A DNA stretch of 64,000 nt, taken from positions 1 through 64,000 of the forward strand of contig NZ_JAJIRO010000006.1 in the NCBI RefSeq assembly GCF_025717535.1, read 5' to 3'. The position numbers and the translations under genes were made by a program. Every line of letters starts with the position of its first letter. Position 1 is the first letter of the stretch. The DNA is from Paucibacter sp. Y2R2-4 (GTDB taxonomy: Bacteria; Pseudomonadota; Gammaproteobacteria; Burkholderiales; Burkholderiaceae_C). Positions 1 to 64,000 of the stretch are shown here, one piece after another. The notes under the pieces are model-generated. The model searched no databases. It worked only from the letters and a program-made list of their open reading frames with translations, and was not told the origin of the DNA.

Positions 1-47
1 GGAATCAGGGGCGTTTTTGTTTGTCCTAGAAATTCGCGGAAATCTGG

Positions 48-593
48 TCAGCTCTTTCCGAAACTGGTTTTGGCACTGGCAACGCAATTGGTTTTTGCAT
101 CCCCAGATAGAACATCGCACTTTTCAAGGCTGACCTTGTATTCCGCGTCGCGCTTGGTTTGAATATCGTCTTTCACAGCGGCGTCGATCTTCTTATTCAT
201 CTTGACGTCAGCCAGTGCTTTGGCTTCGATGGCCTTGGCCTCCTTGACGCAAACATCCTTGTCGTTGCCTGACTTATCGTCGCATTTCTCTTTGGCGACG
301 GCATAGTTCGACTCGGCTTTGGCGACGGTTACTTTGTTGCCATCGCTGACCGCGCCAGTATGGGAATACTCGTTCTCAGCCAAGGACACTTTCTCGTGGG
401 CTTTGGCTTCCTCAATACAAACATCTTTGGCGTTCGCTTTCATAGAAGAGCAAGCTGCTTTGGCTGACTTGTAGTCAGCAGCGATGCGTGTTTTTTGGGC
501 CTGGTAGTCTTCCTTAGAGATCAGGGCAGCCTGAGCGAGTGGTATGGCGAAGATGGCCAGACAAATGGCGCTCATCTTGAGTTTGAAATTCAT
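48..593 (-). CDS. secreted protein with three cysteine-pair repeats
   Basis: The 181-residue product starts at the ATG ending at 593, chosen because AAGGA lies about 8 nt upstream and a signal peptide follows (hydrophobic core, cleavage after AQA near residue 20). The mature part is Lys/Ala-rich and largely helical. It carries three imperfect repeats, each with two Cys about 12-14 residues apart followed by an AKA-like helix (for example KEKCDD...KDVCVKEAKA). Paired cysteines after export suggest disulfides in the periplasm. I do not recognise a named family; similar Ala/Lys-rich exported proteins are common in Burkholderiales. The function is unknown. A longer in-frame extension to 707 lacks a signal peptide at its start and is less likely. 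Confidence 0.75.
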   Translation of the reverse strand: MNFKLKMSAICLAIFAIPLAQAALISKEDYQAQKTRIAADYKSAKAACSSMKANAKDVCIEEAKAHEKVSLAENEYSHTGAVSDGNKVTVAKAESNYAVAKEKCDDKSGNDKDVCVKEAKAIEAKALADVKMNKKIDAAVKDDIQTKRDAEYKVSLEKCDVLSGDAKTNCVASAKTSFGKS

Positions 594-751
594 AGGATTC
601 CTTGTTCGTTCGAGGTTGAAGAGGCAGTCGCATCCGCGCGCCTTCCATGAATATTCAGTTGCGTGCGCACCCGACTGATTGGTGCGTACCGAGTGTCTTT
701 GTTCCACTCGTTTTCATACAGCAGACGATTTCGCCTCTCGAAGTCATCGAT

Positions 752-759
752 GTCCTACA
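752..759. promoter_or_regulatory. GTCCTACA motif, upstream of the secreted Cys-repeat gene
   Basis: GTCCTACA sits about 160 bp upstream of the leftward gene starting at 593. The same octamer recurs in other intergenic regions here (1786, 4191, 17115, 22812). Its role is inferred only from recurrence. Confidence 0.3.
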
Positions 760-790
760 AGCGCCTTAGGCGGTACCGTAGACCTATCCT

Positions 791-1591
791 TCAGGTTCTC
801 GGCTCACCCTGACGATTCACGATGATTGTTCTGCCCGGGGCGGAGTTCATTTGAATGCGGTGTTCCTGACCTCCGAATCGATAGCCGACATCCCAGTATT
901 CTGGGGAGCGGTTGTCCCCCTGCTGGGTGCAGTGCTCGACGTTTTGCATCGGGCTTGATCGTTCGGACGCCAAGTTCGAACCCACCACGGCGCCAGCGAC
1001 GGCTCCACCTGCTGTTGCTAGGTCTTGGCCACGTCCGTTACCGACTTGGTGGCCGAGGACACCTCCGATCAAAGCCCCCATCAATGTGGCCGGAACATTG
1101 CTGTTGCTGTGCGGACCTTCTTGCTGCTCAACCCAGCAGCGCTGTTTCTCTTGACGCATGACGGCGTGAACCGACGTCACCTCCGCCTCGAAAAGCCGTT
1201 CATTGCCGCGGCGACGGGCATCGTAAATAGTGCTCGGAGCCGGCCCGTAGTTTGAGTTGTCGAGACGATGCCCTGGAGTCAATGGACGCGCCGATGAAAT
1301 TCGGTCATTCAGCCCCATGGAAGATACCGACAGGTAGTTGCCGGGCCGCAGAATCACGCAGCGTCCCCCAAAGTTCTGCTGCTCGCAGAGTTCCCAGTCT
1401 CGGCCGCTCACGACGACTGAGGAGGCCATTTCATCAAAGTCCTTGCGCTGAAGATTCTTCAACTGGCCTTGGCTGGTGAACGACCTCCCTCCAAACCGTT
1501 CGTGTTCATAGAAGGTTATTTGAGCGGCAACGGGACCGGAGATTGCAAGCAGCGCAACTCCTGAAAGCAAAATTTTCAATTTGGTGGGCAT
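791..1591 (-). CDS. beta/gamma-crystallin and glycine-zipper envelope protein
   Basis: The product has 266 residues from the ATG at 1591, which has AGGAGA upstream. A signal peptide (ending near PVAAQ) is followed by two beta/gamma-crystallin-type Greek-key motifs with the characteristic ITFYEHERFGG and WELCEQQNFGG strands (residues about 25-105). A linker leads to a glycine-zipper segment, roughly 165-205, with repeated GALIGGVLGHQVG and GGAVAGAVVG patterns as in 17-kDa surface antigens. The C-terminus is a small beta-rich tail. Crystallin motifs often bind Ca2+ and glycine zippers insert in membranes, so an outer-membrane or periplasmic protective role is likely but inferred. An upstream in-frame start at 1639 is possible but leaves a poorer signal peptide. 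Confidence 0.8.
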   Translation of the reverse strand: MPTKLKILLSGVALLAISGPVAAQITFYEHERFGGRSFTSQGQLKNLQRKDFDEMASSVVVSGRDWELCEQQNFGGRCVILRPGNYLSVSSMGLNDRISSARPLTPGHRLDNSNYGPAPSTIYDARRRGNERLFEAEVTSVHAVMRQEKQRCWVEQQEGPHSNSNVPATLMGALIGGVLGHQVGNGRGQDLATAGGAVAGAVVGSNLASERSSPMQNVEHCTQQGDNRSPEYWDVGYRFGGQEHRIQMNSAPGRTIIVNRQGEPRT

Positions 1592-1965
1592 CAAGGTCTC
1601 CTGATGGTTTGAGGGGGCCTCCCGCAGAGCGCAAGGCAAGTTCCAAGTTACTGGGCCTGATGCAGTATTCGGACGCTGCCTCCGACGTACAAGCAGAGGC
1701 AGTCTGGCTCGTCTGTAGTTCTCGTCCTACTCCAGCCGCATCCAAAGCAGCTCCGTCAGTGGTTTAACTGCTTCGTGTAGGCCCCGTCCTACAAACAAGC
1801 GCGCCGCTGTCGTCTGCCACCGAGCCAGCATTACTGGCACACTGGACCCAACTCAAAGCTGTAGTCTTTAGAGACGAATTGCCTGCTTGCCTGATGACTT
1901 CTGGTCGTCTCGTCAGACGGGTCTTCGACTCAACGTGCTGTGCTCGGCTTGCAACCCACCGCTCC
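1592..1965. other. 374-bp intergenic region with no convincing gene
   Basis: No ORF here has a ribosome site or family resemblance. The region holds an inverted repeat TGTAGG-N6-CCTACA (1776-1793) and a related half-matched copy near 1715-1730. It must contain the promoters for the leftward crystallin gene and the rightward receiver gene. Confidence 0.5.
1776..1793. promoter_or_regulatory. inverted repeat TGTAGG-N6-CCTACA
   Basis: A perfect 6-bp inverted repeat with a 6-bp spacer contains the recurrent GTCCTACA motif. It lies between divergent genes, about 175 bp before the receiver gene at 1966. The geometry suits a dimeric DNA-binding protein; the regulator is unknown. Confidence 0.4.
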
Positions 1966-2367
1966 ATGTCCAAGCTCAAGACCTATATCGTCGAAGACAG
2001 CCCGGTGATCCGAGAGAACCTGATTGCGACCTTGGAAGAATTGGGGCCGATTGAGGTGGTCGGTACAGCTGAGGACGAGGCCTCTGCTGTTCTGTGGATG
2101 CGACAGAACAGTGATCGCTTTGATTTGGCCATCGTCGATATTTTCTTGAAGCAAGGGTCTGGCATCGGCGTGCTGAGGGCGCTGGGGGCTTTGGACAGGC
2201 CGCACTCTTTGGTGGTGCTGAGCAATTACGCGACCGCTGACATGCGCCGTAAGTGCATGGAGTTAGGTGCCGCCCGCGTGTTCGATAAGTCCAATGAAAT
2301 TGACAGCTTGTTGGACTATTGCTGCCGCTTGGCGACGGGCGAAACCGGCCGCCTTGACCTGTGTTGA
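1966..2367 (+). CDS. stand-alone response regulator receiver
   Basis: This is a 133-residue single REC domain with no output domain. The acidic pair is at residues 10-11 (VEDS), the predicted phosphoacceptor is Asp58 (AIVDIF), and the conserved Lys is near the C-terminal end (FDKS). It starts at the internal ATG at 1966 because the REC fold begins immediately there; the longer frame upstream adds low-complexity sequence. No strong ribosome site is visible. It is convergent with the NarL-type regulator next door and close to the histidine kinase at 3082, so it may take part in the same phosphorelay, as a phosphate sink or a protein-binding switch. That link is inferred. Confidence 0.85.
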   Translation: MSKLKTYIVEDSPVIRENLIATLEELGPIEVVGTAEDEASAVLWMRQNSDRFDLAIVDIFLKQGSGIGVLRALGALDRPHSLVVLSNYATADMRRKCMELGAARVFDKSNEIDSLLDYCCRLATGETGRLDLC

Positions 2368-2393
2368 CCCAAGGCGAGACCGCCCAGCTGGGG

Positions 2394-3026
2394 CTACTGA
2401 ATCAAGCCGTTTTTCAGCCCGTAGTAGGTCAGGTCGCTATTGGACTCAAGCCCCATTTTTTCCATCACGCGGGTGCGGTAGGTGCTGACGGTCTTGACGC
2501 TGAGCGACATACTGTTGGCCATATTGCCTATCGTTTCACCCTTGGCGAGCCGCAAAAATACCTGCAGTTCTCGCTCAGACAAAAGTTCGTGCAAAGGGCG
2601 GTCACCGCCATGGCTCAAACCGTCCGCCAGTTGTTCCGCTACACCTGCGGTGATGTATTTGCGCCCGCGCACCACGGTGCGGATGGCGCGGACGATCTCC
2701 TCGGGGTCGCAGTCTTTGTTCAAGTAGCCACTGGCGCCTTGGCGCAGCAAGGTGGTGGCGTAATGAGCTTCCGGAAAGCCACTCAAGACCAGCACTGGCA
2801 GATCAGGCGCTCTGGCCTTGATCGCGGCCAGCACTTCAACGCCACTCTGGTCGGGCAAAGAGATGTCCAGCAACATCACGTCCACATCACCTTTTCGCAC
2901 CAAGTCCACCGCCTCCCGACCGGTTGTGGCCTCTGCGACCACCTGAAAGTCCATCTGATCCGAAAAGAACTGGCGCAGTCCTGCTCGAACAATGGCGTGG
3001 TCATCTGCGATGGCAATTCGAATCAT
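2394..3026 (-). CDS. NarL/LuxR-family response regulator
   Basis: The product has 210 residues. The REC domain spans about 1-120, with the acidic pair ADD at residues 7-9, predicted phosphoacceptor Asp54 (MLLDISLPD) and Lys in the YLNKD segment. A LuxR-type HTH follows at about 145-205 (LSERELQVFLRLAKGET, then SLSVKTVSTYRTRVMEKM). It starts at the ATG at 3026, where the REC fold begins. It is divergent from the histidine kinase at 3082 with only 55 bp between the starts, which is typical of a cognate two-component pair. It is a plausible candidate for reading the GTCCTACA motifs in this neighbourhood, but nothing in the sequence proves that. Confidence 0.93.
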   Translation of the reverse strand: MIRIAIADDHAIVRAGLRQFFSDQMDFQVVAEATTGREAVDLVRKGDVDVMLLDISLPDQSGVEVLAAIKARAPDLPVLVLSGFPEAHYATTLLRQGASGYLNKDCDPEEIVRAIRTVVRGRKYITAGVAEQLADGLSHGGDRPLHELLSERELQVFLRLAKGETIGNMANSMSLSVKTVSTYRTRVMEKMGLESNSDLTYYGLKNGLIQ

Positions 3027-3081
3027 GGGTGCTTTAGCGCTCCTGCTGTCATGATCCCATGAATAGTGGCCAGGTGCTTGT

Positions 3082-4161
3082 ATGAATCGACTATCCCAGG
3101 CAATTCGCAGTGCACTGCTCGTTTTGCTGGCCGGCCTGGCTGCGTTGCTGATCTTCTGGCTGAACGAGCGCGTGTATGGCTTGGCCATCGCGGCGATCGA
3201 TGAAACCGTGGCGTATCGCGAAGCCGACATCCTTTCGAGTGCTGTGCAGGGCGCTGCATCAAGGCCGCAACTGCAGCAAGTTGGGCCATCGATACAAGTC
3301 ACGGCTGAGCGCGTCGAAGCTCAACGACAAACGCTCACGCGTGCAAGATCGTTCAGCCGCTTGGCTTTGACGGTCCTTCTGGCGCTCGGCCTGCTTGCCG
3401 TGCTATGGGCGCAGCGCCGGATCCATGATTTGAAGCAGCAAACCATAGATCTCAAGCGCACTTTGCAAGACGAGTTGGAGCAACTCAGAGAAGAGGCCGG
3501 GATCAGTACCCTGATGCTGACGGAGCTAACGCAGCATTTGCTGACCGCGCGTGAAGACGAGCGCGGGCGCCTGGCGCGCAATCTCCACGATGAGTTGGGC
3601 GCATTGCTGACCTCGGCCAAGCTCGACGCAGCACGAATCAAGTCCCGCTTGGCGGGCAGTGCCCCTGAGGCTCTCGAGCGCTTGGCACATTTGGTTCACA
3701 CCCTCAATGCCAGCATTGCTTTGGGGCGCACCATCATCGAAGACCTGCGCCCGTCAACTCTTAGCAATCTCGGCCTGGTGCCCACCTTGGAGATTTTGGT
3801 GCGCGAGTTTGCCGAAGCCAAAGGCTTGCAAGTGCATTGCGATCTGCACCCCGTGGAACTGGCCAGTGGTACTGAAATCGTCGTCTACCGCGTCCTGCAA
3901 GAGGCCATCACCAATATTTCAAAGTACGCGCAGGCCAGCCAAATCTGGGTGGAGATGAGGCAAGAAGACGGCTGGGTGATGGTGTTGATGCGTGACGACG
4001 GCCAAGGCTTTGACAGCGCCGCCAAGCCGCGCTCCGCCTATGGCTTGCTGGGCATGCGAGTGCGCGTCGAAGCTGAGGGGGGGCGCTTGAGTGTGGTGTC
4101 TCAGCCCGGCCAAGGCACGGTGATTCAGCTGTTCTTGCCCGCCATCGGGACGCAGGGCTGA
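3082..4161 (+). CDS. NarX-type sensor histidine kinase
   Basis: This 359-residue membrane kinase has TM segments at about 10-27 and 93-110 flanking a short periplasmic loop of some 65 residues. A coiled-coil linker follows, then a HisKA_3 dimerisation domain with His169 ([19 protein letters not shown]) and a HATPase_c domain with the N box ([13 protein letters not shown]) and G box ([16 protein letters not shown]). The family autophosphorylates and passes phosphate to NarL-type regulators. The divergent regulator at 2394-3026 is the obvious partner. The periplasmic sensor region is too short to predict a ligand. Confidence 0.93.
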
Positions 4162-4190
4162 GGCCGAAACTATCCCCGCCCCCCAGCGGC

Positions 4191-4198
4191 GTCCTACA
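4191..4198. promoter_or_regulatory. GTCCTACA motif upstream of the DUF1328 gene
   Basis: GTCCTACA lies 188 bp before the DUF1328 start at 4386, in the 224-bp gap after the kinase gene. It matches copies at 752, 1786, 17115 and 22812. Its function is inferred from recurrence only. Confidence 0.35.
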
Positions 4199-4385
4199 CG
4201 GCTGTCCTTCTCTTGCTGACGCAGCGACGGCGCTTCCGCTGATCGCGTCTGGGGCGTGTTGCGCGCAGACTCCGTTTGAACCGAACCTGAGTGCCCGCCG
4301 CCAGAGCTCTGGCGTGGGCTGGGGCCATCAATTGCCCCTAGCGCCTCTTGTTCAAAGTTTGTCAGACCCACCGGAGCTATTCACC

Positions 4386-4550
4386 ATGCTGCATTACGCC
4401 GTCGTGTTCTTTGTGATCGCCTTGATCGCCGCCTTGTTTGGCTTCGCCGGCATAGCGGCCAGCGCGGCCGGTATTGGAAAGATCTTGTTTGTGGTCTTTG
4501 CAATCTTGGCTGTCGCTAGCTTTGTGTTTGGCTTGATTTCTAAAAACTGA
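4386..4550 (+). CDS. DUF1328 small membrane protein (YtjA-like)
   Basis: This 54-residue, two-TM protein begins [20 protein letters not shown] and ends FGLISKN, matching the DUF1328/YtjA family in length and pattern. The start at 4386 is supported by CGGAG 9 nt upstream. Family members are small inner-membrane proteins often induced by stress; no biochemical role is established. It is followed by DUF883 and YqjE-like genes on the same strand, an envelope-stress cluster common in Burkholderiales. Confidence 0.9.
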
Positions 4551-4623
4551 GCCATGGACTTTCCTGCCGCAGGCTATTGCCGCCTGTTCTGTTTCAACTC
4601 CCTCATCACACCAAGGAATTCTC

Positions 4624-4998
4624 ATGTTCGGTAAGCCCCAATCCTCCTCGTCCCCAAATGGTTCTTTGGCGCAAAGCAGCGCCGCTGACGGTGTGCTGCC
4701 GCCTAACTCGTCCTTGGTGCAGGACACCTTGGATGCCTTGTCGCATGGTGTGCAAGACTTGCGCGAGCAAGTTGGCCCTGCCCTTCACAGCGCGAGCGAT
4801 AGCGCGAACAGCATGGCGCATCGGGCGGCAGATGCGCTGCATGAGCGGTCGCTCCGATTGCGTGAGCAAGCGGTGCGCGCGGGTGAGAACACCACCCATT
4901 ACATCCGCGAGGAGCCGGTCAAGTCTGTGCTGATCGCGGCAGCCGGCGGAGCTCTCCTGATGGCCTTGTTTCGCTTGCTGAGTCGGGCGCGAGGCTAA
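4624..4998 (+). CDS. DUF883 (ElaB/YqjD/YgaM-family) membrane-anchored protein
   Basis: The 124-residue product has an amphipathic, coiled-coil-like central part and a C-terminal glycine-rich TM segment (VKSVLIAAAGGALLMALF, about 98-117) ending in basic residues, as in ElaB/YqjD. AAGGAATTCTC precedes the ATG. E. coli YqjD and ElaB are inner-membrane ribosome-associated proteins made in stationary phase. The preserved anchor suggests a similar role, by family inference. It lies between DUF1328 and YqjE-like genes. Confidence 0.9.
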   Translation: MFGKPQSSSSPNGSLAQSSAADGVLPPNSSLVQDTLDALSHGVQDLREQVGPALHSASDSANSMAHRAADALHERSLRLREQAVRAGENTTHYIREEPVKSVLIAAAGGALLMALFRLLSRARG

Positions 4999-5069
4999 TT
5001 CGCCTCCATCGCGGATCAGTGGTTGATTCGCGAATTCCCATCACCCTGCAGCAAGCTGAGGCCAGTCTG

Positions 5070-5558
5070 ATGTCGACAGCGCCGGCGTCCATAGCCAGCC
5101 CAGAGGCCCAAGCCTTTGTGGACTTGTTCTTGCTGGAGTTGGGTACTGCCAAGACAGCGCTTCGGCACCGGTTTGTGCTGCATGCGATCGTCATGTGCAG
5201 CCTAGCCTTGGGCCTGGGGCTGATTGGCGTTGCCGCACTGCTGTGGGCAGTATCGCCGCCTCAACATATTCATGCGGCTTGGATGCTGCCTTGCGTGCCG
5301 ATGCCGCCCTTGATCTTGGCATGGCTTTGTTGGCGGGCCTCGGCTTCCCGTGCCTTGAGCGACGCAGCGTTATTCGAGCAACTGCGTCAGCGCCTGCTCG
5401 CGGATCATGCGCAACTCACGAGGCGACTCAGTTCCTTGTCCTTGGGCGACTGGCTGAACGCCTGCTCGACTCCTCACCTCGCGGATCGGCCTGGCTCAAG
5501 TGAGGTCACCGCTGCCGGGGCTCATGCCGCAGAAGTTGCCATCAAGGGGCCGCACTGA
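5070..5558 (+). CDS. YqjE-like / phage-holin-family membrane protein
   Basis: The product has 162 residues from the ATG at 5070; an in-frame GTG at 5019 is an alternative. A cytoplasmic N-terminus (SPEAQAFVDLFLLELGTAKTA) is followed by two TM segments (about 40-65 and 72-92) and a hydrophilic tail. This is the arrangement of the holin superfamily 3_6 / YqjE proteins that follow DUF883 genes (compare yqjD-yqjE in enterobacteria). The tail is longer than usual and ends in low-complexity sequence. The last 17 bp overlap the convergent dehydrogenase gene. Confidence 0.75.
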   Translation: MSTAPASIASPEAQAFVDLFLLELGTAKTALRHRFVLHAIVMCSLALGLGLIGVAALLWAVSPPQHIHAAWMLPCVPMPPLILAWLCWRASASRALSDAALFEQLRQRLLADHAQLTRRLSSLSLGDWLNACSTPHLADRPGSSEVTAAGAHAAEVAIKGPH

Positions 5559-6930
5559 CGCGCCAGATCACATTGCCCACATCGTCGGCGACCAAGAGTG
5601 CGCCGCTGCGATCCAAGGCCACGCATACCGGTCGGCCAGACGCCTCGCCTTGCGCATTCAAGAAACCCGACAAGACCTCCATCGGCACTTCCCCATTGGG
5701 ACGCCCTGCGCTGAAGGGCACGAACACCACCTGATAGCCGCTGTGCGGACGGCGGTTCCAGGATCCATGCAAACCCACGAACATACCCTCCGCGAAAACG
5801 GCAGGCAGGCTGTTGCCTTTGGCCGAGGCCAAGCCCAGGGGTGCGGTATGGGCGCCTAGCGCGTAGTCCGGCACCACCGCTCGTGCGACCGATTCTGGCG
5901 AAGGAGGCTGCGCCCGGATGTCGACGTGGGATCCGTAATAGCTGAAGGGCCAGCCATAGAAGGCACCGTCTCGGACCGACGTTAGGTAGTCGGGCACCAA
6001 ATCGCTGCCCAGTTCATCGCGCTCATTGACGACGGTCCACAGAAGTTCGGGGCCGCTACCGCTACCGTTCGAACTCCAGGCCATGCCATTGGGGTTGCGC
6101 AGCCCGCTAGCGAACAGGCGCTGCTGGCCGCTCTGCAAATCAAACTCCCAGATGGCTGCCCGACCCTGCTCCAGTGCCAGGCCTCGCTCGCCTACATTGC
6201 TGTTGGAACCGACCGTGATGTAGAGCCTTTGCCCGTCGGGGCTGGCCAGTAAGTTCTTGGTCCAGTGATGATTGACGGCGCCAGCGGGCAAGTCCAGTAC
6301 TTTCCGGCCAGGGCCTACGATGCGGCTGATGCCGCTGCTGTACTTGAACTGCAGCAATGCATCGGTGTTGGCGACATAGAGAGACTGGCCGACCAAGGCC
6401 ATGCCAAAAGGGGAATGCAACTGCTCCAGGAATGGGGCGCGAAATTCAGCCACGCCGTCACCATCGCTGTCGCGCAGCAAGGTGATTCGGTCGGCACTTG
6501 GCCCGCCAGCGCCGGCGCGCTTCATGAACAAGCCCATCACCCAGGCCTTCAAGCTGAACTCTGGGTGGGGCTTGGCCGGTGCATTGCTCTCGGCCACCAA
6601 GACGTCTCCGTTCGGTAGCACCAGCAAGCAGCGCGGGTGATCGAGCCTTCGTGCAAAAGCCTTCACTTGAAGCCCTGGTGCGGCCCTGGGCTGAGCATCG
6701 TCGGCCCAGGGCACGGCAGGGGCAATATGTACCGTGGGTATGAGGCTTGTCACCGGCGCGGGCAGACGGGGGTGAAGGCCGCTGCCGTCTGAAAGGTTTT
6801 GCGTCGCCATCTCCCCGCAGGCACTCAGAGCCCACAGCAACACGAGTGAACCGCGAGGGCTCGCCGCGGACTTAAAATTGAGGCCTGCCCGTTGGGCACG
6901 CCATGAACGGGCTTTGGGAGGCGCAGACAT
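5542..6930 (-). CDS. PQQ-dependent sugar dehydrogenase-like lipoprotein (sorbosone dehydrogenase family)
   Basis: The 462-residue product has an N-terminal signal with lipobox (LLWALSACG, Cys about residue 38), so it is probably lipid-anchored in the periplasm. The rest is a six-bladed propeller of the soluble glucose/L-sorbosone dehydrogenase fold: FARRLDHPRCLLVLPNGDVLVAE, then LHSPFGMALVGQSLYVANT, NHHWTKNLLASPDGQRLYITV, ASGLRNPNGMAW, HTAPLGLASAKGNSLP and FVGLHGSWNRRPHSGY. These blade-edge His and Arg residues are the usual PQQ/Ca2+ site elements. The true substrate is unknown. It follows the DUF3309 gene by 9 bp on the same strand. Confidence 0.88.
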   Translation of the reverse strand: MSAPPKARSWRAQRAGLNFKSAASPRGSLVLLWALSACGEMATQNLSDGSGLHPRLPAPVTSLIPTVHIAPAVPWADDAQPRAAPGLQVKAFARRLDHPRCLLVLPNGDVLVAESNAPAKPHPEFSLKAWVMGLFMKRAGAGGPSADRITLLRDSDGDGVAEFRAPFLEQLHSPFGMALVGQSLYVANTDALLQFKYSSGISRIVGPGRKVLDLPAGAVNHHWTKNLLASPDGQRLYITVGSNSNVGERGLALEQGRAAIWEFDLQSGQQRLFASGLRNPNGMAWSSNGSGSGPELLWTVVNERDELGSDLVPDYLTSVRDGAFYGWPFSYYGSHVDIRAQPPSPESVARAVVPDYALGAHTAPLGLASAKGNSLPAVFAEGMFVGLHGSWNRRPHSGYQVVFVPFSAGRPNGEVPMEVLSGFLNAQGEASGRPVCVALDRSGALLVADDVGNVIWRVSAAP

Positions 6931-6939
6931 GGCTGCTGC

Positions 6940-7098
6940 TTAGATCCGCCCCAAGAGCAGCAAGACCAACAGGATCAACACCACCAAGCCAATGCCGCCG
7001 CTTGGCCCGTAGCCCCAGCCGCGGCTGTGCGGCCAGCTGGGGAAGACGCCGATCAGCATCAAGATCAAAACGATCAAAAGAATGGTGCCTAAACTCAT
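6940..7098 (-). CDS. DUF3309 small hydrophobic membrane protein
   Basis: The product has 52 residues from the ATG at 7098, preceded by AGGAGAACACC. It has two hydrophobic stretches (TILLIVLILMLIGVFPSW and GGIGLVVLILLVLLLLGRI) joined by a Trp/Gly-rich turn, matching DUF3309 in length and layout. Function is unknown. Members accompany stress genes in Proteobacteria. A TGTGCG-N4-CGAACA-like box lies 90-105 bp upstream (7188-7203). The dehydrogenase gene starts 9 bp downstream, so the two are probably co-transcribed. Confidence 0.88.
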   Translation of the reverse strand: MSLGTILLIVLILMLIGVFPSWPHSRGWGYGPSGGIGLVVLILLVLLLLGRI

Positions 7099-7187
7099 GG
7101 TGTTCTCCTGTTGAGGGCCTGCCTGGCAGCCAATGCCGCCTTGGACCAAGCGCTGATTTCAGCCTAGGGCAGGCCCGGCGCCGCATC

Positions 7188-7203
7188 GGTGCGCTAGCGA
7201 ACA
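7188..7203. promoter_or_regulatory. operator-like box, GGTGCG-CTAG-CGAACA
   Basis: This is one of six similar 16-bp boxes in the window (also 9614, 10571, 13539, 16439, 23681). It sits 90-105 bp upstream of the DUF3309 start. The half-sites are spaced as in Crp/Fnr operators. Confidence 0.45.
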
Positions 7204-7238
7204 CAAGGGCAGAGGCCGATCACACCGACAGTGCAGCC

Positions 7239-9011
7239 TCAGTGCCACACATAACGTGTAGCCGCATGCACGGACCAGCTGCCGTCGCCCGGCAAGTGCA
7301 GGACCTGGCGGTGTTGCTCAAGCAAGCTGCGATGGTGGCTGACGCTGACCGGCGTGATGCCCAAGCCTGCTAACTGGGCATAGAGCGCAGCCTCGTTGCC
7401 GCCGTCGAGCGCACTGGTCGATTCGTCCAGCAGCAAATAGCGCGGCTTGGCCAAGAGCGCGCGAGCAAAAGCCAGGCGTTGCTGCTCGCCGACCGACAGC
7501 ACGCGCGCCCAGTCTTGCACCGCGTCCAGGCCGCCAAAGCGCTGAGCCAGCGCGGACAAGTTCACCCGTTCGAGCCAGCGGAGCAAATCCGGGTCGGACA
7601 CTTCGCTTTGCTTGTGTGGGTAGCTCAGCTGATCGCGCAGCGTCCCTAGCGGCAAATAAGCTTGCTGTGGCAGGAACAAGAGCTGCGAGCCAGGCGGGCG
7701 TAGCACTTGCCCGGCACCCGTGGTCCACAGCCCCGCGATCACGCGCAAGAGCGAGCTTTTGCCCGAGCCGCTGGCCCCGACGATCAGCAAACCTTCTCCC
7801 GGGCTCACGCACAGGTCCAAGGATTGAATCAGCAGATGCTCGCGCTGAGGCGTCAATACGGTCAGCCCGGTCAAGCGCAAACCGAGGTCCGATACGGTCA
7901 CTATCTGCTGCGCTCCCTCTGTCGCTTGTCCCTGCACAAGTGCATCATGCTGGGTCAGCGCGATGGAGAAGGCGTGCAAGCGGTCGACGCCTGCAGAGAA
8001 GCGGCTCAGGCTTTCAAAATGCTCCACGATCACCGTCAGTGCACTCAAGATGGCGACAAAAGCGCCCGCTGCCTGGATGGCTCGCCCCACCTCCAGCTCG
8101 CCGCTCAAGACCTCGCGCGCAATGATCACAATCGGTAGCACCGCAGTCAGAAAGCTGTGGGCATATTGAAAGAGATTGAGCTTGAATTGCCAGCGCAGCA
8201 CCGCTTGGAAATTGCGGTAGAGCGACTGGAACACCGTCTGCAGCGAGGCCATCTCACGGGCTTCGCCGTCATGAAAGGCGATCGGCTCGGCATGCTCTCG
8301 CACACGTACCAAGCTGTAGCGAAAGTCGGCCTCGCGCTGCAGCTGACGAAAGTTCAGGGCAATCAAGGGTCGGCCAAACACGGTGCCGGCGAAGCAACTG
8401 CTGAACAGGGCATAGGTGATCAGGAAATAGACCAAGCCTTGCGAGATGGTCCACAGCACGCTGGCAAAGGCCAGCAGCTGCATCAAGGAGCCCAGCGCAA
8501 TCATCGAGAAGTACAGCGACTGCTGGGTGAAGGCGTTGATGTCTTCGGCGATGCGCTGGTCCGGGTTGTCGATGCCGGAAGCGGCCGTCAGCCGGTAGTA
8601 GGCGCGCTGCTTGAAGTAGCGTGCCAGAAAGTGATCCGTCAGCCAACGCCGCCAGCGCAAGCCGAGGCTGTCGCGCACATAAAAGTAGAGTGCATAGATG
8701 GGCACGGCGCCCACAAGAATGGCGGTGTAGCGGCCAATCGCGCGCCAAAAGCGCTCGCTGTCTCGGGCCGCCAGCGCCGAGGTGAACTCGCCTGTCTCAT
8801 GGTTGAACAAGACGTTGAAGGCGGTCTGGCCCAAGAGCAACAGCACCAAGAGCGCCAGCAGGCTCAGGGCTCGCCAGCGTTCCGCACTGTGCCAATACGG
8901 CTGGGCGATGGCAATAAAGCGATGCCACAAACGGGCATTGAAACCGGGGGCGCCTTCGCTGTTCACAGGGCTTGGCGGAGAACATTTGAAGGTCAGCAAA
9001 GGCGCGGTCAA
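7239..9011 (-). CDS. ABC transporter with fused membrane and ATPase domains (YddA/SbmA-like)
   Basis: This 590-residue half-transporter has an N-terminal ABC_membrane_2-type domain of about six TM segments (residues 45-340). The recognisable segment HETGEFTSALAARDSERFW and the EAA-like IDNPDQRIAEDI motif are typical of the ABCD/YddA group. A nucleotide-binding domain occupies 385-590, with Walker A GASGSGKSS, signature LSVGEQQR, Walker B YLLLDEST and switch His (VSVSHH). It probably works as a homodimeric exporter in the inner membrane; the substrate is unknown. The reading frame opens with TTG at 9011, 18 nt after the PRC-barrel stop; GTG at 8966 is an alternative. It is probably co-transcribed with the PRC-barrel gene. 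Confidence 0.88.
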   Translation of the reverse strand: MTAPLLTFKCSPPSPVNSEGAPGFNARLWHRFIAIAQPYWHSAERWRALSLLALLVLLLLGQTAFNVLFNHETGEFTSALAARDSERFWRAIGRYTAILVGAVPIYALYFYVRDSLGLRWRRWLTDHFLARYFKQRAYYRLTAASGIDNPDQRIAEDINAFTQQSLYFSMIALGSLMQLLAFASVLWTISQGLVYFLITYALFSSCFAGTVFGRPLIALNFRQLQREADFRYSLVRVREHAEPIAFHDGEAREMASLQTVFQSLYRNFQAVLRWQFKLNLFQYAHSFLTAVLPIVIIAREVLSGELEVGRAIQAAGAFVAILSALTVIVEHFESLSRFSAGVDRLHAFSIALTQHDALVQGQATEGAQQIVTVSDLGLRLTGLTVLTPQREHLLIQSLDLCVSPGEGLLIVGASGSGKSSLLRVIAGLWTTGAGQVLRPPGSQLLFLPQQAYLPLGTLRDQLSYPHKQSEVSDPDLLRWLERVNLSALAQRFGGLDAVQDWARVLSVGEQQRLAFARALLAKPRYLLLDESTSALDGGNEAALYAQLAGLGITPVSVSHHRSLLEQHRQVLHLPGDGSWSVHAATRYVWH

Positions 9012-9029
9012 GGTCTGGGCGAATTTGCC

Positions 9030-9509
9030 TCAGTTCATCAAGGTGTCGCCATGGGGATGGGTGCCGTAGTAGGCATGGATGCCTGCTGCCCACTCGGAGT
9101 CGGCCATATCGGGCCAATGGTCTTTGTCAAAACCGGGGGCTGTTTCCAGGCGCGAACGGTCAATCGATAAAGTAAAACGCTTGTTGTAGGTGTCCAGCTT
9201 GAGGGCGCTCCAGGGCACGGCAAAGAGCTTTTCGCCCAGGCTCAGAAAGCCGCCAAAGGACAGCACCGCATAGCTGATGCGGCCGCTGCCCACGTCCAAC
9301 ATGATCTCCTTGATGTCGCCCAAGTTTTCGCCCACATGGTTGTAGACATCATTGCCGATCAAGGTGTTGGCGCCCATCAATCTGGGGCCGGGGCCTTGGT
9401 GAATTTCAGGGTCATAGCCGCCGCTGCCGGTGTTGTTGAGTGAGTTGCCTTTGACTGGGTTGGCCTGGCTGCGGTACATGCCGTAGGGGTCGCGTTCCGT
9501 GTAGTTCAT
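9030..9509 (-). CDS. PRC-barrel domain protein
   Basis: The product has 159 residues from the ATG at 9509, preceded by AGGAACACCTC. The PRC-barrel occupies about 45-120: LIGNDVYNHVGENLGDIKEIMLDVGSGRISYAVLSFGGFLSLGEKL is the standard strand pattern, followed by FAVPWSALK. The flanks are polar and poorly conserved. PRC-barrel proteins bind RNA or membranes or act in stress adaptation; the specific role here is unknown. Operator-like box 9614-9629 lies about 105-120 bp upstream, between this gene and the divergent 72-residue gene at 9773. Confidence 0.9.
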   Translation of the reverse strand: MNYTERDPYGMYRSQANPVKGNSLNNTGSGGYDPEIHQGPGPRLMGANTLIGNDVYNHVGENLGDIKEIMLDVGSGRISYAVLSFGGFLSLGEKLFAVPWSALKLDTYNKRFTLSIDRSRLETAPGFDKDHWPDMADSEWAAGIHAYYGTHPHGDTLMN

Positions 9510-9613
9510 GAGGTGTTCCTGCTGGTGGACTTGGCTCATTGGGCGCTGCTCCCTGCGCGGCAATGAGCAAACCGCGCATGAGCCTGAACTTAGGGGCTGG
9601 GGCTCTTTCTCAC

Positions 9614-9629
9614 TGTGCGTTGACGAACA
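9614..9629. promoter_or_regulatory. operator-like box, TGTGCG-TTGA-CGAACA
   Basis: This is a near-palindromic 16-bp box between divergent PRC-barrel (9509) and 9773 genes. It is one of the best matches to the shared box and extends on the right to CGAACACA. Confidence 0.5.
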
Positions 9630-9772
9630 CAGCGACGGGCTCGCGGCTTCTTGGCCATGTGCGGCGGCGCACCGACGCCGGCCAAGGCTCGAGCCATCAT
9701 GCGCACGCTGCCTGGGCTATGCGGCAGGGACGTGTAGCCAAAAGCAGCCAACCCAGCAAGAAAGGATCCGCC

Positions 9773-9991
9773 ATGAGCCAAAGCGCACACATCACCGGCG
9801 ACATCGAATATCGCGAGGGCGATGGGGCCAATATCTTGATTCGTCGAGGACCTTGCGAGGTACAAACGTCGGAGTTCGACGTCACCCTCAGTTGGACCGA
9901 TGGAGAAACCCGCGGTTCAACGGCCTTGCCGCTGTCTGATTTCAATCGCTATGTTTCGACGCGGGTGATTCAATTCGATACCCGCGAGTGA
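9773..9991 (+). CDS. conserved small hypothetical protein (72 aa)
   Basis: The 72-residue product starts at 9773, with AAAGGATC upstream. Predicted secondary structure alternates short strands (ITGDIEYREG, ILIRRGPCEVQ, SEFDVTLSWTDG), ending in a helix and DFNRYV. It has no signal peptide or TM. I recognise the type only as a short conserved cytosolic protein seen beside stress genes in Burkholderiales. Function is unknown. It is divergent from the PRC-barrel gene and shares its operator-like box. Confidence 0.7.
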   Translation: MSQSAHITGDIEYREGDGANILIRRGPCEVQTSEFDVTLSWTDGETRGSTALPLSDFNRYVSTRVIQFDTRE

Positions 9992-10010
9992 GTGCTGTCC
10001 GCGCCTGCCT

Positions 10011-10487
10011 TCATGAGGGTTGGTGGACAGCGCTGGCCGGCTTGGCCGGATTGAGGGGGGCCGAATGATCATTGTTCTGGCCCGGCAGGGGCATCTCAGC
10101 CGACTCCTGCTCCCGGCTCATCGCGCGATTGCTGCGCCCTGCCGTCGGTTTGGGCATGGTGGATGTGGCGGCTTGTGGCAAGGCCGAGGCGGCCGAAGGC
10201 ACGGAGGTTTCAGACGGCGAGGGGGCGTTCTGCGACCCAGAGGCTGCACCGTTGCTAGTGCCAATGCCAAGGCCAATGCCAATGCTGGCCGCATTGGAGT
10301 CGGATTCAACACCTGGCGGCTTTGCACTTTCCTCTCGTAGAGCTGGCGCACGTTCACCGCAGGCCGCCAGCAGGCCGCAGAGCAAACTGAGAACAATGGC
10401 AGGCCCGCGACCGATGGACAGCCAAGGTGCGCTGCGGACCCATGGGCTTGCTTGAACTGCAGCCCGCAAGGAGTCGAGCCTGATCAC
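10011..10487 (-). CDS. putative lipoprotein with low-complexity tail
   Basis: The frame carries a lipoprotein signal (IVLSLLCGLLAACGE, lipobox Cys near residue 43 if the GTG at 10487 is used). A Ser/Ala/Pro-rich tail without clear domains follows. An in-frame GTG at 10661 would extend it, but that part has no signal character. The tail includes an Ile-Gly repeat encoded by a GCCAAT-like tandem repeat on the plus strand. No ribosome site is convincing. The gene is plausible because of the lipobox; function is unknown. It is divergent from the CBS gene. Confidence 0.45.
   Translation of the reverse strand: MIRLDSLRAAVQASPWVRSAPWLSIGRGPAIVLSLLCGLLAACGERAPALREESAKPPGVESDSNAASIGIGLGIGTSNGAASGSQNAPSPSETSVPSAASALPQAATSTMPKPTAGRSNRAMSREQESAEMPLPGQNNDHSAPLNPAKPASAVHQPS
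10260..10290. repeat. short GCCAAT/GCCAAG tandem repeat
   Basis: About five imperfect 6-bp units lie inside the putative lipoprotein gene and encode an Ile-Gly-rich run. Such tracts can change length by slippage; a 6-bp unit would keep the frame. Confidence 0.5.
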
Positions 10488-10570
10488 GTGTAGCAGAAGG
10501 TGTTCCAAGAGTTGCCTCCAGCCTGAGGGATGAATGTGGCTGCAATGTGCGCCGGCCTGCGCGCTGGGTC

Positions 10571-10586
10571 TGTGCGCTGAGTAACA
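10571..10586. promoter_or_regulatory. operator-like box, TGTGCG-CTGA-GTAACA
   Basis: A weaker copy of the shared 16-bp box, 81-96 bp upstream of the CBS gene start at 10667 and also upstream of the divergent lipoprotein frame. Confidence 0.4.
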
Positions 10587-10666
10587 GACCGGGGAGTCTT
10601 TATCAGGGATCCTCAGCGCGTGAAGAACCTTTGCAGCCAGCGCCCTTCGTTTCGAAAGCACATGCC

Positions 10667-11152
10667 ATGAGCGATACCGACACCGATGTGAGTCGCAGCC
10701 TAGCGCCGCTTGCGGTCAGCGCCATTGAGACCGTTGCGCGCTCGCGCCTGTTGACGGTCAGTGCCGATGCCCTTTTGGTTCAGGTGGCCGCCTTGCTTTC
10801 GAATGCACAGATCAGCGTCGTGGTGGTCTGTGATGACGCGGGCGCGGTGCAAGGCCTGATCACCGAGACCTTGTTGGTCAGGCAACTTGGCTTGGGGCAA
10901 GCTGACTTTTTCACCACGACGGCCGGCGCGGTCATGACGCGCAGCCTCCGATCTTGTCAATTGCAAGAACCACTCGCCGAGGTTTTGTCGAGCATGCATG
11001 AGCATGGCTTGGTGCACATGCTACTGACGGACGCCGCCAACAAAGCGCTGGGCGTGGTCACGGTTCGAGATGGTTTGCGCGCACTGCTCTTGGCGGGGAA
11101 GCAGGAGGAGGCCTTGCTGCGCAACTATGTGATGGGCGTCGGCTACCAGTGA
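10667..11152 (+). CDS. CBS-pair domain protein
   Basis: This 161-residue protein consists of two CBS motifs in tandem (about 25-80 and 90-150): LLTVSADALLVQVAALLSNAQISVVVV, then GAVMTRSLRSCQLQEPLAEVLSSMHEHGLVHMLLTD and ALGVVTVRDGL. Such stand-alone pairs bind adenine nucleotides (AMP/ATP/SAM) and regulate partners. The start at 10667 is preceded only by a weak ribosome site; the upstream in-frame extension is not CBS-like. The partner is unknown. Its upstream box suggests co-regulation with the stress genes. Confidence 0.88.
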   Translation: MSDTDTDVSRSLAPLAVSAIETVARSRLLTVSADALLVQVAALLSNAQISVVVVCDDAGAVQGLITETLLVRQLGLGQADFFTTTAGAVMTRSLRSCQLQEPLAEVLSSMHEHGLVHMLLTDAANKALGVVTVRDGLRALLLAGKQEEALLRNYVMGVGYQ

Positions 11153-11219
11153 ATGTGTTGGGATCGGTGCGACTGGGGCTTGAATCGGAGGCATGAATCG
11201 GGGGCATGAATTGTGGGCT

Positions 11220-12650
11220 TTAGCGATTGGGCGCCAGCATCACGCGGGGGTCTACCCAGGCATCGAAATCTTCGGCACTGAGCCCGCCCAGGTCTAGCGC
11301 TGCTTGTCGCAGGCTGCTGCCGCTGCTCTCGGCCTGTTGAGCGATGGCGGCGGCGCCTGCATAGCCGATGTGCGGCACCAAGGCAGTCACCAGCATCAGC
11401 GAGGCCTGCAGCAGCGCGTCGATACGCGCCGGGCAGGCCTGCAAGCCGCGCAAGCAATGCGCTTCAAAGCTGTCCATGGCATCGCTGAGCAGGTTCAAGC
11501 TATCCAGCACATTGAAAATGATCAGCGGCTTGTAGGCGTTGAGTTCGAACTGGCCTTGAGACGCCGCGAAGCCGATGGCTGCGTCATGGCCCATCACCTG
11601 GGCGCAGACCATGGTCAGCGCTTCCACCTGAGTCGGGTTGATCTTGCCCGGCATGATGGAGCTACCCGGTTCGTTCTCGGGCAAGCGCAACTCACCCAGG
11701 CCGGCGCGCGGGCCGCTGCCCATCCAGCGGATGTCGCAGGCCATTTTGGTCAGCGCGATGGCCAGCATCTTCAGCCCCGAGTGCAGGCCCACCAGCGCCT
11801 CATGCCCCGACAGGGCCGCCATCAGATTGCTGGCCTGGCTCAGGCTGAGTGCTAGCTGAGGGGCTAACTGATCATTCAGGCGGGCAATGACTCGCGGGCC
11901 GAACTCGGCGTGGGTGTTCAAGCCGGTGCCGACGGCTGTCCCGCCGATGGCAAGCTGGTGCAGCGCGGGCAGGGCGCTGCGCAGCGCTTGCTCGGCCAGC
12001 TGCAGCTGCGCTGCATAGGCGCCAAACTCCTGGCCCAGCGTGACCGGCGTGGCGTCTTGCGCATGGGTGCGCCCGATCTTGATCAACATGGCCCATTCCG
12101 CCGCCTTGCTGTGCAAGCTCGCTTGCAGCCGCGCCAAGGCTGGCAGCAGGGACTGTTGCATGCGCAGCGCTGCTGCCAGATGCATGGCGCTGGGAAAGAC
12201 ATCGTTGGAGGACTGGCCCAAATTCACCTGAGCGTGTGGGTCCACCGAGCGCTGCAAACCCATGCCGCCGCCGATGGCCTGCGAGGCCAGATTGGCCAAG
12301 ACCTCGTTGAGGTTCATATGGCTTTGCGTGCCCGAACCGGTTTGCCAGACCGAGAGCGGGAACTGGGCCGCAAAACCGCCCTCGGCCACCTCGCGTGCCG
12401 CCGCAGCAATGGCCTGCGCCTGCGGCGCTTCCAGCAGACCCAAGTCTTGGTTTACCAGAGCGGCGGCCCATTTGATCCAGGCCATGGCTTGCAGCAGCGC
12501 TGATGGCATGCGCTGCTGAAGGTCCTGCGCACCCGGCGGCAAGCCAATCTTGAAGAAGCGCAGGCTGCGCGCGGTTTGTGCGCCCCAAAGCGCATCGCCG
12601 GGCACCTCCATACTGCCGAGGCTGTCGCTCTCCTCGCGACTGGGCTTCAT
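11220..12650 (-). CDS. fumC: class II fumarate hydratase
   Basis: This 476-residue enzyme interconverts fumarate and L-malate in the TCA cycle. It matches class II fumarase throughout: MEVPGDALWGAQTARSL near the N-terminus, TGSGTQSHMNLNEVLAN, SSNDVFPSAMH, KIGRTHAQDATPVTLGQE (His of the active site), GGTAVGTGLN, and the superfamily signature GSSIMPGKINPTQ. The product is oxygen-stable and iron-independent, unlike class I. The start overlaps the stop of the upstream Fnr-like gene as ATGA, so translation is coupled. Class II fumarases are usually deployed under iron limitation or oxidative stress, which fits a regulator-linked copy. Confidence 0.96.
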   Translation of the reverse strand: MKPSREESDSLGSMEVPGDALWGAQTARSLRFFKIGLPPGAQDLQQRMPSALLQAMAWIKWAAALVNQDLGLLEAPQAQAIAAAAREVAEGGFAAQFPLSVWQTGSGTQSHMNLNEVLANLASQAIGGGMGLQRSVDPHAQVNLGQSSNDVFPSAMHLAAALRMQQSLLPALARLQASLHSKAAEWAMLIKIGRTHAQDATPVTLGQEFGAYAAQLQLAEQALRSALPALHQLAIGGTAVGTGLNTHAEFGPRVIARLNDQLAPQLALSLSQASNLMAALSGHEALVGLHSGLKMLAIALTKMACDIRWMGSGPRAGLGELRLPENEPGSSIMPGKINPTQVEALTMVCAQVMGHDAAIGFAASQGQFELNAYKPLIIFNVLDSLNLLSDAMDSFEAHCLRGLQACPARIDALLQASLMLVTALVPHIGYAGAAAIAQQAESSGSSLRQAALDLGGLSAEDFDAWVDPRVMLAPNR

Positions 12651-13486
12651 TGCAAGGGCGGGTTGTGCATCGAAGCTTGCGCCTCAATGAAGGCGTCCAG
12701 GGCGCGCGGGTTGGCGATCTGAAACATGCGCCGTCCTTTTCCGGTAAAGCGAATCACCTGCGCTCGCTCCAGCCCGGTCAAGGCGCGACTGACAGACTCC
12801 AGCGTCATGCCCAGGTAGTTGCCCATTTCCGCCCGCGAGAGGCGAAACACCATCTGGTCATTGCGCAAGCCACGGGCCGCTAAGGCGTCAGCCCACTGAC
12901 GCAAGAACTCCGCCACGCGGGCCGCTACCGGCAGCGTGCATCTGGAGAGCAGCGCATCACGCCCGCGGCAGATCGTGCGGCTCATCGCGAGGTGCAAGTC
13001 CATCAGCAGTTGCGGCTGCGACGAGGCGGCGCTCAGCAGCGCGTCATAGCGCAGTGCCCAGACCTCGCCAATCTCCAAAGCCTGGGCGCTGCAGGCGTAG
13101 TGGCCCTGGGCGATGCCCTCCAGGCCCAACCAGTCGCCGCGCAGCATCAGGCCCACGACTTGATCGCGGCCATCTGCGGCGCTGGTGATGACCTTGGCGC
13201 TGCCCGAGCTGAGCACATAGAGCTGGTGAAATGGCATGCCCGCCTCAAAGATCAAGTCGCCAGCATGCAGCACGCGGCGCCGCACCGGCAAATGCTCCAG
13301 CAGCAAAGCCAAAGTTCGCGCGATCTGCTGGGCGCCTGGGCTGCCAGGCTCGCTGAGCACAACAGGGGCGCTGCGGCGCAGCGTTTCAAAAGGCTTGGGC
13401 GTCCGCTGCAGCGCTAGCACTGGCTTCACCGTGAGTGGACGCAAGCTGCTCAGGCTTTCGATGCGATGCTGCAAGACATTGACCAT
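12647..13486 (-). CDS. Fnr/Crp-family regulator without the N-terminal Fe-S cysteines
   Basis: The 279-residue product has GGGAG 6 nt before the ATG. A cNMP-binding-like domain (about 65-180; LHAGDLIFEAGMPFHQLYVLSSGSAKV) is followed by a dimerisation helix and a Crp-type HTH (about 215-265). The recognition helix contains LESVSRAL, the E-x-x-S-R pattern of FNR that reads TTGAT half-sites. The N-terminal cysteine cluster that holds the FNR 4Fe-4S centre is absent, so direct oxygen sensing of that type is unlikely. A box similar to those upstream of other genes lies 53-68 bp upstream (13539-13554). It is coupled to fumC by ATGA. Confidence 0.9.
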   Translation of the reverse strand: MVNVLQHRIESLSSLRPLTVKPVLALQRTPKPFETLRRSAPVVLSEPGSPGAQQIARTLALLLEHLPVRRRVLHAGDLIFEAGMPFHQLYVLSSGSAKVITSAADGRDQVVGLMLRGDWLGLEGIAQGHYACSAQALEIGEVWALRYDALLSAASSQPQLLMDLHLAMSRTICRGRDALLSRCTLPVAARVAEFLRQWADALAARGLRNDQMVFRLSRAEMGNYLGMTLESVSRALTGLERAQVIRFTGKGRRMFQIANPRALDAFIEAQASMHNPPLQ

Positions 13487-13538
13487 AGCGACTCCCGGGT
13501 TGGATAGCTGCAGGCTAGGGCGCCAGCACCACGGCGTA

Positions 13539-13554
13539 TGTGCGCTATCGAACC
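13539..13554. promoter_or_regulatory. operator-like box, TGTGCG-CTAT-CGAACC
   Basis: One of six related boxes. It lies 53-68 bp upstream of the Fnr-like regulator start, so it could serve autoregulation or cross-regulation. Confidence 0.4.
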
Positions 13555-13561
13555 CAAGGCA

Positions 13562-14395
13562 TCAAGTCGCGTCTTTGTCGCCGTCCAGCGCCCTGGGCGG
13601 CACGGTGTCTTGCGCTGCGCTGCTGGACGCGTTTGGGCTGCGCTCGCGTACCCCGGAGAAGAAGGCGATGCCGCCCGGTCCCAGGCGTTTGGCTTGGTAC
13701 ATCGCTTGGTCGGCACAGGCGATCAGTTGGTCGGCGGTTTCGGCATCGCGCGGATAGATGCTGATGCCTATGCTGGCGCTCAGATCGGCCCAGTCTGTAT
13801 GGCTCAGGCGAGCGGACTGCAGCGCTGTTCTGAGTTTTTCGCCGATCTGCCAGGCATCGTCGATCTGGGCCAAGTCGTCCAGCAAGACCAGGAATTCATC
13901 GCCGCCGCGGCGGCTGACCGTGTCCGACTGTCGCACCGCCGACAGCAAGCAGTGCGCCACCAACTGCAGCACCTGGTCGCCGACGGCATGGCCATGGCCG
14001 TCATTGATCTGCTTGAACTTGTCCAGGTCGACGAACAGCAAGGCCAGCTGTGTGCCCTGCCGCTTGGCGTGAGCGATGGCCTGCTCCAGCCGGTCAAAGG
14101 CCAAGGCGCGGTTGGCCAGTTGCGTCAGGGGGTCCAGGCCGGCAATGCGTGCGGCCTCATCCAGCGCTTGCAGAGCCGATTGGCTGTCTCTTTGCGCATC
14201 CAGGGCGGTCAGCGTCAAGAGCTCATTCGCTTCCAGCAGCAGCACGCTTTGATTGCGATCGAGAAAGCTCTCGGCCCGCACCACCTCTTGCAAGAGCCGA
14301 CCGAGCACGCGCCGCATCGTCTCGACCCGCTGGGTGACGCGGGCCAAGTCGAGCGCAGCACTGTCGACGGAGGGCGCGGGGGCGGGGTCCTGCAC
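13562..14395 (-). CDS. diguanylate cyclase (GGDEF)
   Basis: This 277-residue soluble protein has a helical N-terminus (about 1-85) and a GGDEF domain (about 90-250). The active site RRGGDEF is intact, with the metal/GTP segment FVDLDKFKQINDGHGH. An RxxD inhibitory site (RQSD) lies exactly five residues before GGDEF, so product inhibition is expected. There are no TM segments, so the protein is cytosolic. It follows the KaiC gene by 27 bp on the same strand and is probably its output partner in one operon. Confidence 0.93.
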   Translation of the reverse strand: MQDPAPAPSVDSAALDLARVTQRVETMRRVLGRLLQEVVRAESFLDRNQSVLLLEANELLTLTALDAQRDSQSALQALDEAARIAGLDPLTQLANRALAFDRLEQAIAHAKRQGTQLALLFVDLDKFKQINDGHGHAVGDQVLQLVAHCLLSAVRQSDTVSRRGGDEFLVLLDDLAQIDDAWQIGEKLRTALQSARLSHTDWADLSASIGISIYPRDAETADQLIACADQAMYQAKRLGPGGIAFFSGVRERSPNASSSAAQDTVPPRALDGDKDAT

Positions 14396-14422
14396 GGTGT
14401 CTGGCTTTCGAGGGGCAGGGCT

Positions 14423-15910
14423 TCAGAGCTTTGCTGCCTTGAGGCGAGGCCGGCCGCCCAGCAAGCCTTCTTGATCGGCCAGGCAGTCGCCGATCTGCAG
14501 GCCCGCATCGGTGATGTGGAACTCGCGCAGCTCATCGGCATGAGCGCTGGCTCGCAACTTGACCACGGCCAACATGCGGCGCAAGCGGCTGTCGATTTCG
14601 ATATAGCGCTGCACGATGATGGCGTCGGTGAGAAAGGCCGTGCCATAAGGGCTGAAGCGCAGATCGGTGTAGCGGTCCTCCAGTTCGGAGGTCATCAGAA
14701 TCGTCACCCCAGCGCCGGCCATCGCCGTCACCAAGCGCGCGAGCGACTCGCGAAAGTCATCGCGGAAAGTGGGCGCAATCGACAACTCAAAACCCGACAG
14801 GGAGTCGATCACCACACGGCTGGCGCCCAGGCGGGCAATCTCGGCCAGCAGCAGACTGATCACCTCGTCGATGGAGAGATCCGGGGCGCGGCTGTCGACC
14901 AGGCCGACCTGACCGCTGTCCACCAGATCGGCAATGACGCGGTTCTGCAAGTGCCGAGGGCGCTGCTCAAAAGCCGCCAAGACGCCGGTCTCGCCGCAAC
15001 GTGCGCCCTCGGCCAGAAAGGCGGCCGCCAGAATGCTTTTGCCCGAGCCCGAGGGGCCGGCCACCAGCAGCGAATAGCCACGCGGCAAGCCGCCGCCCAG
15101 CATCTCGTCCAGCTTGGGCACGCCGAGCAAAAGCCTCGAATTGGCCGGCCAACGCCGTTCGCTTTCATCGGCTGCACTTGGGATGTTGGCTGGCAGTGGA
15201 GTCGGGATGTTCGCCGGCGGCGCGAACACCTGAATGCCGCGACTGCTGATGCGAAAGGTGTGCAAACCAGGCAGCGTGGGCTGGCCGCGCATTTTCAGCA
15301 CCTCGATCTTGCGCACCATGGAATTGCGTTGCACGCTTTGGCGCATCCAGATCAGACCGTCCGCCACGGTGAAGACCGGGTTGGTTTCGGTCTCCTTGAA
15401 ATACTCGCCAATCAAGAAGGTGGTGGCTTGCCAGTTCGTCATCATCATGCCGAGTTGCTGGACGAATTGCTGCAGGCGCGTCTGCGGCGTGGTGTTGCCT
15501 TCGCTGGCGATCATCACCGAGCAAAACGAGTCCACCACCACCAGGCCCGGCTCGTAGGCGGCCACCGCCTCACCGATACGGGCCAGCACGCGGTCAAGAT
15601 CGCCGCTGGCGGCGTCTTCCGACACATTGATGAAGCGCACCGAGTCATTGATTTGGCGGTTGTCGAAGAACTCGAACTGCTGCTGGTAGCGCAGCATCTT
15701 GATCGGCGGCTCTCCCAGCACCGTGAAATAGAGCGCTGGCCGTTGCGGTGTGGCGAGAGCAAACATGATTTGATGCGCCAAGGTGGTCTTGCCGCAGCCG
15801 GGCTGGCCGGCAATCAGGTTGAAGGAGAACTCGGGCAGACCGCCGCCTAAAATTTGGTCGAGGCCGGGTACGCCGGTGTGCAAGGGGCGAATGGTGACTT
15901 TGCTTGTCAT
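14423..15910 (-). CDS. KaiC-family double-domain ATPase
   Basis: This 495-residue protein has two RecA/KaiC domains. Domain I (about 8-240) has Walker A GQPGCGKTT at 35-43 and GLVVVDSF as the Walker B strand. Domain II (about 255-480) has Walker A GPSGSGKS at 285-292 and SRVVIDSL. Each is introduced by the family's GLDQILGGG / KLDEMLGGG motif. No kaiA or kaiB is nearby, so this is a KaiC-like signalling ATPase and not evidence for a clock. The start overlaps the preceding gene as ATGA. The downstream diguanylate cyclase suggests the ATPase gates c-di-GMP synthesis (inference). Confidence 0.93.
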   Translation of the reverse strand: MTSKVTIRPLHTGVPGLDQILGGGLPEFSFNLIAGQPGCGKTTLAHQIMFALATPQRPALYFTVLGEPPIKMLRYQQQFEFFDNRQINDSVRFINVSEDAASGDLDRVLARIGEAVAAYEPGLVVVDSFCSVMIASEGNTTPQTRLQQFVQQLGMMMTNWQATTFLIGEYFKETETNPVFTVADGLIWMRQSVQRNSMVRKIEVLKMRGQPTLPGLHTFRISSRGIQVFAPPANIPTPLPANIPSAADESERRWPANSRLLLGVPKLDEMLGGGLPRGYSLLVAGPSGSGKSILAAAFLAEGARCGETGVLAAFEQRPRHLQNRVIADLVDSGQVGLVDSRAPDLSIDEVISLLLAEIARLGASRVVIDSLSGFELSIAPTFRDDFRESLARLVTAMAGAGVTILMTSELEDRYTDLRFSPYGTAFLTDAIIVQRYIEIDSRLRRMLAVVKLRASAHADELREFHITDAGLQIGDCLADQEGLLGGRPRLKAAKL

Positions 15911-16335
15911 TGCGGGTCTTCCTGTGCGGCCGAGCCGCTTAAGAAAATAAGCCAGGGGCTGCGCAGCAAGCGTTCGGTGAGCGGGCGCCCGACGAGCTTG
16001 GTGAGCAACTCACAAAAGGTCTGCAGCATCAGACAGACGGCCGCCTGCGCCTCAGCGCGGGGCTGCAGGGCGATCAGGGGGCGCAACACCACCCAGCTGA
16101 ATTCCAGCGGCAGTTGACGCTCGCCAGCGCCCAGCCAGGGCAGGCTTTTGACGCACTGGTGCAAGCTGCGCGAAAACAAGGCCGCGACGCCGCGCTGCCC
16201 GACGATAGGGACCAAGATGCGATCAATCTCCAGGCAGACCTTGCCGAACAGCGCAGCCAGCTGCGCCGAGTCGGCCGCAGCCTCCAGGTACTCGGGCAGA
16301 AAAGCGAGCGTTTGAGGGCGGTGTGGAGGGGTCAT
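15907..16335 (-). CDS. hypothetical helical protein of the KaiC operon
   Basis: This 142-residue cytosolic protein is mostly alpha-helical (LPEYLEAAADSAQLAALFGKVCLEID; ERLLRSPWLIFLSG) and has no recognised family. Its stop overlaps the kaiC start as ATGA, implying co-translation and possibly a physical partnership. A box matching the other operator-like sites (16439-16454) lies 104-119 bp upstream. Function is unknown; a regulatory subunit or adaptor of the KaiC-like ATPase is the simplest guess. Confidence 0.75.
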   Translation of the reverse strand: MTPPHRPQTLAFLPEYLEAAADSAQLAALFGKVCLEIDRILVPIVGQRGVAALFSRSLHQCVKSLPWLGAGERQLPLEFSWVVLRPLIALQPRAEAQAAVCLMLQTFCELLTKLVGRPLTERLLRSPWLIFLSGSAAQEDPQ

Positions 16336-16438
16336 GGTCGATGTTTGGGGCGGTCATCAAGGTCTCTCAAAAAGCAGGCCAGCGGGCATGTTCAGCCCCG
16401 CCTTGGGAATGACCGTAACGGCGAATCGACGCGGAGTC

Positions 16439-16454
16439 TGTACGTTGGCGCACA
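16439..16454. promoter_or_regulatory. operator-like box, TGTACG-TTGG-CGCACA
   Basis: The most symmetric of the six boxes, located between the divergent KaiC operon (start 16335) and the BON-lipoprotein gene (16565), about 110 bp from each. Confidence 0.5.
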
Positions 16455-16564
16455 TAAGCCAGCTGTCGGCCTTGTCTGACAGCGCAAGGCGGCGCACGCC
16501 CACAACAAAGCGTGGATGGAAAGCTTAGGCTGCAGGGGTATCCACCCATTGATGAGGACCTGTC

Positions 16565-17089
16565 ATGCGCAGCTTGAACCCCCTGAGTTCTTTCAAGGCT
16601 TCGGCCAAATTTCCGGCCGGACTACCGTCCATGCGAATCTTGGCCGCGGCCATCGTCGCCATGAGCTTGGCGGCATGCAGCAAAGAAGCCGAGCCGCCGC
16701 GCAGCGCCGGCGAAAAGCTGGACGAAGGCATCGCCAAAGTCGAGCGCCAGGGCGAGCAGATGAAGGCTGAGGTGCAGCGCGGTGCCGAAGACGCGCGCCA
16801 AGCTGCCAGCGAGGCCGCCCATGAACTCAAGAGTGCCTCGCTGGAAGCGCGAGAACAACTGGGGTCCGACCTCAGCGACGCCGGCCTCGTCACCACCATC
16901 AAGGCCAAGCTTGCGGCCGACACCTTGATGACCGTGTCCAGCATCAATGTCGACGCCAGCCAAGGGCGGGTGACGCTGCGCGGTTCGGTGGCGGATGCGG
17001 GGGCTGTGGCACGGGCCCGCCAGATCGCCAGCGCGGTCAAAGGCGTGACGGCGGTTGACAACCAGTTGATGGTGGCCAAAAAGACCTGA
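16565..17089 (+). CDS. BON-domain lipoprotein
   Basis: The 174-residue product starts at 16565 with GAGGA upstream. A lipoprotein signal (AIVAMSLAACS, Cys about residue 38) leads into a charged coiled-coil-like region (about 50-100) with repeated EAR/AEDA heptads. A single BON domain follows at about 105-172 (DAGLVTTIKAKLAADTLM, INVDASQGRVTLRGSV, GVTAVDNQL). BON domains are periplasmic/outer-membrane lipid-binding modules as in OsmY, and the family is stress-induced. The divergent KaiC operon shares the upstream box. Confidence 0.9.
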   Translation: MRSLNPLSSFKASAKFPAGLPSMRILAAAIVAMSLAACSKEAEPPRSAGEKLDEGIAKVERQGEQMKAEVQRGAEDARQAASEAAHELKSASLEAREQLGSDLSDAGLVTTIKAKLAADTLMTVSSINVDASQGRVTLRGSVADAGAVARARQIASAVKGVTAVDNQLMVAKKT

Positions 17090-17114
17090 GCGAAGACGTG
17101 CTTGTGTCGGGGGC

Positions 17115-17122
17115 GTCCTACA
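17115..17122. promoter_or_regulatory. GTCCTACA motif upstream of 17255
   Basis: GTCCTACAGCGCAAGGCG starts here, 140 bp before the small gene at 17255. A close relative (GTCTGACAGCGCAAGGCG) lies at 16474 before the BON gene and another (CTCCTACAGCGCAAAGCG) near 34191 before the ferritin-like gene. Confidence 0.4.
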
Positions 17123-17254
17123 GCGCAAGGCGTTCCTGGCTGATGGGCTAGCGCTGAGTTTCGGCGCAATCTGCCATCAGCAAAGTCCCGCAGTCTTGTG
17201 GGACGGCCAGGATGAGCAGCCAAGCCTGCACAGCCTTCGACCAAGGAGATGGAC

Positions 17255-17509
17255 GTGAGGGAGCTGGGTCACAAAGACGACGGGTCGGAGATGCCAAGCA
17301 GCGGCTTGGGTCGGGTGAGGCGCGCCCTGGCCCGTTTTGCCGAGCCGGCGGAGCAGGTTCTGTGGGTTGACTCGCTGGAGATGGAACACCTCGGCATGGA
17401 GTCGGCCAACCCCAGTTTCATGGGGCCGGGCGAATTCAGTGGCACCGACGCCAGCGATGCGAGCGACCTGGCCCTGTCTATGACCCGCGATTCACAGGAG
17501 CCAGCATGA
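17255..17509 (+). CDS. hypothetical acidic small protein
   Basis: This is an 84-residue protein. GTG at 17255 is preferred over the in-frame ATG at 17249 because AAGGAG lies directly against that ATG but 6-7 nt before the GTG. The sequence has a short basic helix (GRVRRALARFAEPAEQVLW) followed by a disordered acidic Ser/Asp-rich tail. It has no TM or signal and I recognise no family. The stop overlaps the next gene (ATGA), so the two are probably translationally coupled. Confidence 0.55.
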   Translation: MRELGHKDDGSEMPSSGLGRVRRALARFAEPAEQVLWVDSLEMEHLGMESANPSFMGPGEFSGTDASDASDLALSMTRDSQEPA

Positions 17510-17847
17510 GTGCGATGGCGATGGGCGCGCGACGAAGGGCCGCAGGCTCGGTGAGAGCGTCCGAGCGCCGCCACGCCAAAAAGACCTCGGCGTGGTCCGG
17601 CAAGCTCGGGCAATGCCTGGCGCTACTACTGTGTCTGGCCTTGCTCTTGAGTCTGCAGCGTGTGCTGCTCCAGGGCGTGGCCCAGGCCGATCAGCGCCGC
17701 AGCATTTTGGCGACGCAAGTGCCCCAGGCCAAGCAATGCCTCAGCTTGGCAGGTGGGGGGGCGCAAGAGCGTTGCCTGCTGGCCATGAACGCTGCCGCAA
17801 GACGAGCGGCCGAGGCCTCACCCACGCTGAACGCAGGCGCGCCCTGA
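17506..17847 (+). CDS. hypothetical single-TM protein
   Basis: This 113-residue product has a basic N-terminus (GARRRAAGSVRASERRHAKK), one strong TM segment at about 36-55 (CLALLLCLALLLSLQRVLL) and a short external domain with two Cys (AKQCLSLAGGGAQERCLL) that could form a disulfide. The topology suggests an inner-membrane anchor with a periplasmic tail. I do not recognise a family. It overlaps the preceding gene by ATGA and precedes a secreted-protein gene. Confidence 0.6.
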   Translation: MSAMAMGARRRAAGSVRASERRHAKKTSAWSGKLGQCLALLLCLALLLSLQRVLLQGVAQADQRRSILATQVPQAKQCLSLAGGGAQERCLLAMNAAARRAAEASPTLNAGAP

Positions 17848-17915
17848 GGCCCGCCCAAAGGTCCCCCCATTGATCGCCATCCTGGCTTCTACCGCTTTCT
17901 CACAAGGAGACTTCC

Positions 17916-18317
17916 ATGAAGATTCATTTCCGCCCGGCCGCTCCGCTTTGCGGCGTGTTCTTGTTGACTGCGCTGCTGGGCAGCGCACCCGCCTTGGCCC
18001 AAACCCAGGCTGCCGATCAAATGGCGCGTTACAAGCAAGAGTTGGCGGATTGCCAAAGTGGCCGATCTTCGCAAGCGCGGCCGACCTGTGAGCGTGAAGC
18101 GCGCGCTGCTTTTGCTCAAGCCAGAAAAGGCGATCTGGACGATGGCCCGGCAGCCTACGCCCGCAATGCGCATGAACGCTGCATGAGCCTGCCTTCACCC
18201 GAACGTTATGAATGCGTGGCGCGCATGCAGGGCCAAGGCAGCCAAAGCGGCAGCGTGTCCGGCGGTGGCATTGCCCGCGAACTGCGCAGCACGGTGCCGG
18301 ACAAGGTAGGGCAATAG
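17916..18317 (+). CDS. secreted hypothetical protein with conserved cysteines
   Basis: The 133-residue product starts at 17916 with AAGGAGACTTCC upstream. A signal peptide ends near PALAQ (about residue 28). The mature part is helical with four Cys in the pattern LADCQSG..., RPTCERE..., HERCMSL..., YECVARM, probably two periplasmic disulfides. The pattern resembles the Cys-pair repeats of the exported protein at 48-593, though identity is low. Function is unknown. It lies upstream of the MCE transport operon but is 15 bp from it and may be co-transcribed. Confidence 0.75.
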   Translation: MKIHFRPAAPLCGVFLLTALLGSAPALAQTQAADQMARYKQELADCQSGRSSQARPTCEREARAAFAQARKGDLDDGPAAYARNAHERCMSLPSPERYECVARMQGQGSQSGSVSGGGIARELRSTVPDKVGQ

Positions 18318-18332
18318 AGCCATCCTGGCGAG

Positions 18333-19517
18333 ATGGCGGCCATGGCCCCAAGGGATGTGCCCAAGCCCGCACCGCAGCAAAGCCTCAGTGATGCGGCCGC
18401 TTGTCAGCTGGACTCCGAAGGGCGCTTGCAGCTCTCGGGCCGCTGGACGGCCTTGGGCCTGGGGGATGTGATGACGCCGCTGTCGCAACAGGCAAGCCCC
18501 TCGGGTCAGCCGCTGCAAGTCGAGGCCAGTCAGATCCTGGCCTTAGACACGGTGGGCGCCTGGGCGCTGCAAAAGCTGCTCTTGCGCCTGGGGGCGCAGG
18601 ACGCCCCGGCGCCGCTGATCGGCCTGCCCACCGGCTTTGCGCGTTTGCTGAGCGAGGTGGCGGACCAGCTGGCGCCGCAGCCGCAAATCAAGCCTATCGC
18701 CGCTACTGTTCCGAAGCGCGTGGAAGCCTTGGGACGCTACGTCAGCCAGCACTTGGCAGGCTTGCTGGACCAAGCGCATCAAATGCTCAGCTTCATCGGC
18801 GAGTGCACCCAGGTCTTGTTGCAAAGCGTCGCGCATCCCGGCCGCTGGCGCTGGCGGGCCTGTCTGTTCAATCTGCGCAGCGCCGGCTTTGATGCCTTGC
18901 CCATCGTCGGACTGCTGTCTTTTCTGCTGGGCCTGGTGGTGGCCTATCAAGGCGCCAGTCAGTTGCGCCAATACGGCGCCAATATCTTTGTGGCGGATCT
19001 GGTTGGCCTGTCCATGCTGCGGGAGTTTGCCCCTTTGATCACGGCCATCATCGTGGCCGGCCGCTCCGGCTCGGCCTACACCGCGCAGATTGGCACCATG
19101 GCCGTCACCGAGGAGATCGACGCCATGCGCACCCTGGGCTTGGTGCCGATCGAGTTGCTGGTCTTGCCCAAGCTGATTGCGCTTTTGATCGCCTTGCCCT
19201 TGTTGACCGTCTTTGCCGATGTGCTGGGCGTGATGGGCGGCATGCTGATGGCGACGGTGCAGCTGGAGGTCAGCGTCACCGAGTTTGCCGAGCGCTTCGT
19301 CAAGGCCGTCTCGGTGACCAGTTATCTGCTTGGCCTTGGCAAGGCGCCCGTGTTTGCCGCCATCATCGTGGTGGTGGGCTGTTTCCAAGGTTTTCAGACC
19401 CGCGGCGGCGCTGACAGCGTGGGGCAGCACACCACCCGCAGCGTGGTGCAGTCCATCTTCGCGGTCATCGTGGCCGACGCCTTGTTCTCGGTGGCCTTCA
19501 GCGCCCTCGATCTATGA
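18333..19517 (+). CDS. MlaE-family permease with N-terminal STAS-like domain
   Basis: This 394-residue product has an N-terminal STAS-like region (about 20-120; LQLSGRWTALGLGD, ASQILALDTVGAWALQKLL) followed by an MlaE permease domain (about 160-394). The family motif is present: GLLSFLLGLVVAYQGASQLRQYGANIFVADLVGLSMLREFAPLITAIIVAGRSGSAYTAQIGTM. It is the membrane subunit of an MCE (Mla-type) lipid transporter that moves phospholipid between membranes. The STAS fusion is a known architecture in betaproteobacteria and may replace MlaB. It overlaps the ATPase gene by ATGA. An ATG at 18342 is a possible start. Confidence 0.93.
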   Translation: MAAMAPRDVPKPAPQQSLSDAAACQLDSEGRLQLSGRWTALGLGDVMTPLSQQASPSGQPLQVEASQILALDTVGAWALQKLLLRLGAQDAPAPLIGLPTGFARLLSEVADQLAPQPQIKPIAATVPKRVEALGRYVSQHLAGLLDQAHQMLSFIGECTQVLLQSVAHPGRWRWRACLFNLRSAGFDALPIVGLLSFLLGLVVAYQGASQLRQYGANIFVADLVGLSMLREFAPLITAIIVAGRSGSAYTAQIGTMAVTEEIDAMRTLGLVPIELLVLPKLIALLIALPLLTVFADVLGVMGGMLMATVQLEVSVTEFAERFVKAVSVTSYLLGLGKAPVFAAIIVVVGCFQGFQTRGGADSVGQHTTRSVVQSIFAVIVADALFSVAFSALDL

Positions 19518-20359
19518 ACACACTTGCCCCGGCCAAGCCGCCCGCCGACGAGTGGGTGATCGAGTTGGCCCATATCAACACCAGCTTTGGCAGCCACCGA
19601 GTGCATGAAGACGTGAGCTTGCAGGTGAAGCGTGCCGAAATCTTTGCCCTGATTGGCGGCAGCGGCTCGGGCAAATCGACCCTGCTGCGCGAGATGATCT
19701 TGTTGCACAAACCCGACAGCGGCACGCTGCGGGTGTTGGGCAGCGATCTGCTGGATATCAGCGATGTCGATGCGCTGAAGCTGCGGCGGCGCTGGGGGGT
19801 GATGTTCCAGCATGGCGGCTTGTTCAGTGCCCTGACGGTGAAGGAGAACATCGGTCTGCCCTTTCGCGAGCACACCGATTTGGACGATGCGCTGATCGAT
19901 GAGCTGGCCGCCTGGAAGCTGAGCTTGACGGGCTTGAGCCCGGATGTGGGCGACAAGTACCCGGCTGAGTTGAGCGGAGGCATGCTCAAGCGCGCCAGCT
20001 TGGCGCGCGCCATGGCGCTGGACCCGGAGCTCTTGTTTCTGGATGAGCCGACCGCAGGCCTGGACCCGGTCAGTGCGGCCGGGGTTGATGACTTGGTGCT
20101 CAAGCTGCGCGAGCTCTTGGGCCTGAGCATTGTGATGATCACGCATGACCTGGATCTGCTTTGGCAGGTGGCCGACCGGGTGGCCGTGCTGGCCGACGGC
20201 AAGGTGCAGGGCGTGGGCTCGATGAAGGAGCTGGCCGGCATGGACACACCGGCGGTGCATCAATTCTTCTCGGGCAAGCGCGGCCGTCAAGCTATGACTC
20301 AAGCTCAGACCACTGACCAGAATGAGTCCATCGGGAGCAGGCCATCGAAACCAAAGTGA
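19514..20359 (+). CDS. MlaF-family ABC ATPase
   Basis: This 281-residue ATPase energises the MCE transporter. Walker A is GGSGSGKST, the signature is LSGGMLKR, Walker B is LLFLDEPTAGLDP and the switch His lies in VMITHD. The YPAELSGGMLKRASLARAMALDPE segment is characteristic of MlaF and not of importer ATPases. The C-terminus extends beyond the usual end with a Gln/Ser-rich tail overlapping the next gene. It sits in a four-gene operon with short overlaps on both sides. Confidence 0.94.
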   Translation: MNTLAPAKPPADEWVIELAHINTSFGSHRVHEDVSLQVKRAEIFALIGGSGSGKSTLLREMILLHKPDSGTLRVLGSDLLDISDVDALKLRRRWGVMFQHGGLFSALTVKENIGLPFREHTDLDDALIDELAAWKLSLTGLSPDVGDKYPAELSGGMLKRASLARAMALDPELLFLDEPTAGLDPVSAAGVDDLVLKLRELLGLSIVMITHDLDLLWQVADRVAVLADGKVQGVGSMKELAGMDTPAVHQFFSGKRGRQAMTQAQTTDQNESIGSRPSKPK

Positions 20360-21351
20360 ACTACACCCTGGTCGGTGGCTTTGTGCTGCTGCTGGGCGCG
20401 GCGCTGATCGCGGGCGTGCTGTGGCTGGCCTCGGGCGGTGCCTGGGCGAAACGGCAAGACCTCTATCTTTCGGTGATGGAGGAGTCGGTGGCGGGCCTCA
20501 ACCTGAATGCGCCGGTCAAATACATGGGCGTGAATGTGGGCAAGGTGCAGGCCATCAGCTTGGCGCCGGCCAACCCCAAGCGGGTGCGTCTGCTGTTTGC
20601 GATTGATCGCGGCACGCCGGTGCGGCGGGACACCGTGGCTGTCCTCAAGACCCATGGCCTGACCGGCATTGCCTATGTGGAGTTGGACGGGGGCGCGGCG
20701 GCCTCGCCAGCCTTGCAGGCCGTGCCGCCTGAGCGGTATCCGCAGATTCGCAGCAAGCCTTCGCTGAGCGCGCGATTGGAAGAGATGCTCAGCACCGTGC
20801 TCGGCAAGCTGGACAGCAGTTCCACGCAATTGAACGCCTTGCTCAGTCCGCAAAACCAGCGTGCCTTTAGTGCCACCTTGGGCGATATTGCCTTGCTCAG
20901 CCACACGCTGGCAGAACGTCGCCAAACCATAGATGCTGGTCTGCGCAGCGCGGCGCAGACTTTTGACAACAGCGCGGCCGTGTCCGAGCAGTTACGGCGT
21001 CAGGCGGGGCCGCTGATCGCTCGCATGGACCGTGCCGCGCAAGCGCTGGAGCAGATGGGCATCGACACCGCGCAGGCCAGCAGCAGCGCTGGCCGCACCG
21101 TGAGCGAGGTCGGCAGCGATGTGAAGCGCTTCACCGCCACGGCGCTGCCGGATCTGCAGCAACTGATGGGCGAGCTGGCGGTGCTGGCGGTGTCGCTGCG
21201 GCGCTTGAGTGAGCAACTGGAGCGCAACCCCAGCGGCTTGGTCTTTGGCCAGGGCCTCGCACCCAACGGGCCTGGCGAAAGGCAAGAGCAGCAAGAGCAG
21301 CAACAGGCGCCGCCTGCCGAGAAAACCCATCGCCTGCGAGAAACCCCATGA
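20356..21351 (+). CDS. MlaD-type MCE-domain protein (start uncertain)
   Basis: The 331-residue product has an N-terminal TM (about 5-25) and one MCE domain (about 35-115; GLNLNAPVKYMGVNVGKVQAI), then a long coiled-coil periplasmic region and a Gln-rich tail. MCE proteins form hexameric lipid tunnels between membranes. The GTG at 20356 has no ribosome site, but GGGAG lies 6 nt before an in-frame ATC at 20344. That ATC would give a start of the usual M-E-x-K-x-N-Y form, so a non-canonical AUC start or a base error is possible. Confidence 0.9.
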   Translation: MNYTLVGGFVLLLGAALIAGVLWLASGGAWAKRQDLYLSVMEESVAGLNLNAPVKYMGVNVGKVQAISLAPANPKRVRLLFAIDRGTPVRRDTVAVLKTHGLTGIAYVELDGGAAASPALQAVPPERYPQIRSKPSLSARLEEMLSTVLGKLDSSSTQLNALLSPQNQRAFSATLGDIALLSHTLAERRQTIDAGLRSAAQTFDNSAAVSEQLRRQAGPLIARMDRAAQALEQMGIDTAQASSSAGRTVSEVGSDVKRFTATALPDLQQLMGELAVLAVSLRRLSEQLERNPSGLVFGQGLAPNGPGERQEQQEQQQAPPAEKTHRLRETP

Positions 21352-22004
21352 ATTCAATCCCGTTCGCAAAGGCTTGCCGCACGGTTTGCGGGGCCTCGCT
21401 GCTGGCGCTGGGCGCTTGCGGCAGCTTGCTCCCGACGCCGCCGCTACCACCCGCTCTGCATCTTTTGAGTGCCGCGCCCTTGGCAAAGCGGCAGCAGCTC
21501 GCAGCACCCAGGCCGGCCGGATTGCCCAGCTTGCACATCAATGCGGCGCAGTCGGCGGCGGGCTATGACAGCCGGCGCATCATTTATTTGCGTGAGCCGA
21601 ATCGCCTGGACTATTACGCCCGGCATGAGTGGGTGGATACGCCGGCGCGCATGTTGGCGCCGCTGTTGCTGGCGGCCATGGAGGCGAGCGGGCGCTATCG
21701 GGTGGTGATGGCGGCGCCCAGCGCGGCCTTGGCCGAGTACAGCCTGGACAGCGAAGTGATTCGCCTGCAGCAGGACTTTTCCCAGTCGCCCAGCCAAGTC
21801 CTGCTGGTACTGCGCCTGAGCTTGATGGAGCGGCAGAGCCGCCGTGTGCTGGTCAGTCGGGTGTTTGAGTCGCGTTGCGCTGCAGCCAGCGAGGACGCTG
21901 CGGGCGGGGTGAACGCCGCGGCAGTGGCCCTGACGCAGATTCTGAACGAGCTGGCGGATGCGACGGACTTTGCGCCGCTGCCTTCATCAAGCCCTAGGCC
22001 CTGA
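21348..22004 (+). CDS. ABC-type transport auxiliary lipoprotein (PqiC-like)
   Basis: The 218-residue product has a lipobox (ALGACGS, Cys about residue 25) and the ABC_trans_aux/PqiC-type domain: LHLLSAAPLAKR, INAAQSAAGYDSRRIIYLREPNRLDYYARHEWVDTPARMLAPLLLAAMEASGRYRVV. It is the outer-membrane-anchored partner of MCE transporters such as PqiABC. The start overlaps MlaD by ATGA. As the last gene of the operon, it completes a permease, ATPase, MCE and lipoprotein set. Confidence 0.9.
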   Translation: MNSIPFAKACRTVCGASLLALGACGSLLPTPPLPPALHLLSAAPLAKRQQLAAPRPAGLPSLHINAAQSAAGYDSRRIIYLREPNRLDYYARHEWVDTPARMLAPLLLAAMEASGRYRVVMAAPSAALAEYSLDSEVIRLQQDFSQSPSQVLLVLRLSLMERQSRRVLVSRVFESRCAAASEDAAGGVNAAAVALTQILNELADATDFAPLPSSSPRP

Positions 22005-22008
22005 GTCC

Positions 22009-22722
22009 CTAAGCCCTTAGAGCCTCACCTTGGGCCATGGCCTTGGCGGGGCTGTCCAATCGCTGCTCCAAGCGCCCGCGGTCCAGCACGGCGATGCGGC
22101 CGCGGCGGTAGCTGATCAAGCCGGCCTGGCTCAGCTTCAGCGCTGCAGCGGTGACGCCTTCGCGGCGCACCCCGAGCAGATTGGCCAGCAACTCTTGGGT
22201 CATCATCAAGGCCTGCGAGGACTGTCGGTCCAGGCCCATCAGCAAGCGGCGGCACAGCAGTTGATCGATGGAGTGATAGCGATTGCAGACGGCGGTTTGA
22301 GCCATCTGCGCCATCAAGCTTTGGGTATAGCGCAGCAGCATGGACTGGATGGCCCCTGGGCGACTGATCTCCTGCTGCACACGCTGCGCCGGCATGCGTA
22401 AGCCCAGACCGGCGCTTTGCACCACCGAGCGGCTGGGGGTGGCGTTGCCGCCCATGAACAGTGCGACCCCCACCAAGCCGTCGCGGCCCACCACGGCGAT
22501 TTCGCTGGAGGCGCCGTCCAGCGTCAGATACAGCAGGGAGACGATCGCAGTGGTCGGGAAATAGACGTAAGGGGCGGTGCTGCCGGACTCGCACAAGACC
22601 TGGCCCAGATGGAGTTCAACCGGCTCCAGGGCAGCGGCCCAGCGGGCCAGATCGTCTTCGGGCAGGGCGGCGAGCAGCTGGTTGTCGCGCGGCTCGCAGA
22701 GCAGGGCAGGGCGGGATTTCAT
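22009..22722 (-). CDS. Crp/Fnr-family regulator, paralogue 1
   Basis: The 237-residue product has a cNMP-binding-like domain (about 18-140; ESGSTAPYVYFPTTAIVSLLYLTLDGASSEIAVVGRDGLVGVALFMGG) and a Crp-type HTH (about 170-215; TQELLANLLGVRREGVTAAALKLSQAGLI). The recognition helix RREGVT differs from the E-x-x-S-R of FNR, so a different target than TTGAT is expected. There are no Fe-S cysteines. It is about 60 percent similar by eye to the neighbour at 22847-23563, which points to a tandem duplication. Either could bind the 16-bp boxes in this window; this is inference. Confidence 0.92.
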   Translation of the reverse strand: MKSRPALLCEPRDNQLLAALPEDDLARWAAALEPVELHLGQVLCESGSTAPYVYFPTTAIVSLLYLTLDGASSEIAVVGRDGLVGVALFMGGNATPSRSVVQSAGLGLRMPAQRVQQEISRPGAIQSMLLRYTQSLMAQMAQTAVCNRYHSIDQLLCRRLLMGLDRQSSQALMMTQELLANLLGVRREGVTAAALKLSQAGLISYRRGRIAVLDRGRLEQRLDSPAKAMAQGEALRA

Positions 22723-22811
22723 GGCGGCTCCAGAGCAGATGGGGAGCGCCTATCTTTGAATGGCCGGCCTCGGCCCACCATCAGCCAGGGGCTGAAGTGC
22801 CTGTCAACTCT

Positions 22812-22819
22812 GTCCTACA
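22812..22819. promoter_or_regulatory. GTCCTACA motif upstream of Crp paralogue 1
   Basis: It lies 90-97 bp upstream of the leftward regulator start at 22722, in the 124-bp gap between the paralogues. Confidence 0.35.
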
Positions 22820-22846
22820 CGCACGCCGCTTCGCCTTGGCCCTGCA

Positions 22847-23563
22847 TCAAGAGGCCAAGGCCTTGGGCAGCAGTCGTTCGTATTCTTGTTTGACCACCGC
22901 ATAGCATTCGCAGCTGCGGCGCTCCAGGCCCGGACGATCCAGCACCGAGATATGCCCGCGGGCATAGCGGATCAAGCCGGCCTGCTGCAGCTTGAGCGCG
23001 CACTCGGTGACGCCTTCGCGGCGCACACCCAGCATATTGGCGATCAACTCCTGCGTCATTTGCAGCTCATGGTTGGGCAGCCGGTCCAGGCTGAGCAGCA
23101 ACCAGCGGCACAGTTGTTGGTCCAGCGAATGGTGACGGTTGCAGACCGCGGTTTGCGACATCTGGGTGATCAGCGCCTGGGTGTAGCGCAGCAGCAAATG
23201 CATCACCGGGCCAGAGCGGGCGAACTCTTCTTTGATCACCTCGGACTTCAGCCGCAAGCCCTTGCCGGCACTTTGGACCACGGCGCGGCTGGGCGTGGAG
23301 TCGCCGCCCATGAAGAGCGAGATGCCCACCAGGCCTTCGAAGCCCACCACGGCGATCTCCGCCGAGGCGCCGTTTTGCATCACATAGAGCAAGGAGACGA
23401 TGGCACTGGTGGGGAAATAGACATGGCTCAGGGTGCTGCCCGGTTCATACAGCACCAAGCCCAAGGGCAAATCCACGCTTTCAAAGTGCGGTTGCAGGCG
23501 CAGCCATTCCGGCTCGGGCAAGGCGTCCAGCAATTGGTTCTGACGGGCGAGGCTGGGCTGCAT
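22847..23563 (-). CDS. Crp/Fnr-family regulator, paralogue 2
   Basis: The product has 238 residues from the ATG at 23563, chosen because GGAAAG lies about 10 nt upstream and the length matches its paralogue. ATGs further upstream (23590) give 9 extra residues. The cNMP-binding-like domain (LGLVLYEPGSTLSHVYFPTSAIVSLLYVMQNGASAEIAVVG) and HTH (TQELIANMLGVRREGVTECALKLQ) mirror those of 22009-22722, including the recognition helix RREGVT. It probably recognises the same operator. An operator-like box lies 118-133 bp upstream (23681-23696), consistent with autoregulation. Confidence 0.9.
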   Translation of the reverse strand: MQPSLARQNQLLDALPEPEWLRLQPHFESVDLPLGLVLYEPGSTLSHVYFPTSAIVSLLYVMQNGASAEIAVVGFEGLVGISLFMGGDSTPSRAVVQSAGKGLRLKSEVIKEEFARSGPVMHLLLRYTQALITQMSQTAVCNRHHSLDQQLCRWLLLSLDRLPNHELQMTQELIANMLGVRREGVTECALKLQQAGLIRYARGHISVLDRPGLERRSCECYAVVKQEYERLLPKALAS

Positions 23564-23680
23564 CAAGACACTTTCCAAAACGGAGGACATCAAACAAGGA
23601 CACCCAGTAACGAGGAGTCCGCATGGATGTTCCTGAGCATGCGTGTGAGCCCAGTGTAGAGCGGACAAGCCGCGCTGTCC

Positions 23681-23696
23681 TGTGCGTTGGCGAACA
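23681..23696. promoter_or_regulatory. operator-like box, TGTGCG-TTGG-CGAACA
   Basis: This is a near-palindromic box upstream of Crp paralogue 2 (23563) and the divergent DUF4398 lipoprotein gene (23853). It is identical in half-sites to 9614-9629. Confidence 0.5.
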
Positions 23697-23852
23697 TAGG
23701 GGTGAGCTGTAGGCCTTGTCCGACATGCGCTTGCGCGCTCTGCCGATGGTGGGGTTGGGGTCTGCTGCGCATCATGGCGGCATCACTTGAACGCAAATGC
23801 TGCGCAGCACTTCTGCTGCCGATGGTGTCAAGCGAAGCACATCGGAGTCGCA

Positions 23853-24263
23853 ATGAATGACACCCCCATGAACACCCGCCCGCTACCTCAGGCTGCGGCC
23901 CTTTTGTCCCTTGGCTTGCTGGCGAGCGTGGTCATGCTACTGCCCGCTTGTGCCAGCAGTTATGGCGAGCCTTCGGCGCCAACGACCGCGCAGATGGCGG
24001 TGGGCAAGGCCGCTGTGGACCGGGCTGACGCTGCGGCTGTGGCTGATGCGCCGATGGAGATGGCCGCCGCTCGCCAAAAGCTCGCCCAGGCTCAAACCGC
24101 GTTCACCAACAAGGACTTCGCGCTGGCGCGTCAATTGGCCGAGCAGGCCGAGGCCGACGCGGGATTTGCCGAAAGCCAGGCGCGTTCACTGCGATCGACG
24201 CGCGCCCTGGCCGAGGTGCGCGAAGGTTTGCGTCAGCTGCGTATTGAAGCGGCGCGCCCTTGA
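23853..24263 (+). CDS. DUF4398-type lipoprotein
   Basis: The product has 136 residues from the ATG at 23853, preceded by CGGAGTCGCA. Its lipobox is LLPACA. A helical domain resembling DUF4398 (about 45-130) follows, with VDRADAAAVADAPMEMAAARQKLAQAQTAF and DFALARQLAEQAEADAGFAE, a TPR-like antiparallel helix arrangement. It is followed 49 bp later by an OmpA-type lipoprotein carrying a related helical domain, so the two likely work together in the periplasm. The molecular role is unknown. Confidence 0.88.
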   Translation: MNDTPMNTRPLPQAAALLSLGLLASVVMLLPACASSYGEPSAPTTAQMAVGKAAVDRADAAAVADAPMEMAAARQKLAQAQTAFTNKDFALARQLAEQAEADAGFAESQARSLRSTRALAEVREGLRQLRIEAARP

Positions 24264-24312
24264 TTGAGGCCGTGCCGGTCTTTCGTTCCCATTTCAAAAA
24301 AAGGCTCATGCC

Positions 24313-25254
24313 ATGAATCCCATCTCTGCTTTTCACCGCTTTCCCAAGACTTCTCTCGCGCTCGCTGTGAGCTTGATCCTGGGCGCTTGCGCCAGCCCGC
24401 CATCGCCTCCTTCTGCCGCCTTGCTGCAAGCGCGTCAAACGGTGCATGGCGCCGAGGGCGATCCGCTGGTGCGCAGTCATGCACCCTTGGAGCTGAAAAA
24501 GGCGGCCGACACCCTGAGCCGCGCCGATGCCTTGCAAGCCAAGGGCGAGGTCGGCCCCGAGCTGGACAGTGCCGCTTATGTGGCGAACCAGCAAGCCCGC
24601 ACCGCCGTCTCGGTGGCTTTGGCGAAGAGCAATGAGGCGACCCTGATTGGCAGCAAGGACGAGCGCACCCGGGTGCTGGCCGAGCAACGCAGCCGCGATC
24701 TCGATCGCTCGCGGGCCCAAACCGGTGTGGCGCAACGGCGTGCCAATGAGGCGGAAATGAGCTCGGCCATGGCCGTGGCCACGGCTGCGGGGGCCAAGGC
24801 CGAGACCGCTCAGATGCAGGGTCAGCTGCGCAGCCAGCAGGCCGAGTTGGACGCCTTGCAGGCGCAAAAAACCGAACGCGGCATGTTGCTGACCTTGGGT
24901 GACGTCCTGTTTGAGCTGGGTCGCGCCGAGATCAAGCCCGCGGCGCAACAGTCCTTGCGCAAGCTGGCCGAGTTCTTGCGCCAGCACCCGCAGCGCCAGG
25001 TCTTGATTGAAGGCTATACCGACAACGTCGGTGGCAGCGCGATGAACGACGGTTTGTCGCTGCGCCGAGCCGATGCGGTGAAGGCGGCGCTGCTGGCTTC
25101 GGGTGAGGATTTGATCGCTTCGCGTATTGCCACCATCGGCCATGGGGAGCGCTTCCCGGTGGCCGACAACGGCAACGCCAGCAACCGGGCCTTGAACCGC
25201 CGTGTTGAGGTCTATGTCTCCGAAGATGGGCAACAGGTGCGCCCGCGCAGCTGA
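24313..25254 (+). CDS. OmpA-domain lipoprotein with DUF4398-like helical region
   Basis: This 313-residue product has a lipobox (LILGACA, Cys about residue 26), a long helical Ala/Arg/Glu-rich region (about 35-185) related to the preceding DUF4398 protein, and a C-terminal OmpA peptidoglycan-binding domain (about 200-305). The family residues are present: FELGRAEIKP, VLIEGYTDNVGG, LSLRRADAVKAAL, GHGERFPVADN and NRALNRRVEV. It probably links outer membrane to cell wall. Similar DUF4398-OmpA pairs occur in other Proteobacteria. Confidence 0.92.
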   Translation: MNPISAFHRFPKTSLALAVSLILGACASPPSPPSAALLQARQTVHGAEGDPLVRSHAPLELKKAADTLSRADALQAKGEVGPELDSAAYVANQQARTAVSVALAKSNEATLIGSKDERTRVLAEQRSRDLDRSRAQTGVAQRRANEAEMSSAMAVATAAGAKAETAQMQGQLRSQQAELDALQAQKTERGMLLTLGDVLFELGRAEIKPAAQQSLRKLAEFLRQHPQRQVLIEGYTDNVGGSAMNDGLSLRRADAVKAALLASGEDLIASRIATIGHGERFPVADNGNASNRALNRRVEVYVSEDGQQVRPRS

Positions 25255-25271
25255 AGCCTAAGGGAGGCATC

Positions 25272-25520
25272 ATGCGAGCCAAAACAAGCGGCTCCGGCTG
25301 CAGCTGGAGTACCTCGTCCTTCGGTGACAGCGCCGATTCCTCGCCGGGGGAGTTGCAAGCGCTGGGTGAACATTTGGGCCTGTGCCGCGTTGCGCACGGC
25401 CGCATTTTTCGATTGCACTGCGCGGTCGATCGTCTGCATGGTTTTGTTGCGCCGCGCTTCGTCACCAGCCTGATGTTGATGCTGCTCTTGATGGCGGCGC
25501 TCAGCTTTGCGCTGGCTTGA
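25272..25520 (+). CDS. small tail-anchored hypothetical protein
   Basis: This 82-residue product starts at 25272 with GGAGG five nt upstream. The N-terminus is polar; a single TM segment fills the C-terminal end (VTSLMLMLLLMAALSFALA, about 62-82), suggesting a tail-anchored inner-membrane protein. The stop codon is immediately followed by the ATG of the glucan synthase gene, which has no ribosome site of its own, so the two are probably translationally coupled. I do not recognise a family. The gene might be partly a leader for coupling. Confidence 0.5.
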   Translation: MRAKTSGSGCSWSTSSFGDSADSSPGELQALGEHLGLCRVAHGRIFRLHCAVDRLHGFVAPRFVTSLMLMLLLMAALSFALA

Positions 25521-28500
25521 ATGATGGCTGCCTGCGAGTTGCAGCAGCTGCTGCCTGAGGCCTCGCCCTTTCTGTGCGAGATTCTCAGCGCGCAGCAGGG
25601 CGCTTTGCAGCCGCCGATCCGTGCCGAGATCTTCGGCCAGCAGCGCTTCGCGCAGCATGGCCGCAGCCTCGGGCTGACGCACAGCGCCGAACGCTCCAGC
25701 GTGCTGGCGGCGAGTTTCTTTCCGCGCCTGCGCAGCAATATCCAAGCCTTGCGCCAGGCGCATCGCTACATCGGCGAGCGCGCCAAGAGCGGCTATGACA
25801 TCAGCCCAGCCGCCGAGTGGCTGCTCGACAACTTTCACCTGATCGAGGCCCAGCTCAAGGAAGTGCATGAGGGTTTGCCGCGCAGCTACTTCCGTGCGCT
25901 GCCGGTCCTATTGGCCGAGCCGCTGGCCGGTCTGCCGCGCATCTACGGCGTGGCCTGGGCTTTTGTGGCGCATACCGATGGTGCGTTTGATGAAGAGCTG
26001 CTCTTGCAGTTTTTGTCCGCCTACCAAGAGTCGCGCGAACTCAGTCTCAGCGAGATTTGGGCCTTGCCCACGACCTTGCGCGTGGTCCTGGTGGAAAACC
26101 TGCGCCGTCTGGCCGAACGGGTGGCCAGCAACAAAGCGGCGCGCGAGGTCGCCAATCTTTGCTTCGACCGATTTGACAGTTTTGAGCGCGAGGACTTGCA
26201 GCAACTGCTGGCGCTGCTGACCCGCTGCGGCGTGGCGCGGGTGTTTTTGGCGCAAATGGCACAGCGCCTGCAAGACCACCGCTTGACCGGCGGCAGCCTG
26301 GACGACAACTGGCGGGCCGCCTGGCTGATCGAGGCTTTGCCCGACCTGGCGGCGGCGCAGTCGCAGCACACGGCCGACCAAACCGCCGACAACCTCAGCG
26401 TCAGCAATGCGCTGAGCAGTTTGCGGGCGATTGGGGATGCTGATTGGCCCGACATCGTGGCGCGCGGCAGCAGCTTGATGCGCTTGATGATGAGTGCGCC
26501 CAGCTTTGCAGCCGAGCATATGCTCACGCGCGACCAAAGCCTGCACGCGATTGAGCACTTGGCCCAGCGCAGCGGCCACAGCGAGGTGGCGGTGGCGCAG
26601 GCCTTGTTGAGCTTGATGCATGCCGGCAGCGAGACCGATGCGCGCTATTGGCTCAGCGGGGCCGGCCGACCCACGCTGGTGGCCGCTGTTGGCCTGCCGC
26701 GCCGCGCTGCGCTGCTGGAAGCACTGGGCGCCACGCTGCGCCGCTGGGGGCGGCCGCTGGCTTTGCCGCTCTATCTAACGGCCCTATTGGGCGGCAGCTT
26801 GTGGCTGGTGGCCGCGCTGCTGCCGGCCAGCGCCTGGAACTTCGCTGCGGGCTCGCTGCTGCTGTCTGTGCTGATGTTCTTCCCGGCCTCGGAGGCGGTG
26901 GTGGCGGTCATCAACCGCTTGATCAGCGAGTCGGCCCGGCCCAGCTTGTTGCCGCGCTTGGCGCTGGCGCAAGGCATCCCGGCCGAGCACCGGGTGATGG
27001 TGGTGATCCCGGCGCTGCTGAGCGGCCCGGCCGTCGTTACGGAATTGGTGCATCGCCTGCATCTGCACTATCTGGCCAATCCGGAGTCGCAAGCGCAGTT
27101 CGCCTTGCTGAGCGACTGGCGCGACGCTGCCACGCCTGATTTGCCGGATGACCTGGCCCTGTTGAACCTGGCCAGCGCGCAACTGGCCGCGCTCAATCTG
27201 CAGCATGCCGTTGCCCCGGACGAGAGCCCGGTCCCTTGGCTGCGCTTTCTGCTCTTGCACCGTGGGCGAGTTTTCAGCCCCAGCGAACAGGCCTGGATGG
27301 GCTGGGAGCGCAAGCGCGGCAAGCTGGAGCAATTGATCCGGCTCTTGGCCGAGCCGGGCGATGATTTCAGCGTCTCGCCCTTTATCGCCTTGGGGCCAAT
27401 TTCCCAGCCGATGCCGGGGCTGCGCTACCTCCTCACCTTGGATAGCGACACTCAACTGCCGCCCGGGCGACTGCGAGAACTGGTGGGCGTTGCGGCTCAC
27501 CCTGGCAACCAAGCCCGTCTGGACCCCAGCGGGCGTTTTGTCGTGCAGGGCTATGGCATCTTGCAGCCGCGCGTGGTGACGCCGCTGCCCGCGCCCAAGG
27601 ACTTCACCCTCTATCACTGGTTCTTCGCCGGCCAATGCGGCATCGACCCCTACAGCGCCGCCAGCTCCGAGGTCTACCAAGACCTGTTTGACGAAGGTAG
27701 CTTCAGCGGCAAGGGCCTGCTGCAGATCGAGGCCATGTATGCGGTGCTGAACGCTCGTCTGCCCGAGGGACAGATCCTGAGCCACGATCTGCTGGAGGGC
27801 GCGCTGGCACGCTGCGCGGCGGTCAGCGACATCACTCTGGTGGAGGACGCACCTTTTCATGCCGAGGTGGCCGCCTCGCGGGTGCATCGCTGGATACGGG
27901 GCGATTGGCAGTTATTGCCAATTCTCTTGCAGCCCTGGCGCAACCCCTTTCCGGCCGTCAGTCGCTGGAAGATGCTGGACAACTTGCGTCGCTCGCTGGT
28001 CGCGCCTATGTCGGTGGGCTTGCTGGTTTTGTCCTTGGCAGGTCTGGGCGGCTCCCCCTGGGCGGCCTTGGGCCTGGTGGCTGCGGCGCTGGCGGCTGGG
28101 CCCTTGCTGGGCGCGCTGGCTGGCTTTGCGCCCAGCCGAGACGATCTGGCCTTGCGCCACTTTTATGCGCGAGCCGCGGCTGATTTGTTGCGAGCCCTGC
28201 TGAGCGGGCTGTGGTTGCTGGGCCAACTTTTGCAGCAAGCCTGGATGGCGCTGGACGCCGTGGGGCGGGCGCTGTACCGCCAGTTCATCAGCCGCCGCCT
28301 GCTGCTGCAATGGACCACGGCCGCTGCCGCCCAGGCGGCGGCCAAGACCCGCTGGCCTGCGGTGCTACGCCAGCAATGGCCGGCGCCACTGTTGGCGCTG
28401 CTGCTGTTTGCTGGCTTTGCCTTGTTAGGAGGGATGCAGGCGGCCAGCGGCAGCGCCTGGCTGGCAGGAACGCTGTGCCTGGCGTGGTGCCTGGCGCCGC

Positions 28501-31500
28501 TGTGCAGCTGGTGGGTCAGCCGGCCGAATCCCGCCTGTGAGCAGCCGGTCTTGCAGGCGGAAGACCGCGCCTATTTGCTGGGCATTGCCCGCGACACCTG
28601 GCGTTTCTTTGAGCGCTGCGTGGGGCCTGAGGACCGCCATCTGCCGCCCGACAATCTGCAGCAAGACCCACAGGACATGTTGGCGCACCGCACCTCGCCG
28701 ACCAATATGGGCTTGTATCTGCTGAGCTGCGTCTGCGCCCGCGAGTTCGGCTGGATCGGCAGCCAGGAGCTCTTGAGTCGCCTAGAGGCCACGCGCAGCA
28801 GCATGGCCGAGCTGGAACGCCATCGAGGCCATTTCCTCAACTGGTACGACACCGAGCGCGGCGAGGCCTTGCTGCCCCGCTATGTTTCAACGGTGGACAG
28901 CGGCAATCTCTGCGGGCACCTACTGGCCGTGGCCCAGGCTTGTCGTGCATGGGCGCTTGTGGGGGCGATGCCGCTTGAGAGGGCTGATCGGAACGCCAGC
29001 ACTCAAGCCCAGCAACTGGCGCATGAACGCTTGGCGCCATTGCTTGCGCAGCGTTGTGGCGGCTCAGCAGCCCTGCGCAGTCAGCTGCACTGGTGCTTGG
29101 CCGATCTGCGGGCGACGCGTCGCTCGGCCGCGCTGGACGAGCAAGCGCGCCTGAGCCAGGACCCGGCGGCGACTGCGGAGCGCCTGCTGGCCTTGGCATC
29201 AAGTTTTGAGGCCTGGGTGGCCGAGGCGGGATTTAACTTCCTCTATCACCCGAAGCGGCATCTCTTTCACATTGGCTACCGAGTGGCCGAGCAGCAGCTG
29301 GACTCGGGCTTCTACGATTTGCTGGCCTCAGAGTCACGCCTGACCAGCTTGCTAGCGATCGCCAAGGGCGATGTGCCCGTGCGGCACTGGGGCGCGCTGG
29401 GCCGGCCATTTTTTGCGGTGGGCACGGCGGCCGGCCTGCGCTCCTGGTCGGGCTCAATGTTCGAGTACCTGATGCCCAGCCTGGTCTTGGACGAGCCCCA
29501 TGGCAGCGTCTTGCGCGAGGCCTGCTTGGCGGCGCTGCAGGAGCAGATGGTGTATGCCGCGCAGAATCAGACGCCCTGGGGCATTTCGGAATCGGCCTAT
29601 GCCGGACGTGACTTCACGCTGGCCTATCAATACGCACCGCAAGGGGTGCCGCGTCTGGCCTTGCGCCGCACGCCCAGCGATGAGTTGGTGATCGCGCCCT
29701 ATGCCACCGCCCTGGCGGCTTTGATCGCGCCGCAAGCGGCCTGCCGCAACTTCGCGGCCATGGAGGCCCTGGGCTTGAGTGGGGAGGGTGGCGCCAGTTC
29801 CGTGGTCAGAGGCCGTTATGGTTTCATTGAGGCCTTGGACTTTTCTCCTGCGCGCCAGGCGGCCAAGTCTCGCTTCACGCCGGTGGTGACCCTGATGGCC
29901 CACCACCAGGGCATGAGCATCGTGGCTTTGGCCAATGTCTTGCTTGGCGGCCCAGCGCAGCGCTGGGGCATGGCGCCGCCGCCGATGGAGGCGGTGGCCT
30001 CGCTGCTGCATGAACGGGCGCCGCGTGAGGTCTCGCTCTTGTTCGAGCCTCCGAGTGCGCTCGCCTTGCAGGCCCGCGAGGCGCGGCCGCCCAGCCTCTT
30101 GCGCGAGGTCTTGCCGGGGGCCACGGCGGTGGAGCCGACCCATTTGCTCTCCAATGGTCGCTACAGCGTTGCGCTGCGCGCCAATGGGGCGGGCTGGAGC
30201 CGCTGGGGCCGCATCGGCATCAACCGCTTTCGCGATGACGCGCTGCGCGATGCCTTGGGCTGCTTCTTCTATCTGCGCGGCCTGCACCAGCCGCAGTCGC
30301 CGCAGCTCTTGTCGCTCACCCAGCATCCGGCGCCCGATCCGGCGGCCCAGTACCGCAGCAGCTTTCATGCGGACCGGGTTTGTTTTGAGGCCAGTTGGCC
30401 GCAGCTGCAGGCGCAATGCACGGTCTGGGTCAGTCCTGAGGACGATATCGAGTTCCGCCAGGTCGAGTTGCGCAATCTGAGCGATGCGACGCTGGAGTTC
30501 GAATTGATCTCGGCTTTTGAAATGAGCTTGGCCGAACCGCGCGCCGACGAGGCCCATCCGGCCTTCTCAAACTTGTTTGTGCGGGCCGAATGGCGGGCAT
30601 CCGAACAAGCGCTGCTGTTCGAGCGCAAGCCGCGCTTGGCTACCGAGCGCGGCGTCTTGGCCGCGCATTTTCTGGCCGATGGCGGTGAACATTTGCTGGG
30701 CCTGCGCTGCCAGACCGACCGGCAGCATTGGCTGGGCCGCAATCGAGCCACCCACCAGCCCTTGGCAGATTTTGAGGCCGCAGCGGATGCCGAGCCTGGC
30801 CGACAAGACACCGGCCTGGACCCGGTCTGTGCGCTGGCCGCGCGGGTACGCATCGCTGCGCAGGGCAAGGTCACACTGACCTTTGCGACCGCGGTGTCTG
30901 AGCAGGATGCGCGCCTCGACGCCATCATCGACAAATACCGCCAGGCCAGCCATGTGCAACGGGCCTCGCTGATGTCGGCCACGCTGACCGGCATTCGCCT
31001 GCGTACCCTGGGTCTCAGCGCCGAGAATCTGGTCGCTCTGCAGTTCATCAGTACCGCCTTGGTTTTGACGCTGAGCCGGCCTCAAAGTGCGGCCTGGGTG
31101 GGCGAAGGGCAGCGAGCCTTGCAAGGTGCCGGCGCGAAAGCGCATTTTGAAAGCACAGGCGGCGGCGCTTGCGATCGACGCCTGCTTTGGCGCTTCGGGG
31201 TGTCGGGCGACAAGCCCTTGATCTTGGTTTCGGCCGGTGTCTTGCAAGGCTTGGGTCTGCTGCGCACCTTGGCCAAGGCCTTGCGTGTGTGGGCCTGGGC
31301 CGGTGTGGCCTGCGATCTGGTCATCATCAATGCCGAGCCGAGCTCATACCTGATGGCGGTACAGCGCGAGTTGCTGGCCTTGCGCGAGCGTCACGAGGCG
31401 GAGAAGGCCGCCAGCTCTGCGGAGGGTCGTGAAACCAGCGGCCTGCATGTGCTGCGCGCCGAGACCTTGACCGAGCTTGAGTTGGCCACTCTGCGCAGCC

Positions 31501-34220
31501 TGGCCTGTTTGCGTCTGCATGCGGATGGCCGTCCCTTGGCGCACCATATCGATGATTGGCTTGCGCAGCATGAGCAGGCTTTGGATTTGCGCCAGCAGGC
31601 CTCCAGCAGCAGCTTGGGGCAGGACGGTTCAGCCCGCAAAGCACCTGCTGCTGAGCGGCCGCTGCCTGGCCAATTCAGCGGACAGTTTGGCGCAGCAGGA
31701 AGTGCGGCCGAAGGTGAGTTCCGTTTTGTCGTTGACGCACAGCATCGACCTTTGCGCCCCTGGGTCAATGTGCTGGCCAACAGCCATTTCGGCGCGCAGC
31801 TGTCAGAGGCTGGCGGTGGCTACAGCTGGGCCTTGAACAGCCGCATGAATCAGCTGACGCCCTGGTCCAATGATCCGGTGGCTGACCCGGCCGGCGAGTA
31901 TTTTTTCCTGCAAGACCTGGCCACGCGCGCCAGCTGGAGCGTGGCTCCCGGCCCCTGGTGGGCGCCCGAGGCCGCTTATGAGGTGGTGCACGGCCAGGGC
32001 TATAGCGTCATCAAGCATCGGCGCGGCGATTTGGCGGTGACGGTGACTTGGTGCGTGGACGCGCTGAGCTCGGTCAAGCAGATTCAGCTTGACTTGGTCA
32101 ACCACGGCAGTCGCAGCCTGTCGCTGCGGGTCGTCGGCATGGTGGAGTGGCTGATGGGCGCCAGCCGGGACTATCGCAGCACGGTGCTGACGGCAGCGCG
32201 GCCTTCGCGCGCCAGCGATCAGCGGCCCAATGTCTTGCTGGCCACCCAGCGGGAGCGCGCCCAAGGTTTTGGCGAGGGCAGCGCCTTTTTTGCCTTGCTG
32301 GCGCCGGCGGAAACACCTGGTCGCGACTTTGAATCGGTGGATTGGACCTGCGACCGCCGCGAGTTCTTCGACGCCCGAGGCCGCTTCGTCTTGCCCGACC
32401 ATTTCGGCAAGCTGCAAGGCCTGGGTTTAGACCCCTGTGCGGCCTTGTCCATCCCCGTGCGTTTAGCGCCGGGGGCGAGTGCGCAGCGTGTTTTCCTACT
32501 CGGCTACGCCGCCAATCCGGAGGCAGCACGGCAGTTGGCTGAGCAAGCAGCCAGCGTCAGCGCGGCTCAGCGTTTGGCCGAAACCCGGGTCAGCTGGTCC
32601 CAGATCCTCGGCGCGACGCAGGTGGCAACACCTGACCCCTTGTTCGATGCGCTGGTGAATCGCTGGTTGCTCTACCAGGCGGTGGCCTGCCGGCTTTGGG
32701 CCAAGTCAGGCTTCTATCAGGCAGGCGGCGCCACCGGCTTTCGCGACCAGTTGCAAGACGCCATGGCTCTGAGTTGGGCCGCGCCGGACTTGCTGCGCCA
32801 GCAAATCGTCTTGTGCGCCTCGCGCCAGTTTGTGGAGGGCGATGTGCAGCACTGGTGGCATGCGCCCTCAGGCGCGGGCGTGCGTACCCATTTCTCCGAT
32901 GACCTGCTCTGGCTGCCGCTGGCCTGCGCCCACTATTTGCGGTGCTGCGGTGATGCCAGCCTGTTGACGCAGACGGTGCCTTTCCTCGATGGCGCGGCCA
33001 TTCCTGACGGCGCCGAAGACGCTTACTTCACCCCGACGCGCAGCCTCCTTGCGGCTTCGGTGTACGAGCATGCGGCCCGCAGCATTGACCACAGCCTGCG
33101 CGTCGGTCTGCATGGCCTGCCCTTGATGGGCAGTGGTGATTGGAACGACGGCATGAACCGAGTTGGCATCGAGGGGCGCGGCGAGTCGGTCTGGCTGGGC
33201 TGGTTTTTGTGCCGAGTGGTGGCGGACTTTGCCCCCTTGGCGCGCGAGCGCGGCGAGGCCGAGCGTGCGTCGCGTTGGGAGGCTGCTGCCGTGGCTTGGC
33301 GAGCCGCCTTGGCTGGCCCGGCCTGGGACGGCCAGTGGTTCAAGCGCGCCTTCTTCGACGACGGCGAGGCGCTGGGCAGCGGCCAGAACCCGGAAGCCCG
33401 TATTGATTTGATCGCCCAGGCCTGGAGTGTCTTGTCTGGGGCGGCGCCGCCTGCCTTGCAGCGCATTGCCATGGCTGCGGCGCAAACCCATTTAGTCGAT
33501 GCCGAAGCCGGCCTGCTGCGCCTGTTGGACCCGCCCTTGCAACACGCGCTGCCCAGCGCCGGCTATATCCAGGCCTATCCGCCCGGCGTGCGCGAAAACG
33601 GCGGCCAGTACTCCCATGCCGGCGTCTGGGCGCTGATGGCTTGGGCGCAACTGGCGCAGCGCGATGCTGCCAGTGTGGGCGCGTCTGAGGGGGAGCCGTC
33701 CATGGAATCCGCCGGTGATGCGGTCTACCGTTATTTCAGCTATCTGAGCCCGGCGCATCGGTCCGCGCATGCGCGCCGGGGGCCGGTTTACGGCGCTGAG
33801 CCCTATGTGCTGGCCGGTGATGTTTATAGCCAGCCGCCCTATGTGGGGCGCGGCGGTTGGAGTTGGTACACCGGCGCGGCGGCCTGGTTGCACCGGGCGG
33901 CGCTGGAGTCTATGTTTGGCTTGCGTTTGGAGGCCCATCAGCTGGTATTCACGCCCTGCCTGCCTAGCCATTGGCCGCAGGCTGAGTTGACGCTGAGGCA
34001 GGCGGGCAGGGTGATGCATTTTGTGTTGCGGCGCTGCAGCGCGGCGCAGGCGCAGCAAGCTCAGTTGAGCGCCGCCGAGCCCGCACAAGTCTTGCTGCCG
34101 GGCCAGGCCTTGATCTGGCCCGAATTGCCAGCGCAGAGCCGCTTCCTCATCCCCTTGCTGGGCGCGGTGGCTCACGGTGCGGCGGGCTCTCCTCCTACAG
34201 CGCAAAGCGGTGCCCGCTGA
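25521..34220 (+). CDS. ndvB: cyclic beta-1,2-glucan synthase (GT84-GH94, NdvB/ChvB-like)
   Basis: This 2899-residue integral membrane enzyme, full length for the family, builds cyclic beta-1,2-glucan in the periplasm from UDP-glucose. The N-terminus (about 1-400) is helical. TM segments are near 415-465 and 830-1000. The GT84 glycosyltransferase region (about 490-830) carries the DSD motif D641-S-D643 (LLTLDSDTQLPPG). A glycoamylase-like domain spans about 1050-1500, followed by two GH94-type beta-sandwich modules. The catalytic GH94 phosphorylase domain (about 2350-2830) has FRDQLQD with Asp2409 as the predicted general acid and GSGDWNDGMNRVG. No ChvA-type exporter gene is adjacent. The gene symbol follows the Rhizobium name. 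Confidence 0.93.
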   Translation: MMAACELQQLLPEASPFLCEILSAQQGALQPPIRAEIFGQQRFAQHGRSLGLTHSAERSSVLAASFFPRLRSNIQALRQAHRYIGERAKSGYDISPAAEWLLDNFHLIEAQLKEVHEGLPRSYFRALPVLLAEPLAGLPRIYGVAWAFVAHTDGAFDEELLLQFLSAYQESRELSLSEIWALPTTLRVVLVENLRRLAERVASNKAAREVANLCFDRFDSFEREDLQQLLALLTRCGVARVFLAQMAQRLQDHRLTGGSLDDNWRAAWLIEALPDLAAAQSQHTADQTADNLSVSNALSSLRAIGDADWPDIVARGSSLMRLMMSAPSFAAEHMLTRDQSLHAIEHLAQRSGHSEVAVAQALLSLMHAGSETDARYWLSGAGRPTLVAAVGLPRRAALLEALGATLRRWGRPLALPLYLTALLGGSLWLVAALLPASAWNFAAGSLLLSVLMFFPASEAVVAVINRLISESARPSLLPRLALAQGIPAEHRVMVVIPALLSGPAVVTELVHRLHLHYLANPESQAQFALLSDWRDAATPDLPDDLALLNLASAQLAALNLQHAVAPDESPVPWLRFLLLHRGRVFSPSEQAWMGWERKRGKLEQLIRLLAEPGDDFSVSPFIALGPISQPMPGLRYLLTLDSDTQLPPGRLRELVGVAAHPGNQARLDPSGRFVVQGYGILQPRVVTPLPAPKDFTLYHWFFAGQCGIDPYSAASSEVYQDLFDEGSFSGKGLLQIEAMYAVLNARLPEGQILSHDLLEGALARCAAVSDITLVEDAPFHAEVAASRVHRWIRGDWQLLPILLQPWRNPFPAVSRWKMLDNLRRSLVAPMSVGLLVLSLAGLGGSPWAALGLVAAALAAGPLLGALAGFAPSRDDLALRHFYARAAADLLRALLSGLWLLGQLLQQAWMALDAVGRALYRQFISRRLLLQWTTAAAAQAAAKTRWPAVLRQQWPAPLLALLLFAGFALLGGMQAASGSAWLAGTLCLAWCLAPLCSWWVSRPNPACEQPVLQAEDRAYLLGIARDTWRFFERCVGPEDRHLPPDNLQQDPQDMLAHRTSPTNMGLYLLSCVCAREFGWIGSQELLSRLEATRSSMAELERHRGHFLNWYDTERGEALLPRYVSTVDSGNLCGHLLAVAQACRAWALVGAMPLERADRNASTQAQQLAHERLAPLLAQRCGGSAALRSQLHWCLADLRATRRSAALDEQARLSQDPAATAERLLALASSFEAWVAEAGFNFLYHPKRHLFHIGYRVAEQQLDSGFYDLLASESRLTSLLAIAKGDVPVRHWGALGRPFFAVGTAAGLRSWSGSMFEYLMPSLVLDEPHGSVLREACLAALQEQMVYAAQNQTPWGISESAYAGRDFTLAYQYAPQGVPRLALRRTPSDELVIAPYATALAALIAPQAACRNFAAMEALGLSGEGGASSVVRGRYGFIEALDFSPARQAAKSRFTPVVTLMAHHQGMSIVALANVLLGGPAQRWGMAPPPMEAVASLLHERAPREVSLLFEPPSALALQAREARPPSLLREVLPGATAVEPTHLLSNGRYSVALRANGAGWSRWGRIGINRFRDDALRDALGCFFYLRGLHQPQSPQLLSLTQHPAPDPAAQYRSSFHADRVCFEASWPQLQAQCTVWVSPEDDIEFRQVELRNLSDATLEFELISAFEMSLAEPRADEAHPAFSNLFVRAEWRASEQALLFERKPRLATERGVLAAHFLADGGEHLLGLRCQTDRQHWLGRNRATHQPLADFEAAADAEPGRQDTGLDPVCALAARVRIAAQGKVTLTFATAVSEQDARLDAIIDKYRQASHVQRASLMSATLTGIRLRTLGLSAENLVALQFISTALVLTLSRPQSAAWVGEGQRALQGAGAKAHFESTGGGACDRRLLWRFGVSGDKPLILVSAGVLQGLGLLRTLAKALRVWAWAGVACDLVIINAEPSSYLMAVQRELLALRERHEAEKAASSAEGRETSGLHVLRAETLTELELATLRSLACLRLHADGRPLAHHIDDWLAQHEQALDLRQQASSSSLGQDGSARKAPAAERPLPGQFSGQFGAAGSAAEGEFRFVVDAQHRPLRPWVNVLANSHFGAQLSEAGGGYSWALNSRMNQLTPWSNDPVADPAGEYFFLQDLATRASWSVAPGPWWAPEAAYEVVHGQGYSVIKHRRGDLAVTVTWCVDALSSVKQIQLDLVNHGSRSLSLRVVGMVEWLMGASRDYRSTVLTAARPSRASDQRPNVLLATQRERAQGFGEGSAFFALLAPAETPGRDFESVDWTCDRREFFDARGRFVLPDHFGKLQGLGLDPCAALSIPVRLAPGASAQRVFLLGYAANPEAARQLAEQAASVSAAQRLAETRVSWSQILGATQVATPDPLFDALVNRWLLYQAVACRLWAKSGFYQAGGATGFRDQLQDAMALSWAAPDLLRQQIVLCASRQFVEGDVQHWWHAPSGAGVRTHFSDDLLWLPLACAHYLRCCGDASLLTQTVPFLDGAAIPDGAEDAYFTPTRSLLAASVYEHAARSIDHSLRVGLHGLPLMGSGDWNDGMNRVGIEGRGESVWLGWFLCRVVADFAPLARERGEAERASRWEAAAVAWRAALAGPAWDGQWFKRAFFDDGEALGSGQNPEARIDLIAQAWSVLSGAAPPALQRIAMAAAQTHLVDAEAGLLRLLDPPLQHALPSAGYIQAYPPGVRENGGQYSHAGVWALMAWAQLAQRDAASVGASEGEPSMESAGDAVYRYFSYLSPAHRSAHARRGPVYGAEPYVLAGDVYSQPPYVGRGGWSWYTGAAAWLHRAALESMFGLRLEAHQLVFTPCLPSHWPQAELTLRQAGRVMHFVLRRCSAAQAQQAQLSAAEPAQVLLPGQALIWPELPAQSRFLIPLLGAVAHGAAGSPPTAQSGAR

Positions 34221-34302
34221 TGCCTCGAGCGGCGGCATTTTTCTACAGTGGCCTTGTCGTTTGGCATTTCTCGCTGAGCGCCTCCAACCGCAGGACGCCC
34301 CA

Positions 34303-34875
34303 ATGACGCATCACAAAGAACACCGAGACCCCGCCCAGCGGCACCGCGAGGAAAGTTCGCCCATGGTCTTGGACGCGGTCGCCATCGAGGCGGCCCGTCA
34401 TGGGGTGGAGCAGGGGGCGGTGACGCCGAGCTACGGGCCCTGGGCCGCCGAGATTGTTCAGCTGCTGAACGACTCGCTGGCCACCGAGTTGGTTTGCGTG
34501 CTGCGCTACAAGCGCCACCACTTTACGGCCCAGGGCCTGGCCTCGCCCAAGATTGCGGAGGAGTTTCTGGTCCATGCCAATGAAGAAGCGGGCCACGCCG
34601 ATCGGCTGGCGCAACGCATCGTGCAGCTGGGCGGCGCCCCTGACTATTCACCGGTCACCTTGAGCACGCGCAGCCATGCGGCCTATGACCAGTCCGAAGA
34701 CTTGAAGGACATGATCCGCGCCAATTTGGTGGCCGAGCGTGTGGCGATTGAGTGCTACAGCCAAATGATTGCCCTGATTGGCGACAAAGACAGCACCACC
34801 CGGCGCCTGCTTGAAAGCATCCTCGGCGATGAGCAAGCCCATGCCGAGGAACTGAAGGACTGGCTGGCGGCTTGA
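34303..34875 (+). CDS. ferritin-like diiron protein (bacterioferritin-like)
   Basis: The product has 190 residues from the ATG at 34303, with AGGA 8 nt upstream. The four-helix ferritin fold is visible, with E-x-x-H pairs NEEAGHADR and DEQAHAEEL plus single Glu in SLATELVCV and AERVAIECY, all four expected diiron ligands. The N-terminus is a charged tail. It probably oxidises and stores iron or protects against peroxide. It sits at the head of a stress cluster (BON, CsbD). Confidence 0.88.
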   Translation: MTHHKEHRDPAQRHREESSPMVLDAVAIEAARHGVEQGAVTPSYGPWAAEIVQLLNDSLATELVCVLRYKRHHFTAQGLASPKIAEEFLVHANEEAGHADRLAQRIVQLGGAPDYSPVTLSTRSHAAYDQSEDLKDMIRANLVAERVAIECYSQMIALIGDKDSTTRRLLESILGDEQAHAEELKDWLAA

Positions 34876-34927
34876 AGCCCGCCGTCGTCCCATTTCTGTT
34901 GAAGACCATCCCCAAGGAGAACCCACC

Positions 34928-35260
34928 ATGAACCGAATCACTTCCCGTATCGCCAGTTCCACGCTGGCTGCTGTTGTCGGCGTCACCGCTTTGCTGCTGG
35001 CCACTGGCTGCGCCGTGACCCGCGGTCAGGAACCGCTGGGCGTCTATATCGACGACAGCGCCATCACCACGGCCGTCAAGGCCCGCTTTGTCGACAACCC
35101 CGATGTGGACGCCTCGGCCATCAGCGTCGAGACCATGAAGGGCACGGTCATGCTCTCAGGCTTCGCCAAGAGTCAAAAGGAAAAGGACACCGCACAGACC
35201 CTGACCTGGAAGATCAACGGCGTCAAGGCGGTCAAGAACGAGATCGCGGTTCGCCCTTGA
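34928..35260 (+). CDS. BON-domain lipoprotein
   Basis: This 110-residue product has AAGGAG upstream and a lipobox (LLLATGCAV, Cys about residue 28). One BON domain (about 40-110) has IDDSAITTAVKARFVDNPDV, ISVETMKGTVMLSGFAKS and INGVKAVKNEI. Unlike the 16565 gene it has no coiled-coil linker, matching the minimal OsmY-like type. It lies between ferritin-like and CsbD genes, which suggests a co-induced envelope stress set. Confidence 0.92.
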   Translation: MNRITSRIASSTLAAVVGVTALLLATGCAVTRGQEPLGVYIDDSAITTAVKARFVDNPDVDASAISVETMKGTVMLSGFAKSQKEKDTAQTLTWKINGVKAVKNEIAVRP

Positions 35261-35303
35261 GCCGGCATTGTTCACCCAACACCCTCACACACAGGAGAGC
35301 ACC

Positions 35304-35528
35304 ATGAACTGGGATCGCATCGAAGGCAACTGGAAGCAGTTGCAGGGCCGCGCTGTTGAACAGTGGGGCAAGCTGAGCCAAGACGACTTTGATGTGGTGG
35401 CGGGTCGCCGCGACATCTTGGCTGGCAAGATCCAGGAGCGTTATGGCTTGGCCAAAGAGGAGGCTGAAGCGCAGATCGGAGCCTGGCAGCGCTCCGCCAC
35501 CGATGCATGGTTCAAGCCCGGGCCGTAA
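35304..35528 (+). CDS. CsbD-family stress protein
   Basis: The product has 74 residues from the ATG at 35304, preceded by AGGAGAGCACC. The CsbD signature is clear: MNWDRIEGNWKQLQGRAVEQWGKLSQDDFDVVAGRRD, then GKIQERYGLAKEEAEAQI. The protein is small, soluble and probably partly disordered. Bacterial CsbD proteins are sigma-factor-controlled general stress proteins of unknown function. A strong terminator follows at 35571-35599. Confidence 0.95.
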   Translation: MNWDRIEGNWKQLQGRAVEQWGKLSQDDFDVVAGRRDILAGKIQERYGLAKEEAEAQIGAWQRSATDAWFKPGP

Positions 35529-35570
35529 TTTCGGGTTTGCGCAGCATCTGCTGCCTTGGCATGCCAAAGA

Positions 35571-35599
35571 AAACGCCAGCCCAACAGCTGGCGTTTTTC
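35571..35599 (+). terminator. rho-independent terminator after csbD
   Basis: Perfect 10-bp stem AAACGCCAGC/GCTGGCGTTT with a 6-nt loop (CCAACA) and a T-rich 3' end. It closes the ferritin-BON-CsbD unit. Confidence 0.92.
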
Positions 35600-35670
35600 T
35601 ATGTGTGCAAGTGCTCTGCTCTGCACTAGACTGGGCGGCACATTGGCAAAGCACTCACAGGTGCTGACAC

Positions 35671-38600
35671 ATGATGCGAGTGCATGGCAATGGGCGGAAT
35701 CCATGGCTTGGCCGGTCGCCCGCTTGGGGCCGGCTGCAGCTGGGCGGCGCGCTGGCGAAGCCGCTCCTGGTGGCGGCCATCCTCCTGCTGGGGCTGACGC
35801 TCAGCCTGGCGCTGGGTTGGGCCGCCCATCAACAAAGCCAGCGCGACGCCCAACTGCACTTTGAGCGTTTGTCGGAGCGTATTGAAAAAGAAGTCGACCA
35901 GCGCCTGCGCCTGCCCCTGTATGGTTTGAAAGGTGCACGGGGCGTCTATGCCACCGGCCAATCCGTGAGACGCGATGAGTTTCGGCGCTATGTGGAGTCG
36001 CGTCAGCTCGAGCGGGAGTTTCCGGGTGTGCGCGGCTTTGGTTTCATTGAGCGACTGCAGCGCTCGGACGTGCCGGCCTATGTGAAGGCAGCCAAGCAGG
36101 ACGGTGCGCCGGATTTTGAGCTTCGCAGCGCTGGCGAGGCCAGCGATCTTTTTGTCATCCGCTATATCGAGCCTCTGTCTCAAAACCGCCAGGCCATGGG
36201 TTTTGACATCGGCCAGGAGGCCATTCGGCGTGAGGCTGCCGAGCGCGCATTGCGCAGCGGTGAGGATGCGTTATCCGGCCCGATCACGCTGGTGCAAGAC
36301 GAACAAAAGCGCCAAGGCTTCTTGCTCTTTGTGCCGGTCTATCGCACCGGCGCCGACCCACAAACGCCCGAGCAGCGAGAGCGTGCCTTTGTGGGCTTTG
36401 TCTATGCGCCCGCGGTGGTGTCTGAACTCTTGGCCGGGGTGGGCGATGTCGCCGATCAGTTGCTGGATTTCGAGTTGTTTGACGGCAGTGTGGCGCATGA
36501 CAGCCAAAGGTTCTTTGAGGGCCGGGCGGCCTTGCCCGCCGGCTCTTCAGCCAGCAAGGCCCGCAGTGCGCGCTTTGTGGCCGAGCGAAGCTTTGTGTTT
36601 GCGGGCCGAACCTTGCATTTGCGCACCAGCAGCACGCCGGCTTTTGAGCGCCTGCTGGACGACGGCCCGGCACGTAACTTGGTGCTTTCAGGCACAGCTT
36701 TGACGCTGGCGCTCGCCTTTGTGGTGTGGCTCTTGAACACCGGCCGTGAGCGCGCCGAGGCGCTGGCCCAGACTATGACTGCAGACTTGGCGCGGGCGCT
36801 TAGCGAGAACAAGGCCTTGCTGGACACCATCTTTCAGCAGGCCATCGTGTCGGTCACCGATCCGTCCGGTTCGATCCTGGAGGCCAACCCGGCCTTTTGC
36901 CGCATCAGTGGCTATTCCTTGCAAGAGCTCCTGGGGCAGAACCACCGGCTCATCAATTCCGGTACTCAAGGGGCGGACTTCTGGCCGGCGGTCTGGCGCA
37001 GCATCAGCCAGGGTCAGTCGTGGCATGGCGAGGTGTGCAACCGCGCCAAAAGCGGCGCCCTGTACTGGGTGGACTGCATCATCGCGCCCATCAAGGATGA
37101 AAAGGGGCGGGTGCAGAAGTACATCTCGATCCGCACCGACATCACCGGCGCCAAGCGGGCGGCGGCCGAGCTGGTCGAGCAGCAAGATCGCCTGAACCGC
37201 ATCATCGAAGGCACCAATGCCGGTACCTGGGACTGGAATGTGCTGACCGGCGAGGCGCGCTTCAATGAGCGCTGGGCCGAGATGCTGGGCTGGACCTTGG
37301 CGGAACTCGAGCCGGTGAGCGGGCAAACCTGGGTGGACCTGTGCCATCCGGACGATATGTTCAAGGCTCGAGAACTGCTGATGCGGCATTTCTTCGCCGA
37401 GACCCAGTTCTATGAATGCCAGTTGCGCATGCGTCACCGCGAAGGCCATTGGGTCTGGGTGTTGGCGCGCGGCAAGCTCTACGAGCGCACCGCCGAAGGC
37501 GAGCCCACTTGGATCGCCGGCACCCATCTGGACATCAGTGCGGCCAAGGCGGCCGAAGAGTTGCTCTTGCACAAGCAGATGGTGCTGGACCGGGCCGAGC
37601 GCCTGACCGAGTTGGGCGCCTGGGAGGTTGATATGGCCACCCAGCTGCTGAGCTGGTCCAAGCAGACCTATCGCCTGCATGAGATTCCGCTGGATCGCTT
37701 GGTGACCTTGGAGGACGCGCTCTCGCACTTCTCGGCCAGCGACAGTGCTCGCTTGGCCGAGGCGATGCGGCGGGCTGTTGAGTTCACCGAGTCCTGGGAT
37801 ATGGAGCTGAGCTTGCGCACCGAGACCGGACGTCGCATCGACGTACGCTCGGTGGGTGAGGCCGTGTTTGATGACAGCGGCGCCGTGCGCATTGTCGGTA
37901 CCTATCAAGACATCACGGAGCGCCGCGCGCTGGAGGCCGAAACCAAGCGCAGCCATCAAGTGCTGCAAAGCGTGTTGGAGAACCTGCCTTGCGCCTTGAG
38001 CGTGTTTGACGCCGACTTGAAACTGCAGGCCTATAACCAGCAATTCCTGAGCCTGCTGGAGTTCCCGGCGTCCTTGTTTGAAACCCAGCCGGTGCGCTTT
38101 GAAGACATCATTCGCTTCAATGCGGCGCGCGGTGAGTATGGCCATGGCGAGAGTCTGGAGGCCACGGTGGAGCAGATCGTGGCGCGGGCCCTGCACCCCT
38201 CGGCCCATCAATTCGAACGTACCCGTCCGAATGGGCGCACGCTGGAGGTGCGCGGCTCGCCAATGCCTGAAGGCGGCTTTGTCACGACCTATGTGGACAT
38301 CACCGAGCGCCGCTCGTTGGAAGACGAGCGGCGCCGCAGCGCCGAGTTGCTGATGGTGGTGCTGGAGAGCTTGCCTTGTGGCTTGAGTCTGATCGATGCT
38401 GAACTGCGGGTGACGCTGTACAACAGCAAGTACACCGAGCTGTATGGCTTGGATGCGGATTTCCTGCAGCAAGCGCCTTTGACGGTGGAGCGGGTGGCGC
38501 GCCTGATGGCCGAGCGAGGCGAAGACGGCTCGATCAGCATTGCCGAGGCTTTGCACCGAGCGCGCGAGCATGGCTTGGCCGCTTTGCAAGGGCCGCATCA

Positions 38601-41505
38601 ATGGGAGCGCCAGCGCCCCAATGGTTTGAGTCTGGAAATGCGCAGCAACCCGGTGCCCAGCGGTGGCTTTGTGACCACCTATATGGATGTGGGCGAGCGA
38701 CGCCGGGCCGAGGCCGAGTTGCGTCGGGCCGAGGCTTTGTTGCGCGGCTCCATCGATGCGGTGGGCGAAGCCTTTGTGCTCTACGACCCCGAAGACCGGC
38801 TGGTGTTCTGCAATGAAAAATACCGCCAGATGTATGCCGTGTCCGGCGATCTGATCGTGCCCGGCGCCCGTTTTGAAGACATCATTCGCGGCGGCGCCCT
38901 GCGCGGCCAGTATCTGGAGGCCCAGGGGCGGATTGAAGACTGGGTCAGCGAACGCATGGCGGCGCATCAGCAGGGCGACACCTTGATGGTGCAAAAGCTC
39001 GATGACGGCCGCTGGATTCGCGTCATCGAACGCAAGATGGCCGATGGACACACGGTGGGCTTTCGCATCGACATCACCGACTTGATGCTGGCCACCCAGG
39101 CGGCCGAGCAGGCCTCGCGCTCCAAGAGTCAATTCCTGGCCAATATGAGCCATGAGATTCGCACGCCAATGAACGCCATTTTGGGCATGCTCAAGCTGCT
39201 GCAAAAGACTTCCTTGACGACGCGCCAGCTCGATTACGCCAGCAAGACCGAGGGCGCGGCCAGGTCGCTGCTTGGCCTGCTGAACGACATCCTGGACTTC
39301 TCCAAAGTCGAAGCCGGCAAGATGTCGCTGGATCCTCAGCCTTTCAGCATCGACCATTTGCTGCGCGACCTGTCGGTCATCATGTCGGCCAATGTCGGTG
39401 CCAAGCCGCTGGAAGTCTTGTTTGATGTGGACACCGCGCTGCCCTCGGTGTTGATGGCGGACGCGATGCGCCTGCAGCAGGTCTTGATCAATCTGGGCGG
39501 CAATGCCATCAAGTTCACCCAGCGCGGTGAGGTGGTGCTCAGCGTCAATCTGCTCAGCATCCACGAGACCGAGGTTGAACTCGAATTCGCGGTCCGTGAT
39601 TCCGGAATTGGCATTGCGCCGGAACATCAGCAGCACATTTTTTCTGGCTTCAGCCAAGCCGAGGCTTCCACCACCCGGCGCTTTGGGGGCACGGGCCTGG
39701 GCCTGGCCATCAGCCAGCGCCTGGTGAGCCTGATGGGCGGCACGCTGGCCTTGCAAAGCGAGCCTGGACGAGGCAGTTGCTTCTCCTTCAAGCTGCGCAT
39801 GGGGCGTTTGGAAGGCGCCAGCCTGGCCACGGCGACCGAAGCCCTGGCCTGCGCGGGTTTGCGCGTCTTGATCGTGGATGACAACCCGGTGGCGCTAGAA
39901 GTCTTGGGGGCCATGGCCGAGGGCTTGGGTTGGCAGGTCGAGTTGGCCGGCAGCGCACAGGCTGCGGTGGCCCAGCTCGAGCGCGCGCAGTCGGACGCAC
40001 GGCCTTATGAAGCGGTGCTGATCGACTGGCCGCTGCCCGAGCTGGATGGTTTCGAAGCTGCGCAGCGCATTCAGGAACTGGCTGCGAACCAGTCTCCGCC
40101 GCTGATGATGCTGATGATGGTGAGTGCCCATGGGCGCGAACAACTCAGCCAGCGCAGCGAGGCCGACCAGCGACTCTTGAACCGCCTGCTGAACGGCCTG
40201 CTGGTGAAGCCGCTGACCCCGGCCATGCTCTTGGAGTCGATGCTAGCCGCCCGCAGTGGGCCGGTGGTCCATGCGCCGCCCAGGGTCCAACAGCTCACTT
40301 CAGCCGCCCGGCCTTTGCACGCCATGCGCATCTTGGTGGTGGAAGATAACCCCAATAATCAGCAGGTGGCGCAAGAGCTTTTGGCGGATTTGGGGGCCAC
40401 GGTGCGACTGGCCGAGAACGGCCAGGTGGCAGTGGATCTCTTGCGCGGCGACGCCGCGGCTTTTGACATCGTGCTGATGGATGTGCAAATGCCGGTGATG
40501 GATGGCTATACCGCCACGCAGCTGATCCGCGGCGAGCTTGGCCTGCTTGGGCTGCCGGTGGTGGCCATGACCGCCAATGCCATGGCCTCCGACCGGGATG
40601 CCTGCTTGGCCGCTGGCATGAACGACCATGTGGGCAAGCCCTTTGATCTGGATCGTTTGGTGCAAGTGCTGCTGCGCCTGTGCGGGCGCAAATCGCACGG
40701 TAGTGAGGATCGCCTGCAGAGCTCGGGGCAGCCCAGTGCAAGTGGCCCTGCTGACCCAGCAGGCGTTCAGGCCGATGGCCAGAGCCTTGCGCAGCCCGAC
40801 AGACAGGATGAGGGCCCGAGTGAAGCCGAGGACGAGCCAGAAAGAATGCCTCAGTTCGCTTCATTGCAAGTGCCGGCCGCCTTGCGCGATCGTGCGCAGG
40901 CGCAAGGCATCCATCTGCAAGCGGCCATGGATCGCTTCATGGGCAAGACCGATCTGTTCCTGCGCATGGTCAAGTCCTTCAGTGCCTCCGCCACGGCCTT
41001 GCCAGACAAGTTGAGAGCGCTGTTGGCCCCGGGACCAGAGCAGCAGCGTGGTGAGGCGGCGATGGCCTTGCATTCCTTCAAGGGCTTGGCGGCCACTTTG
41101 GGCGCCGAGCAATTGGCGGCTTGGGGCGCCGAAGGGGAAGAAGTGCTCAAGCGCGGCGACAGTCTGGCCGAGGCCTGGATCGGCGAGTTAGCGCTCAACA
41201 TCACGGCCGGCTGCCGGGATATGCTGCAGGCCGCACAAGAGCTCTGCGATCTCGCACCCAAGCCGACAGCAAGGGACGGGGCGCCTGCGCAAAGCCTGGA
41301 GGTCTTCAAAACAGCGATAGGGCGTTTGATGCAGCTATTGGACAGCTTTGACATGGGGGCCACCGAGGCCTTTGCGCAGTTGCGCGAGCAGCATGCCACG
41401 CGTTTGGGCGCGGAATTGGAGGCCTTGGATGCCGCGGTTTCAGGCTTGGACTTTGAATCCGCACAACTCATTTGTCAGCGTTTGCTGCGCGAGGCCAAGG
41501 CATGA
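35671..41505 (+). CDS. CHASE/PAS hybrid histidine kinase with two receivers and Hpt
   Basis: This 1944-residue membrane hybrid kinase starts at 35671 or 35674. TM1 is at about 30-52, a CHASE sensor domain at 60-320 and TM2 at 332-355. Six PAS or PAS-like domains lie between about 375 and 1140, several starting with the repeated SVLENLPCALSVFD-type sequence. HisKA carries His1161 (MSHEIRTPMNAILG) and is followed by HATPase_c. REC1 has Asp1452 (LIDWPLPELDG), REC2 has Asp1604 (LMDVQMPVMDG), and an Hpt domain carries His1801 (LHSFKGLAATLG). This gives a complete His-Asp-His phosphorelay in one chain. It overlaps the REC-GGDEF gene by ATGA, which is the likely target. Confidence 0.95.
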   Translation: MMRVHGNGRNPWLGRSPAWGRLQLGGALAKPLLVAAILLLGLTLSLALGWAAHQQSQRDAQLHFERLSERIEKEVDQRLRLPLYGLKGARGVYATGQSVRRDEFRRYVESRQLEREFPGVRGFGFIERLQRSDVPAYVKAAKQDGAPDFELRSAGEASDLFVIRYIEPLSQNRQAMGFDIGQEAIRREAAERALRSGEDALSGPITLVQDEQKRQGFLLFVPVYRTGADPQTPEQRERAFVGFVYAPAVVSELLAGVGDVADQLLDFELFDGSVAHDSQRFFEGRAALPAGSSASKARSARFVAERSFVFAGRTLHLRTSSTPAFERLLDDGPARNLVLSGTALTLALAFVVWLLNTGRERAEALAQTMTADLARALSENKALLDTIFQQAIVSVTDPSGSILEANPAFCRISGYSLQELLGQNHRLINSGTQGADFWPAVWRSISQGQSWHGEVCNRAKSGALYWVDCIIAPIKDEKGRVQKYISIRTDITGAKRAAAELVEQQDRLNRIIEGTNAGTWDWNVLTGEARFNERWAEMLGWTLAELEPVSGQTWVDLCHPDDMFKARELLMRHFFAETQFYECQLRMRHREGHWVWVLARGKLYERTAEGEPTWIAGTHLDISAAKAAEELLLHKQMVLDRAERLTELGAWEVDMATQLLSWSKQTYRLHEIPLDRLVTLEDALSHFSASDSARLAEAMRRAVEFTESWDMELSLRTETGRRIDVRSVGEAVFDDSGAVRIVGTYQDITERRALEAETKRSHQVLQSVLENLPCALSVFDADLKLQAYNQQFLSLLEFPASLFETQPVRFEDIIRFNAARGEYGHGESLEATVEQIVARALHPSAHQFERTRPNGRTLEVRGSPMPEGGFVTTYVDITERRSLEDERRRSAELLMVVLESLPCGLSLIDAELRVTLYNSKYTELYGLDADFLQQAPLTVERVARLMAERGEDGSISIAEALHRAREHGLAALQGPHQWERQRPNGLSLEMRSNPVPSGGFVTTYMDVGERRRAEAELRRAEALLRGSIDAVGEAFVLYDPEDRLVFCNEKYRQMYAVSGDLIVPGARFEDIIRGGALRGQYLEAQGRIEDWVSERMAAHQQGDTLMVQKLDDGRWIRVIERKMADGHTVGFRIDITDLMLATQAAEQASRSKSQFLANMSHEIRTPMNAILGMLKLLQKTSLTTRQLDYASKTEGAARSLLGLLNDILDFSKVEAGKMSLDPQPFSIDHLLRDLSVIMSANVGAKPLEVLFDVDTALPSVLMADAMRLQQVLINLGGNAIKFTQRGEVVLSVNLLSIHETEVELEFAVRDSGIGIAPEHQQHIFSGFSQAEASTTRRFGGTGLGLAISQRLVSLMGGTLALQSEPGRGSCFSFKLRMGRLEGASLATATEALACAGLRVLIVDDNPVALEVLGAMAEGLGWQVELAGSAQAAVAQLERAQSDARPYEAVLIDWPLPELDGFEAAQRIQELAANQSPPLMMLMMVSAHGREQLSQRSEADQRLLNRLLNGLLVKPLTPAMLLESMLAARSGPVVHAPPRVQQLTSAARPLHAMRILVVEDNPNNQQVAQELLADLGATVRLAENGQVAVDLLRGDAAAFDIVLMDVQMPVMDGYTATQLIRGELGLLGLPVVAMTANAMASDRDACLAAGMNDHVGKPFDLDRLVQVLLRLCGRKSHGSEDRLQSSGQPSASGPADPAGVQADGQSLAQPDRQDEGPSEAEDEPERMPQFASLQVPAALRDRAQAQGIHLQAAMDRFMGKTDLFLRMVKSFSASATALPDKLRALLAPGPEQQRGEAAMALHSFKGLAATLGAEQLAAWGAEGEEVLKRGDSLAEAWIGELALNITAGCRDMLQAAQELCDLAPKPTARDGAPAQSLEVFKTAIGRLMQLLDSFDMGATEAFAQLREQHATRLGAELEALDAAVSGLDFESAQLICQRLLREAKA

Positions 41506-42482
41506 ATGCCGCCGCTGTGTCGCTGCTGACGCCTCAGCAGTCCATGAGTTCGCTGGCCGTGAATCCGCTCCAGCATCTGGGCCGCAAGCCGCGCTTGCTG
41601 ATCGTTGATGACCAGGCGGTCAATATCCAAGCGCTCTATCAAGTGTTTGCGGCCGATCATCAAGTCTTCATGGCCACCAGTGGTGCGCAGGCGCTGGCCA
41701 TCTGCCGTGACAAACAACCCGATCTGGTTTTGCTCGATGTGCAGATGCCGGTGATGGATGGCTACGAGGTCTGCCGGCAGATCAAGGCCGATGCGCAGTT
41801 GCAGGACCTGCCGGTGGTCTTTGTCACCGCGCACAGTGACGCTGAGGCCGAGACCCACGGCTTGGAAGTCGGCGCGGTGGACTTCATCTCCAAGCCTTTC
41901 ACCCCGGCGGTGGTGCGGGCGCGGGTCAAGACGCATCTGACGCTGAAATTGCAGGCGGATCTGCTGCGGCAGATGGCTTTTGTCGATGGCCTCACCGGCG
42001 TGCACAACCGGCGTTTTTTTGATGAGCGCCTGGACGCCGAGTTTCAACGGGCCCGCCGCAGCAGCGGCACGCTGGCCGTCTTGATTGCGGATGTGGATTT
42101 CTTCAAGCGCTACAACGACCAGTATGGCCATCAAGCGGGCGACGAGGTCTTGCGTCAAGTGGCGCAGCTGATGCGCTCGCAGCTGAAACGTCCTGCCGAT
42201 TTGATCAGCCGTTATGGCGGTGAAGAGTTCGCCTGCATCTTGCCCGACACGCCTTTGCAGGGCGCACTCACCTTGGCCGCCGAAATGGAAGCCGCCTTGA
42301 AGGCCGCCCACATTGCCCATGCCGGTTCTGATGTGGGGCCTTACCTGACCCTCAGCTTGGGTGTGGCCACCATGCAGCCAGGCCCGGGGCGGGTCGAGGC
42401 GGAGCTGATCGTGGCGGCTGATGAGCAGCTCTACCTGGCCAAGTCGCGCGGCCGCGGGCGGGTTTGCGGCCTGGCGCTTTGA
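41502..42482 (+). CDS. REC-GGDEF response regulator (diguanylate cyclase)
   Basis: The 326-residue product overlaps the kinase stop by ATGA. A receiver (about 28-150) with LLIVDDQ and phosphoacceptor Asp in VLLDVQMPVMDG is followed by a GGDEF domain (about 165-320) with intact active site RYGGEEF. The metal segment is ADVDFFKRYNDQYGHQAG, and an RPAD inhibitory site lies five residues before GGEEF. It should make c-di-GMP when phosphorylated, presumably by the coupled hybrid kinase. The layout resembles the WspR/PleD class. Confidence 0.95.
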   Translation: MNAAAVSLLTPQQSMSSLAVNPLQHLGRKPRLLIVDDQAVNIQALYQVFAADHQVFMATSGAQALAICRDKQPDLVLLDVQMPVMDGYEVCRQIKADAQLQDLPVVFVTAHSDAEAETHGLEVGAVDFISKPFTPAVVRARVKTHLTLKLQADLLRQMAFVDGLTGVHNRRFFDERLDAEFQRARRSSGTLAVLIADVDFFKRYNDQYGHQAGDEVLRQVAQLMRSQLKRPADLISRYGGEEFACILPDTPLQGALTLAAEMEAALKAAHIAHAGSDVGPYLTLSLGVATMQPGPGRVEAELIVAADEQLYLAKSRGRGRVCGLAL

Positions 42483-42503
42483 TCGGGTCGGTTTAGGGGT
42501 GGA

Positions 42504-43193
42504 TCAAGGGCGTTGCAGGCGCTTGTAGTAAAGCGCAGCCCCTTGTAACTGGCCTTCGGCGCAGGCGCCGTACTCTGGGATTTCGCCGGCGCGCTGCCAG
42601 CCCAGGTGGGCATAAACGGCCTCGGCTTGTGAGCCGCTTTGCGTTTCCAGCACCAAGAGCGAACGGCCTTGGGCCAGCGCCGCGCATTCCAGCCGGGTCA
42701 TCAAGCGGCTGGCCAGGCCCTGGCCGCGTGCTTGGCTGTGCACCATCAGCTGCTGCACCTCGCCCCGATGGTGTGCATTCGCCGACGGGCAGAGCGAGAG
42801 TTGCACCGAGCCAAGCAGGCGGGTGTTGGCTTCCGTGCCCTCATTTTTACCTTCGCCCTCGCAAGCCACCCAGAGCTGGTGGCGCGGGCCGAGTCGGGCG
42901 AACACGCCGTGCCAGTACTCCAGCGCCGCGTATTTGGACAGCGGGGCCAAAAAGCCCAGACTGGCGCCTCGGTGCACTCCATCGGTCAGCAATTCACAAA
43001 GTTGGGGCAGCCATTGCAAGTCGTGTGATGCCAGCTGGCGTAGCTGGGCCTGACCGCCCGTGGGCGCCAGCAGGGCTCTTTGCGCCAGCGTGCGCATGGT
43101 GCTGCGAGCCGGCGTTGTCACGGTGGCCTGGACAAGGCTAGGGCTGTATGCGGCCGGACTGAGGACGGAAGAGCTGAGGTGGTGGACGCTCAT
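42504..43193 (-). CDS. GNAT-family N-acetyltransferase
   Basis: The 229-residue product has a GNAT domain in the C-terminal two-thirds, about 50-229. The acetyl-CoA motif A is HHRGEVQQLMVHSQARGQGLASRLMTRLE, with the Q/RxxGxG/A core ARGQGLA, and motif B follows around VYAHLGWQRAGEIPEYG. The N-terminal 45 residues look disordered; ATGs nearer the domain would shorten it. The acceptor is unknown. It is transcribed leftwards after a hairpin-rich 90-bp gap behind the degenerate-GGDEF gene. Confidence 0.85.
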   Translation of the reverse strand: MSVHHLSSSVLSPAAYSPSLVQATVTTPARSTMRTLAQRALLAPTGGQAQLRQLASHDLQWLPQLCELLTDGVHRGASLGFLAPLSKYAALEYWHGVFARLGPRHQLWVACEGEGKNEGTEANTRLLGSVQLSLCPSANAHHRGEVQQLMVHSQARGQGLASRLMTRLECAALAQGRSLLVLETQSGSQAEAVYAHLGWQRAGEIPEYGACAEGQLQGAALYYKRLQRP

Positions 43194-43201
43194 GAGGGGG
43201 C

Positions 43202-43259
43202 CTTTGCGAGTGAAGAGAAGGGCTGTCTTTTGAACAGCGCTAGCCCCTCACTTGCAAAG
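43202..43259. repeat. hairpin in the gap before the GNAT gene
   Basis: CTTTGCGAGTGA (43202-43213) pairs with TCACTTGCAAAG (43248-43259), 11 of 12 bp, with a nested GCTGT/ACAGC helix inside. No T tract is seen on either strand, so this may be an attenuator or mRNA structure and not a plain terminator. Confidence 0.55.
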
Positions 43260-43282
43260 CCCGTGCCAACTTCGGCGGGCTC

Positions 43283-44494
43283 TTAGCCTTCCAGGCCCGG
43301 TTCGGCTTGCAGGCGGCCAAAGCCGCCGCGCTTGGCCTCGTAAAGCGCCGTCTCGGCGCGGCGCATCAAGTCGTCGATATTGCGATCGCCATGGCGCAGC
43401 TTGGCCCAGCCGGCGCTGAAGTTCAGTGCGAAACCCAACTCCGCCGGCGCCCGCAGTGCCAGCGCTTCTCGCATGCGCAGGTCCATGGCCTGCGGCCCTT
43501 CCGCCTCACAGCGGGCCATCAGCAAGCCGAATTGCTCCCGGTTGACTCGCCCCGCCAGATCGCCCAATCGCATCTGCGCTTGGACGCAGCTGGCAAACAG
43601 GGCGGTGGCGCGCTCTGCGGCTTGCGGTCCATGCTCGTGAGTGATGGTCTTGATGTCATCGATTTCGAGCAGCAGCATGGCCAGCGCCTCTTGGTGGCGC
43701 CGCGCCATCGAGATCATGTCCACCGAGCGTGCCGAAAAGGCGCGGCTGTCGGGCAGGCCGGTCAAACCATCGGTCTGCGCCAGGCGGGCCAGTTCTGATT
43801 CGGTCTCGGCGCGCCAGGCCAACACCAGGGCCAAGACAGCCAGGCTCAGGCCCCAGTAGGCGGCCAGGCCGAGGGCGGTGTTGATGGCATCGTCTGACAG
43901 CAAGCTGGGCAAGTCTTTGGCATAAGCGCCCCAGACGCCGCGCAGCAGGCAGGCCAGCAGCGCCGGCAAAATAGCCAGCAGCAACATCAGCCGCCAATGG
44001 CGGTTGTCGACGCCCGGCACGGTGTTGGGCAAGGCTTCTGAGAGTGCTCGCGGCGCAGCCTCCGGCTTGGGCGACGCCATCAGGCCAATCGCCAACATAC
44101 CCAGTTGCAAAGCCAACCAGAACTGCGCCCAGGCGACGCGAAAACTCGCATCCTCAAACTGCAGACCGTAGACCAACGGCATCAGGGCCGGCGCCAACAG
44201 GGCCAAAGCGCGGCCGGGCCTGGGCTTCAGCCACAGACGCAAGCTCCACCACAAGGCGCTGAGGCTGGCGCTGAAGGCCAGCATGGCCAGGGTTTGCCAC
44301 AACCTGGCGCTGCCGGAGCCTGCCGTCGCCAAGGCCAACCAGCCCAGCGCTTGCAAGCCCATGAAGGCCTGCGCCCAGCGCGTCGCCGGGCTGGGGCGCA
44401 AGCCCATCAGCAAGAGCATGAGCAGGCTGGACGAGAGCGTCTGCACCAGCAGCAGATTGAACAGGGTCGGGTTGTCGAAGTGCATATTGGCCAT
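43283..44494 (-). CDS. membrane GGDEF protein with degenerate active site
   Basis: This 403-residue product has about seven TM segments (residues 12-230) and a C-terminal GGDEF-fold domain (about 240-400). The catalytic GG(D/E)EF is replaced by NREQF (GRVNREQFGLL), so cyclase activity is unlikely. An RxxD motif (RLGD) is retained exactly five residues before it, as at an I-site, so the domain may bind c-di-GMP as a receptor. The start codon overlaps the left copy of the 14-bp direct repeat of the mobile element. The ancestral upstream neighbour was amn. Confidence 0.85.
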   Translation of the reverse strand: MANMHFDNPTLFNLLLVQTLSSSLLMLLLMGLRPSPATRWAQAFMGLQALGWLALATAGSGSARLWQTLAMLAFSASLSALWWSLRLWLKPRPGRALALLAPALMPLVYGLQFEDASFRVAWAQFWLALQLGMLAIGLMASPKPEAAPRALSEALPNTVPGVDNRHWRLMLLLAILPALLACLLRGVWGAYAKDLPSLLSDDAINTALGLAAYWGLSLAVLALVLAWRAETESELARLAQTDGLTGLPDSRAFSARSVDMISMARRHQEALAMLLLEIDDIKTITHEHGPQAAERATALFASCVQAQMRLGDLAGRVNREQFGLLMARCEAEGPQAMDLRMREALALRAPAELGFALNFSAGWAKLRHGDRNIDDLMRRAETALYEAKRGGFGRLQAEPGLEG

Positions 44495-44506
44495 TCTCTA
44501 CCGGAA
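44493..44506. repeat. attL, 14-bp direct repeat
   Basis: ATTCTCTACCGGAA, exactly matching 50456-50469. It contains AT of the start codon and the putative ribosome-binding segment (GGTAGAGA on the minus strand) of the GGDEF-fold gene. Confidence 0.85.
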
Positions 44507-44792
44507 TAAGTGCAGCGGCGCTTTGATCCGATGGAATCGTGGTTCTTTGTTCTTGCTGCCCTATTTACCCCAGTCTTTGCCCCAGTCAAAGGCGACGGCT
44601 AGGACTACGTAATGGGCAGTGCGTAGGGCCACTCTACCTGACCATGAGATGACTTGGGGCGGCTACACATGGTTGCCGCCAGAGGTATACCGGTCTGGGC
44701 GTGTCGAGGCGGTCGGCTCAAAGTCACCCCCCATCACACAACCAATGAGGAACCAAGTGATTCATCAGCTAGATAACGGAAATGCAGGCGCC
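44507..44792. other. left-end non-coding region of the element (286 bp)
   Basis: No convincing gene here. It contains short repeats around CCCCAGTC (44569-44587) and CTTTG/CAAAG half-sites; integrase arm or regulator sites are plausible but not demonstrated. Confidence 0.35.
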
Positions 44793-45059
44793 ATGAAGAC
44801 ACGCGCCCCAAGCTTGAGCCGTCCCGCTCGCAAGAGCCCCCGTCAAAGAGCCCAGCCGGTAGATTTGCTTGACTCTGACTTTGCATTGCTCGGTATGGCT
44901 TCGGTGGTCGAGTTCACCGGCTTTTCACGGGCGACCATTTACAGGTACATCAAGGAGGGTCAATTTCCCTCCCCCTGCAAGATCGGTCAATGGGCTTCGC
45001 GCTGGAAGGCTGGAGAAGTTCGCGCATGGCTTGAGGCTCAGAAAGGCGGTGCGCAATGA
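44793..45059 (+). CDS. AlpA-family excisionase/regulator
   Basis: The product has 88 residues from the ATG at 44793 (GCAGG about 4-8 nt upstream). Upstream in-frame ATGs at 44745 and 44619 exist but have no ribosome site. The AlpA-type MerR-like HTH is clear: LLGMASVVEFTGFSRATIYRYIKEGQFPSPCKIG, then SRWKAGEVRAWLEA. AlpA proteins control integrase genes and excision in P4-type elements. It overlaps the next gene by ATGA. Confidence 0.88.
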   Translation: MKTRAPSLSRPARKSPRQRAQPVDLLDSDFALLGMASVVEFTGFSRATIYRYIKEGQFPSPCKIGQWASRWKAGEVRAWLEAQKGGAQ

Positions 45060-45478
45060 GCCGGCGCAGCGGAGGCGTCAAGCGAGTCTCGGCCATGCGT
45101 GACTCTCGCGCCAAGATGGTTGCCCGCCAGCGTCGAAAAGAGCAAAGCCAGCCGGCGCCAGTTATAGCGACAGCGCCAGAGCGGATCGCTTTTCTGCACA
45201 GGCTGTATGACCGCCTTCCAGGGGTCGAACTAGAAACGCAAGAGCAGCGCCTATTGCTGGCGCTGATGGCCGGGCCATTGACCACAAGAGAGGCCTACAA
45301 GCATCTGGACATGGCCGATGTAACCGCAAGGGTGAGAAACCTACGCAAACAGGGGTACCAAATCGAAACCACCTGGGTTCGGCAGTATGGGGATCGGGGC
45401 GCGTTGCATCGCTTCGGCCAATACTCCCTGACGGTGGCGGCCGATGAAATGCCAGGGGGCGAGAAGGGGGCGCCGTGA
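45056..45478 (+). CDS. winged-helix DNA-binding protein
   Basis: The 140-residue product has a basic N-terminus (about 1-35) and a winged-helix domain (about 55-130): TQEQRLLLALMAGPLTTREAYKHLDMADVTARVRNLRKQGYQIETTWV, typical of the HTH_39 group found on phages and elements. It overlaps the AlpA gene (ATGA) and the relaxase gene (GTGA), so the three form one translationally linked unit. Possible roles are regulating mobilization or binding repeat sites; not demonstrated. Confidence 0.75.
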   Translation: MSRRSGGVKRVSAMRDSRAKMVARQRRKEQSQPAPVIATAPERIAFLHRLYDRLPGVELETQEQRLLLALMAGPLTTREAYKHLDMADVTARVRNLRKQGYQIETTWVRQYGDRGALHRFGQYSLTVAADEMPGGEKGAP

Positions 45479-47076
45479 AGGGAGGCAAGGCAAGGGCCAA
45501 GGGCGCGGGGGGTGTTGAGTGTTTCCTCAATATCTACAAACTCAACTCCAAGAAAAAGGGGCCAAGGGCTATCTTCAAGGCGGCGCAGCATAACCTTCGC
45601 TCAAACCCTGCCGAGTACGGGAGGCGGGGGAACATTGATCCGGATCGCATTTGTTTGAATGAGGTCTTGATTGGCCCTGACAAGCCAGAGGAGGTTGAAG
45701 CGCAGGCTCAGCAGAGGATGGATGAGCTAGGCATCAAGCCGCGAGCGGGCGCCGTCCTCGCCATTGAACTTTTGTTCAGTCTGCCGGCTGGGCATGGGCT
45801 GAATGACCGTGATGTGTTCATGGCCTGCGTGGAATGGGCCGGGCGTCAATTCGGCGGGCCTGAAAACATTCTCAGCGCCGTGGTGCATTTGGATGAGGCC
45901 ACGCCACATTGTCACGCTCTAATTCTCCCGATTCTTGAGGGGCGGCTAAATGCCTCTGAATTGGTGGGCTACAAAAAGGAAGTTAGCGAACGCCGGAACA
46001 ACTTTTATGAAGAGCTAGGCAAGAGCCACGGGCTGAAGAAGCCACGGAGCGAGAAGCTTTCAGGGGAGGACATTGCAAGGGGCGGCGGCCAAGTCATCGC
46101 GCACATGGAAAAAAGCGGCGATGCGGCCACCAATAGCGCAGCATGGGAGGCAATCAAGGCTGTGATTCTGCGCAACCCTCAGCCCTTCATGGAGTGTTTG
46201 GGCTTGGAGCCTCTTGCAAAGCCGAGCCGGGACTTCATCCAGATCATGACAGGGACAGGGTGCAAAACACTGGAGGACAAACAACTCTATAGAGGAAGCG
46301 AGAACATCTATAGAGGAAGCCAGAAGCTCTATAGAGAAACGAGCGAGCCATGCGTAGGGGGCGAGGAAATCTATAGAGGAGCGGGAAAAGTGCTTCCTCT
46401 ATCTTGTGTAGAGGAAGGCTTTCAATCCCTCCAATCCGGCCCCCTCCCTGAGTCGCAGCAGCGCGATGCAGAAGAGCGGCAGGCGGCTACCCAGGGGCAA
46501 GGGCTAGCCGTGCAATCGGTGGACGCTGACGGGGTGATTGAGTTCGTCGCTGCCACGGATGGCGCCGAGCCTGCCGGCAACTCTTGCGGCGCAGTGGTCA
46601 TACCAGAGCTTCAGCAGCAGGGCCAGCCTATCGGCCATGTCGTGTCGCCTGGGTCGGCATCAGGGGCAGGGCAGCTAGACGGCCAAGACCTAACGCAGAT
46701 GGTTTTTGATAGTTGCGACGAGGCTGTAGGGGCAAGACGGGCGGCGGGCAAGGTGCGGCAACTGTGGTTGTATGGCCCTTTTGAATCGGGGCTAGCTGGG
46801 TGGAGGCTGATTGACCGCCCAGCCAATCCGGCCGAAGTCGCGGATAGCCTGATCTTGGCAGCCAAGGGTGAGGGCAAGTCATGCGGCGGGCTTAGAGGGG
46901 ATGCCGCTGTTGATCGCGTTGACGATTGCCTGCAGCCCTACGAAGCTGCCCCCGGCTGCTGGCGCTACAAGCTGCTGCGCGATGTTGCCCTAGGCCCTGC
47001 CGTGGGCCTATCGAGGGAACAGCGCAGGCGGGTCATGAAGGCCTGGAAGAAGGCCGGCGCATGGGATCGGGTGTGA
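45475..47076 (+). CDS. MobV-type (Pre/Mob) relaxase
   Basis: The product has 533 residues from the GTG at 45475, overlapping the previous gene. The MobV N-terminal domain has the HNLR...GNIDPDRICLNEV segment and the metal-binding triad HLDEATPHCHALILPI (residues about 141-156), matching the H-x-D-E-x-T-P-H-x-H motif. The relaxase domain covers about 1-270. A Tyr-Arg-Gly repeat stretch (about 271-315) encoded by TCTATAGAGGAAGC DNA repeats follows. The C-terminal half is unlike known MobV proteins that I recognise and may be a fused accessory domain. It nicks oriT and pilots the element during transfer with a helper system. Confidence 0.85.
   Translation: MKGGKARAKGAGGVECFLNIYKLNSKKKGPRAIFKAAQHNLRSNPAEYGRRGNIDPDRICLNEVLIGPDKPEEVEAQAQQRMDELGIKPRAGAVLAIELLFSLPAGHGLNDRDVFMACVEWAGRQFGGPENILSAVVHLDEATPHCHALILPILEGRLNASELVGYKKEVSERRNNFYEELGKSHGLKKPRSEKLSGEDIARGGGQVIAHMEKSGDAATNSAAWEAIKAVILRNPQPFMECLGLEPLAKPSRDFIQIMTGTGCKTLEDKQLYRGSENIYRGSQKLYRETSEPCVGGEEIYRGAGKVLPLSCVEEGFQSLQSGPLPESQQRDAEERQAATQGQGLAVQSVDADGVIEFVAATDGAEPAGNSCGAVVIPELQQQGQPIGHVVSPGSASGAGQLDGQDLTQMVFDSCDEAVGARRAAGKVRQLWLYGPFESGLAGWRLIDRPANPAEVADSLILAAKGEGKSCGGLRGDAAVDRVDDCLQPYEAAPGCWRYKLLRDVALGPAVGLSREQRRRVMKAWKKAGAWDRV
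46285..46417. repeat. TCTATAGAGGAAGC-type repeats within the relaxase gene
   Basis: Four copies of TCTATAGA (core starts 46286, 46307, 46328, 46370), two inside a perfect CTCTATAGAG palindrome (46285-46294, 46327-46336), are followed by a 9-bp inverted repeat CTTCCTCTA/TAGAGGAAG (46393-46401, 46409-46417). In frame they encode a Leu/Ile-Tyr-Arg-Gly-Ser repeat. Confidence 0.7.
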
Positions 47077-47091
47077 CTAAGGCTTGGCGAT

Positions 47092-47257
47092 CAACTACGA
47101 GGCTTCCGTAGTTGTGCAGCAGCTGGGCTGACTTCTCAGCCGATCTGCCGGACAGCTACGGGCGGGGTTCAATGGGCTTGCTAAAAACTGAGCAGACCCA
47201 AGTCGCTGGAGGAAGTCTTGGCGATAGGGCGCTATAGGTCTTCCACAGTCTGTGGAA
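47092..47257. repeat. cluster of three perfect hairpins after the relaxase gene
   Basis: CAACTACG/CGTAGTTG (47092-47099, 47107-47114), GGCTGA/TCAGCC (47126-47131, 47136-47141) and TTCCACAG/CTGTGGAA (47241-47248, 47250-47257) lie in a 212-bp non-coding stretch. No T tracts are present, so the arrangement suits an oriT or protein-bound site more than a terminator. Confidence 0.5.
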
Positions 47258-47288
47258 AAGGCCGACATCAATCCAAAACTGGACAGGT

Positions 47289-47684
47289 CTACCGGGCGGA
47301 TAGAAACGGGCCGGCCACACGGCGGGCGAACCTCTCTTGCGCCTCGGGGTCGGTGTCGAGCAGCGCCAGCGACTCAATGCCCGCAAGGCTTAGGGCAGCG
47401 CTGCGGGTCAGTTCTTCGGGGCTTGGGCGCATCAGCCGCTTGGCGGCATCGGAAAGCCTCTCGGGGTGATTCGCAGCCATCCAAAGGGGGAAGGGTTCGC
47501 CCATCATCAAAAGCGCAGCCTCGGCCTTTTCGTGCCCTCTCAGGCATACACAAGGGCGCAGGTTTGCAAACCATGCATTGATAGCGGCGGTGTCGGGGCG
47601 GCTGGCCGGCTGGCCTAGTAAACGTGTCGGTGTCATGGTCTGGTCAAGTTCGGCGAGATTGCCGGCTGGCAGTCTCAGTGCCAT
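47289..47684 (-). CDS. hypothetical cargo protein of the element
   Basis: This 131-residue product is on the opposite strand to the relaxase unit. It is helical and hydrophilic with conserved-looking segments: DTAAINAWFANLRPCVCLRGHEKAEAALLMMGEPFPLWMAAN, HPERLSDAAKRLMRPS and QERFARRVAGPF. No TM, signal peptide or named family is recognised. The coding-like composition supports it; ATG at 47636 is an alternative start. Function is unknown. Confidence 0.55.
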   Translation of the reverse strand: MALRLPAGNLAELDQTMTPTRLLGQPASRPDTAAINAWFANLRPCVCLRGHEKAEAALLMMGEPFPLWMAANHPERLSDAAKRLMRPSPEELTRSAALSLAGIESLALLDTDPEAQERFARRVAGPFLSAR

Positions 47685-47817
47685 TGCCCGGCCCCAAACT
47701 TTGACCCTGTGCGGAACATGGCTACCGCGCAGATAGACGGGCGAATAGCGACATCCTAAAAGTTGGCCTTTTTTGCTAACTATTAAGATGGACGCATTTT
47801 TCTAAGGGTCAATCTTG

Positions 47818-48075
47818 ATGTCGCCTATCGGATTCGCTTTCATGAGTTTCAGCACTTGCATTGTTCCCGTTGCAATTGCCCTCTCTTCTGTATGGAAGTC
47901 GGGCTTTGGTGCCGCAGACGACATTCATGCGACTCACTCGGGGAATCGTGTTTCGTCAGAGGCGAAGGGGAAAGCAATGGTGGGCTGCAAGAAAACCAAC
48001 TGGGTTACTGGGCTGTTGCTCGCGTATCTCTCTGCGATTCACTATGTGCTCTATTGCGCGGCGATAGGCAATTGA
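47818..48075 (+). CDS. two-TM membrane protein beside the deacetylase
   Basis: This 85-residue product starts at 47818, with AAGGG about 10 nt upstream. Two hydrophobic segments (FSTCIVPVAIALSSVW, about 12-27; TGLLLAYLSAIHYVLYCAAI, about 64-83) flank a polar loop of some 35 residues with one His pair-like segment (DDIHATHSG). No family is recognised. The deacetylase starts 61 bp downstream on the same strand, so the two may be an operon and a functional pair. Confidence 0.55.
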   Translation: MSPIGFAFMSFSTCIVPVAIALSSVWKSGFGAADDIHATHSGNRVSSEAKGKAMVGCKKTNWVTGLLLAYLSAIHYVLYCAAIGN

Positions 48076-48136
48076 TTCATTCAGTCTCCAAAGCCAATGG
48101 GGCGATTCCCAAGAAATCAAACAAGAGGTGTTGCAG

Positions 48137-49006
48137 ATGATCCCAGTTTTCTATCGGCCTGAAATGTCGGCCAACACCAAGAGCTTCAGCCCCAGCAGCA
48201 ACAAGCCAGCGCTTGCCGTGGCCGATTGGATCAAGTGCGGCCTGAGCGTCGATGTCGTGAGTTTCGACCCGGCGACTGAAGAGCAGGTGAAGCGAGCACA
48301 TAGCCCAGCGTATGTTGATGGAATCATGCGCTGTGAGTTGCCCAATGGCTTTGGCAATCGAAGTCGGGAGGTTGCCGACTCGCTGCCTTACACCGTGGGC
48401 AGCATGGTCGCTGCAGCTACTCATGCGCTTGAGCATGGCGGCATTGCTTGCTCTCCGTCGAGCGGCTTCCACCATGCGAGGTATGCGGAGGCGGGGGACT
48501 ACTGCACTTTCAATGGCCTGATGGTTGCCGCGCTGGAAGTCATGGCGCAGAAGCCCGGCGCCAGGATCGCCATTGTGGATTTCGATATGCACTACGGGGA
48601 CGGAACCGACGATATCCGCAAGCGCCTGGGGCTGCAGAAAAGCATCTGCCACATCCGCGCCGGCCTTGAGGTTGACGAGGGAATGGGGCGCTATTTCATG
48701 TCTAGCATGACCGACATGCTCCTATCGACGCGGGACTACTTTGGCCGGGCGCCTGACCTTGTGCTGTACCAAGCCGGCGCCGATCAGCACATCAAAGACC
48801 CGCTTGGCGGCTTGTTGACTACCGCTGAAATGAAGCGCAGGGACGAATACGTTCTCCAGTCCTACGCACGGTGGGGTGTTCCGGTTGCGTTCAATCTGGC
48901 AGGCGGCTACCAGACGGACGAGGCCGGAACAATCGAGCCAGTGCTGAAGTTGCACCGGCAAACTATGGAAGAAGCCACCAGGGCGCAAGGCTTCTATAGG
49001 CAATAG
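48137..49006 (+). CDS. histone-deacetylase-fold metal-dependent deacylase
   Basis: The product has 289 residues from the ATG at 48137, with AGAGG about 8 nt upstream. It has the arginase-deacetylase fold with all catalytic residues present: His112-His113 (SSGFHHARYAEAG), zinc ligands Asp150 and His152 (VDFDMHYGDGT), Asp216 (YQAGADQHIKDPLGG) and catalytic Tyr258 (LAGGYQ). It should remove acyl groups from lysines, polyamines or small amides. The HHA segment resembles class I more than the PPGHHA acetoin-type proteins. No acetyltransferase gene lies on the element. It is cargo of a mobile element; the substrate is unknown. Confidence 0.88.
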   Translation: MIPVFYRPEMSANTKSFSPSSNKPALAVADWIKCGLSVDVVSFDPATEEQVKRAHSPAYVDGIMRCELPNGFGNRSREVADSLPYTVGSMVAAATHALEHGGIACSPSSGFHHARYAEAGDYCTFNGLMVAALEVMAQKPGARIAIVDFDMHYGDGTDDIRKRLGLQKSICHIRAGLEVDEGMGRYFMSSMTDMLLSTRDYFGRAPDLVLYQAGADQHIKDPLGGLLTTAEMKRRDEYVLQSYARWGVPVAFNLAGGYQTDEAGTIEPVLKLHRQTMEEATRAQGFYRQ

Positions 49007-49018
49007 CTTGCCTGCAGC

Positions 49019-50281
49019 TTAGGCCGCTTTGAAAGGCAGCACTTGGGCGCCTGCTTTGAGCTTATCCAAATAGTCGGCCCATGCCTGCATAGCGGCCACC
49101 CGCTCAGGCATGTACTGCGCCCGGTCATAAGCTGACCCAAGAGGCCCGGCCTTTGCGTGGGCAAGTTGGGCTTCGATTGCCTCGGGGTTGATATTCAGTT
49201 GCTCAACCATCATTGTGCGGGCCATTGCACGAAAGCCGTGCGCAGTCATTTGGCTGTTCGTGTACCCCATACCTCGAAGAGCGTTGTTCATGGTCATGCG
49301 GCCCATCGACGTACCGCGCTTTAGCTTGCTTTGAAACACATACTTACCGCTGCCCGAAAGTGGCCCTAAGCCCTTCAGAATGTCTACCGCCTGGGTAGAA
49401 AGTGGAACTAGGTGGGGCCGCGTACGTTCGGCCTTCTGCTTTTTCGTCCCCTTCATGTGCTCAGGCGGGATTGAGATCATTGCCTTTTCAAGATCGACCC
49501 AAGCCCATTCCATTCCTGTGATGTTCGCCGGGCGTTGAAAGGTCAATGCCGACAGCTTCAAAGCTGCTCGGGTAAATGGATGTGCATTGCAAGCGTCAAT
49601 CTTCCGCATCAAGTCGCCGGCCTGCACTGGGTCAAGGATCGCGGCGTGGCTTTTGCCCTGATGTGATTGCAGGGCATCCTTGAGTTGGCTGGCAGGGTTA
49701 AAGGCGCATCGGTCTGTCTGCACAGCGAGGCGGAAAACTTGGTCTGCAGACTCTTTCAAGTTCTGCAAAACACTCAGATAGCCTGACTCTTCAACGGGTC
49801 TCAACACATCCAACAATAGCCGCACGTTAATGGCTGCAATAGGCATTGTTCCAAGCCGGGGGAGCAGGTACTTTTCTACAGCCTTAAGCCATTGCTTGCC
49901 ATACCTGTCGCTCCATTGGCTCGCCTTCTTTGCATGGAACTCGCGGGCGATGGCGCCGAAGGTGTTTGCGCTTCGCCGGCCGGATTCATCCTTATCAAGC
50001 TGGCGCTGCTGTATTGGGTCGGCCCCAGCTTTCAGCTTAAGCCTCTCCGAGTCACGGGCGGCTCGCGCATCTTTGAGGCTTGTTTCGACGGTTTTGCTGC
50101 CAGCCCGGCAGTAGTGGCCCAGGGCAATCACTCGCTCTTTGCCAAGCCGGGTGTAGCGATAGAACCAGCGCTTGGAGCCATTTGGCGTAGCTTCCAAGAA
50201 GAGTCCATCGGAGTCTGCAAGACGGGTCTTTGTCTTGTTTGCCGGGCATGAAAAGTTCTTTAGCTGTAGTTCGGTGAGCAT
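49019..50281 (-). CDS. P4-type tyrosine integrase
   Basis: The product has 420 residues from the ATG at 50281 (an in-frame ATG at 50311 adds 10). An N-terminal DUF4102 domain (about 1-85; LTELQLKNFSC, TRLADSDGLFLEATPNGSKRWFYRYT) precedes a SAM-like core-binding domain (about 105-205) and the catalytic domain (about 220-400). The catalytic residues are visible: Arg in FQRPANITGMEW, His and Arg in TAHGFRAMARTM, His in QLAHAKAG and Tyr in RAQYMPER. It should catalyse integration at the 14-bp att core. It is positioned at the element's right end beside attR. Confidence 0.95.
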   Translation of the reverse strand: MLTELQLKNFSCPANKTKTRLADSDGLFLEATPNGSKRWFYRYTRLGKERVIALGHYCRAGSKTVETSLKDARAARDSERLKLKAGADPIQQRQLDKDESGRRSANTFGAIAREFHAKKASQWSDRYGKQWLKAVEKYLLPRLGTMPIAAINVRLLLDVLRPVEESGYLSVLQNLKESADQVFRLAVQTDRCAFNPASQLKDALQSHQGKSHAAILDPVQAGDLMRKIDACNAHPFTRAALKLSALTFQRPANITGMEWAWVDLEKAMISIPPEHMKGTKKQKAERTRPHLVPLSTQAVDILKGLGPLSGSGKYVFQSKLKRGTSMGRMTMNNALRGMGYTNSQMTAHGFRAMARTMMVEQLNINPEAIEAQLAHAKAGPLGSAYDRAQYMPERVAAMQAWADYLDKLKAGAQVLPFKAA

Positions 50282-50455
50282 GGCAGGGCTTTGGATGGTG
50301 TGGCGGTGCATTGTGCATTACCCCAGCCGTTACCCCCGTTTTGCCATGCGTTTCGATGAGTTGTGTTGCGCTGGCTTGATCCGGGTTTAATTTGTAAGTC
50401 GTTGATTTGTATGGGTTTGCTGCTCTTGTTGAGTTGATGTAAGCCGCCTTTGTGG
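50282..50455. other. right-end non-coding region of the element
   Basis: 174 bp without a gene between the integrase start and attR. It contains a repeated TTACCCC segment (50317 and 50332 area) that could be arm-type integrase sites; this is not demonstrated. Confidence 0.3.
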
Positions 50456-50469
50456 ATTCTCTACCGGAA
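50456..50469. repeat. attR, 14-bp direct repeat
   Basis: ATTCTCTACCGGAA, identical to 44493-44506. It lies one base from the stop codon of amn (50471-50473). Confidence 0.85.
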
Positions 50470-50470
50470 G

Positions 50471-51994
50471 CTATTGGAAGGCCACCTCGGCGAAGCTGCG
50501 TAGCTTGCGGCTGTGCAACTGGCTCAGCGAGCCCGAACGCAGCAACTCGACGGCGCGCAGACCAATGCGCAGATGTTGATCAACGCGGGCGCGGTAGAAC
50601 TGGTCGGCCATGCCGGGCAGCTTGATCTCGCCGTGCAGCGGCTTGTCGCTCACACACAGCAAAGTGCCATAGGGCACGCGGAAGCGAAAACCATTGGCGG
50701 CGATGGTGGCGCTTTCCATATCCAAGGCGATGGCGCGGCTCTGGCTGAAGCGGCGCTCGGGGCCGCCGTGGCGGTCATTTGGCAGCAGTTCCCAATTGCG
50801 GTTGTCGGTGGAGGCCACGGTGCCGGTGCGCAAGATGCGCTTCAACTCATAACCGCTGAGTTGCGTGACATCGGCGACAGCCTGCTCCAGCGCCAATTGA
50901 ATTTCAGCCAGAGGCGGAATCGGCACCCACAGCGGCAGGTCTTCGTCCAATACATGGTCCTCGCGCACATAGGCATGGGCCAGTACATAGTCGCCCAGCT
51001 GCTGGCTGTTGCGCAGGCCGGCGCAGTGGCCCAGCATCAACCAGGCATGCGGGCGCAGCACGGCGATGTGGTCGCTCATGGTCTTGGCATTGGCGGGGCC
51101 GACGCCGATATTGATCATGGTGATGCCGCTGCGGTCGCGCCTCACCAAGTGATAGGCCGGCATTTGCGGCAGCCGGGGCGGCGGCGCACCCAGCGCATCG
51201 TGGGGCTCGGGTGCGCAGCCGACGCGGCGGGTGAGCACATTGCCGGGCTCGACAAAGGCGATGCAGTCGTCCAACTCGCTGGGCCGAGCCGGGTCGGGCG
51301 CAGTGCTCATCAACTCGCGGCCCATGCGTACGAACTCGTCGATATAGAACTGGTAATTGGTGAACAAGACGAAGTTTTGAAAATGCTCGGCGCGGGTGCC
51401 GGTGTAGTGGCGCAGCCGGTGCAAGGAGTAGTCGACTCGTGGCGCGGTGAACAGTGAAAGTGGCTGCGGCGCGCCGGGGGCCAGGTCTTGCGTGCCGTTG
51501 GCAATGCCGTCGTCCATGGCGGCCAGGTCGGGCAGATCAAAGACCTCGCGCATGAGGCGGCGGCGCTCGGTGCTCAGCTGGCCTTCAATATGCTCTTGCT
51601 CGCCGATGGCGAAATGCAGTGGGATGGGCTGGTTGCTGCTGCCAATCTCCAGGCCCGAGCCCTGCGCGCCGTGGTTGGCCAAGAGCAATTCGAACTGGCG
51701 AAGGTCGTAGTCGGCGAACAGGTCGGGGCGGGTCAGCGTGGTTTCGAACACGCCGGCATCGGCCACAAAGCCGTAGGCTAGGCGAGAGTCAGGGCGCAGG
51801 CTGGTGCTGCTGCGCAGGCGCACAAAGGGGTAGCAAGCGCGCACCTTGTCCGGGAAGTCCTCTCCGGCTACGAAGCGCTGCAGCGCATCACGCAAATGCT
51901 GGAGGCTGGCGCTGTAAATCTGCTGCGCCTGGGCCAGCGCGGCGGCGGCCTCACGGAAGACGATAGGGGCAAAAAACGGTGGGCTGAAACTCAT
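50471..51994 (-). CDS. amn: AMP nucleosidase
   Basis: The product has 507 residues from the ATG at 51994, with AGGAG upstream. It hydrolyses AMP to adenine and ribose-5-phosphate, controlling adenylate pools. The N-terminal AMP nucleosidase domain (about 15-190; FREAAAALAQAQQIYSASLQHLRDALQRF) and the nucleoside-phosphorylase-like catalytic domain (about 270-490) are both present, with ITMINIGVGPANAKTMSDHIAVLRPHAWLMLGHCAGLR and AIALDMESATIAANGF. Length fits the E. coli enzyme. It probably once preceded the GGDEF-fold gene directly (see att sites). Confidence 0.96.
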   Translation of the reverse strand: MSFSPPFFAPIVFREAAAALAQAQQIYSASLQHLRDALQRFVAGEDFPDKVRACYPFVRLRSSTSLRPDSRLAYGFVADAGVFETTLTRPDLFADYDLRQFELLLANHGAQGSGLEIGSSNQPIPLHFAIGEQEHIEGQLSTERRRLMREVFDLPDLAAMDDGIANGTQDLAPGAPQPLSLFTAPRVDYSLHRLRHYTGTRAEHFQNFVLFTNYQFYIDEFVRMGRELMSTAPDPARPSELDDCIAFVEPGNVLTRRVGCAPEPHDALGAPPPRLPQMPAYHLVRRDRSGITMINIGVGPANAKTMSDHIAVLRPHAWLMLGHCAGLRNSQQLGDYVLAHAYVREDHVLDEDLPLWVPIPPLAEIQLALEQAVADVTQLSGYELKRILRTGTVASTDNRNWELLPNDRHGGPERRFSQSRAIALDMESATIAANGFRFRVPYGTLLCVSDKPLHGEIKLPGMADQFYRARVDQHLRIGLRAVELLRSGSLSQLHSRKLRSFAEVAFQ

Positions 51995-52129
51995 CGGCAA
52001 GGCTCCTCACTTTGACGCTGATTGTGGCGCGCCGGAACGAGGGGCAATGCAGAGACTGCGGTTTTGTTCCAGCTCGGTGCCTGAAACGGCTCTTCGGTTG
52101 ATGCTCTGACTCGCGCTTTGACTCGGCCC

Positions 52130-52616
52130 GCCGCCGTGCTCATGGTGCGCGGGTCGGCTCTGGCGAGCCGACTTCCCTCGGTGCTCACTACGCAGGTCAG
52201 CGGCGGCAAACTCGCTGCGTTCGCAGGAGCTCACTGCGCTCAGACAAGTGCCGCCAAGTCAGAAGTTGAAGCGCGCTGTGCGCGCCTGACCCGCTACGCT
52301 GCGCTCTCGGCCGCGCACAAATCGCCCGTCGTCGGACCGAGTCCAATCGAAGCGGGGGTTCGCGACGGTGGGTGAAACCGTGCGTTCGCGATGCAAGCGC
52401 ACGGCAGTTCGGGACGCTGCTGGGCGATTTGTGAGGGGCTGAGCAGCGCAGCGATTTGGGGCGCGCGCGCAGCGCGCTTCAACTTCTGACTTGGCGCCGC
52501 GTGTCTGAACGAAACGAGCGCAGCGAGTGCAGTGAGTTCGGCGCCGGCCCCAAGTCGTGAGCAGCGCAAGGCAGTCGGCCCGCCAGGGCCGACCCCCGAG
52601 CCATGAGCCCGGCGGC
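52130..52616. repeat. 487-bp imperfect inverted repeat (large palindrome)
   Basis: Two arms of about 200 bp pair almost end to end around a central loop of about 95 bp. A 25-bp perfect pair (52253-52277 with 52471-52495), a 12-bp pair CACAAATCGCCC/GGGCGATTTGTG (52316-52327, 52422-52433) and an outer 8-bp pair near 52138-52145 and 52601-52608 define it. Each arm also has its own 8-bp hairpin (52153-52172 and 52574-52593) with compensatory T-to-C and A-to-G changes. It fills the gap between DUF1127 and amn; no gene is seen inside. Confidence 0.8.
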
Positions 52617-52648
52617 GTCCTGGGCTGCCGTGCCTCACGCGCAAAGCG

Positions 52649-52900
52649 CTAGATTTTGGTCCGAGCACCGGGCTGAGTCTCGGTCAGCCAGTAGTCCAAC
52701 TCGCCCCGGCCGATGCCCAGGTCTGCCAGTTCGCGGGATTCGAGGCTTTGGAGCTCGGTCCGCAGTTGCACCTTGTGGCGGCGCTGTTGCATAGCCTGGT
52801 TCCAAGTGCTGAACCCTCGTGAAAGCAGTTGATAGACCCAGACGCTGAGAGAGGCGCCGGGCTGAGGGGAGGCAATTTGGGCGGGGGTGTCGGCTTGCAT
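52649..52900 (-). CDS. DUF1127 small protein
   Basis: This 83-residue product has GGAGCCCCATC before the ATG. The C-terminal half has the DUF1127 pattern: RRHKVQLRTELQSLESRELADLGIGRGELDYWL. The N-terminal part is a hydrophobic-amphipathic helix region (SLSVWVYQLLSRGFSTWNQAM). DUF1127 proteins bind RNA and affect phosphate, nutrient and sRNA-linked responses in other Proteobacteria. It is divergent from the LysR gene, a common arrangement, and may be its target. Confidence 0.88.
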   Translation of the reverse strand: MQADTPAQIASPQPGASLSVWVYQLLSRGFSTWNQAMQQRRHKVQLRTELQSLESRELADLGIGRGELDYWLTETQPGARTKI

Positions 52901-52990
52901 GATGGGGCTCCGTGGGTATGAGCCGCATCTTCCGAGTTGGTGTATCGTTTGAAAAGTTGAATCATCTGAACATTTAATTCAGAAAACCTG

Positions 52991-53908
52991 ATGCGATCAC
53001 TGAATCTGGACCAAGTGCGCACCTTGGTGGCGATTGCCGACCTGGGTACGTTTGCCGCCGCAGCGCAGGCCTTGCATCTGGCTCCGCCGACGGTCAGCTT
53101 GCACATCAGCGAGTTGGAGTCGCGCCTGGGCGCTCAATTGTTGCTGCGCGGCAAACGCGGCGTGGAGCTGACGTCGGCCGGGCAGGCCCTGGTCGGGCGG
53201 GGCCGAGCCTTGTTGCGCGATGCGCAAGCTGCGACCGAATTGGTGAGCCGGCATGCGCAAGGTCTGGCGGGCAAGGTGCGGTTGGCGGCCCAGACCGGGG
53301 TCTTGGTCTATCTGTTGCCGCAGGTCTTGCAGGGCCTGAAGCAAAGCCACCCGGATATTGAGGTGGAGGTGTCGGTGCTGGGCACTCAGCACACTCTGGA
53401 GGCCTTGCGCGAAGGGCGCCAAGATCTCGGCGTGGTGACCCTGCCTTTGCCGGCTGAATTTGGCGACTTGCACCGGGAGGCCTGGCGCAGCGATCCGGTG
53501 CTGGCCTATCTGCCGCCGCACTGGGAGGCGCCCGCGCAGGTCACGCCCGAGTGGCTGGCCGACAAATGCCTGATCATGAACGAGAGCGGCACGCAGATGT
53601 ACCGTCACACCATGGCCTGGTTTGCGCAAGCCGGCTTCAGCCCGGTGACCGGCATTGAACTCAATTACACCGAGGCGATGAAGAGCATGGTGGCGGCCGG
53701 CTATGGCGCGAGCATCATGCCGCAAGAGAGCGACAGCACGCCGCATGTCTTGGCCTTGCATGAACGCATGCAGCTCCGCCCGCTCAAGCCCGCAATGACC
53801 CGCGAGTCGGTGCTGGTGCATGCCCGGCCCGAGGTGCTGCCGCCCGGGGCTTTGCAGGTCTTGGCGGCGCTCAGAGCTTTTGCTCGTGCGCCTGAAGCCT
53901 TGGCTTGA
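52991..53908 (+). CDS. LysR-family transcriptional regulator
   Basis: The 305-residue product has an N-terminal LysR HTH (about 3-62; LDQVRTLVAIADLGTFAAAAQALHLAPPTVSLHISELESRLGAQLL). A PBP-fold effector domain follows (about 90-295; GKVRLAAQTGVLVYLLPQVLQGLKQSHPDIEVEVSVLG). The effector is unknown. It is divergent from DUF1127 with 90 bp between the starts, so it may regulate that gene and itself, as LysR regulators often do. Confidence 0.93.
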   Translation: MRSLNLDQVRTLVAIADLGTFAAAAQALHLAPPTVSLHISELESRLGAQLLLRGKRGVELTSAGQALVGRGRALLRDAQAATELVSRHAQGLAGKVRLAAQTGVLVYLLPQVLQGLKQSHPDIEVEVSVLGTQHTLEALREGRQDLGVVTLPLPAEFGDLHREAWRSDPVLAYLPPHWEAPAQVTPEWLADKCLIMNESGTQMYRHTMAWFAQAGFSPVTGIELNYTEAMKSMVAAGYGASIMPQESDSTPHVLALHERMQLRPLKPAMTRESVLVHARPEVLPPGALQVLAALRAFARAPEALA

Positions 53909-53929
53909 ACTTTCCTTGGAGGCGCGGGC

Positions 53930-55378
53930 TCAAGCCTCGCGCGGGAAGCTCACTGTCACATGCAGGCCGCGCCCCTCGGGCCCTTCGCTCAAACGCACTT
54001 GGGCGCCATGCTGAGCCGCAGCGCGCTCGACGATGGCCAGGCCCAAGCCGCTGCCGGATTGGCTTTGATCGGGCAGGCGGAAAAAGCGTTCAAAAACCTT
54101 TTGCCTGAAGGCGGCGGGAATGCCCGGCCCCTGGTCCAGCACCGAAAGCTCAACGCCGGCCTCGCTGGGGCTAAGGCTCACTCTCACCAGACTGCCGCTG
54201 GGCGAATACTTCACCGCGTTATCGACCAAGTTGTCGATCATGGCGCCTATGCTCTCGCGGTTCATCGGCAGCTCGCAGCTCTCGGGCGCCTCCAGCTCGA
54301 CTTCGATGCCGCGTTGCAAGGCAAGTTGGCTGCTCAGCACAATGCGGTCTCGAACCAGGGCGACCAGGTCGAGGCGACGCAGGTCGATGGCTTCGTGGTC
54401 CGCCCCTGAGCGCGCCAGGGCCAAGAGCTGGTGCACCGTGTGGGTGGCACGGCGCACGCCTTCGTTCATGCGCAGCACGGCCTCGCGGCGGCGCTCGGCC
54501 TCGTTGGGGCGTGGCGGAGCGTCTTGTTGCAGCGATTCGGCATTGAGCTGGATCACCGCCAGCGGCGTCTTCATCTCATGGGCGGCATCGAGCAAGAACT
54601 CGCGCTCGCGCTCCAGCCGCTCTTGCAAACGGGCCATCAAGCCGTTGACCGAGTCCACCACCGGGGCCAACTCCTTGAAGGGGCTGGGTGGCAGCTGCGA
54701 CAAATCTTTGGCCGAGCGTTGCGAAATCTGCTGGCCGATGCGGCGCAAAGGTGAGAAGCCGGCGCGCAGCAGAATCCAGGCCACGATCAACATGATGGGC
54801 AGGCTGTAGAACAGCGGCCGGGCGTAGTAGATCAGGCCTTGGGCGCTGAAATGCCAATCGCCGGGCACCTCTTGCCAGCGCCGCACCACGATGTCGCGCT
54901 CGGGCGCGCGAGCCTCCACATAAAGCCAGCTGGCGTCGCTCTCGAACTTTTGCTCATCGGGTGTCAGGCGGTTGTCTAACTCGGGCGGCCCCTGTCGATA
55001 GATGAGGCGTCCGCCTTGCCAGACTTGCAGGGCGATGACCGGCGGCTCGTAGCCGATCTCCATCCACTCTTGCTCGCGCAAATGTTCTTGTTCGGCCAGG
55101 CCGCGTTGCAAGAGCTCGGGTTCTTGGTCCCAGCGCTCGCTCCAGAGCAGGGCTTGCTGCTTGGCTTGTTCGGCCCACATCTTGTTGGCGGCCTGGCCGT
55201 TGCGGGTGTTGACGACGCTGACCTCGCGAAACTCGCGCACCATCAACACACACCAGATGGTGGCCACCACCAGGAAAAAGCTGCCAAAGGTGCGACCGAA
55301 CAGCGAAGCGTTGGCCACTGGCGCGACAGGCGCGGCCGGCGCTGCAGAGCTTGGGGCAGAGGAGGCTTGCTGCAGCAT
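53930..55378 (-). CDS. QseC/EnvZ-type sensor histidine kinase
   Basis: This 482-residue kinase has TM1 at about 31-47, a periplasmic domain of some 140 residues, TM2 at 190-206 and a HAMP region. HisKA has His267 (LLDAAHEMKTPLAVIQL), and HATPase_c has N box IDNLVDNAVKYSP, G1 LDQGPGIP and G2 GSGLGLAIVE. The N-terminal cytosolic stretch is Ala/Pro-rich. The start overlaps the regulator stop by one base (TGATG), so both are in one operon. The periplasmic domain gives no ligand hint. Confidence 0.93.
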   Translation of the reverse strand: MLQQASSAPSSAAPAAPVAPVANASLFGRTFGSFFLVVATIWCVLMVREFREVSVVNTRNGQAANKMWAEQAKQQALLWSERWDQEPELLQRGLAEQEHLREQEWMEIGYEPPVIALQVWQGGRLIYRQGPPELDNRLTPDEQKFESDASWLYVEARAPERDIVVRRWQEVPGDWHFSAQGLIYYARPLFYSLPIMLIVAWILLRAGFSPLRRIGQQISQRSAKDLSQLPPSPFKELAPVVDSVNGLMARLQERLEREREFLLDAAHEMKTPLAVIQLNAESLQQDAPPRPNEAERRREAVLRMNEGVRRATHTVHQLLALARSGADHEAIDLRRLDLVALVRDRIVLSSQLALQRGIEVELEAPESCELPMNRESIGAMIDNLVDNAVKYSPSGSLVRVSLSPSEAGVELSVLDQGPGIPAAFRQKVFERFFRLPDQSQSGSGLGLAIVERAAAQHGAQVRLSEGPEGRGLHVTVSFPREA

Positions 55379-56046
55379 CAGGCGCGTTCAAGGACAAAGC
55401 CGACACCGCGCACGGTGCGCACATAGCCCTCGCCAATCTTCTTGCGCAGATTGAACATATGCACATCCAAGGCATGGCTGTCGGCATTGGGCAAGGCGCG
55501 GGCTTCCAGTTCGCGCCGGGTGATGACGCGGTCGGGCAGCTTCAGCAAGGCCAGCAGAATCGCGAACTCGGTCTTGGACAAATTGATGGCCGTGCCATTG
55601 CGCGTGACCGTCATGCGGCGTTCGTCCAGCTTCAGGTCCTTGACCAGCCATTCCTGCGAGTCGGCCTCGCCGCCCTGGCCCAGCAGGCCCGAGCGCCGCG
55701 CCACCGCGCGCAGCCGCGCCAGCAACTCCGGCCCGGCAAAAGGCTTGACCAAATAGTCGTCGGCGCCGCTGTCCAAACCGTGCAGGCGATCTTCAATACC
55801 ACTTCGAGCCGTGATCACCAAAATCGGCAATTGCTTATTGGCCTGTCGGGCCAGACGCAGCAAATCCAGGCCGTTGCCGTCCGGCAACCCTAAGTCCAAG
55901 ATCAAGGCGTCAAAGCCTTTTTGGTCCAACCAAAAGCGCGCTTCGGTGATGCGCCGCACCCAGACCACCTCATGGCCGCCGTCTTGCAGCAGCGCCTGCA
56001 GGCTGTGGCCCAGCTCAAGGTCATCTTCGACGAGGCAAATTCTCAT
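55378..56046 (-). CDS. OmpR/PhoB-family response regulator
   Basis: The 222-residue product has a REC domain (about 1-115) with acidic residues VEDD, phosphoacceptor Asp51 (LILDLGLPDG) and Lys in YLVKPF. A winged-helix Trans_reg_C domain (about 125-220) has GTAINLSKTEFAILLALLKLPDRVITRRELEARAL and DVHMFNLRKKIGEGYVRTVRGVGFVL. It is the cognate regulator of the downstream kinase. The intergenic 56047-56228 region separates it from the divergent chitinase gene, so the chitin locus could be a target (inference). Confidence 0.95.
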   Translation of the reverse strand: MRICLVEDDLELGHSLQALLQDGGHEVVWVRRITEARFWLDQKGFDALILDLGLPDGNGLDLLRLARQANKQLPILVITARSGIEDRLHGLDSGADDYLVKPFAGPELLARLRAVARRSGLLGQGGEADSQEWLVKDLKLDERRMTVTRNGTAINLSKTEFAILLALLKLPDRVITRRELEARALPNADSHALDVHMFNLRKKIGEGYVRTVRGVGFVLERA

Positions 56047-56228
56047 GGGGCCGACTCTACCAAGCGGGCCCGATGACCCTGGGGTGAACTGCGTTGCATT
56101 AATGCAATCTTAAGAAGACGCTGATGTTGCACTGAGCTTTCTGCGGCGATAGTTGCTGCAGTCCAATTCCGTACCAGTGAGCTTAAAGAACGCTTGCTGG
56201 ACGAACTTCAAGGCAGAAAGTGCATTCG

Positions 56229-56987
56229 ATGAAGGCAGGCAAGATTTCCCGTCCGATGATCCGAGCGGCGCTGCTGGTGTCCGGGCTGCTGGGTGGCTTG
56301 CAAGCGGGCTTGCTGGTCAGCAGCGCCCATGCCGAAAAGCGCCAGGCCGACCCTGTGCAGTTCCTGCCCAGCCCGGCGCAGTTTGATGCCTTGTTTCCGG
56401 ATCGCTTGCCCTTTTATACCTACGAGGGTTTTGTCCGCGCGGTGTCGGCCTTTCCGGCCTTCGCGGCCAGCGGTGATGCGACGCTGAGGCGCCAGGAGAT
56501 GGCCGCCTTCTTGGCCAATATCGCGCATGAGTCCGATGAGTTGAAGGCGGTGCGCGAATACAACCCGGCCAATCACGACAAGTACTGCAGCACCGAGAAG
56601 GGCCAGCACTGCGCGCCGGGCCAGCAGTACTACGGGCGCGGGCCAATTCAGCTGTCCTGGAACTACCAATACCTGGCGGCTGGCCAAGCGATCGGCTTGG
56701 ACCTGTGGGGCAACCCAGACTTGGTGGCGCGTGACCCCAAAGTGGCTTGGCAAACCGCCATCTGGTACTGGATGAATCAAAACGGACCCAACACCATGCC
56801 GGCCCACCAGGCCATGCTGGAGGGTCACGGCCTGGGCGGCACTATCCGCTCGATCAACGGCGCACTGGAATGTGACCAACCCGCCAGCAATGTGCATGCG
56901 GCCGAGCAAATCGCGCGCCGCGCCATGTTTTACCGCCGAGCCGTTCAGCTCTTCGGCGTGCCCCCAGGAGAGAAGCTGGCCTGCTGA
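56229..56987 (+). CDS. GH19-type chitinase (secreted)
   Basis: The product has 252 residues from the ATG at 56229 (AGAAAG upstream; an in-frame GTG at 56220 is possible). A signal peptide ends near SAHAE (about residue 35). The family 19 catalytic domain is visible: FLANIAHESDELKAVREYN with the catalytic Glu, then QQYYGRGPIQLSWNYQY and the C-terminal QTAIWYWMNQNG. GH19 enzymes hydrolyse chitin or related GlcNAc polymers with inversion. No chitin-binding domain is seen. It heads a locus with two TonB receptors and a NagX-like gene. Confidence 0.88.
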   Translation: MKAGKISRPMIRAALLVSGLLGGLQAGLLVSSAHAEKRQADPVQFLPSPAQFDALFPDRLPFYTYEGFVRAVSAFPAFAASGDATLRRQEMAAFLANIAHESDELKAVREYNPANHDKYCSTEKGQHCAPGQQYYGRGPIQLSWNYQYLAAGQAIGLDLWGNPDLVARDPKVAWQTAIWYWMNQNGPNTMPAHQAMLEGHGLGGTIRSINGALECDQPASNVHAAEQIARRAMFYRRAVQLFGVPPGEKLAC

Positions 56988-57061
56988 ACCGCGCGAGTTC
57001 TTTTCGATCCAAGCTTTGTGTTCCCCCACCATCGATTTCCACAAAAAGAGAGACAAACGAT

Positions 57062-59713
57062 ATGAGGACAGATTCAAAGAAATTTTTGCCCACGGCGGTT
57101 CGACTGGCCGTGTGCGCATCGCTAGGCCTGAGCCTGCCGGCTTGGGCGCAGCAGGCAACTGCAGCGGCGGACAAGCCGGTTGACAAGAGCGAGCTGCCCA
57201 CCGTTACTGTGACCGCCACGCGCGTCAACACCACCTTGCTGAAGACGCCGGTGGCGGTGTCGGCGCTGAAGGGCGAGGATCTGGTGCGCGACAACGTCAA
57301 GGAACTGCTGGACTTGAGCGGCAGCATCCCCAATGTGCAGTTTGGTTTGTCGAATGGCGACTCGGGCGTGCAGGTCTCGATTCGCGGCGTGACCTCGACC
57401 AACTTCACCGAGATCGGTGACCCGGCCGTGGGCATTCACATCGACGGCATGTACTCGCCGCGGCCCCAAGGTTCGCTGGCGCTGATGTTTGACTTGGACC
57501 AATTGGAAGTCTTGCGCGGCGCGCAGGGCACGCTGTTTGGCCGCAACTCCACCGCTGGCGTCATCAACATCCTGACGGCCAAGCCGGACTTCAAAGACAA
57601 CTATGGTTGGATCTCGCTGCAACTGGGCAACTACAACGCCAAGCAGGTGCGTAGCGTCTACAACCTGGCACTTGGCAACAACTTTGCTCTGCGTGCGGCG
57701 GTGATGGTGGACAAACGTGACGGCTATATCAAGCAGGATCAAGACCTGACCGACCGCGGCGTCAAAAAGCCCGACGGGACCTTCTCGCCCGATGGCAAGC
57801 CCGATGTGGACCAGCGCCTGAACCGCAAACTCAGCCCGTCTGAGTACTACAGCAACTCGAATCAATGGGGCGGCCGCCTGACCGCGCGCTGGGCCGCGAC
57901 CAAAGATCTGGAGTGGACCGGAGCGTTTGAGCATTACAAAAACGAGGGCGCGGGCGAAGTGGGCTTGAAGGACTGCAAGATGGCCGCCGGCACCCGCTTT
58001 GCTTGCGGCGCAGAAGGCCAGTGGTACGCCAAGATCAATGTGCCGGGCAAGATCGACATGACGATCGATACCTTCCGCAATAGCTTTACCTGGAAGCTCA
58101 GCGACACCACCGAGCTGGGCTACAAAGTGGCTTACGCGGTGCAAAAGCGCTACCAGCAGCATGACGACGACGGCGGCCAGAACTGGTTGGCCGACGACGT
58201 GGGCAAGATGGAGGAGTGGGGCAACTGGGGCAACCAGCATGCTTTGGACTGGGCCAGCTACACGCTCAGTTCCACCTACAAGTCCTTGGTCAATGAGCTG
58301 CAGATCAAGCAGAGCTTCAGCAACTGGCGCTATGTGGCGGGCGTGTTTGCTTTGGGTGAAAAGAACGCGATTGACTTCGCCCAAGACAATCTGATTGCCG
58401 CGCCCTACGCCATGCCGCAAGGGCAGTTCTACAACCAGGGCGACCGCCAGGTGGACTCCAAAGCCATCTTCGCGCAGGCCGATATCGCCTTGGCCGACAA
58501 GCTGACCGCCACCGCCGGCATTCGCTACAGCCGCGACAGCCGCACCGACAACGGCGGCATCAGCGCCGGCCTCTGGGATGCCAGCACGCCCTGGTACTAC
58601 AACGGCAAGTTCACGCCTATCACCCCCGGCACCGGCACGCCGCACAACGGCACCGATCTGACCAAGGAGATGGGGCCGTTCGCAGGCGTGGGCGTCTACC
58701 CCTCGCCGGTGGTCAACTCGCACAGTGCGAACTGGCAAAAGACCACCTACCGCCTCGGTCTGCAGTACGACCTCTCGTCTACGCAAATGGTGTTTGGCTC
58801 CTGGGCCACTGGCTACCGACCCGGTGGTTTTGGCGACAAGTTCGACGTCTGCGGCGGCGGCACCTGTACCGATGGCAGCACGCAGAAGTACAGCTTCCTG
58901 GAGTACAAGCCTGAGCTGACCAGCAATATCGAGCTGGGCTACAAGGGCCGGCACTTCGGCAACAAGTTGGAGGTCAGCGCGGTCTACTTCCACACCGACT
59001 ACAAAGACATGCATGCCACCGGCATGAATGCGGTCGGCCAGCGCAAGCTGCGCGCCGGCGAGACCTGCCCAGACTGGAACCCGGCCTGCGATGTGGTGAC
59101 GGCCTGGAAGACCGAGAACATCGGCACCGCGCTGATTCAAGGTCTGGAGCTGGAGTTCAAGTCCAAGCCTTGGGCGGGCGGCAATCTGTCGGGCTATTTG
59201 TCGGTGTTGGATTCCAAGGTCAAGTCCTATCCCACCTATGACGACAACTGGATCTGCGGCTACCGGGAAGAGTTCAAGGCGGAACCTTGCGCACCGCTGT
59301 ACCTGGGTGACGATCCGGCCAAACGCGGCCGCGCCATCCGCGATGTGACCGGCAATCAATTGCCGAATGCGCCCAAGTATTCGTTCGCGCTGAACTACGG
59401 CCATGACTTCGAAATTGGCGGCGGACTGCGCTTGTCGCCCTCGGTCGGTATGCGCTACCAAAGCCGCATGTACTTCTCGGTACGCAACCTCGACAACCCG
59501 CACATCGGCGACTACCAAGATGCCTACACCAACTGGAACGCGTCGCTGAAGCTGGCCGGCGCCAATGACAAGTGGGACGTCGAAGTTTGGGGCACCAATC
59601 TGAGCAATAACGTGGTGAAGAACTGGATGGGCCAAGGCAATGCCGGCGGCTACACCTTCAACAGCTACAACCCTCCGCGCATGGTGGGTCTGCGGGCCAC
59701 GCTGAACTATTGA
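57062..59713 (+). CDS. TonB-dependent receptor 1
   Basis: This 883-residue outer-membrane receptor has a signal peptide ending LPAWAQ (about residue 30). The plug domain spans about 45-165 (TVTVTATRV, PVAVSALKGEDL, VQVSIRGVTSTNFTEIGDPAVGIHIDGMYSPRPQ, QLEVLRGAQGTLFGRNSTAGVINI). A 22-strand barrel follows, with Tyr at the C-terminus (LRATLNY). Neighbours suggest chito-oligosaccharide or GlcNAc-compound uptake, not iron. A terminator follows at 59744-59780. Confidence 0.95.
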   Translation: MRTDSKKFLPTAVRLAVCASLGLSLPAWAQQATAAADKPVDKSELPTVTVTATRVNTTLLKTPVAVSALKGEDLVRDNVKELLDLSGSIPNVQFGLSNGDSGVQVSIRGVTSTNFTEIGDPAVGIHIDGMYSPRPQGSLALMFDLDQLEVLRGAQGTLFGRNSTAGVINILTAKPDFKDNYGWISLQLGNYNAKQVRSVYNLALGNNFALRAAVMVDKRDGYIKQDQDLTDRGVKKPDGTFSPDGKPDVDQRLNRKLSPSEYYSNSNQWGGRLTARWAATKDLEWTGAFEHYKNEGAGEVGLKDCKMAAGTRFACGAEGQWYAKINVPGKIDMTIDTFRNSFTWKLSDTTELGYKVAYAVQKRYQQHDDDGGQNWLADDVGKMEEWGNWGNQHALDWASYTLSSTYKSLVNELQIKQSFSNWRYVAGVFALGEKNAIDFAQDNLIAAPYAMPQGQFYNQGDRQVDSKAIFAQADIALADKLTATAGIRYSRDSRTDNGGISAGLWDASTPWYYNGKFTPITPGTGTPHNGTDLTKEMGPFAGVGVYPSPVVNSHSANWQKTTYRLGLQYDLSSTQMVFGSWATGYRPGGFGDKFDVCGGGTCTDGSTQKYSFLEYKPELTSNIELGYKGRHFGNKLEVSAVYFHTDYKDMHATGMNAVGQRKLRAGETCPDWNPACDVVTAWKTENIGTALIQGLELEFKSKPWAGGNLSGYLSVLDSKVKSYPTYDDNWICGYREEFKAEPCAPLYLGDDPAKRGRAIRDVTGNQLPNAPKYSFALNYGHDFEIGGGLRLSPSVGMRYQSRMYFSVRNLDNPHIGDYQDAYTNWNASLKLAGANDKWDVEVWGTNLSNNVVKNWMGQGNAGGYTFNSYNPPRMVGLRATLNY

Positions 59714-59743
59714 TAGCCGGGGAATTTTTCATCTCCTCCGTTC

Positions 59744-59780
59744 GGGCACCCTCGGCTTTGGCCGGCGGGTGCCCTTTTTT
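59744..59780 (+). terminator. rho-independent terminator after TonB receptor 1
   Basis: Perfect 8-bp stem GGGCACCC/GGGTGCCC (59744-59751, 59767-59774) followed by six T. It separates the two receptors transcriptionally, at least in part. Confidence 0.93.
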
Positions 59781-59988
59781 GTGCGCTTGATTTGAAAGTT
59801 AGTTGCACGGACCTCTTAATGGAATCTTGATGCGTTCTTCATGTGCTGCTGAGGTGATCAAAGGGATAGTTGTCGGCGTCGAATGAGTCGTGCTGCCCAT
59901 GTGGCTCACCGGCCTTTGACCCCTTCAATGCGTCCCTGCGCCCAAGCGATAGCGATGCACGTCTGAGAACCCACCGATTGAGATCTTT

Positions 59989-62658
59989 ATGAACAAGAGT
60001 ATTGGGAAGACCGTCTTGCAACCCAGCGCCATTGGCCTAGCGATCTGCGCTTTTTTGAGCGCACTGAGCTTGCCCGCAACCGCGCAGCAGGGGACGAATG
60101 AAAAAGCGGCGAGCAAGCCGGCTCAGAGTGCCAGCGAGAAAGAAGAATTGCCCACCGTGATGGTGACCGCCACCCGCAATGCGACGGGCCTCTTGCAAAC
60201 CCCGGTGGCGGTGTCGGCCATCACCCAAGACTCGCTGACCCGTCAAGGGGTGACCGATGTGCGCGCGCTCAGCGGCACGGTGCCCAATCTGCAGATCTCC
60301 ACCGGGGCGGACTCAGGCGTGCAAATCGCCATTCGCGGCATCAGCTCCAACAACTTCACCGAGATTGGCGACCCTGCCGTGGGCCTGCATGTGGGCGGCT
60401 TGTACTCGCCGCGCCCGCAAGGTGCGATGGCGCTGATGTTCGACCTGGAGCAAGTGGAAGTCTTGCGCGGACCCCAAGGCACGCTGTTCGGCCGCAATTC
60501 GACGGCCGGCACCATCAACATCATCCCCGCCAAGCCGGAGTTCGGCGCCACCTATGGCAGCGCCGAACTGGACTTGGGCAATCTGAACAAGCGCCAGCTG
60601 AATGTGATCCAGAACATCGGCCTCGGTCAGAACTTTGCCCTGCGCGCCACCATCTCCAAGCTGAGCCGTGACAGCTGGTTGAACCAGTCGCAGGACAAAA
60701 CCGATATCGACATGCCCGAGCATGGCTTCATCAAGGACGGCATTCCCGATGTAGACCAGCGCCACAACAGCCCGGTGAGCCAGGCCAATGCCTACAACAA
60801 CAAGGATCAATGGGCGGCGCGTCTGGGGGCGCGCTGGAAGGTGACGCCTGAGTTGGAGGCGTCGTTGAGCTATGAAAAGTTCAAGAACAACAGCGCCGGT
60901 GACTTGGCCATCAAGGACTGCGAGCAAGCGGCCGGCACTCGCTTTGCCTGCCCCGGCAGTCAGTGGGATGTGAAGATCAATCTGCCCGGCAAGATCGATA
61001 TGTCCATCGACACGGTGCGCGGTGGCCTGAACTGGAACCTCTCCAACACCAGCAGTCTGGAATACAACTTTGCCTACGCCGACCAGCGCCGCTCGCAACA
61101 GACCGATGATGATGCCGGCTATCACCGCATCAGCAGCGATGTCGATGCCTTCTGGGATCCGGTGCATGGCTTGCAGCCGGGCAAGTGGCCGGTGGCGGAC
61201 AACAGCTCCATCACGCTGAACTCCAAGTACCTGTCTTTGGTGCAAGAGCTGCAATACAAGCAAAAGACCGACACCTTGCAATACGTGGTGGGTGGCTTTT
61301 TGATGCGCGAGAAGAACGCCATCCAGTACTCGCAAGAAATGCTCAGCAATGACGGCTATGGCTTGCCCATGAGCCAGTTCTATGACCAGCCGGATCGGCA
61401 AATTGAATCCAAGGCCTTGTTCGCCCAGGCCGATTGGAAGTTCGCACCGACCTGGACCCTGACGGTGGGTGGTCGCTACAGCTGGGACAGCAAGACCGAC
61501 AAGGGCGGCCGCAACTACGGCGGATGGGATAGCAGCACAGCCAATTACTACAACGGCCTGTATGACCCCGGCACGCCGGGCACGCCCGAATTCCGCCCGC
61601 ACAACAGCAGCCAATTGACGAATGGCATGGGCGCATTTGTCGGCCCCTCAGCTTACAAACTCTGGGGTGATGGGGTCAGCAACGATCATTCTGAGTCCTG
61701 GGGTAAGTTCACCTACCGACTCGGCCTGATGAACCAGATCACGCCCAAGGACATGGTTTACGGCTCCCTGTCCACCGGCTACAAGGCCGGCGGCTTCGGT
61801 GACAACGACGACCGCTGTGGCGGCTACACCTGCGCCGATGGCAGCACGAACCAGCGCTCCTTCTTTCCTTACAAGCCCGAGACGGTCACCAATCTGGAGC
61901 TGGGCTACAAGGGCTTGATGCTGAACAACCGCCTGAGCCTGTCGGCGACGGCCTTCTTCAGCCGCTACCAAGACATGCAGGTCACCGGCAACTTCTTCGC
62001 GGCCAATATCGTGCCGCCGGAGGGTTGCCACGACGTCAGCTGCAGCACCTACAGCCCCTACCAAACCATCAATGTGGGCACCGTCGATATTCCGGGTTTG
62101 GAGCTGGAGTTTGATTACAAGCCCTGGTCCGGCGCGCGCTTGGGGGGCTTCTTCACCTACATCGACTCCAAGGTCAAGAATTACCCGAACTACAGCGATG
62201 GCTGGATGTGCGACTTCCGCACCGAGATGGGGGCCGTCGCTTGCCCCGACTTCTACAGCGGCTCCGACCCCACCCTGGCCGGCCTGCGCGTTTTGAACGT
62301 CACCGGCCACCATCTGCCTTTCTCGCCCAAGTTCAGCCTGGGCCTGAACTTCTCGCAGACTTTCAACTTTGGCGAGGGCTACAGTCTGACCCCTTGGATT
62401 TCTTGGAAGTGGCAGGACAAGATGTACTTCACCCTGCGCAACCTGGACAACGCGCATATCTCGGATGCGCAAAAGGCCTATTCCAAGATCGATGCCTCGA
62501 TCAAGTTGGTGGCGCCCAAGAATTGGTACGCCGAGGCCTATGTCTACAACCTGAGCAATACCAAGAGCATGAATTCGGCGCAAGCTGCCAACGGTTTTAT
62601 TCGCGGGACCTGGAACGACCCCCGCATGTACGGAGTTCGCATTGGCATCGACTACTGA
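59989..62658 (+). CDS. TonB-dependent receptor 2
   Basis: This 889-residue paralogue of the preceding receptor has a signal peptide (SLPATAQ). Its plug carries the same VQIAIRGISSNNFTEIGDPAVGLHVGGLYSPRPQ and EVLRGPQGTLFGRNSTAGTINI motifs, and the last strand ends GVRIGIDY. The loops differ substantially from receptor 1, so it likely binds a related but different ligand. It has its own upstream region of 208 bp after the terminator. The NagX-like gene overlaps its end by 17 bp, which ties it to amino-sugar metabolism. Confidence 0.95.
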   Translation: MNKSIGKTVLQPSAIGLAICAFLSALSLPATAQQGTNEKAASKPAQSASEKEELPTVMVTATRNATGLLQTPVAVSAITQDSLTRQGVTDVRALSGTVPNLQISTGADSGVQIAIRGISSNNFTEIGDPAVGLHVGGLYSPRPQGAMALMFDLEQVEVLRGPQGTLFGRNSTAGTINIIPAKPEFGATYGSAELDLGNLNKRQLNVIQNIGLGQNFALRATISKLSRDSWLNQSQDKTDIDMPEHGFIKDGIPDVDQRHNSPVSQANAYNNKDQWAARLGARWKVTPELEASLSYEKFKNNSAGDLAIKDCEQAAGTRFACPGSQWDVKINLPGKIDMSIDTVRGGLNWNLSNTSSLEYNFAYADQRRSQQTDDDAGYHRISSDVDAFWDPVHGLQPGKWPVADNSSITLNSKYLSLVQELQYKQKTDTLQYVVGGFLMREKNAIQYSQEMLSNDGYGLPMSQFYDQPDRQIESKALFAQADWKFAPTWTLTVGGRYSWDSKTDKGGRNYGGWDSSTANYYNGLYDPGTPGTPEFRPHNSSQLTNGMGAFVGPSAYKLWGDGVSNDHSESWGKFTYRLGLMNQITPKDMVYGSLSTGYKAGGFGDNDDRCGGYTCADGSTNQRSFFPYKPETVTNLELGYKGLMLNNRLSLSATAFFSRYQDMQVTGNFFAANIVPPEGCHDVSCSTYSPYQTINVGTVDIPGLELEFDYKPWSGARLGGFFTYIDSKVKNYPNYSDGWMCDFRTEMGAVACPDFYSGSDPTLAGLRVLNVTGHHLPFSPKFSLGLNFSQTFNFGEGYSLTPWISWKWQDKMYFTLRNLDNAHISDAQKAYSKIDASIKLVAPKNWYAEAYVYNLSNTKSMNSAQAANGFIRGTWNDPRMYGVRIGIDY

Positions 62659-63904
62659 GCGTGATTTGAGCGCAGCCCCAAGAACTGTGTCGGCCTCCGG
62701 CTGGCGTTTGCCACAGGTGCGAGGAGGGCGCATCTTGTCGATCGACGCGATGCGCGCCCTGACGGTGCTGGTGATGGTGATGGTCAACGAGTGGCATTCC
62801 GTCGTCGGTCTGCCGCAGTGGATGAGCCATATGCCGGCCGATGTGGACGCGATGAGCTTTGTCGACGCGGTGTTCCCCTCCTTCCTCTTCATCGTCGGCA
62901 TGTCGATTCCCTTTGCCTTGCAGCAGCGTTTCAAGGCAGGGGATCGCTTCTGGCAGGTGCAGGGTCATGTCTTGCTGCGCGGCGCTGGCCTGGTCTTGAT
63001 CGGCTTTTTCATGGTCAATGGCGAAGACGGATTCGATGCCTCCGCCATGCCGCTGCCTATTCCGCTGTGGAATCTGCTTTGCTACGGCGCGGCGTTTTTG
63101 CTCTGGGGTTCGGTCAGTGGCGGCAAGAATTTGGCCCAGCCTTGGCGAGTCGGTGGCTTGCTGCTGTTTGCGCTGCTGGCCTGGGTTTACCGCGGCGCAC
63201 CCACTTCGAGCGGTGGGCAGGGGTGGATGACACCGCAATGGTGGGGCATCTTGGGCCTGATCGGCTGGGCCTATTTGATCGCCAGCTGGGCCTACCAGGC
63301 GGTGCGCGGCAGCGTACTGGGTTTGCTGGCTTGCGTGGCGCTGTGCACGGCTTATTTTGTAGCCTTGCGTCTGCCGGTGGTGGCGGCCAGCCCGGGCTTG
63401 AGCTTGTTGTTCAGCCAAGACGGCAACTTCGTGCACGGCTCGATTGCACTGTGCGGGGTCTTGACCACGATGATCTTCTTTGACGAGAGCCGGTCATGGT
63501 CACGCCAGGCCCGCTTTGGCTTGGCCCTGCTTGTGGCCTTGCTGCTGGCGCTGGCGGCCACGGGCTTGCGGCCGGACTTCAAGATCTCCAAGATCCACGC
63601 CACGCCAAGCTGGGCGCTCTACAGCGCAGCGGCCAGCGTGCTGATTTTTGCCATGCTCTATCAGTGGGTCGATGTGATGGGGCGCCAGCTCTGGCCCGCG
63701 CTGCTGGCGCCGGTGGCGGCCAATCCTTTGCTGGCCTATCTGATCCCGTTTGTGATCGAAGCGGTGATGCAACTGGCCGGCTGGCATTGGCCTGAGCTCT
63801 TGCGCGGCGGCGGTGTCGGTCTTCTGTTTGGGGCCGCTTATTCGGTGTTTGTTGCCCTGCTGGTGAAGCAAGTGGCCGGTCGAGGTTTGCGGCTGAGCAT
63901 TTGA
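62642..63904 (+). CDS. nagX: NagX-like membrane protein (COG4299/DUF5009)
   Basis: The 420-residue product starts at TTG 62642, with GGAG six nt upstream inside the end of the receptor gene. It has about ten TM segments and the family N-terminus ILSIDAMRALTVLVMVMVNEWH, followed by WMSHMPADVDAMSFVDAVFPSFLFIVGMSIPFAL. It resembles heparan-alpha-glucosaminide acetyltransferase-like COG4299 proteins; NagX members occur in GlcNAc/chitin regulons of Shewanella and Xanthomonas. The role there is predicted inner-membrane transport or transacetylation. The 17-bp overlap with the receptor suggests coupled translation. Confidence 0.88.
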   Translation: MASTTERDLSAAPRTVSASGWRLPQVRGGRILSIDAMRALTVLVMVMVNEWHSVVGLPQWMSHMPADVDAMSFVDAVFPSFLFIVGMSIPFALQQRFKAGDRFWQVQGHVLLRGAGLVLIGFFMVNGEDGFDASAMPLPIPLWNLLCYGAAFLLWGSVSGGKNLAQPWRVGGLLLFALLAWVYRGAPTSSGGQGWMTPQWWGILGLIGWAYLIASWAYQAVRGSVLGLLACVALCTAYFVALRLPVVAASPGLSLLFSQDGNFVHGSIALCGVLTTMIFFDESRSWSRQARFGLALLVALLLALAATGLRPDFKISKIHATPSWALYSAAASVLIFAMLYQWVDVMGRQLWPALLAPVAANPLLAYLIPFVIEAVMQLAGWHWPELLRGGGVGLLFGAAYSVFVALLVKQVAGRGLRLSI

Positions 63905-63942
63905 TCGCAGCTTTGATTGATGAATGAATGAATAAAGTCTTG

Positions 63943-63980
63943 GCCGACCCGCGCTTGCCTGGGGTCGGCTTCTCTGTTTT
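63943..63980 (+). terminator. terminator-like hairpin after nagX
   Basis: Stem GCCGACCC/GGGTCGGC (63943-63950, 63962-63969) followed by a T-rich stretch ending CTGTTTT. An ATG at 63993 may open the next gene, which runs off the window. Confidence 0.7.
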
Positions 63981-64000
63981 AAGAACTCGCCCATGACGAC

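Follow-up and report, generated by a model that had tools for sequence, protein, structure and literature searches.

Element ends and gene content

In the window, by which we mean the whole 64-kb stretch of DNA analysed, the host genes for AMP nucleosidase (amn, 50471..52000, minus strand; TIGR01717, 610 bits) and for a GGDEF protein (43283..44494, minus strand; PF00990, 4.4e-22) are separated by an insertion of 5,963 bp that is bounded by a perfect 14-bp direct repeat, ATTCTCTACCGGAA. One copy of this att core lies distally, on the GGDEF side (44493..44506, minus strand), and the amn-proximal copy (50456..50469, minus strand) adjoins the integrase gene. When both strands were searched, the repeat was found at these two sites of the window only. 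It is not included in the best 20 of the 54 repeat families of the window, and in the 5.13-Mb genome TTCCRGTAGAGAAT matches only the two element ends. The element was seen in one copy only.

The corresponding empty site could be identified in a sister species (G013), where amn and the GGDEF gene lie next to each other and their products are 97% (Amn) and 89% (GGDEF protein) identical to those of the window. Using blastn, the amn flank (window 50456-52043) aligned to positions 1757-172 of this empty site (L096) and the GGDEF flank (window 43282-44506) to positions 2974-1744. Because the two flanks overlap there by exactly 14 bp, the repeat-bounded insertion is not a matter of chance. The core of the sister species, TTCCCGTAGAGAAT, shows one mismatch to the window core. 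The element thus has its own integrase, att repeats on both sides and an empty site that can be shown, and the original prediction of an integrative element with exact ends, a perfect terminal repeat and a tyrosine integrase next to its right copy was confirmed, including the empty site that it had proposed to look for in related genomes.

Three genes on the plus strand follow the left end. They encode an AlpA-family regulator and putative excisionase (44793..45059; PF05930, 5e-14 on the longer ORF, and PHROG excisionase families), a winged helix-turn-helix protein (HTH_39, 45056..45478; PF14090, 8.4e-16) and a MobV-type relaxase (45475..47076; PF01076, 4.5e-20). As had been predicted, they are joined by short overlaps, ATGA at 45056-45059 and GTGA at 45475-45478. 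The alpA ORF is open from 44619, with the ATG at 44793. An ORF of 131 aa without family match (47289..47684, minus strand), a small ORF of 86 aa with no match above any family cut-off (47815..48075, plus strand), the gene of an HDAC-like protein and the integrase gene complete the element. AlpA acts as an excision switch in P4/CP4-57 elements, and here it would probably turn on excision. In PADLOC, AlpA gave two weak matches and the other six element proteins none. Judged by this content, in which the predicted combination of AlpA, P4-type integrase and MobV was recovered, the insertion between amn and the GGDEF gene is very probably a canonical integrative and mobilizable element (IME).

Integrase and predicted arm sites

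The integrase gene (49019..50311, minus strand) lies beside the right core copy. Its product contains the Arm-DNA-bind_3, Phage_int_M and catalytic domains, and the R-H-R-H-Y residues are conserved, R260, H358, R361, H385 and Y395 being found in 31/31 aligned integrases. An alignment of 407 columns shows 35% identity to P4 Int, which together with the domains bears out its assignment as a P4-type integrase.

Both ends of the element carry predicted arm-type site pairs, recognized by their sequence and by the layout of the P4 attP. At the left end, TTACCCC and TTGCCCC are found 12 bp apart (44565..44583, plus strand), and at the right end TTACCCC occurs twice, also 12 bp apart (50318..50336, plus strand). 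A 19-bp pattern, written from these two copies with the motif chosen after seeing the window, had no match in the 64 kb other than those at 44565 and 50318; over the other 5.4 kb of the element, the motif has 8 further single occurrences. For 30 integrase relatives, which are not independent of each other, the 140-bp stretches that end at integrase residue 11 showed 110 occurrences of the motif versus 12.8 in shuffles (maximum 24). At least two motifs were present in 25 of these relatives, and fewer than two in five (L045-L049).

In the case of phage P4 (X51522), 12-bp GGGG-containing arm pairs are likewise situated on either side of the core, with int beside the second pair. In the annotation of the P4 attP, one pair of 12-bp arm repeats precedes the core by 53 bp and the other follows it by 112 bp. 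The GGGGG runs of P4 are located 75 and 63 bp before and 114 and 126 bp after the core, and the GGGG runs of the window 77 and 65 bp before and 119 and 131 bp after it. In sequence and spacing, the element shows the P4-type arrangement, in which pairs of 12-bp arm sites flank the core on each side and int is adjacent. P4 differs in having two single arm repeats inside int as well. Furthermore, the P4 core is the end of the tRNA gene leuX (the annotated core ends with CACCA), whereas the core of the element corresponds to the 3' end of amn. In the excised circle, the integrase would bind the paired arm sites that flank the 14-bp core and then recombine this core with the sequence matching it at the 3' end of amn.

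A P4-type integrase with a P4-like attP, the presence of the AlpA family and an HDAC-like cargo that is common to phages could also describe a P4/PICI-type phage satellite that travels in phage particles and carries MobV as a relic. However, none of the seven element ORFs scanned matched a capsid, packaging, primase or replication family above cut-off, the capsid-size and replication genes of P4 have no counterpart among them, and a full relaxase ORF is present. We regard such a satellite as very unlikely.

Target of integration

No tRNA or tmRNA gene was found in the 64-kb window, so that the 3' end of such a gene, which is the usual but not obligatory location for P4-type integrases, is not the site used here. 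In contrast, 29 of the 30 integrase relatives examined (30 loci out of a longer list of matches) sit at a tRNA/tmRNA 3' end, and the non-tRNA target is unusual for this group, as the original prediction had stated. The nearest full-length relative found is 54% identical and located at tRNA-Arg. Relatives at about 50% identity use tRNA-Arg, -Gly, -His, -Ser or -Val. A scan of genome contigs for closer integrases gave four relatives at 34-39% and one 24-residue match at 75%, and a scan of viral contigs one relative at 33%. Against plasmids and phages (734 and 297 records), the best place stayed below 60% in every record. Among 349 genomes of the order, matches at E<=1e-115 came only from the own genome and from G130.

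Comparison within the genus makes the 3' end of amn the best reading of the target. Of 17 other genomes of the genus, six have TTCCAGTAGAGAAT (13/14 core bases, with A in place of G) lying across the amn stop codon, and in each of these six TTCCRGTAGAGAAT occurs once, always across this codon. In addition, the attP continues for 13 bases after the core, of which 12 match the native post-amn DNA of G002, whereas the other five congeners with a straddling core match at 4 to 9 of them. These observations argue against a 14-bp target that lies in an intergenic spacer and has nothing to do with the amn end, a reading which otherwise agrees with the position of the core in the window and in the sister species, directly after the amn stop codon and overlapping the GGDEF start codon. 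It also agrees with the absence of the exact core motif at amn in 11 of the 17 genomes, among which the sister species has its one mismatch, G004 and G007 have a 2-bp insertion, and the rest differ more or are cut. Overall, a spacer site appears improbable, and of the predicted target, the non-tRNA part stands, while the 3' end of amn fits better than the amn-ATG spacer. Since the distal core copy contributes the AT of the start codon (ATG) of the GGDEF gene, insertion at the amn end rebuilds the start of this next gene and leaves amn whole.

The 3' end of amn has also been published as the integration site of a P2-like phage of Burkholderia, KS5 (Lynch 2010, PMC3091744), and the amn target is thus not wholly new. 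The KS5 record starts with the 11 final codons of amn plus its stop codon, an amn copy that reaches further upstream than that of the element. KS5 is a phage, and its integrase has no significant similarity to that of the element; the same gene end is consequently used by two integrases without detectable similarity. A literature search of limited scope found no published link between an IME and amn.

The suggestion that the element defines a distinct attachment-site family is not supported so far. An amn gene was found beside none of the 30 integrase loci. Of the 266 family genomes that have amn, 40 were examined downstream of this gene by tblastn (E<=0.01) with the element integrase and KS5 gp1 as queries, and no relative of either was detected. 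With KS5 already published at this site and no second amn-integrated relative of the element found, a site 'family' is unproven. We also considered tRNA mimicry, as the reversed core, GATTCTCTACCGGAA, resembles the GATTCTTGCCGGT repeat at the tRNA-Arg of L077; its orientation to int, however, is opposite.

Relaxase and proposed mobilization

The Mob_Pre motifs of the relaxase, HNxR and HxDE..PHxH, are intact, and H39, R42, H138, D140 and H145 are found in 20/20 sequences. The C-terminal half of the product has no family matches. With the NCBIfam model for MobV (NF041497), 86.2 bits were obtained, and because this is below the curated cut-off of 100, the protein is filed as MobV-type and not as a curated MobV member. 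No mating-pore genes were detected among the seven element ORFs scanned. An own relaxase without mating-pore genes is what an IME carries, and the gene content suggests mobilization via helper conjugation: MobV would nick an oriT of the circle, and transfer would use the conjugation machine of another element.

Several results would also suit a stranded genomic island that excises and reintegrates but is not mobilizable, its relaxase being degenerate or lacking an oriT. Besides the score under the cut-off, VirB4 and VirD4, the two T4SS families tried, had no match in the host genome, where PF02534 gave six candidates of which none passed. Hairpins and palindromes are present in the element, none of them assignable as oriT. 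None of the plasmid records covers 80% of MobV, and the best 20 of 736 plasmid matches comprise only parts of residues 15-287. On the other hand, the motifs are intact and the frame is open, and MobV relatives occur in 20/299 family genomes (own included), some of them in small tRNA-bounded elements. We hold a stranded island to be possible but rather unlikely, and retain the mobilizable element as the preferred reading.

A palindrome array was detected inside mobV (46283..46417, plus strand), consisting of CTCTATAGAG-type palindromes with 21/21/42-bp spacing and the inverted CTTCCTCTA/TAGAGGAAG. In 19 MobV relatives it was not seen as an array (at most two CTATAG each).

The element resembles the canonical MobV IMEs listed in a 2017 review (Tn4451, Tn5520, Tn6215, IMESag-rpsI and ATE-1; PMC5704250), in having its own recombinase and its own MobV relaxase without a mating apparatus. 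It differs in its host, as the hosts of the listed elements are Firmicutes, Bacteroidetes and Actinobacteria. According to the same review, none of the IMEs described in Proteobacteria was canonical, although its table includes an island of B. glumae that carries MobP and trb genes. Our element looks like a canonical MobV IME from Burkholderiales, the order to which the best named Amn matches, Comamonas (75.5%) and Burkholderia/Caballeronia (66-68%), also point. In the same bacterial family, compact AlpA-MobV-integrase elements were seen at L077, L086 and L094, with integrases 25-48% identical; unlike the element, they are delimited by 13- to 16-bp repeats of the 3' ends of tRNA-Arg, -Ser and -Thr. 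Among these three, only L086 shows an HDAC-like gene.

HDAC-like cargo

The cargo gene (48137..49006, plus strand) encodes an HDAC-like metal-dependent amidohydrolase (PF00850, 1.1e-31; PDB 9rje, 3.2e-22). The metal ligands D/H/D, the HH pair and the Tyr of PF00850 are present, and the GFHHA, DxDxH, GAD and GGY residues were found in 56/56 rows. The family is common to the element and phages, and it links IMEs, prophages and phages. No published link between HDAC and PurZ phages was found in a literature search of limited scope.

As a tentative and rather doubtful extension, the element could be the first seen member of a P4-type IME lineage that moved from tRNA genes to the 3' end of a protein gene, keeping the P4 attP arm layout and converging with an unrelated phage on the amn end. 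The HDAC-like cargo would represent a mobile enzyme family exchanged with phages, with a role in phage-host conflict or in nucleotide/polyamine chemistry and not in host metabolism. Because the ends, the arm-like pairs and the empty site are known and tRNA-using relatives are at hand, the element is a compact and exactly delimited system for asking how a tRNA-targeting integrase family changes its target.

The HDAC-like gene, the arm-site-like pairs at both ends and the palindrome array inside mobV had all been missed in the original prediction. The HDAC-like ORF is open from a GTG at 48128, the ATG at 48137 being the likely start.

Element ends and the empty site

As noted originally, a perfect direct repeat of 14 bp, ATTCTCTACCGGAA (TTCCGGTAGAGAAT on the opposite strand), is found at both ends of the element, at 44493-44506 and 50456-50469, and the two copies are the sole matches to TTCCRGTAGAGAAT across the host's own 5.13-Mb genome. 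The amn stop codon TAG (50473-50471) lies one base ahead of the right copy, and the left copy provides the AT for the ATG of the GGDEF gene. ORF and family matches confirmed the AlpA, HTH_39 winged helix, Mob_Pre/MobV and arm-type tyrosine integrase genes, and the proposed ATGA and GTGA overlaps are both present. The integration site had been described as a non-tRNA site; ARAGORN detected neither a tRNA nor a tmRNA gene in the window.

Searching the genus with Amn as query yielded 18 genomes, own counted. In the closest of these, the sister species G013 (Amn 97%, GGDEF protein 89% identical), amn and the GGDEF gene are contiguous, thus providing the empty site that was to be sought in genomes. 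In blastn of the window against this locus (L096), 50456-52043 aligned to 1757-172 and 43282-44506 to 2974-1744, two matches overlapping by exactly 14 bp. The core in G013 differs from that of the window by one base. The GGDEF gene starts at most ~124 bp from the amn stop in 9 of 16 other genus genomes, and a GGDEF match is absent from the 1.5 kb after amn in 5 of 16. None was detected in G017 within the 197 bp covered after amn, and the sequence of G011 breaks off within amn. In locus L172 (genome G221), the GGDEF homologue starts only after 1.2 kb of the sequence downstream of amn, as against 116-268 in the 12 further stretches that have such a homologue, possibly reflecting another insertion between the two genes.

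Target of integration

In 6 of the 17 other genus genomes, TTCCAGTAGAGAAT occurs once per genome and spans the amn stop codon (TTC CAG TAG AGAAT). The exact match is missing from the other 11: the G013 copy carries a single mismatch, a variant reading TTCCAGTAGCCGAGAAT is found in G004 and G007, and the remainder are more divergent or cut. The host's amn and that of G013 end as if duplicated, TTCCAATAG C TTCC[G/C]GTAGAGAATG, and the core thus lies just past the stop. In this host the core lies in the originally proposed spacer following the amn TAG; in the six congeners it spans the stop. The partly duplicated-looking end (50456-50482; L004; TTCCAATAG-C-TTCC[G/C]GTAG) may be the trace of an earlier insertion.

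Elements that integrate at the 3' end of a gene usually carry a copy of the gene end and downstream sequence. When the 13 element bases beyond the core were compared with native post-amn DNA, 12 of 13 matched in G002 and 4 to 9 in the other five genomes; among 53,940 13-mer positions in the same six loci, only the G002 post-amn position reaches 12. Because of this match, attP appears to hold the copied 3' terminus of an amn gene together with its downstream DNA. Our inference is that integration is truly aimed at the 3' end of amn, the spacer location seen in this host being secondary.

The Burkholderia P2-like phage KS5 has a published site at the amn 3' end (PMC3091744), and its record opens with the final amn codons; the KS5 and element integrases lack significant similarity to each other. 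A 2017 IME review (PMC5704250) includes trmE, yicC and rpsI as 3'-end protein-gene sites and regards no IME known by then from Proteobacteria as canonical, although an island of B. glumae that carries MobP and trb genes appears in its table. The host itself probably belongs to the Burkholderiales, since its Amn has its best named matches in Comamonas (75.5%) and Burkholderia/Caballeronia (66-68%).

Integrase relatives and attP organization

The integrase was matched in 115 of 299 family genomes, own counted (E<=1e-60), the best non-own match being 54% identical. Sites were examined in 30 fetched relatives (L002, L021-L049), which are not 30 independent events because several are near-copies. 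In 29 of them int is preceded, at a distance of 138-213 bp, by the 3' end of a same-strand tRNA or tmRNA gene, the exception being L038 (tRNA at 621 bp). The distance from amn stop to int start in the window, 159 bp, is a position like that of these tRNA ends. The idea of a distinct attachment-site family is so far not supported: no second independent amn insertion by a relative was found, and tblastn of Amn over the 30 integrase loci (1.5-kb flanks) matched only the window's own amn. One relative, L002 (G000:C1:672677-673936), is a second P4-type integrase in the host's own genome, adjoining the tmRNA gene.

The arm-like motif GGGG(N)AA, picked after viewing the window, occurs 110 times, counting either strand, within the 140-bp segments leading up to residue 11 of the integrase in the 30 relatives, versus a mean of 12.8 and a maximum of 24 in shuffles. 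It is present at least twice in 25 of 30; L045-L049 have fewer and, as judged by eye, bear other repeats instead. Eight further occurrences are found in the element's remaining 5.4 kb. A pair with 12-bp spacing lies inside each element end, and the 19-bp pair pattern, itself written from both copies, has only these two matches in 64 kb.

In the phage P4 record (X51522), 12-bp attP arm repeats are annotated as adjacent pairs flanking the core, with int adjoining the second pair and two additional single arm repeats within int. GGGGG runs precede the P4 core by 75 and 63 bp and follow it by 114 and 126 bp; for the GGGG runs of the window, the distances are 77 and 65 bp before the core and 119 and 131 bp after it. 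Taken with 35% identity between the element integrase and P4 Int over 407 columns, this layout supports, at the sequence level, both the element ends and the P4-type assignment.

Putative mobilization module

Of the 299 family genomes, 20 (own counted) have MobV relatives; among the 21 places outside the host genome, 19 were retrieved as long stretches. Residues H39, R42, H138, D140 and H145 are present in 20 of 20 aligned sequences. Among the 19 loci, six have AlpA, six an integrase relative and four both. Repeats of 13-22 bp at tRNA 3' ends, 4.0 to 9.7 kb apart, were detected at L077, L094, L091 and L086; the fifth locus searched, the HDAC locus L116, had none. From this co-occurrence and these repeats, small AlpA-MobV-integrase elements are recurrent in the host's bacterial family. 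No plasmid record covered 80% of MobV. A helper conjugation system is at present not seen in the host, since VirB4 (PF03135) and VirD4 (PF02534) gave zero matches in its genome (E<=0.001).

Within mobV, at 46283-46417, CTCTATAGAG palindromes spaced 21 bp apart form an array, in which TCTATAGAG has 6 matches over both strands versus 0.03 expected; it was not found as an array in the 19 MobV relatives. This could be an oriT, an operator or an iteron-like site. Just 3' of mobV, a 26-nt imperfect hairpin (47106-47161) and a TTCCACAG/CTGTGGAA palindrome (47241-47257) are candidates for a terminator or oriT.

HDAC-like cargo

The metal ligands, HH pair and Tyr of the HDAC-like protein (GFHHA, DFDMH, GAD, GGY) are intact, as in 56 of 56 rows, and its best PDB match is 9rje (3.2e-22). 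The gene is patchy, occurring in 10 of 299 family genomes, own counted (E<=1e-40). Relatives are found inside an AlpA-MobV element (L086, 48%), in surroundings with PHROG matches in 7 of 10 scanned ORFs (L108, 54-55%), near tRNA-Ser and an integrase (L116), in 45 IMG/VR loci (33-48% identity) and in 7 annotated phage records (27-35%). In the tree, where seven rows are labelled 'chr' without full annotation behind the label, the window copy groups with full support among 19 rows mixing mobile, viral and other copies, on a long branch of its own whose position inside this group is tentative. Very tentatively, we favour an accessory function for the protein, either in metabolite deacylation or in mobile-element conflict.

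A distant clade of 37 rows (33-42% to the window copy) lies in IMG/VR viral contigs (L124, L128-L141, L143-L164; e.g. L157:8001-8804 and neighbours). The gene set around it looks like a 2-aminoadenine-type cluster, for which a limited literature search found no published naming of an HDAC. Among the 56 stretches compared, with families named from one representative each, the neighbours are PurA/PurZ-like (28 loci), DNA polymerase A (26), a YfbR-like HD protein that we take to be DatZ-like (27), dATP/dGTP pyrophosphohydrolase (26), NrdR-like (29) and a large unknown protein (37).
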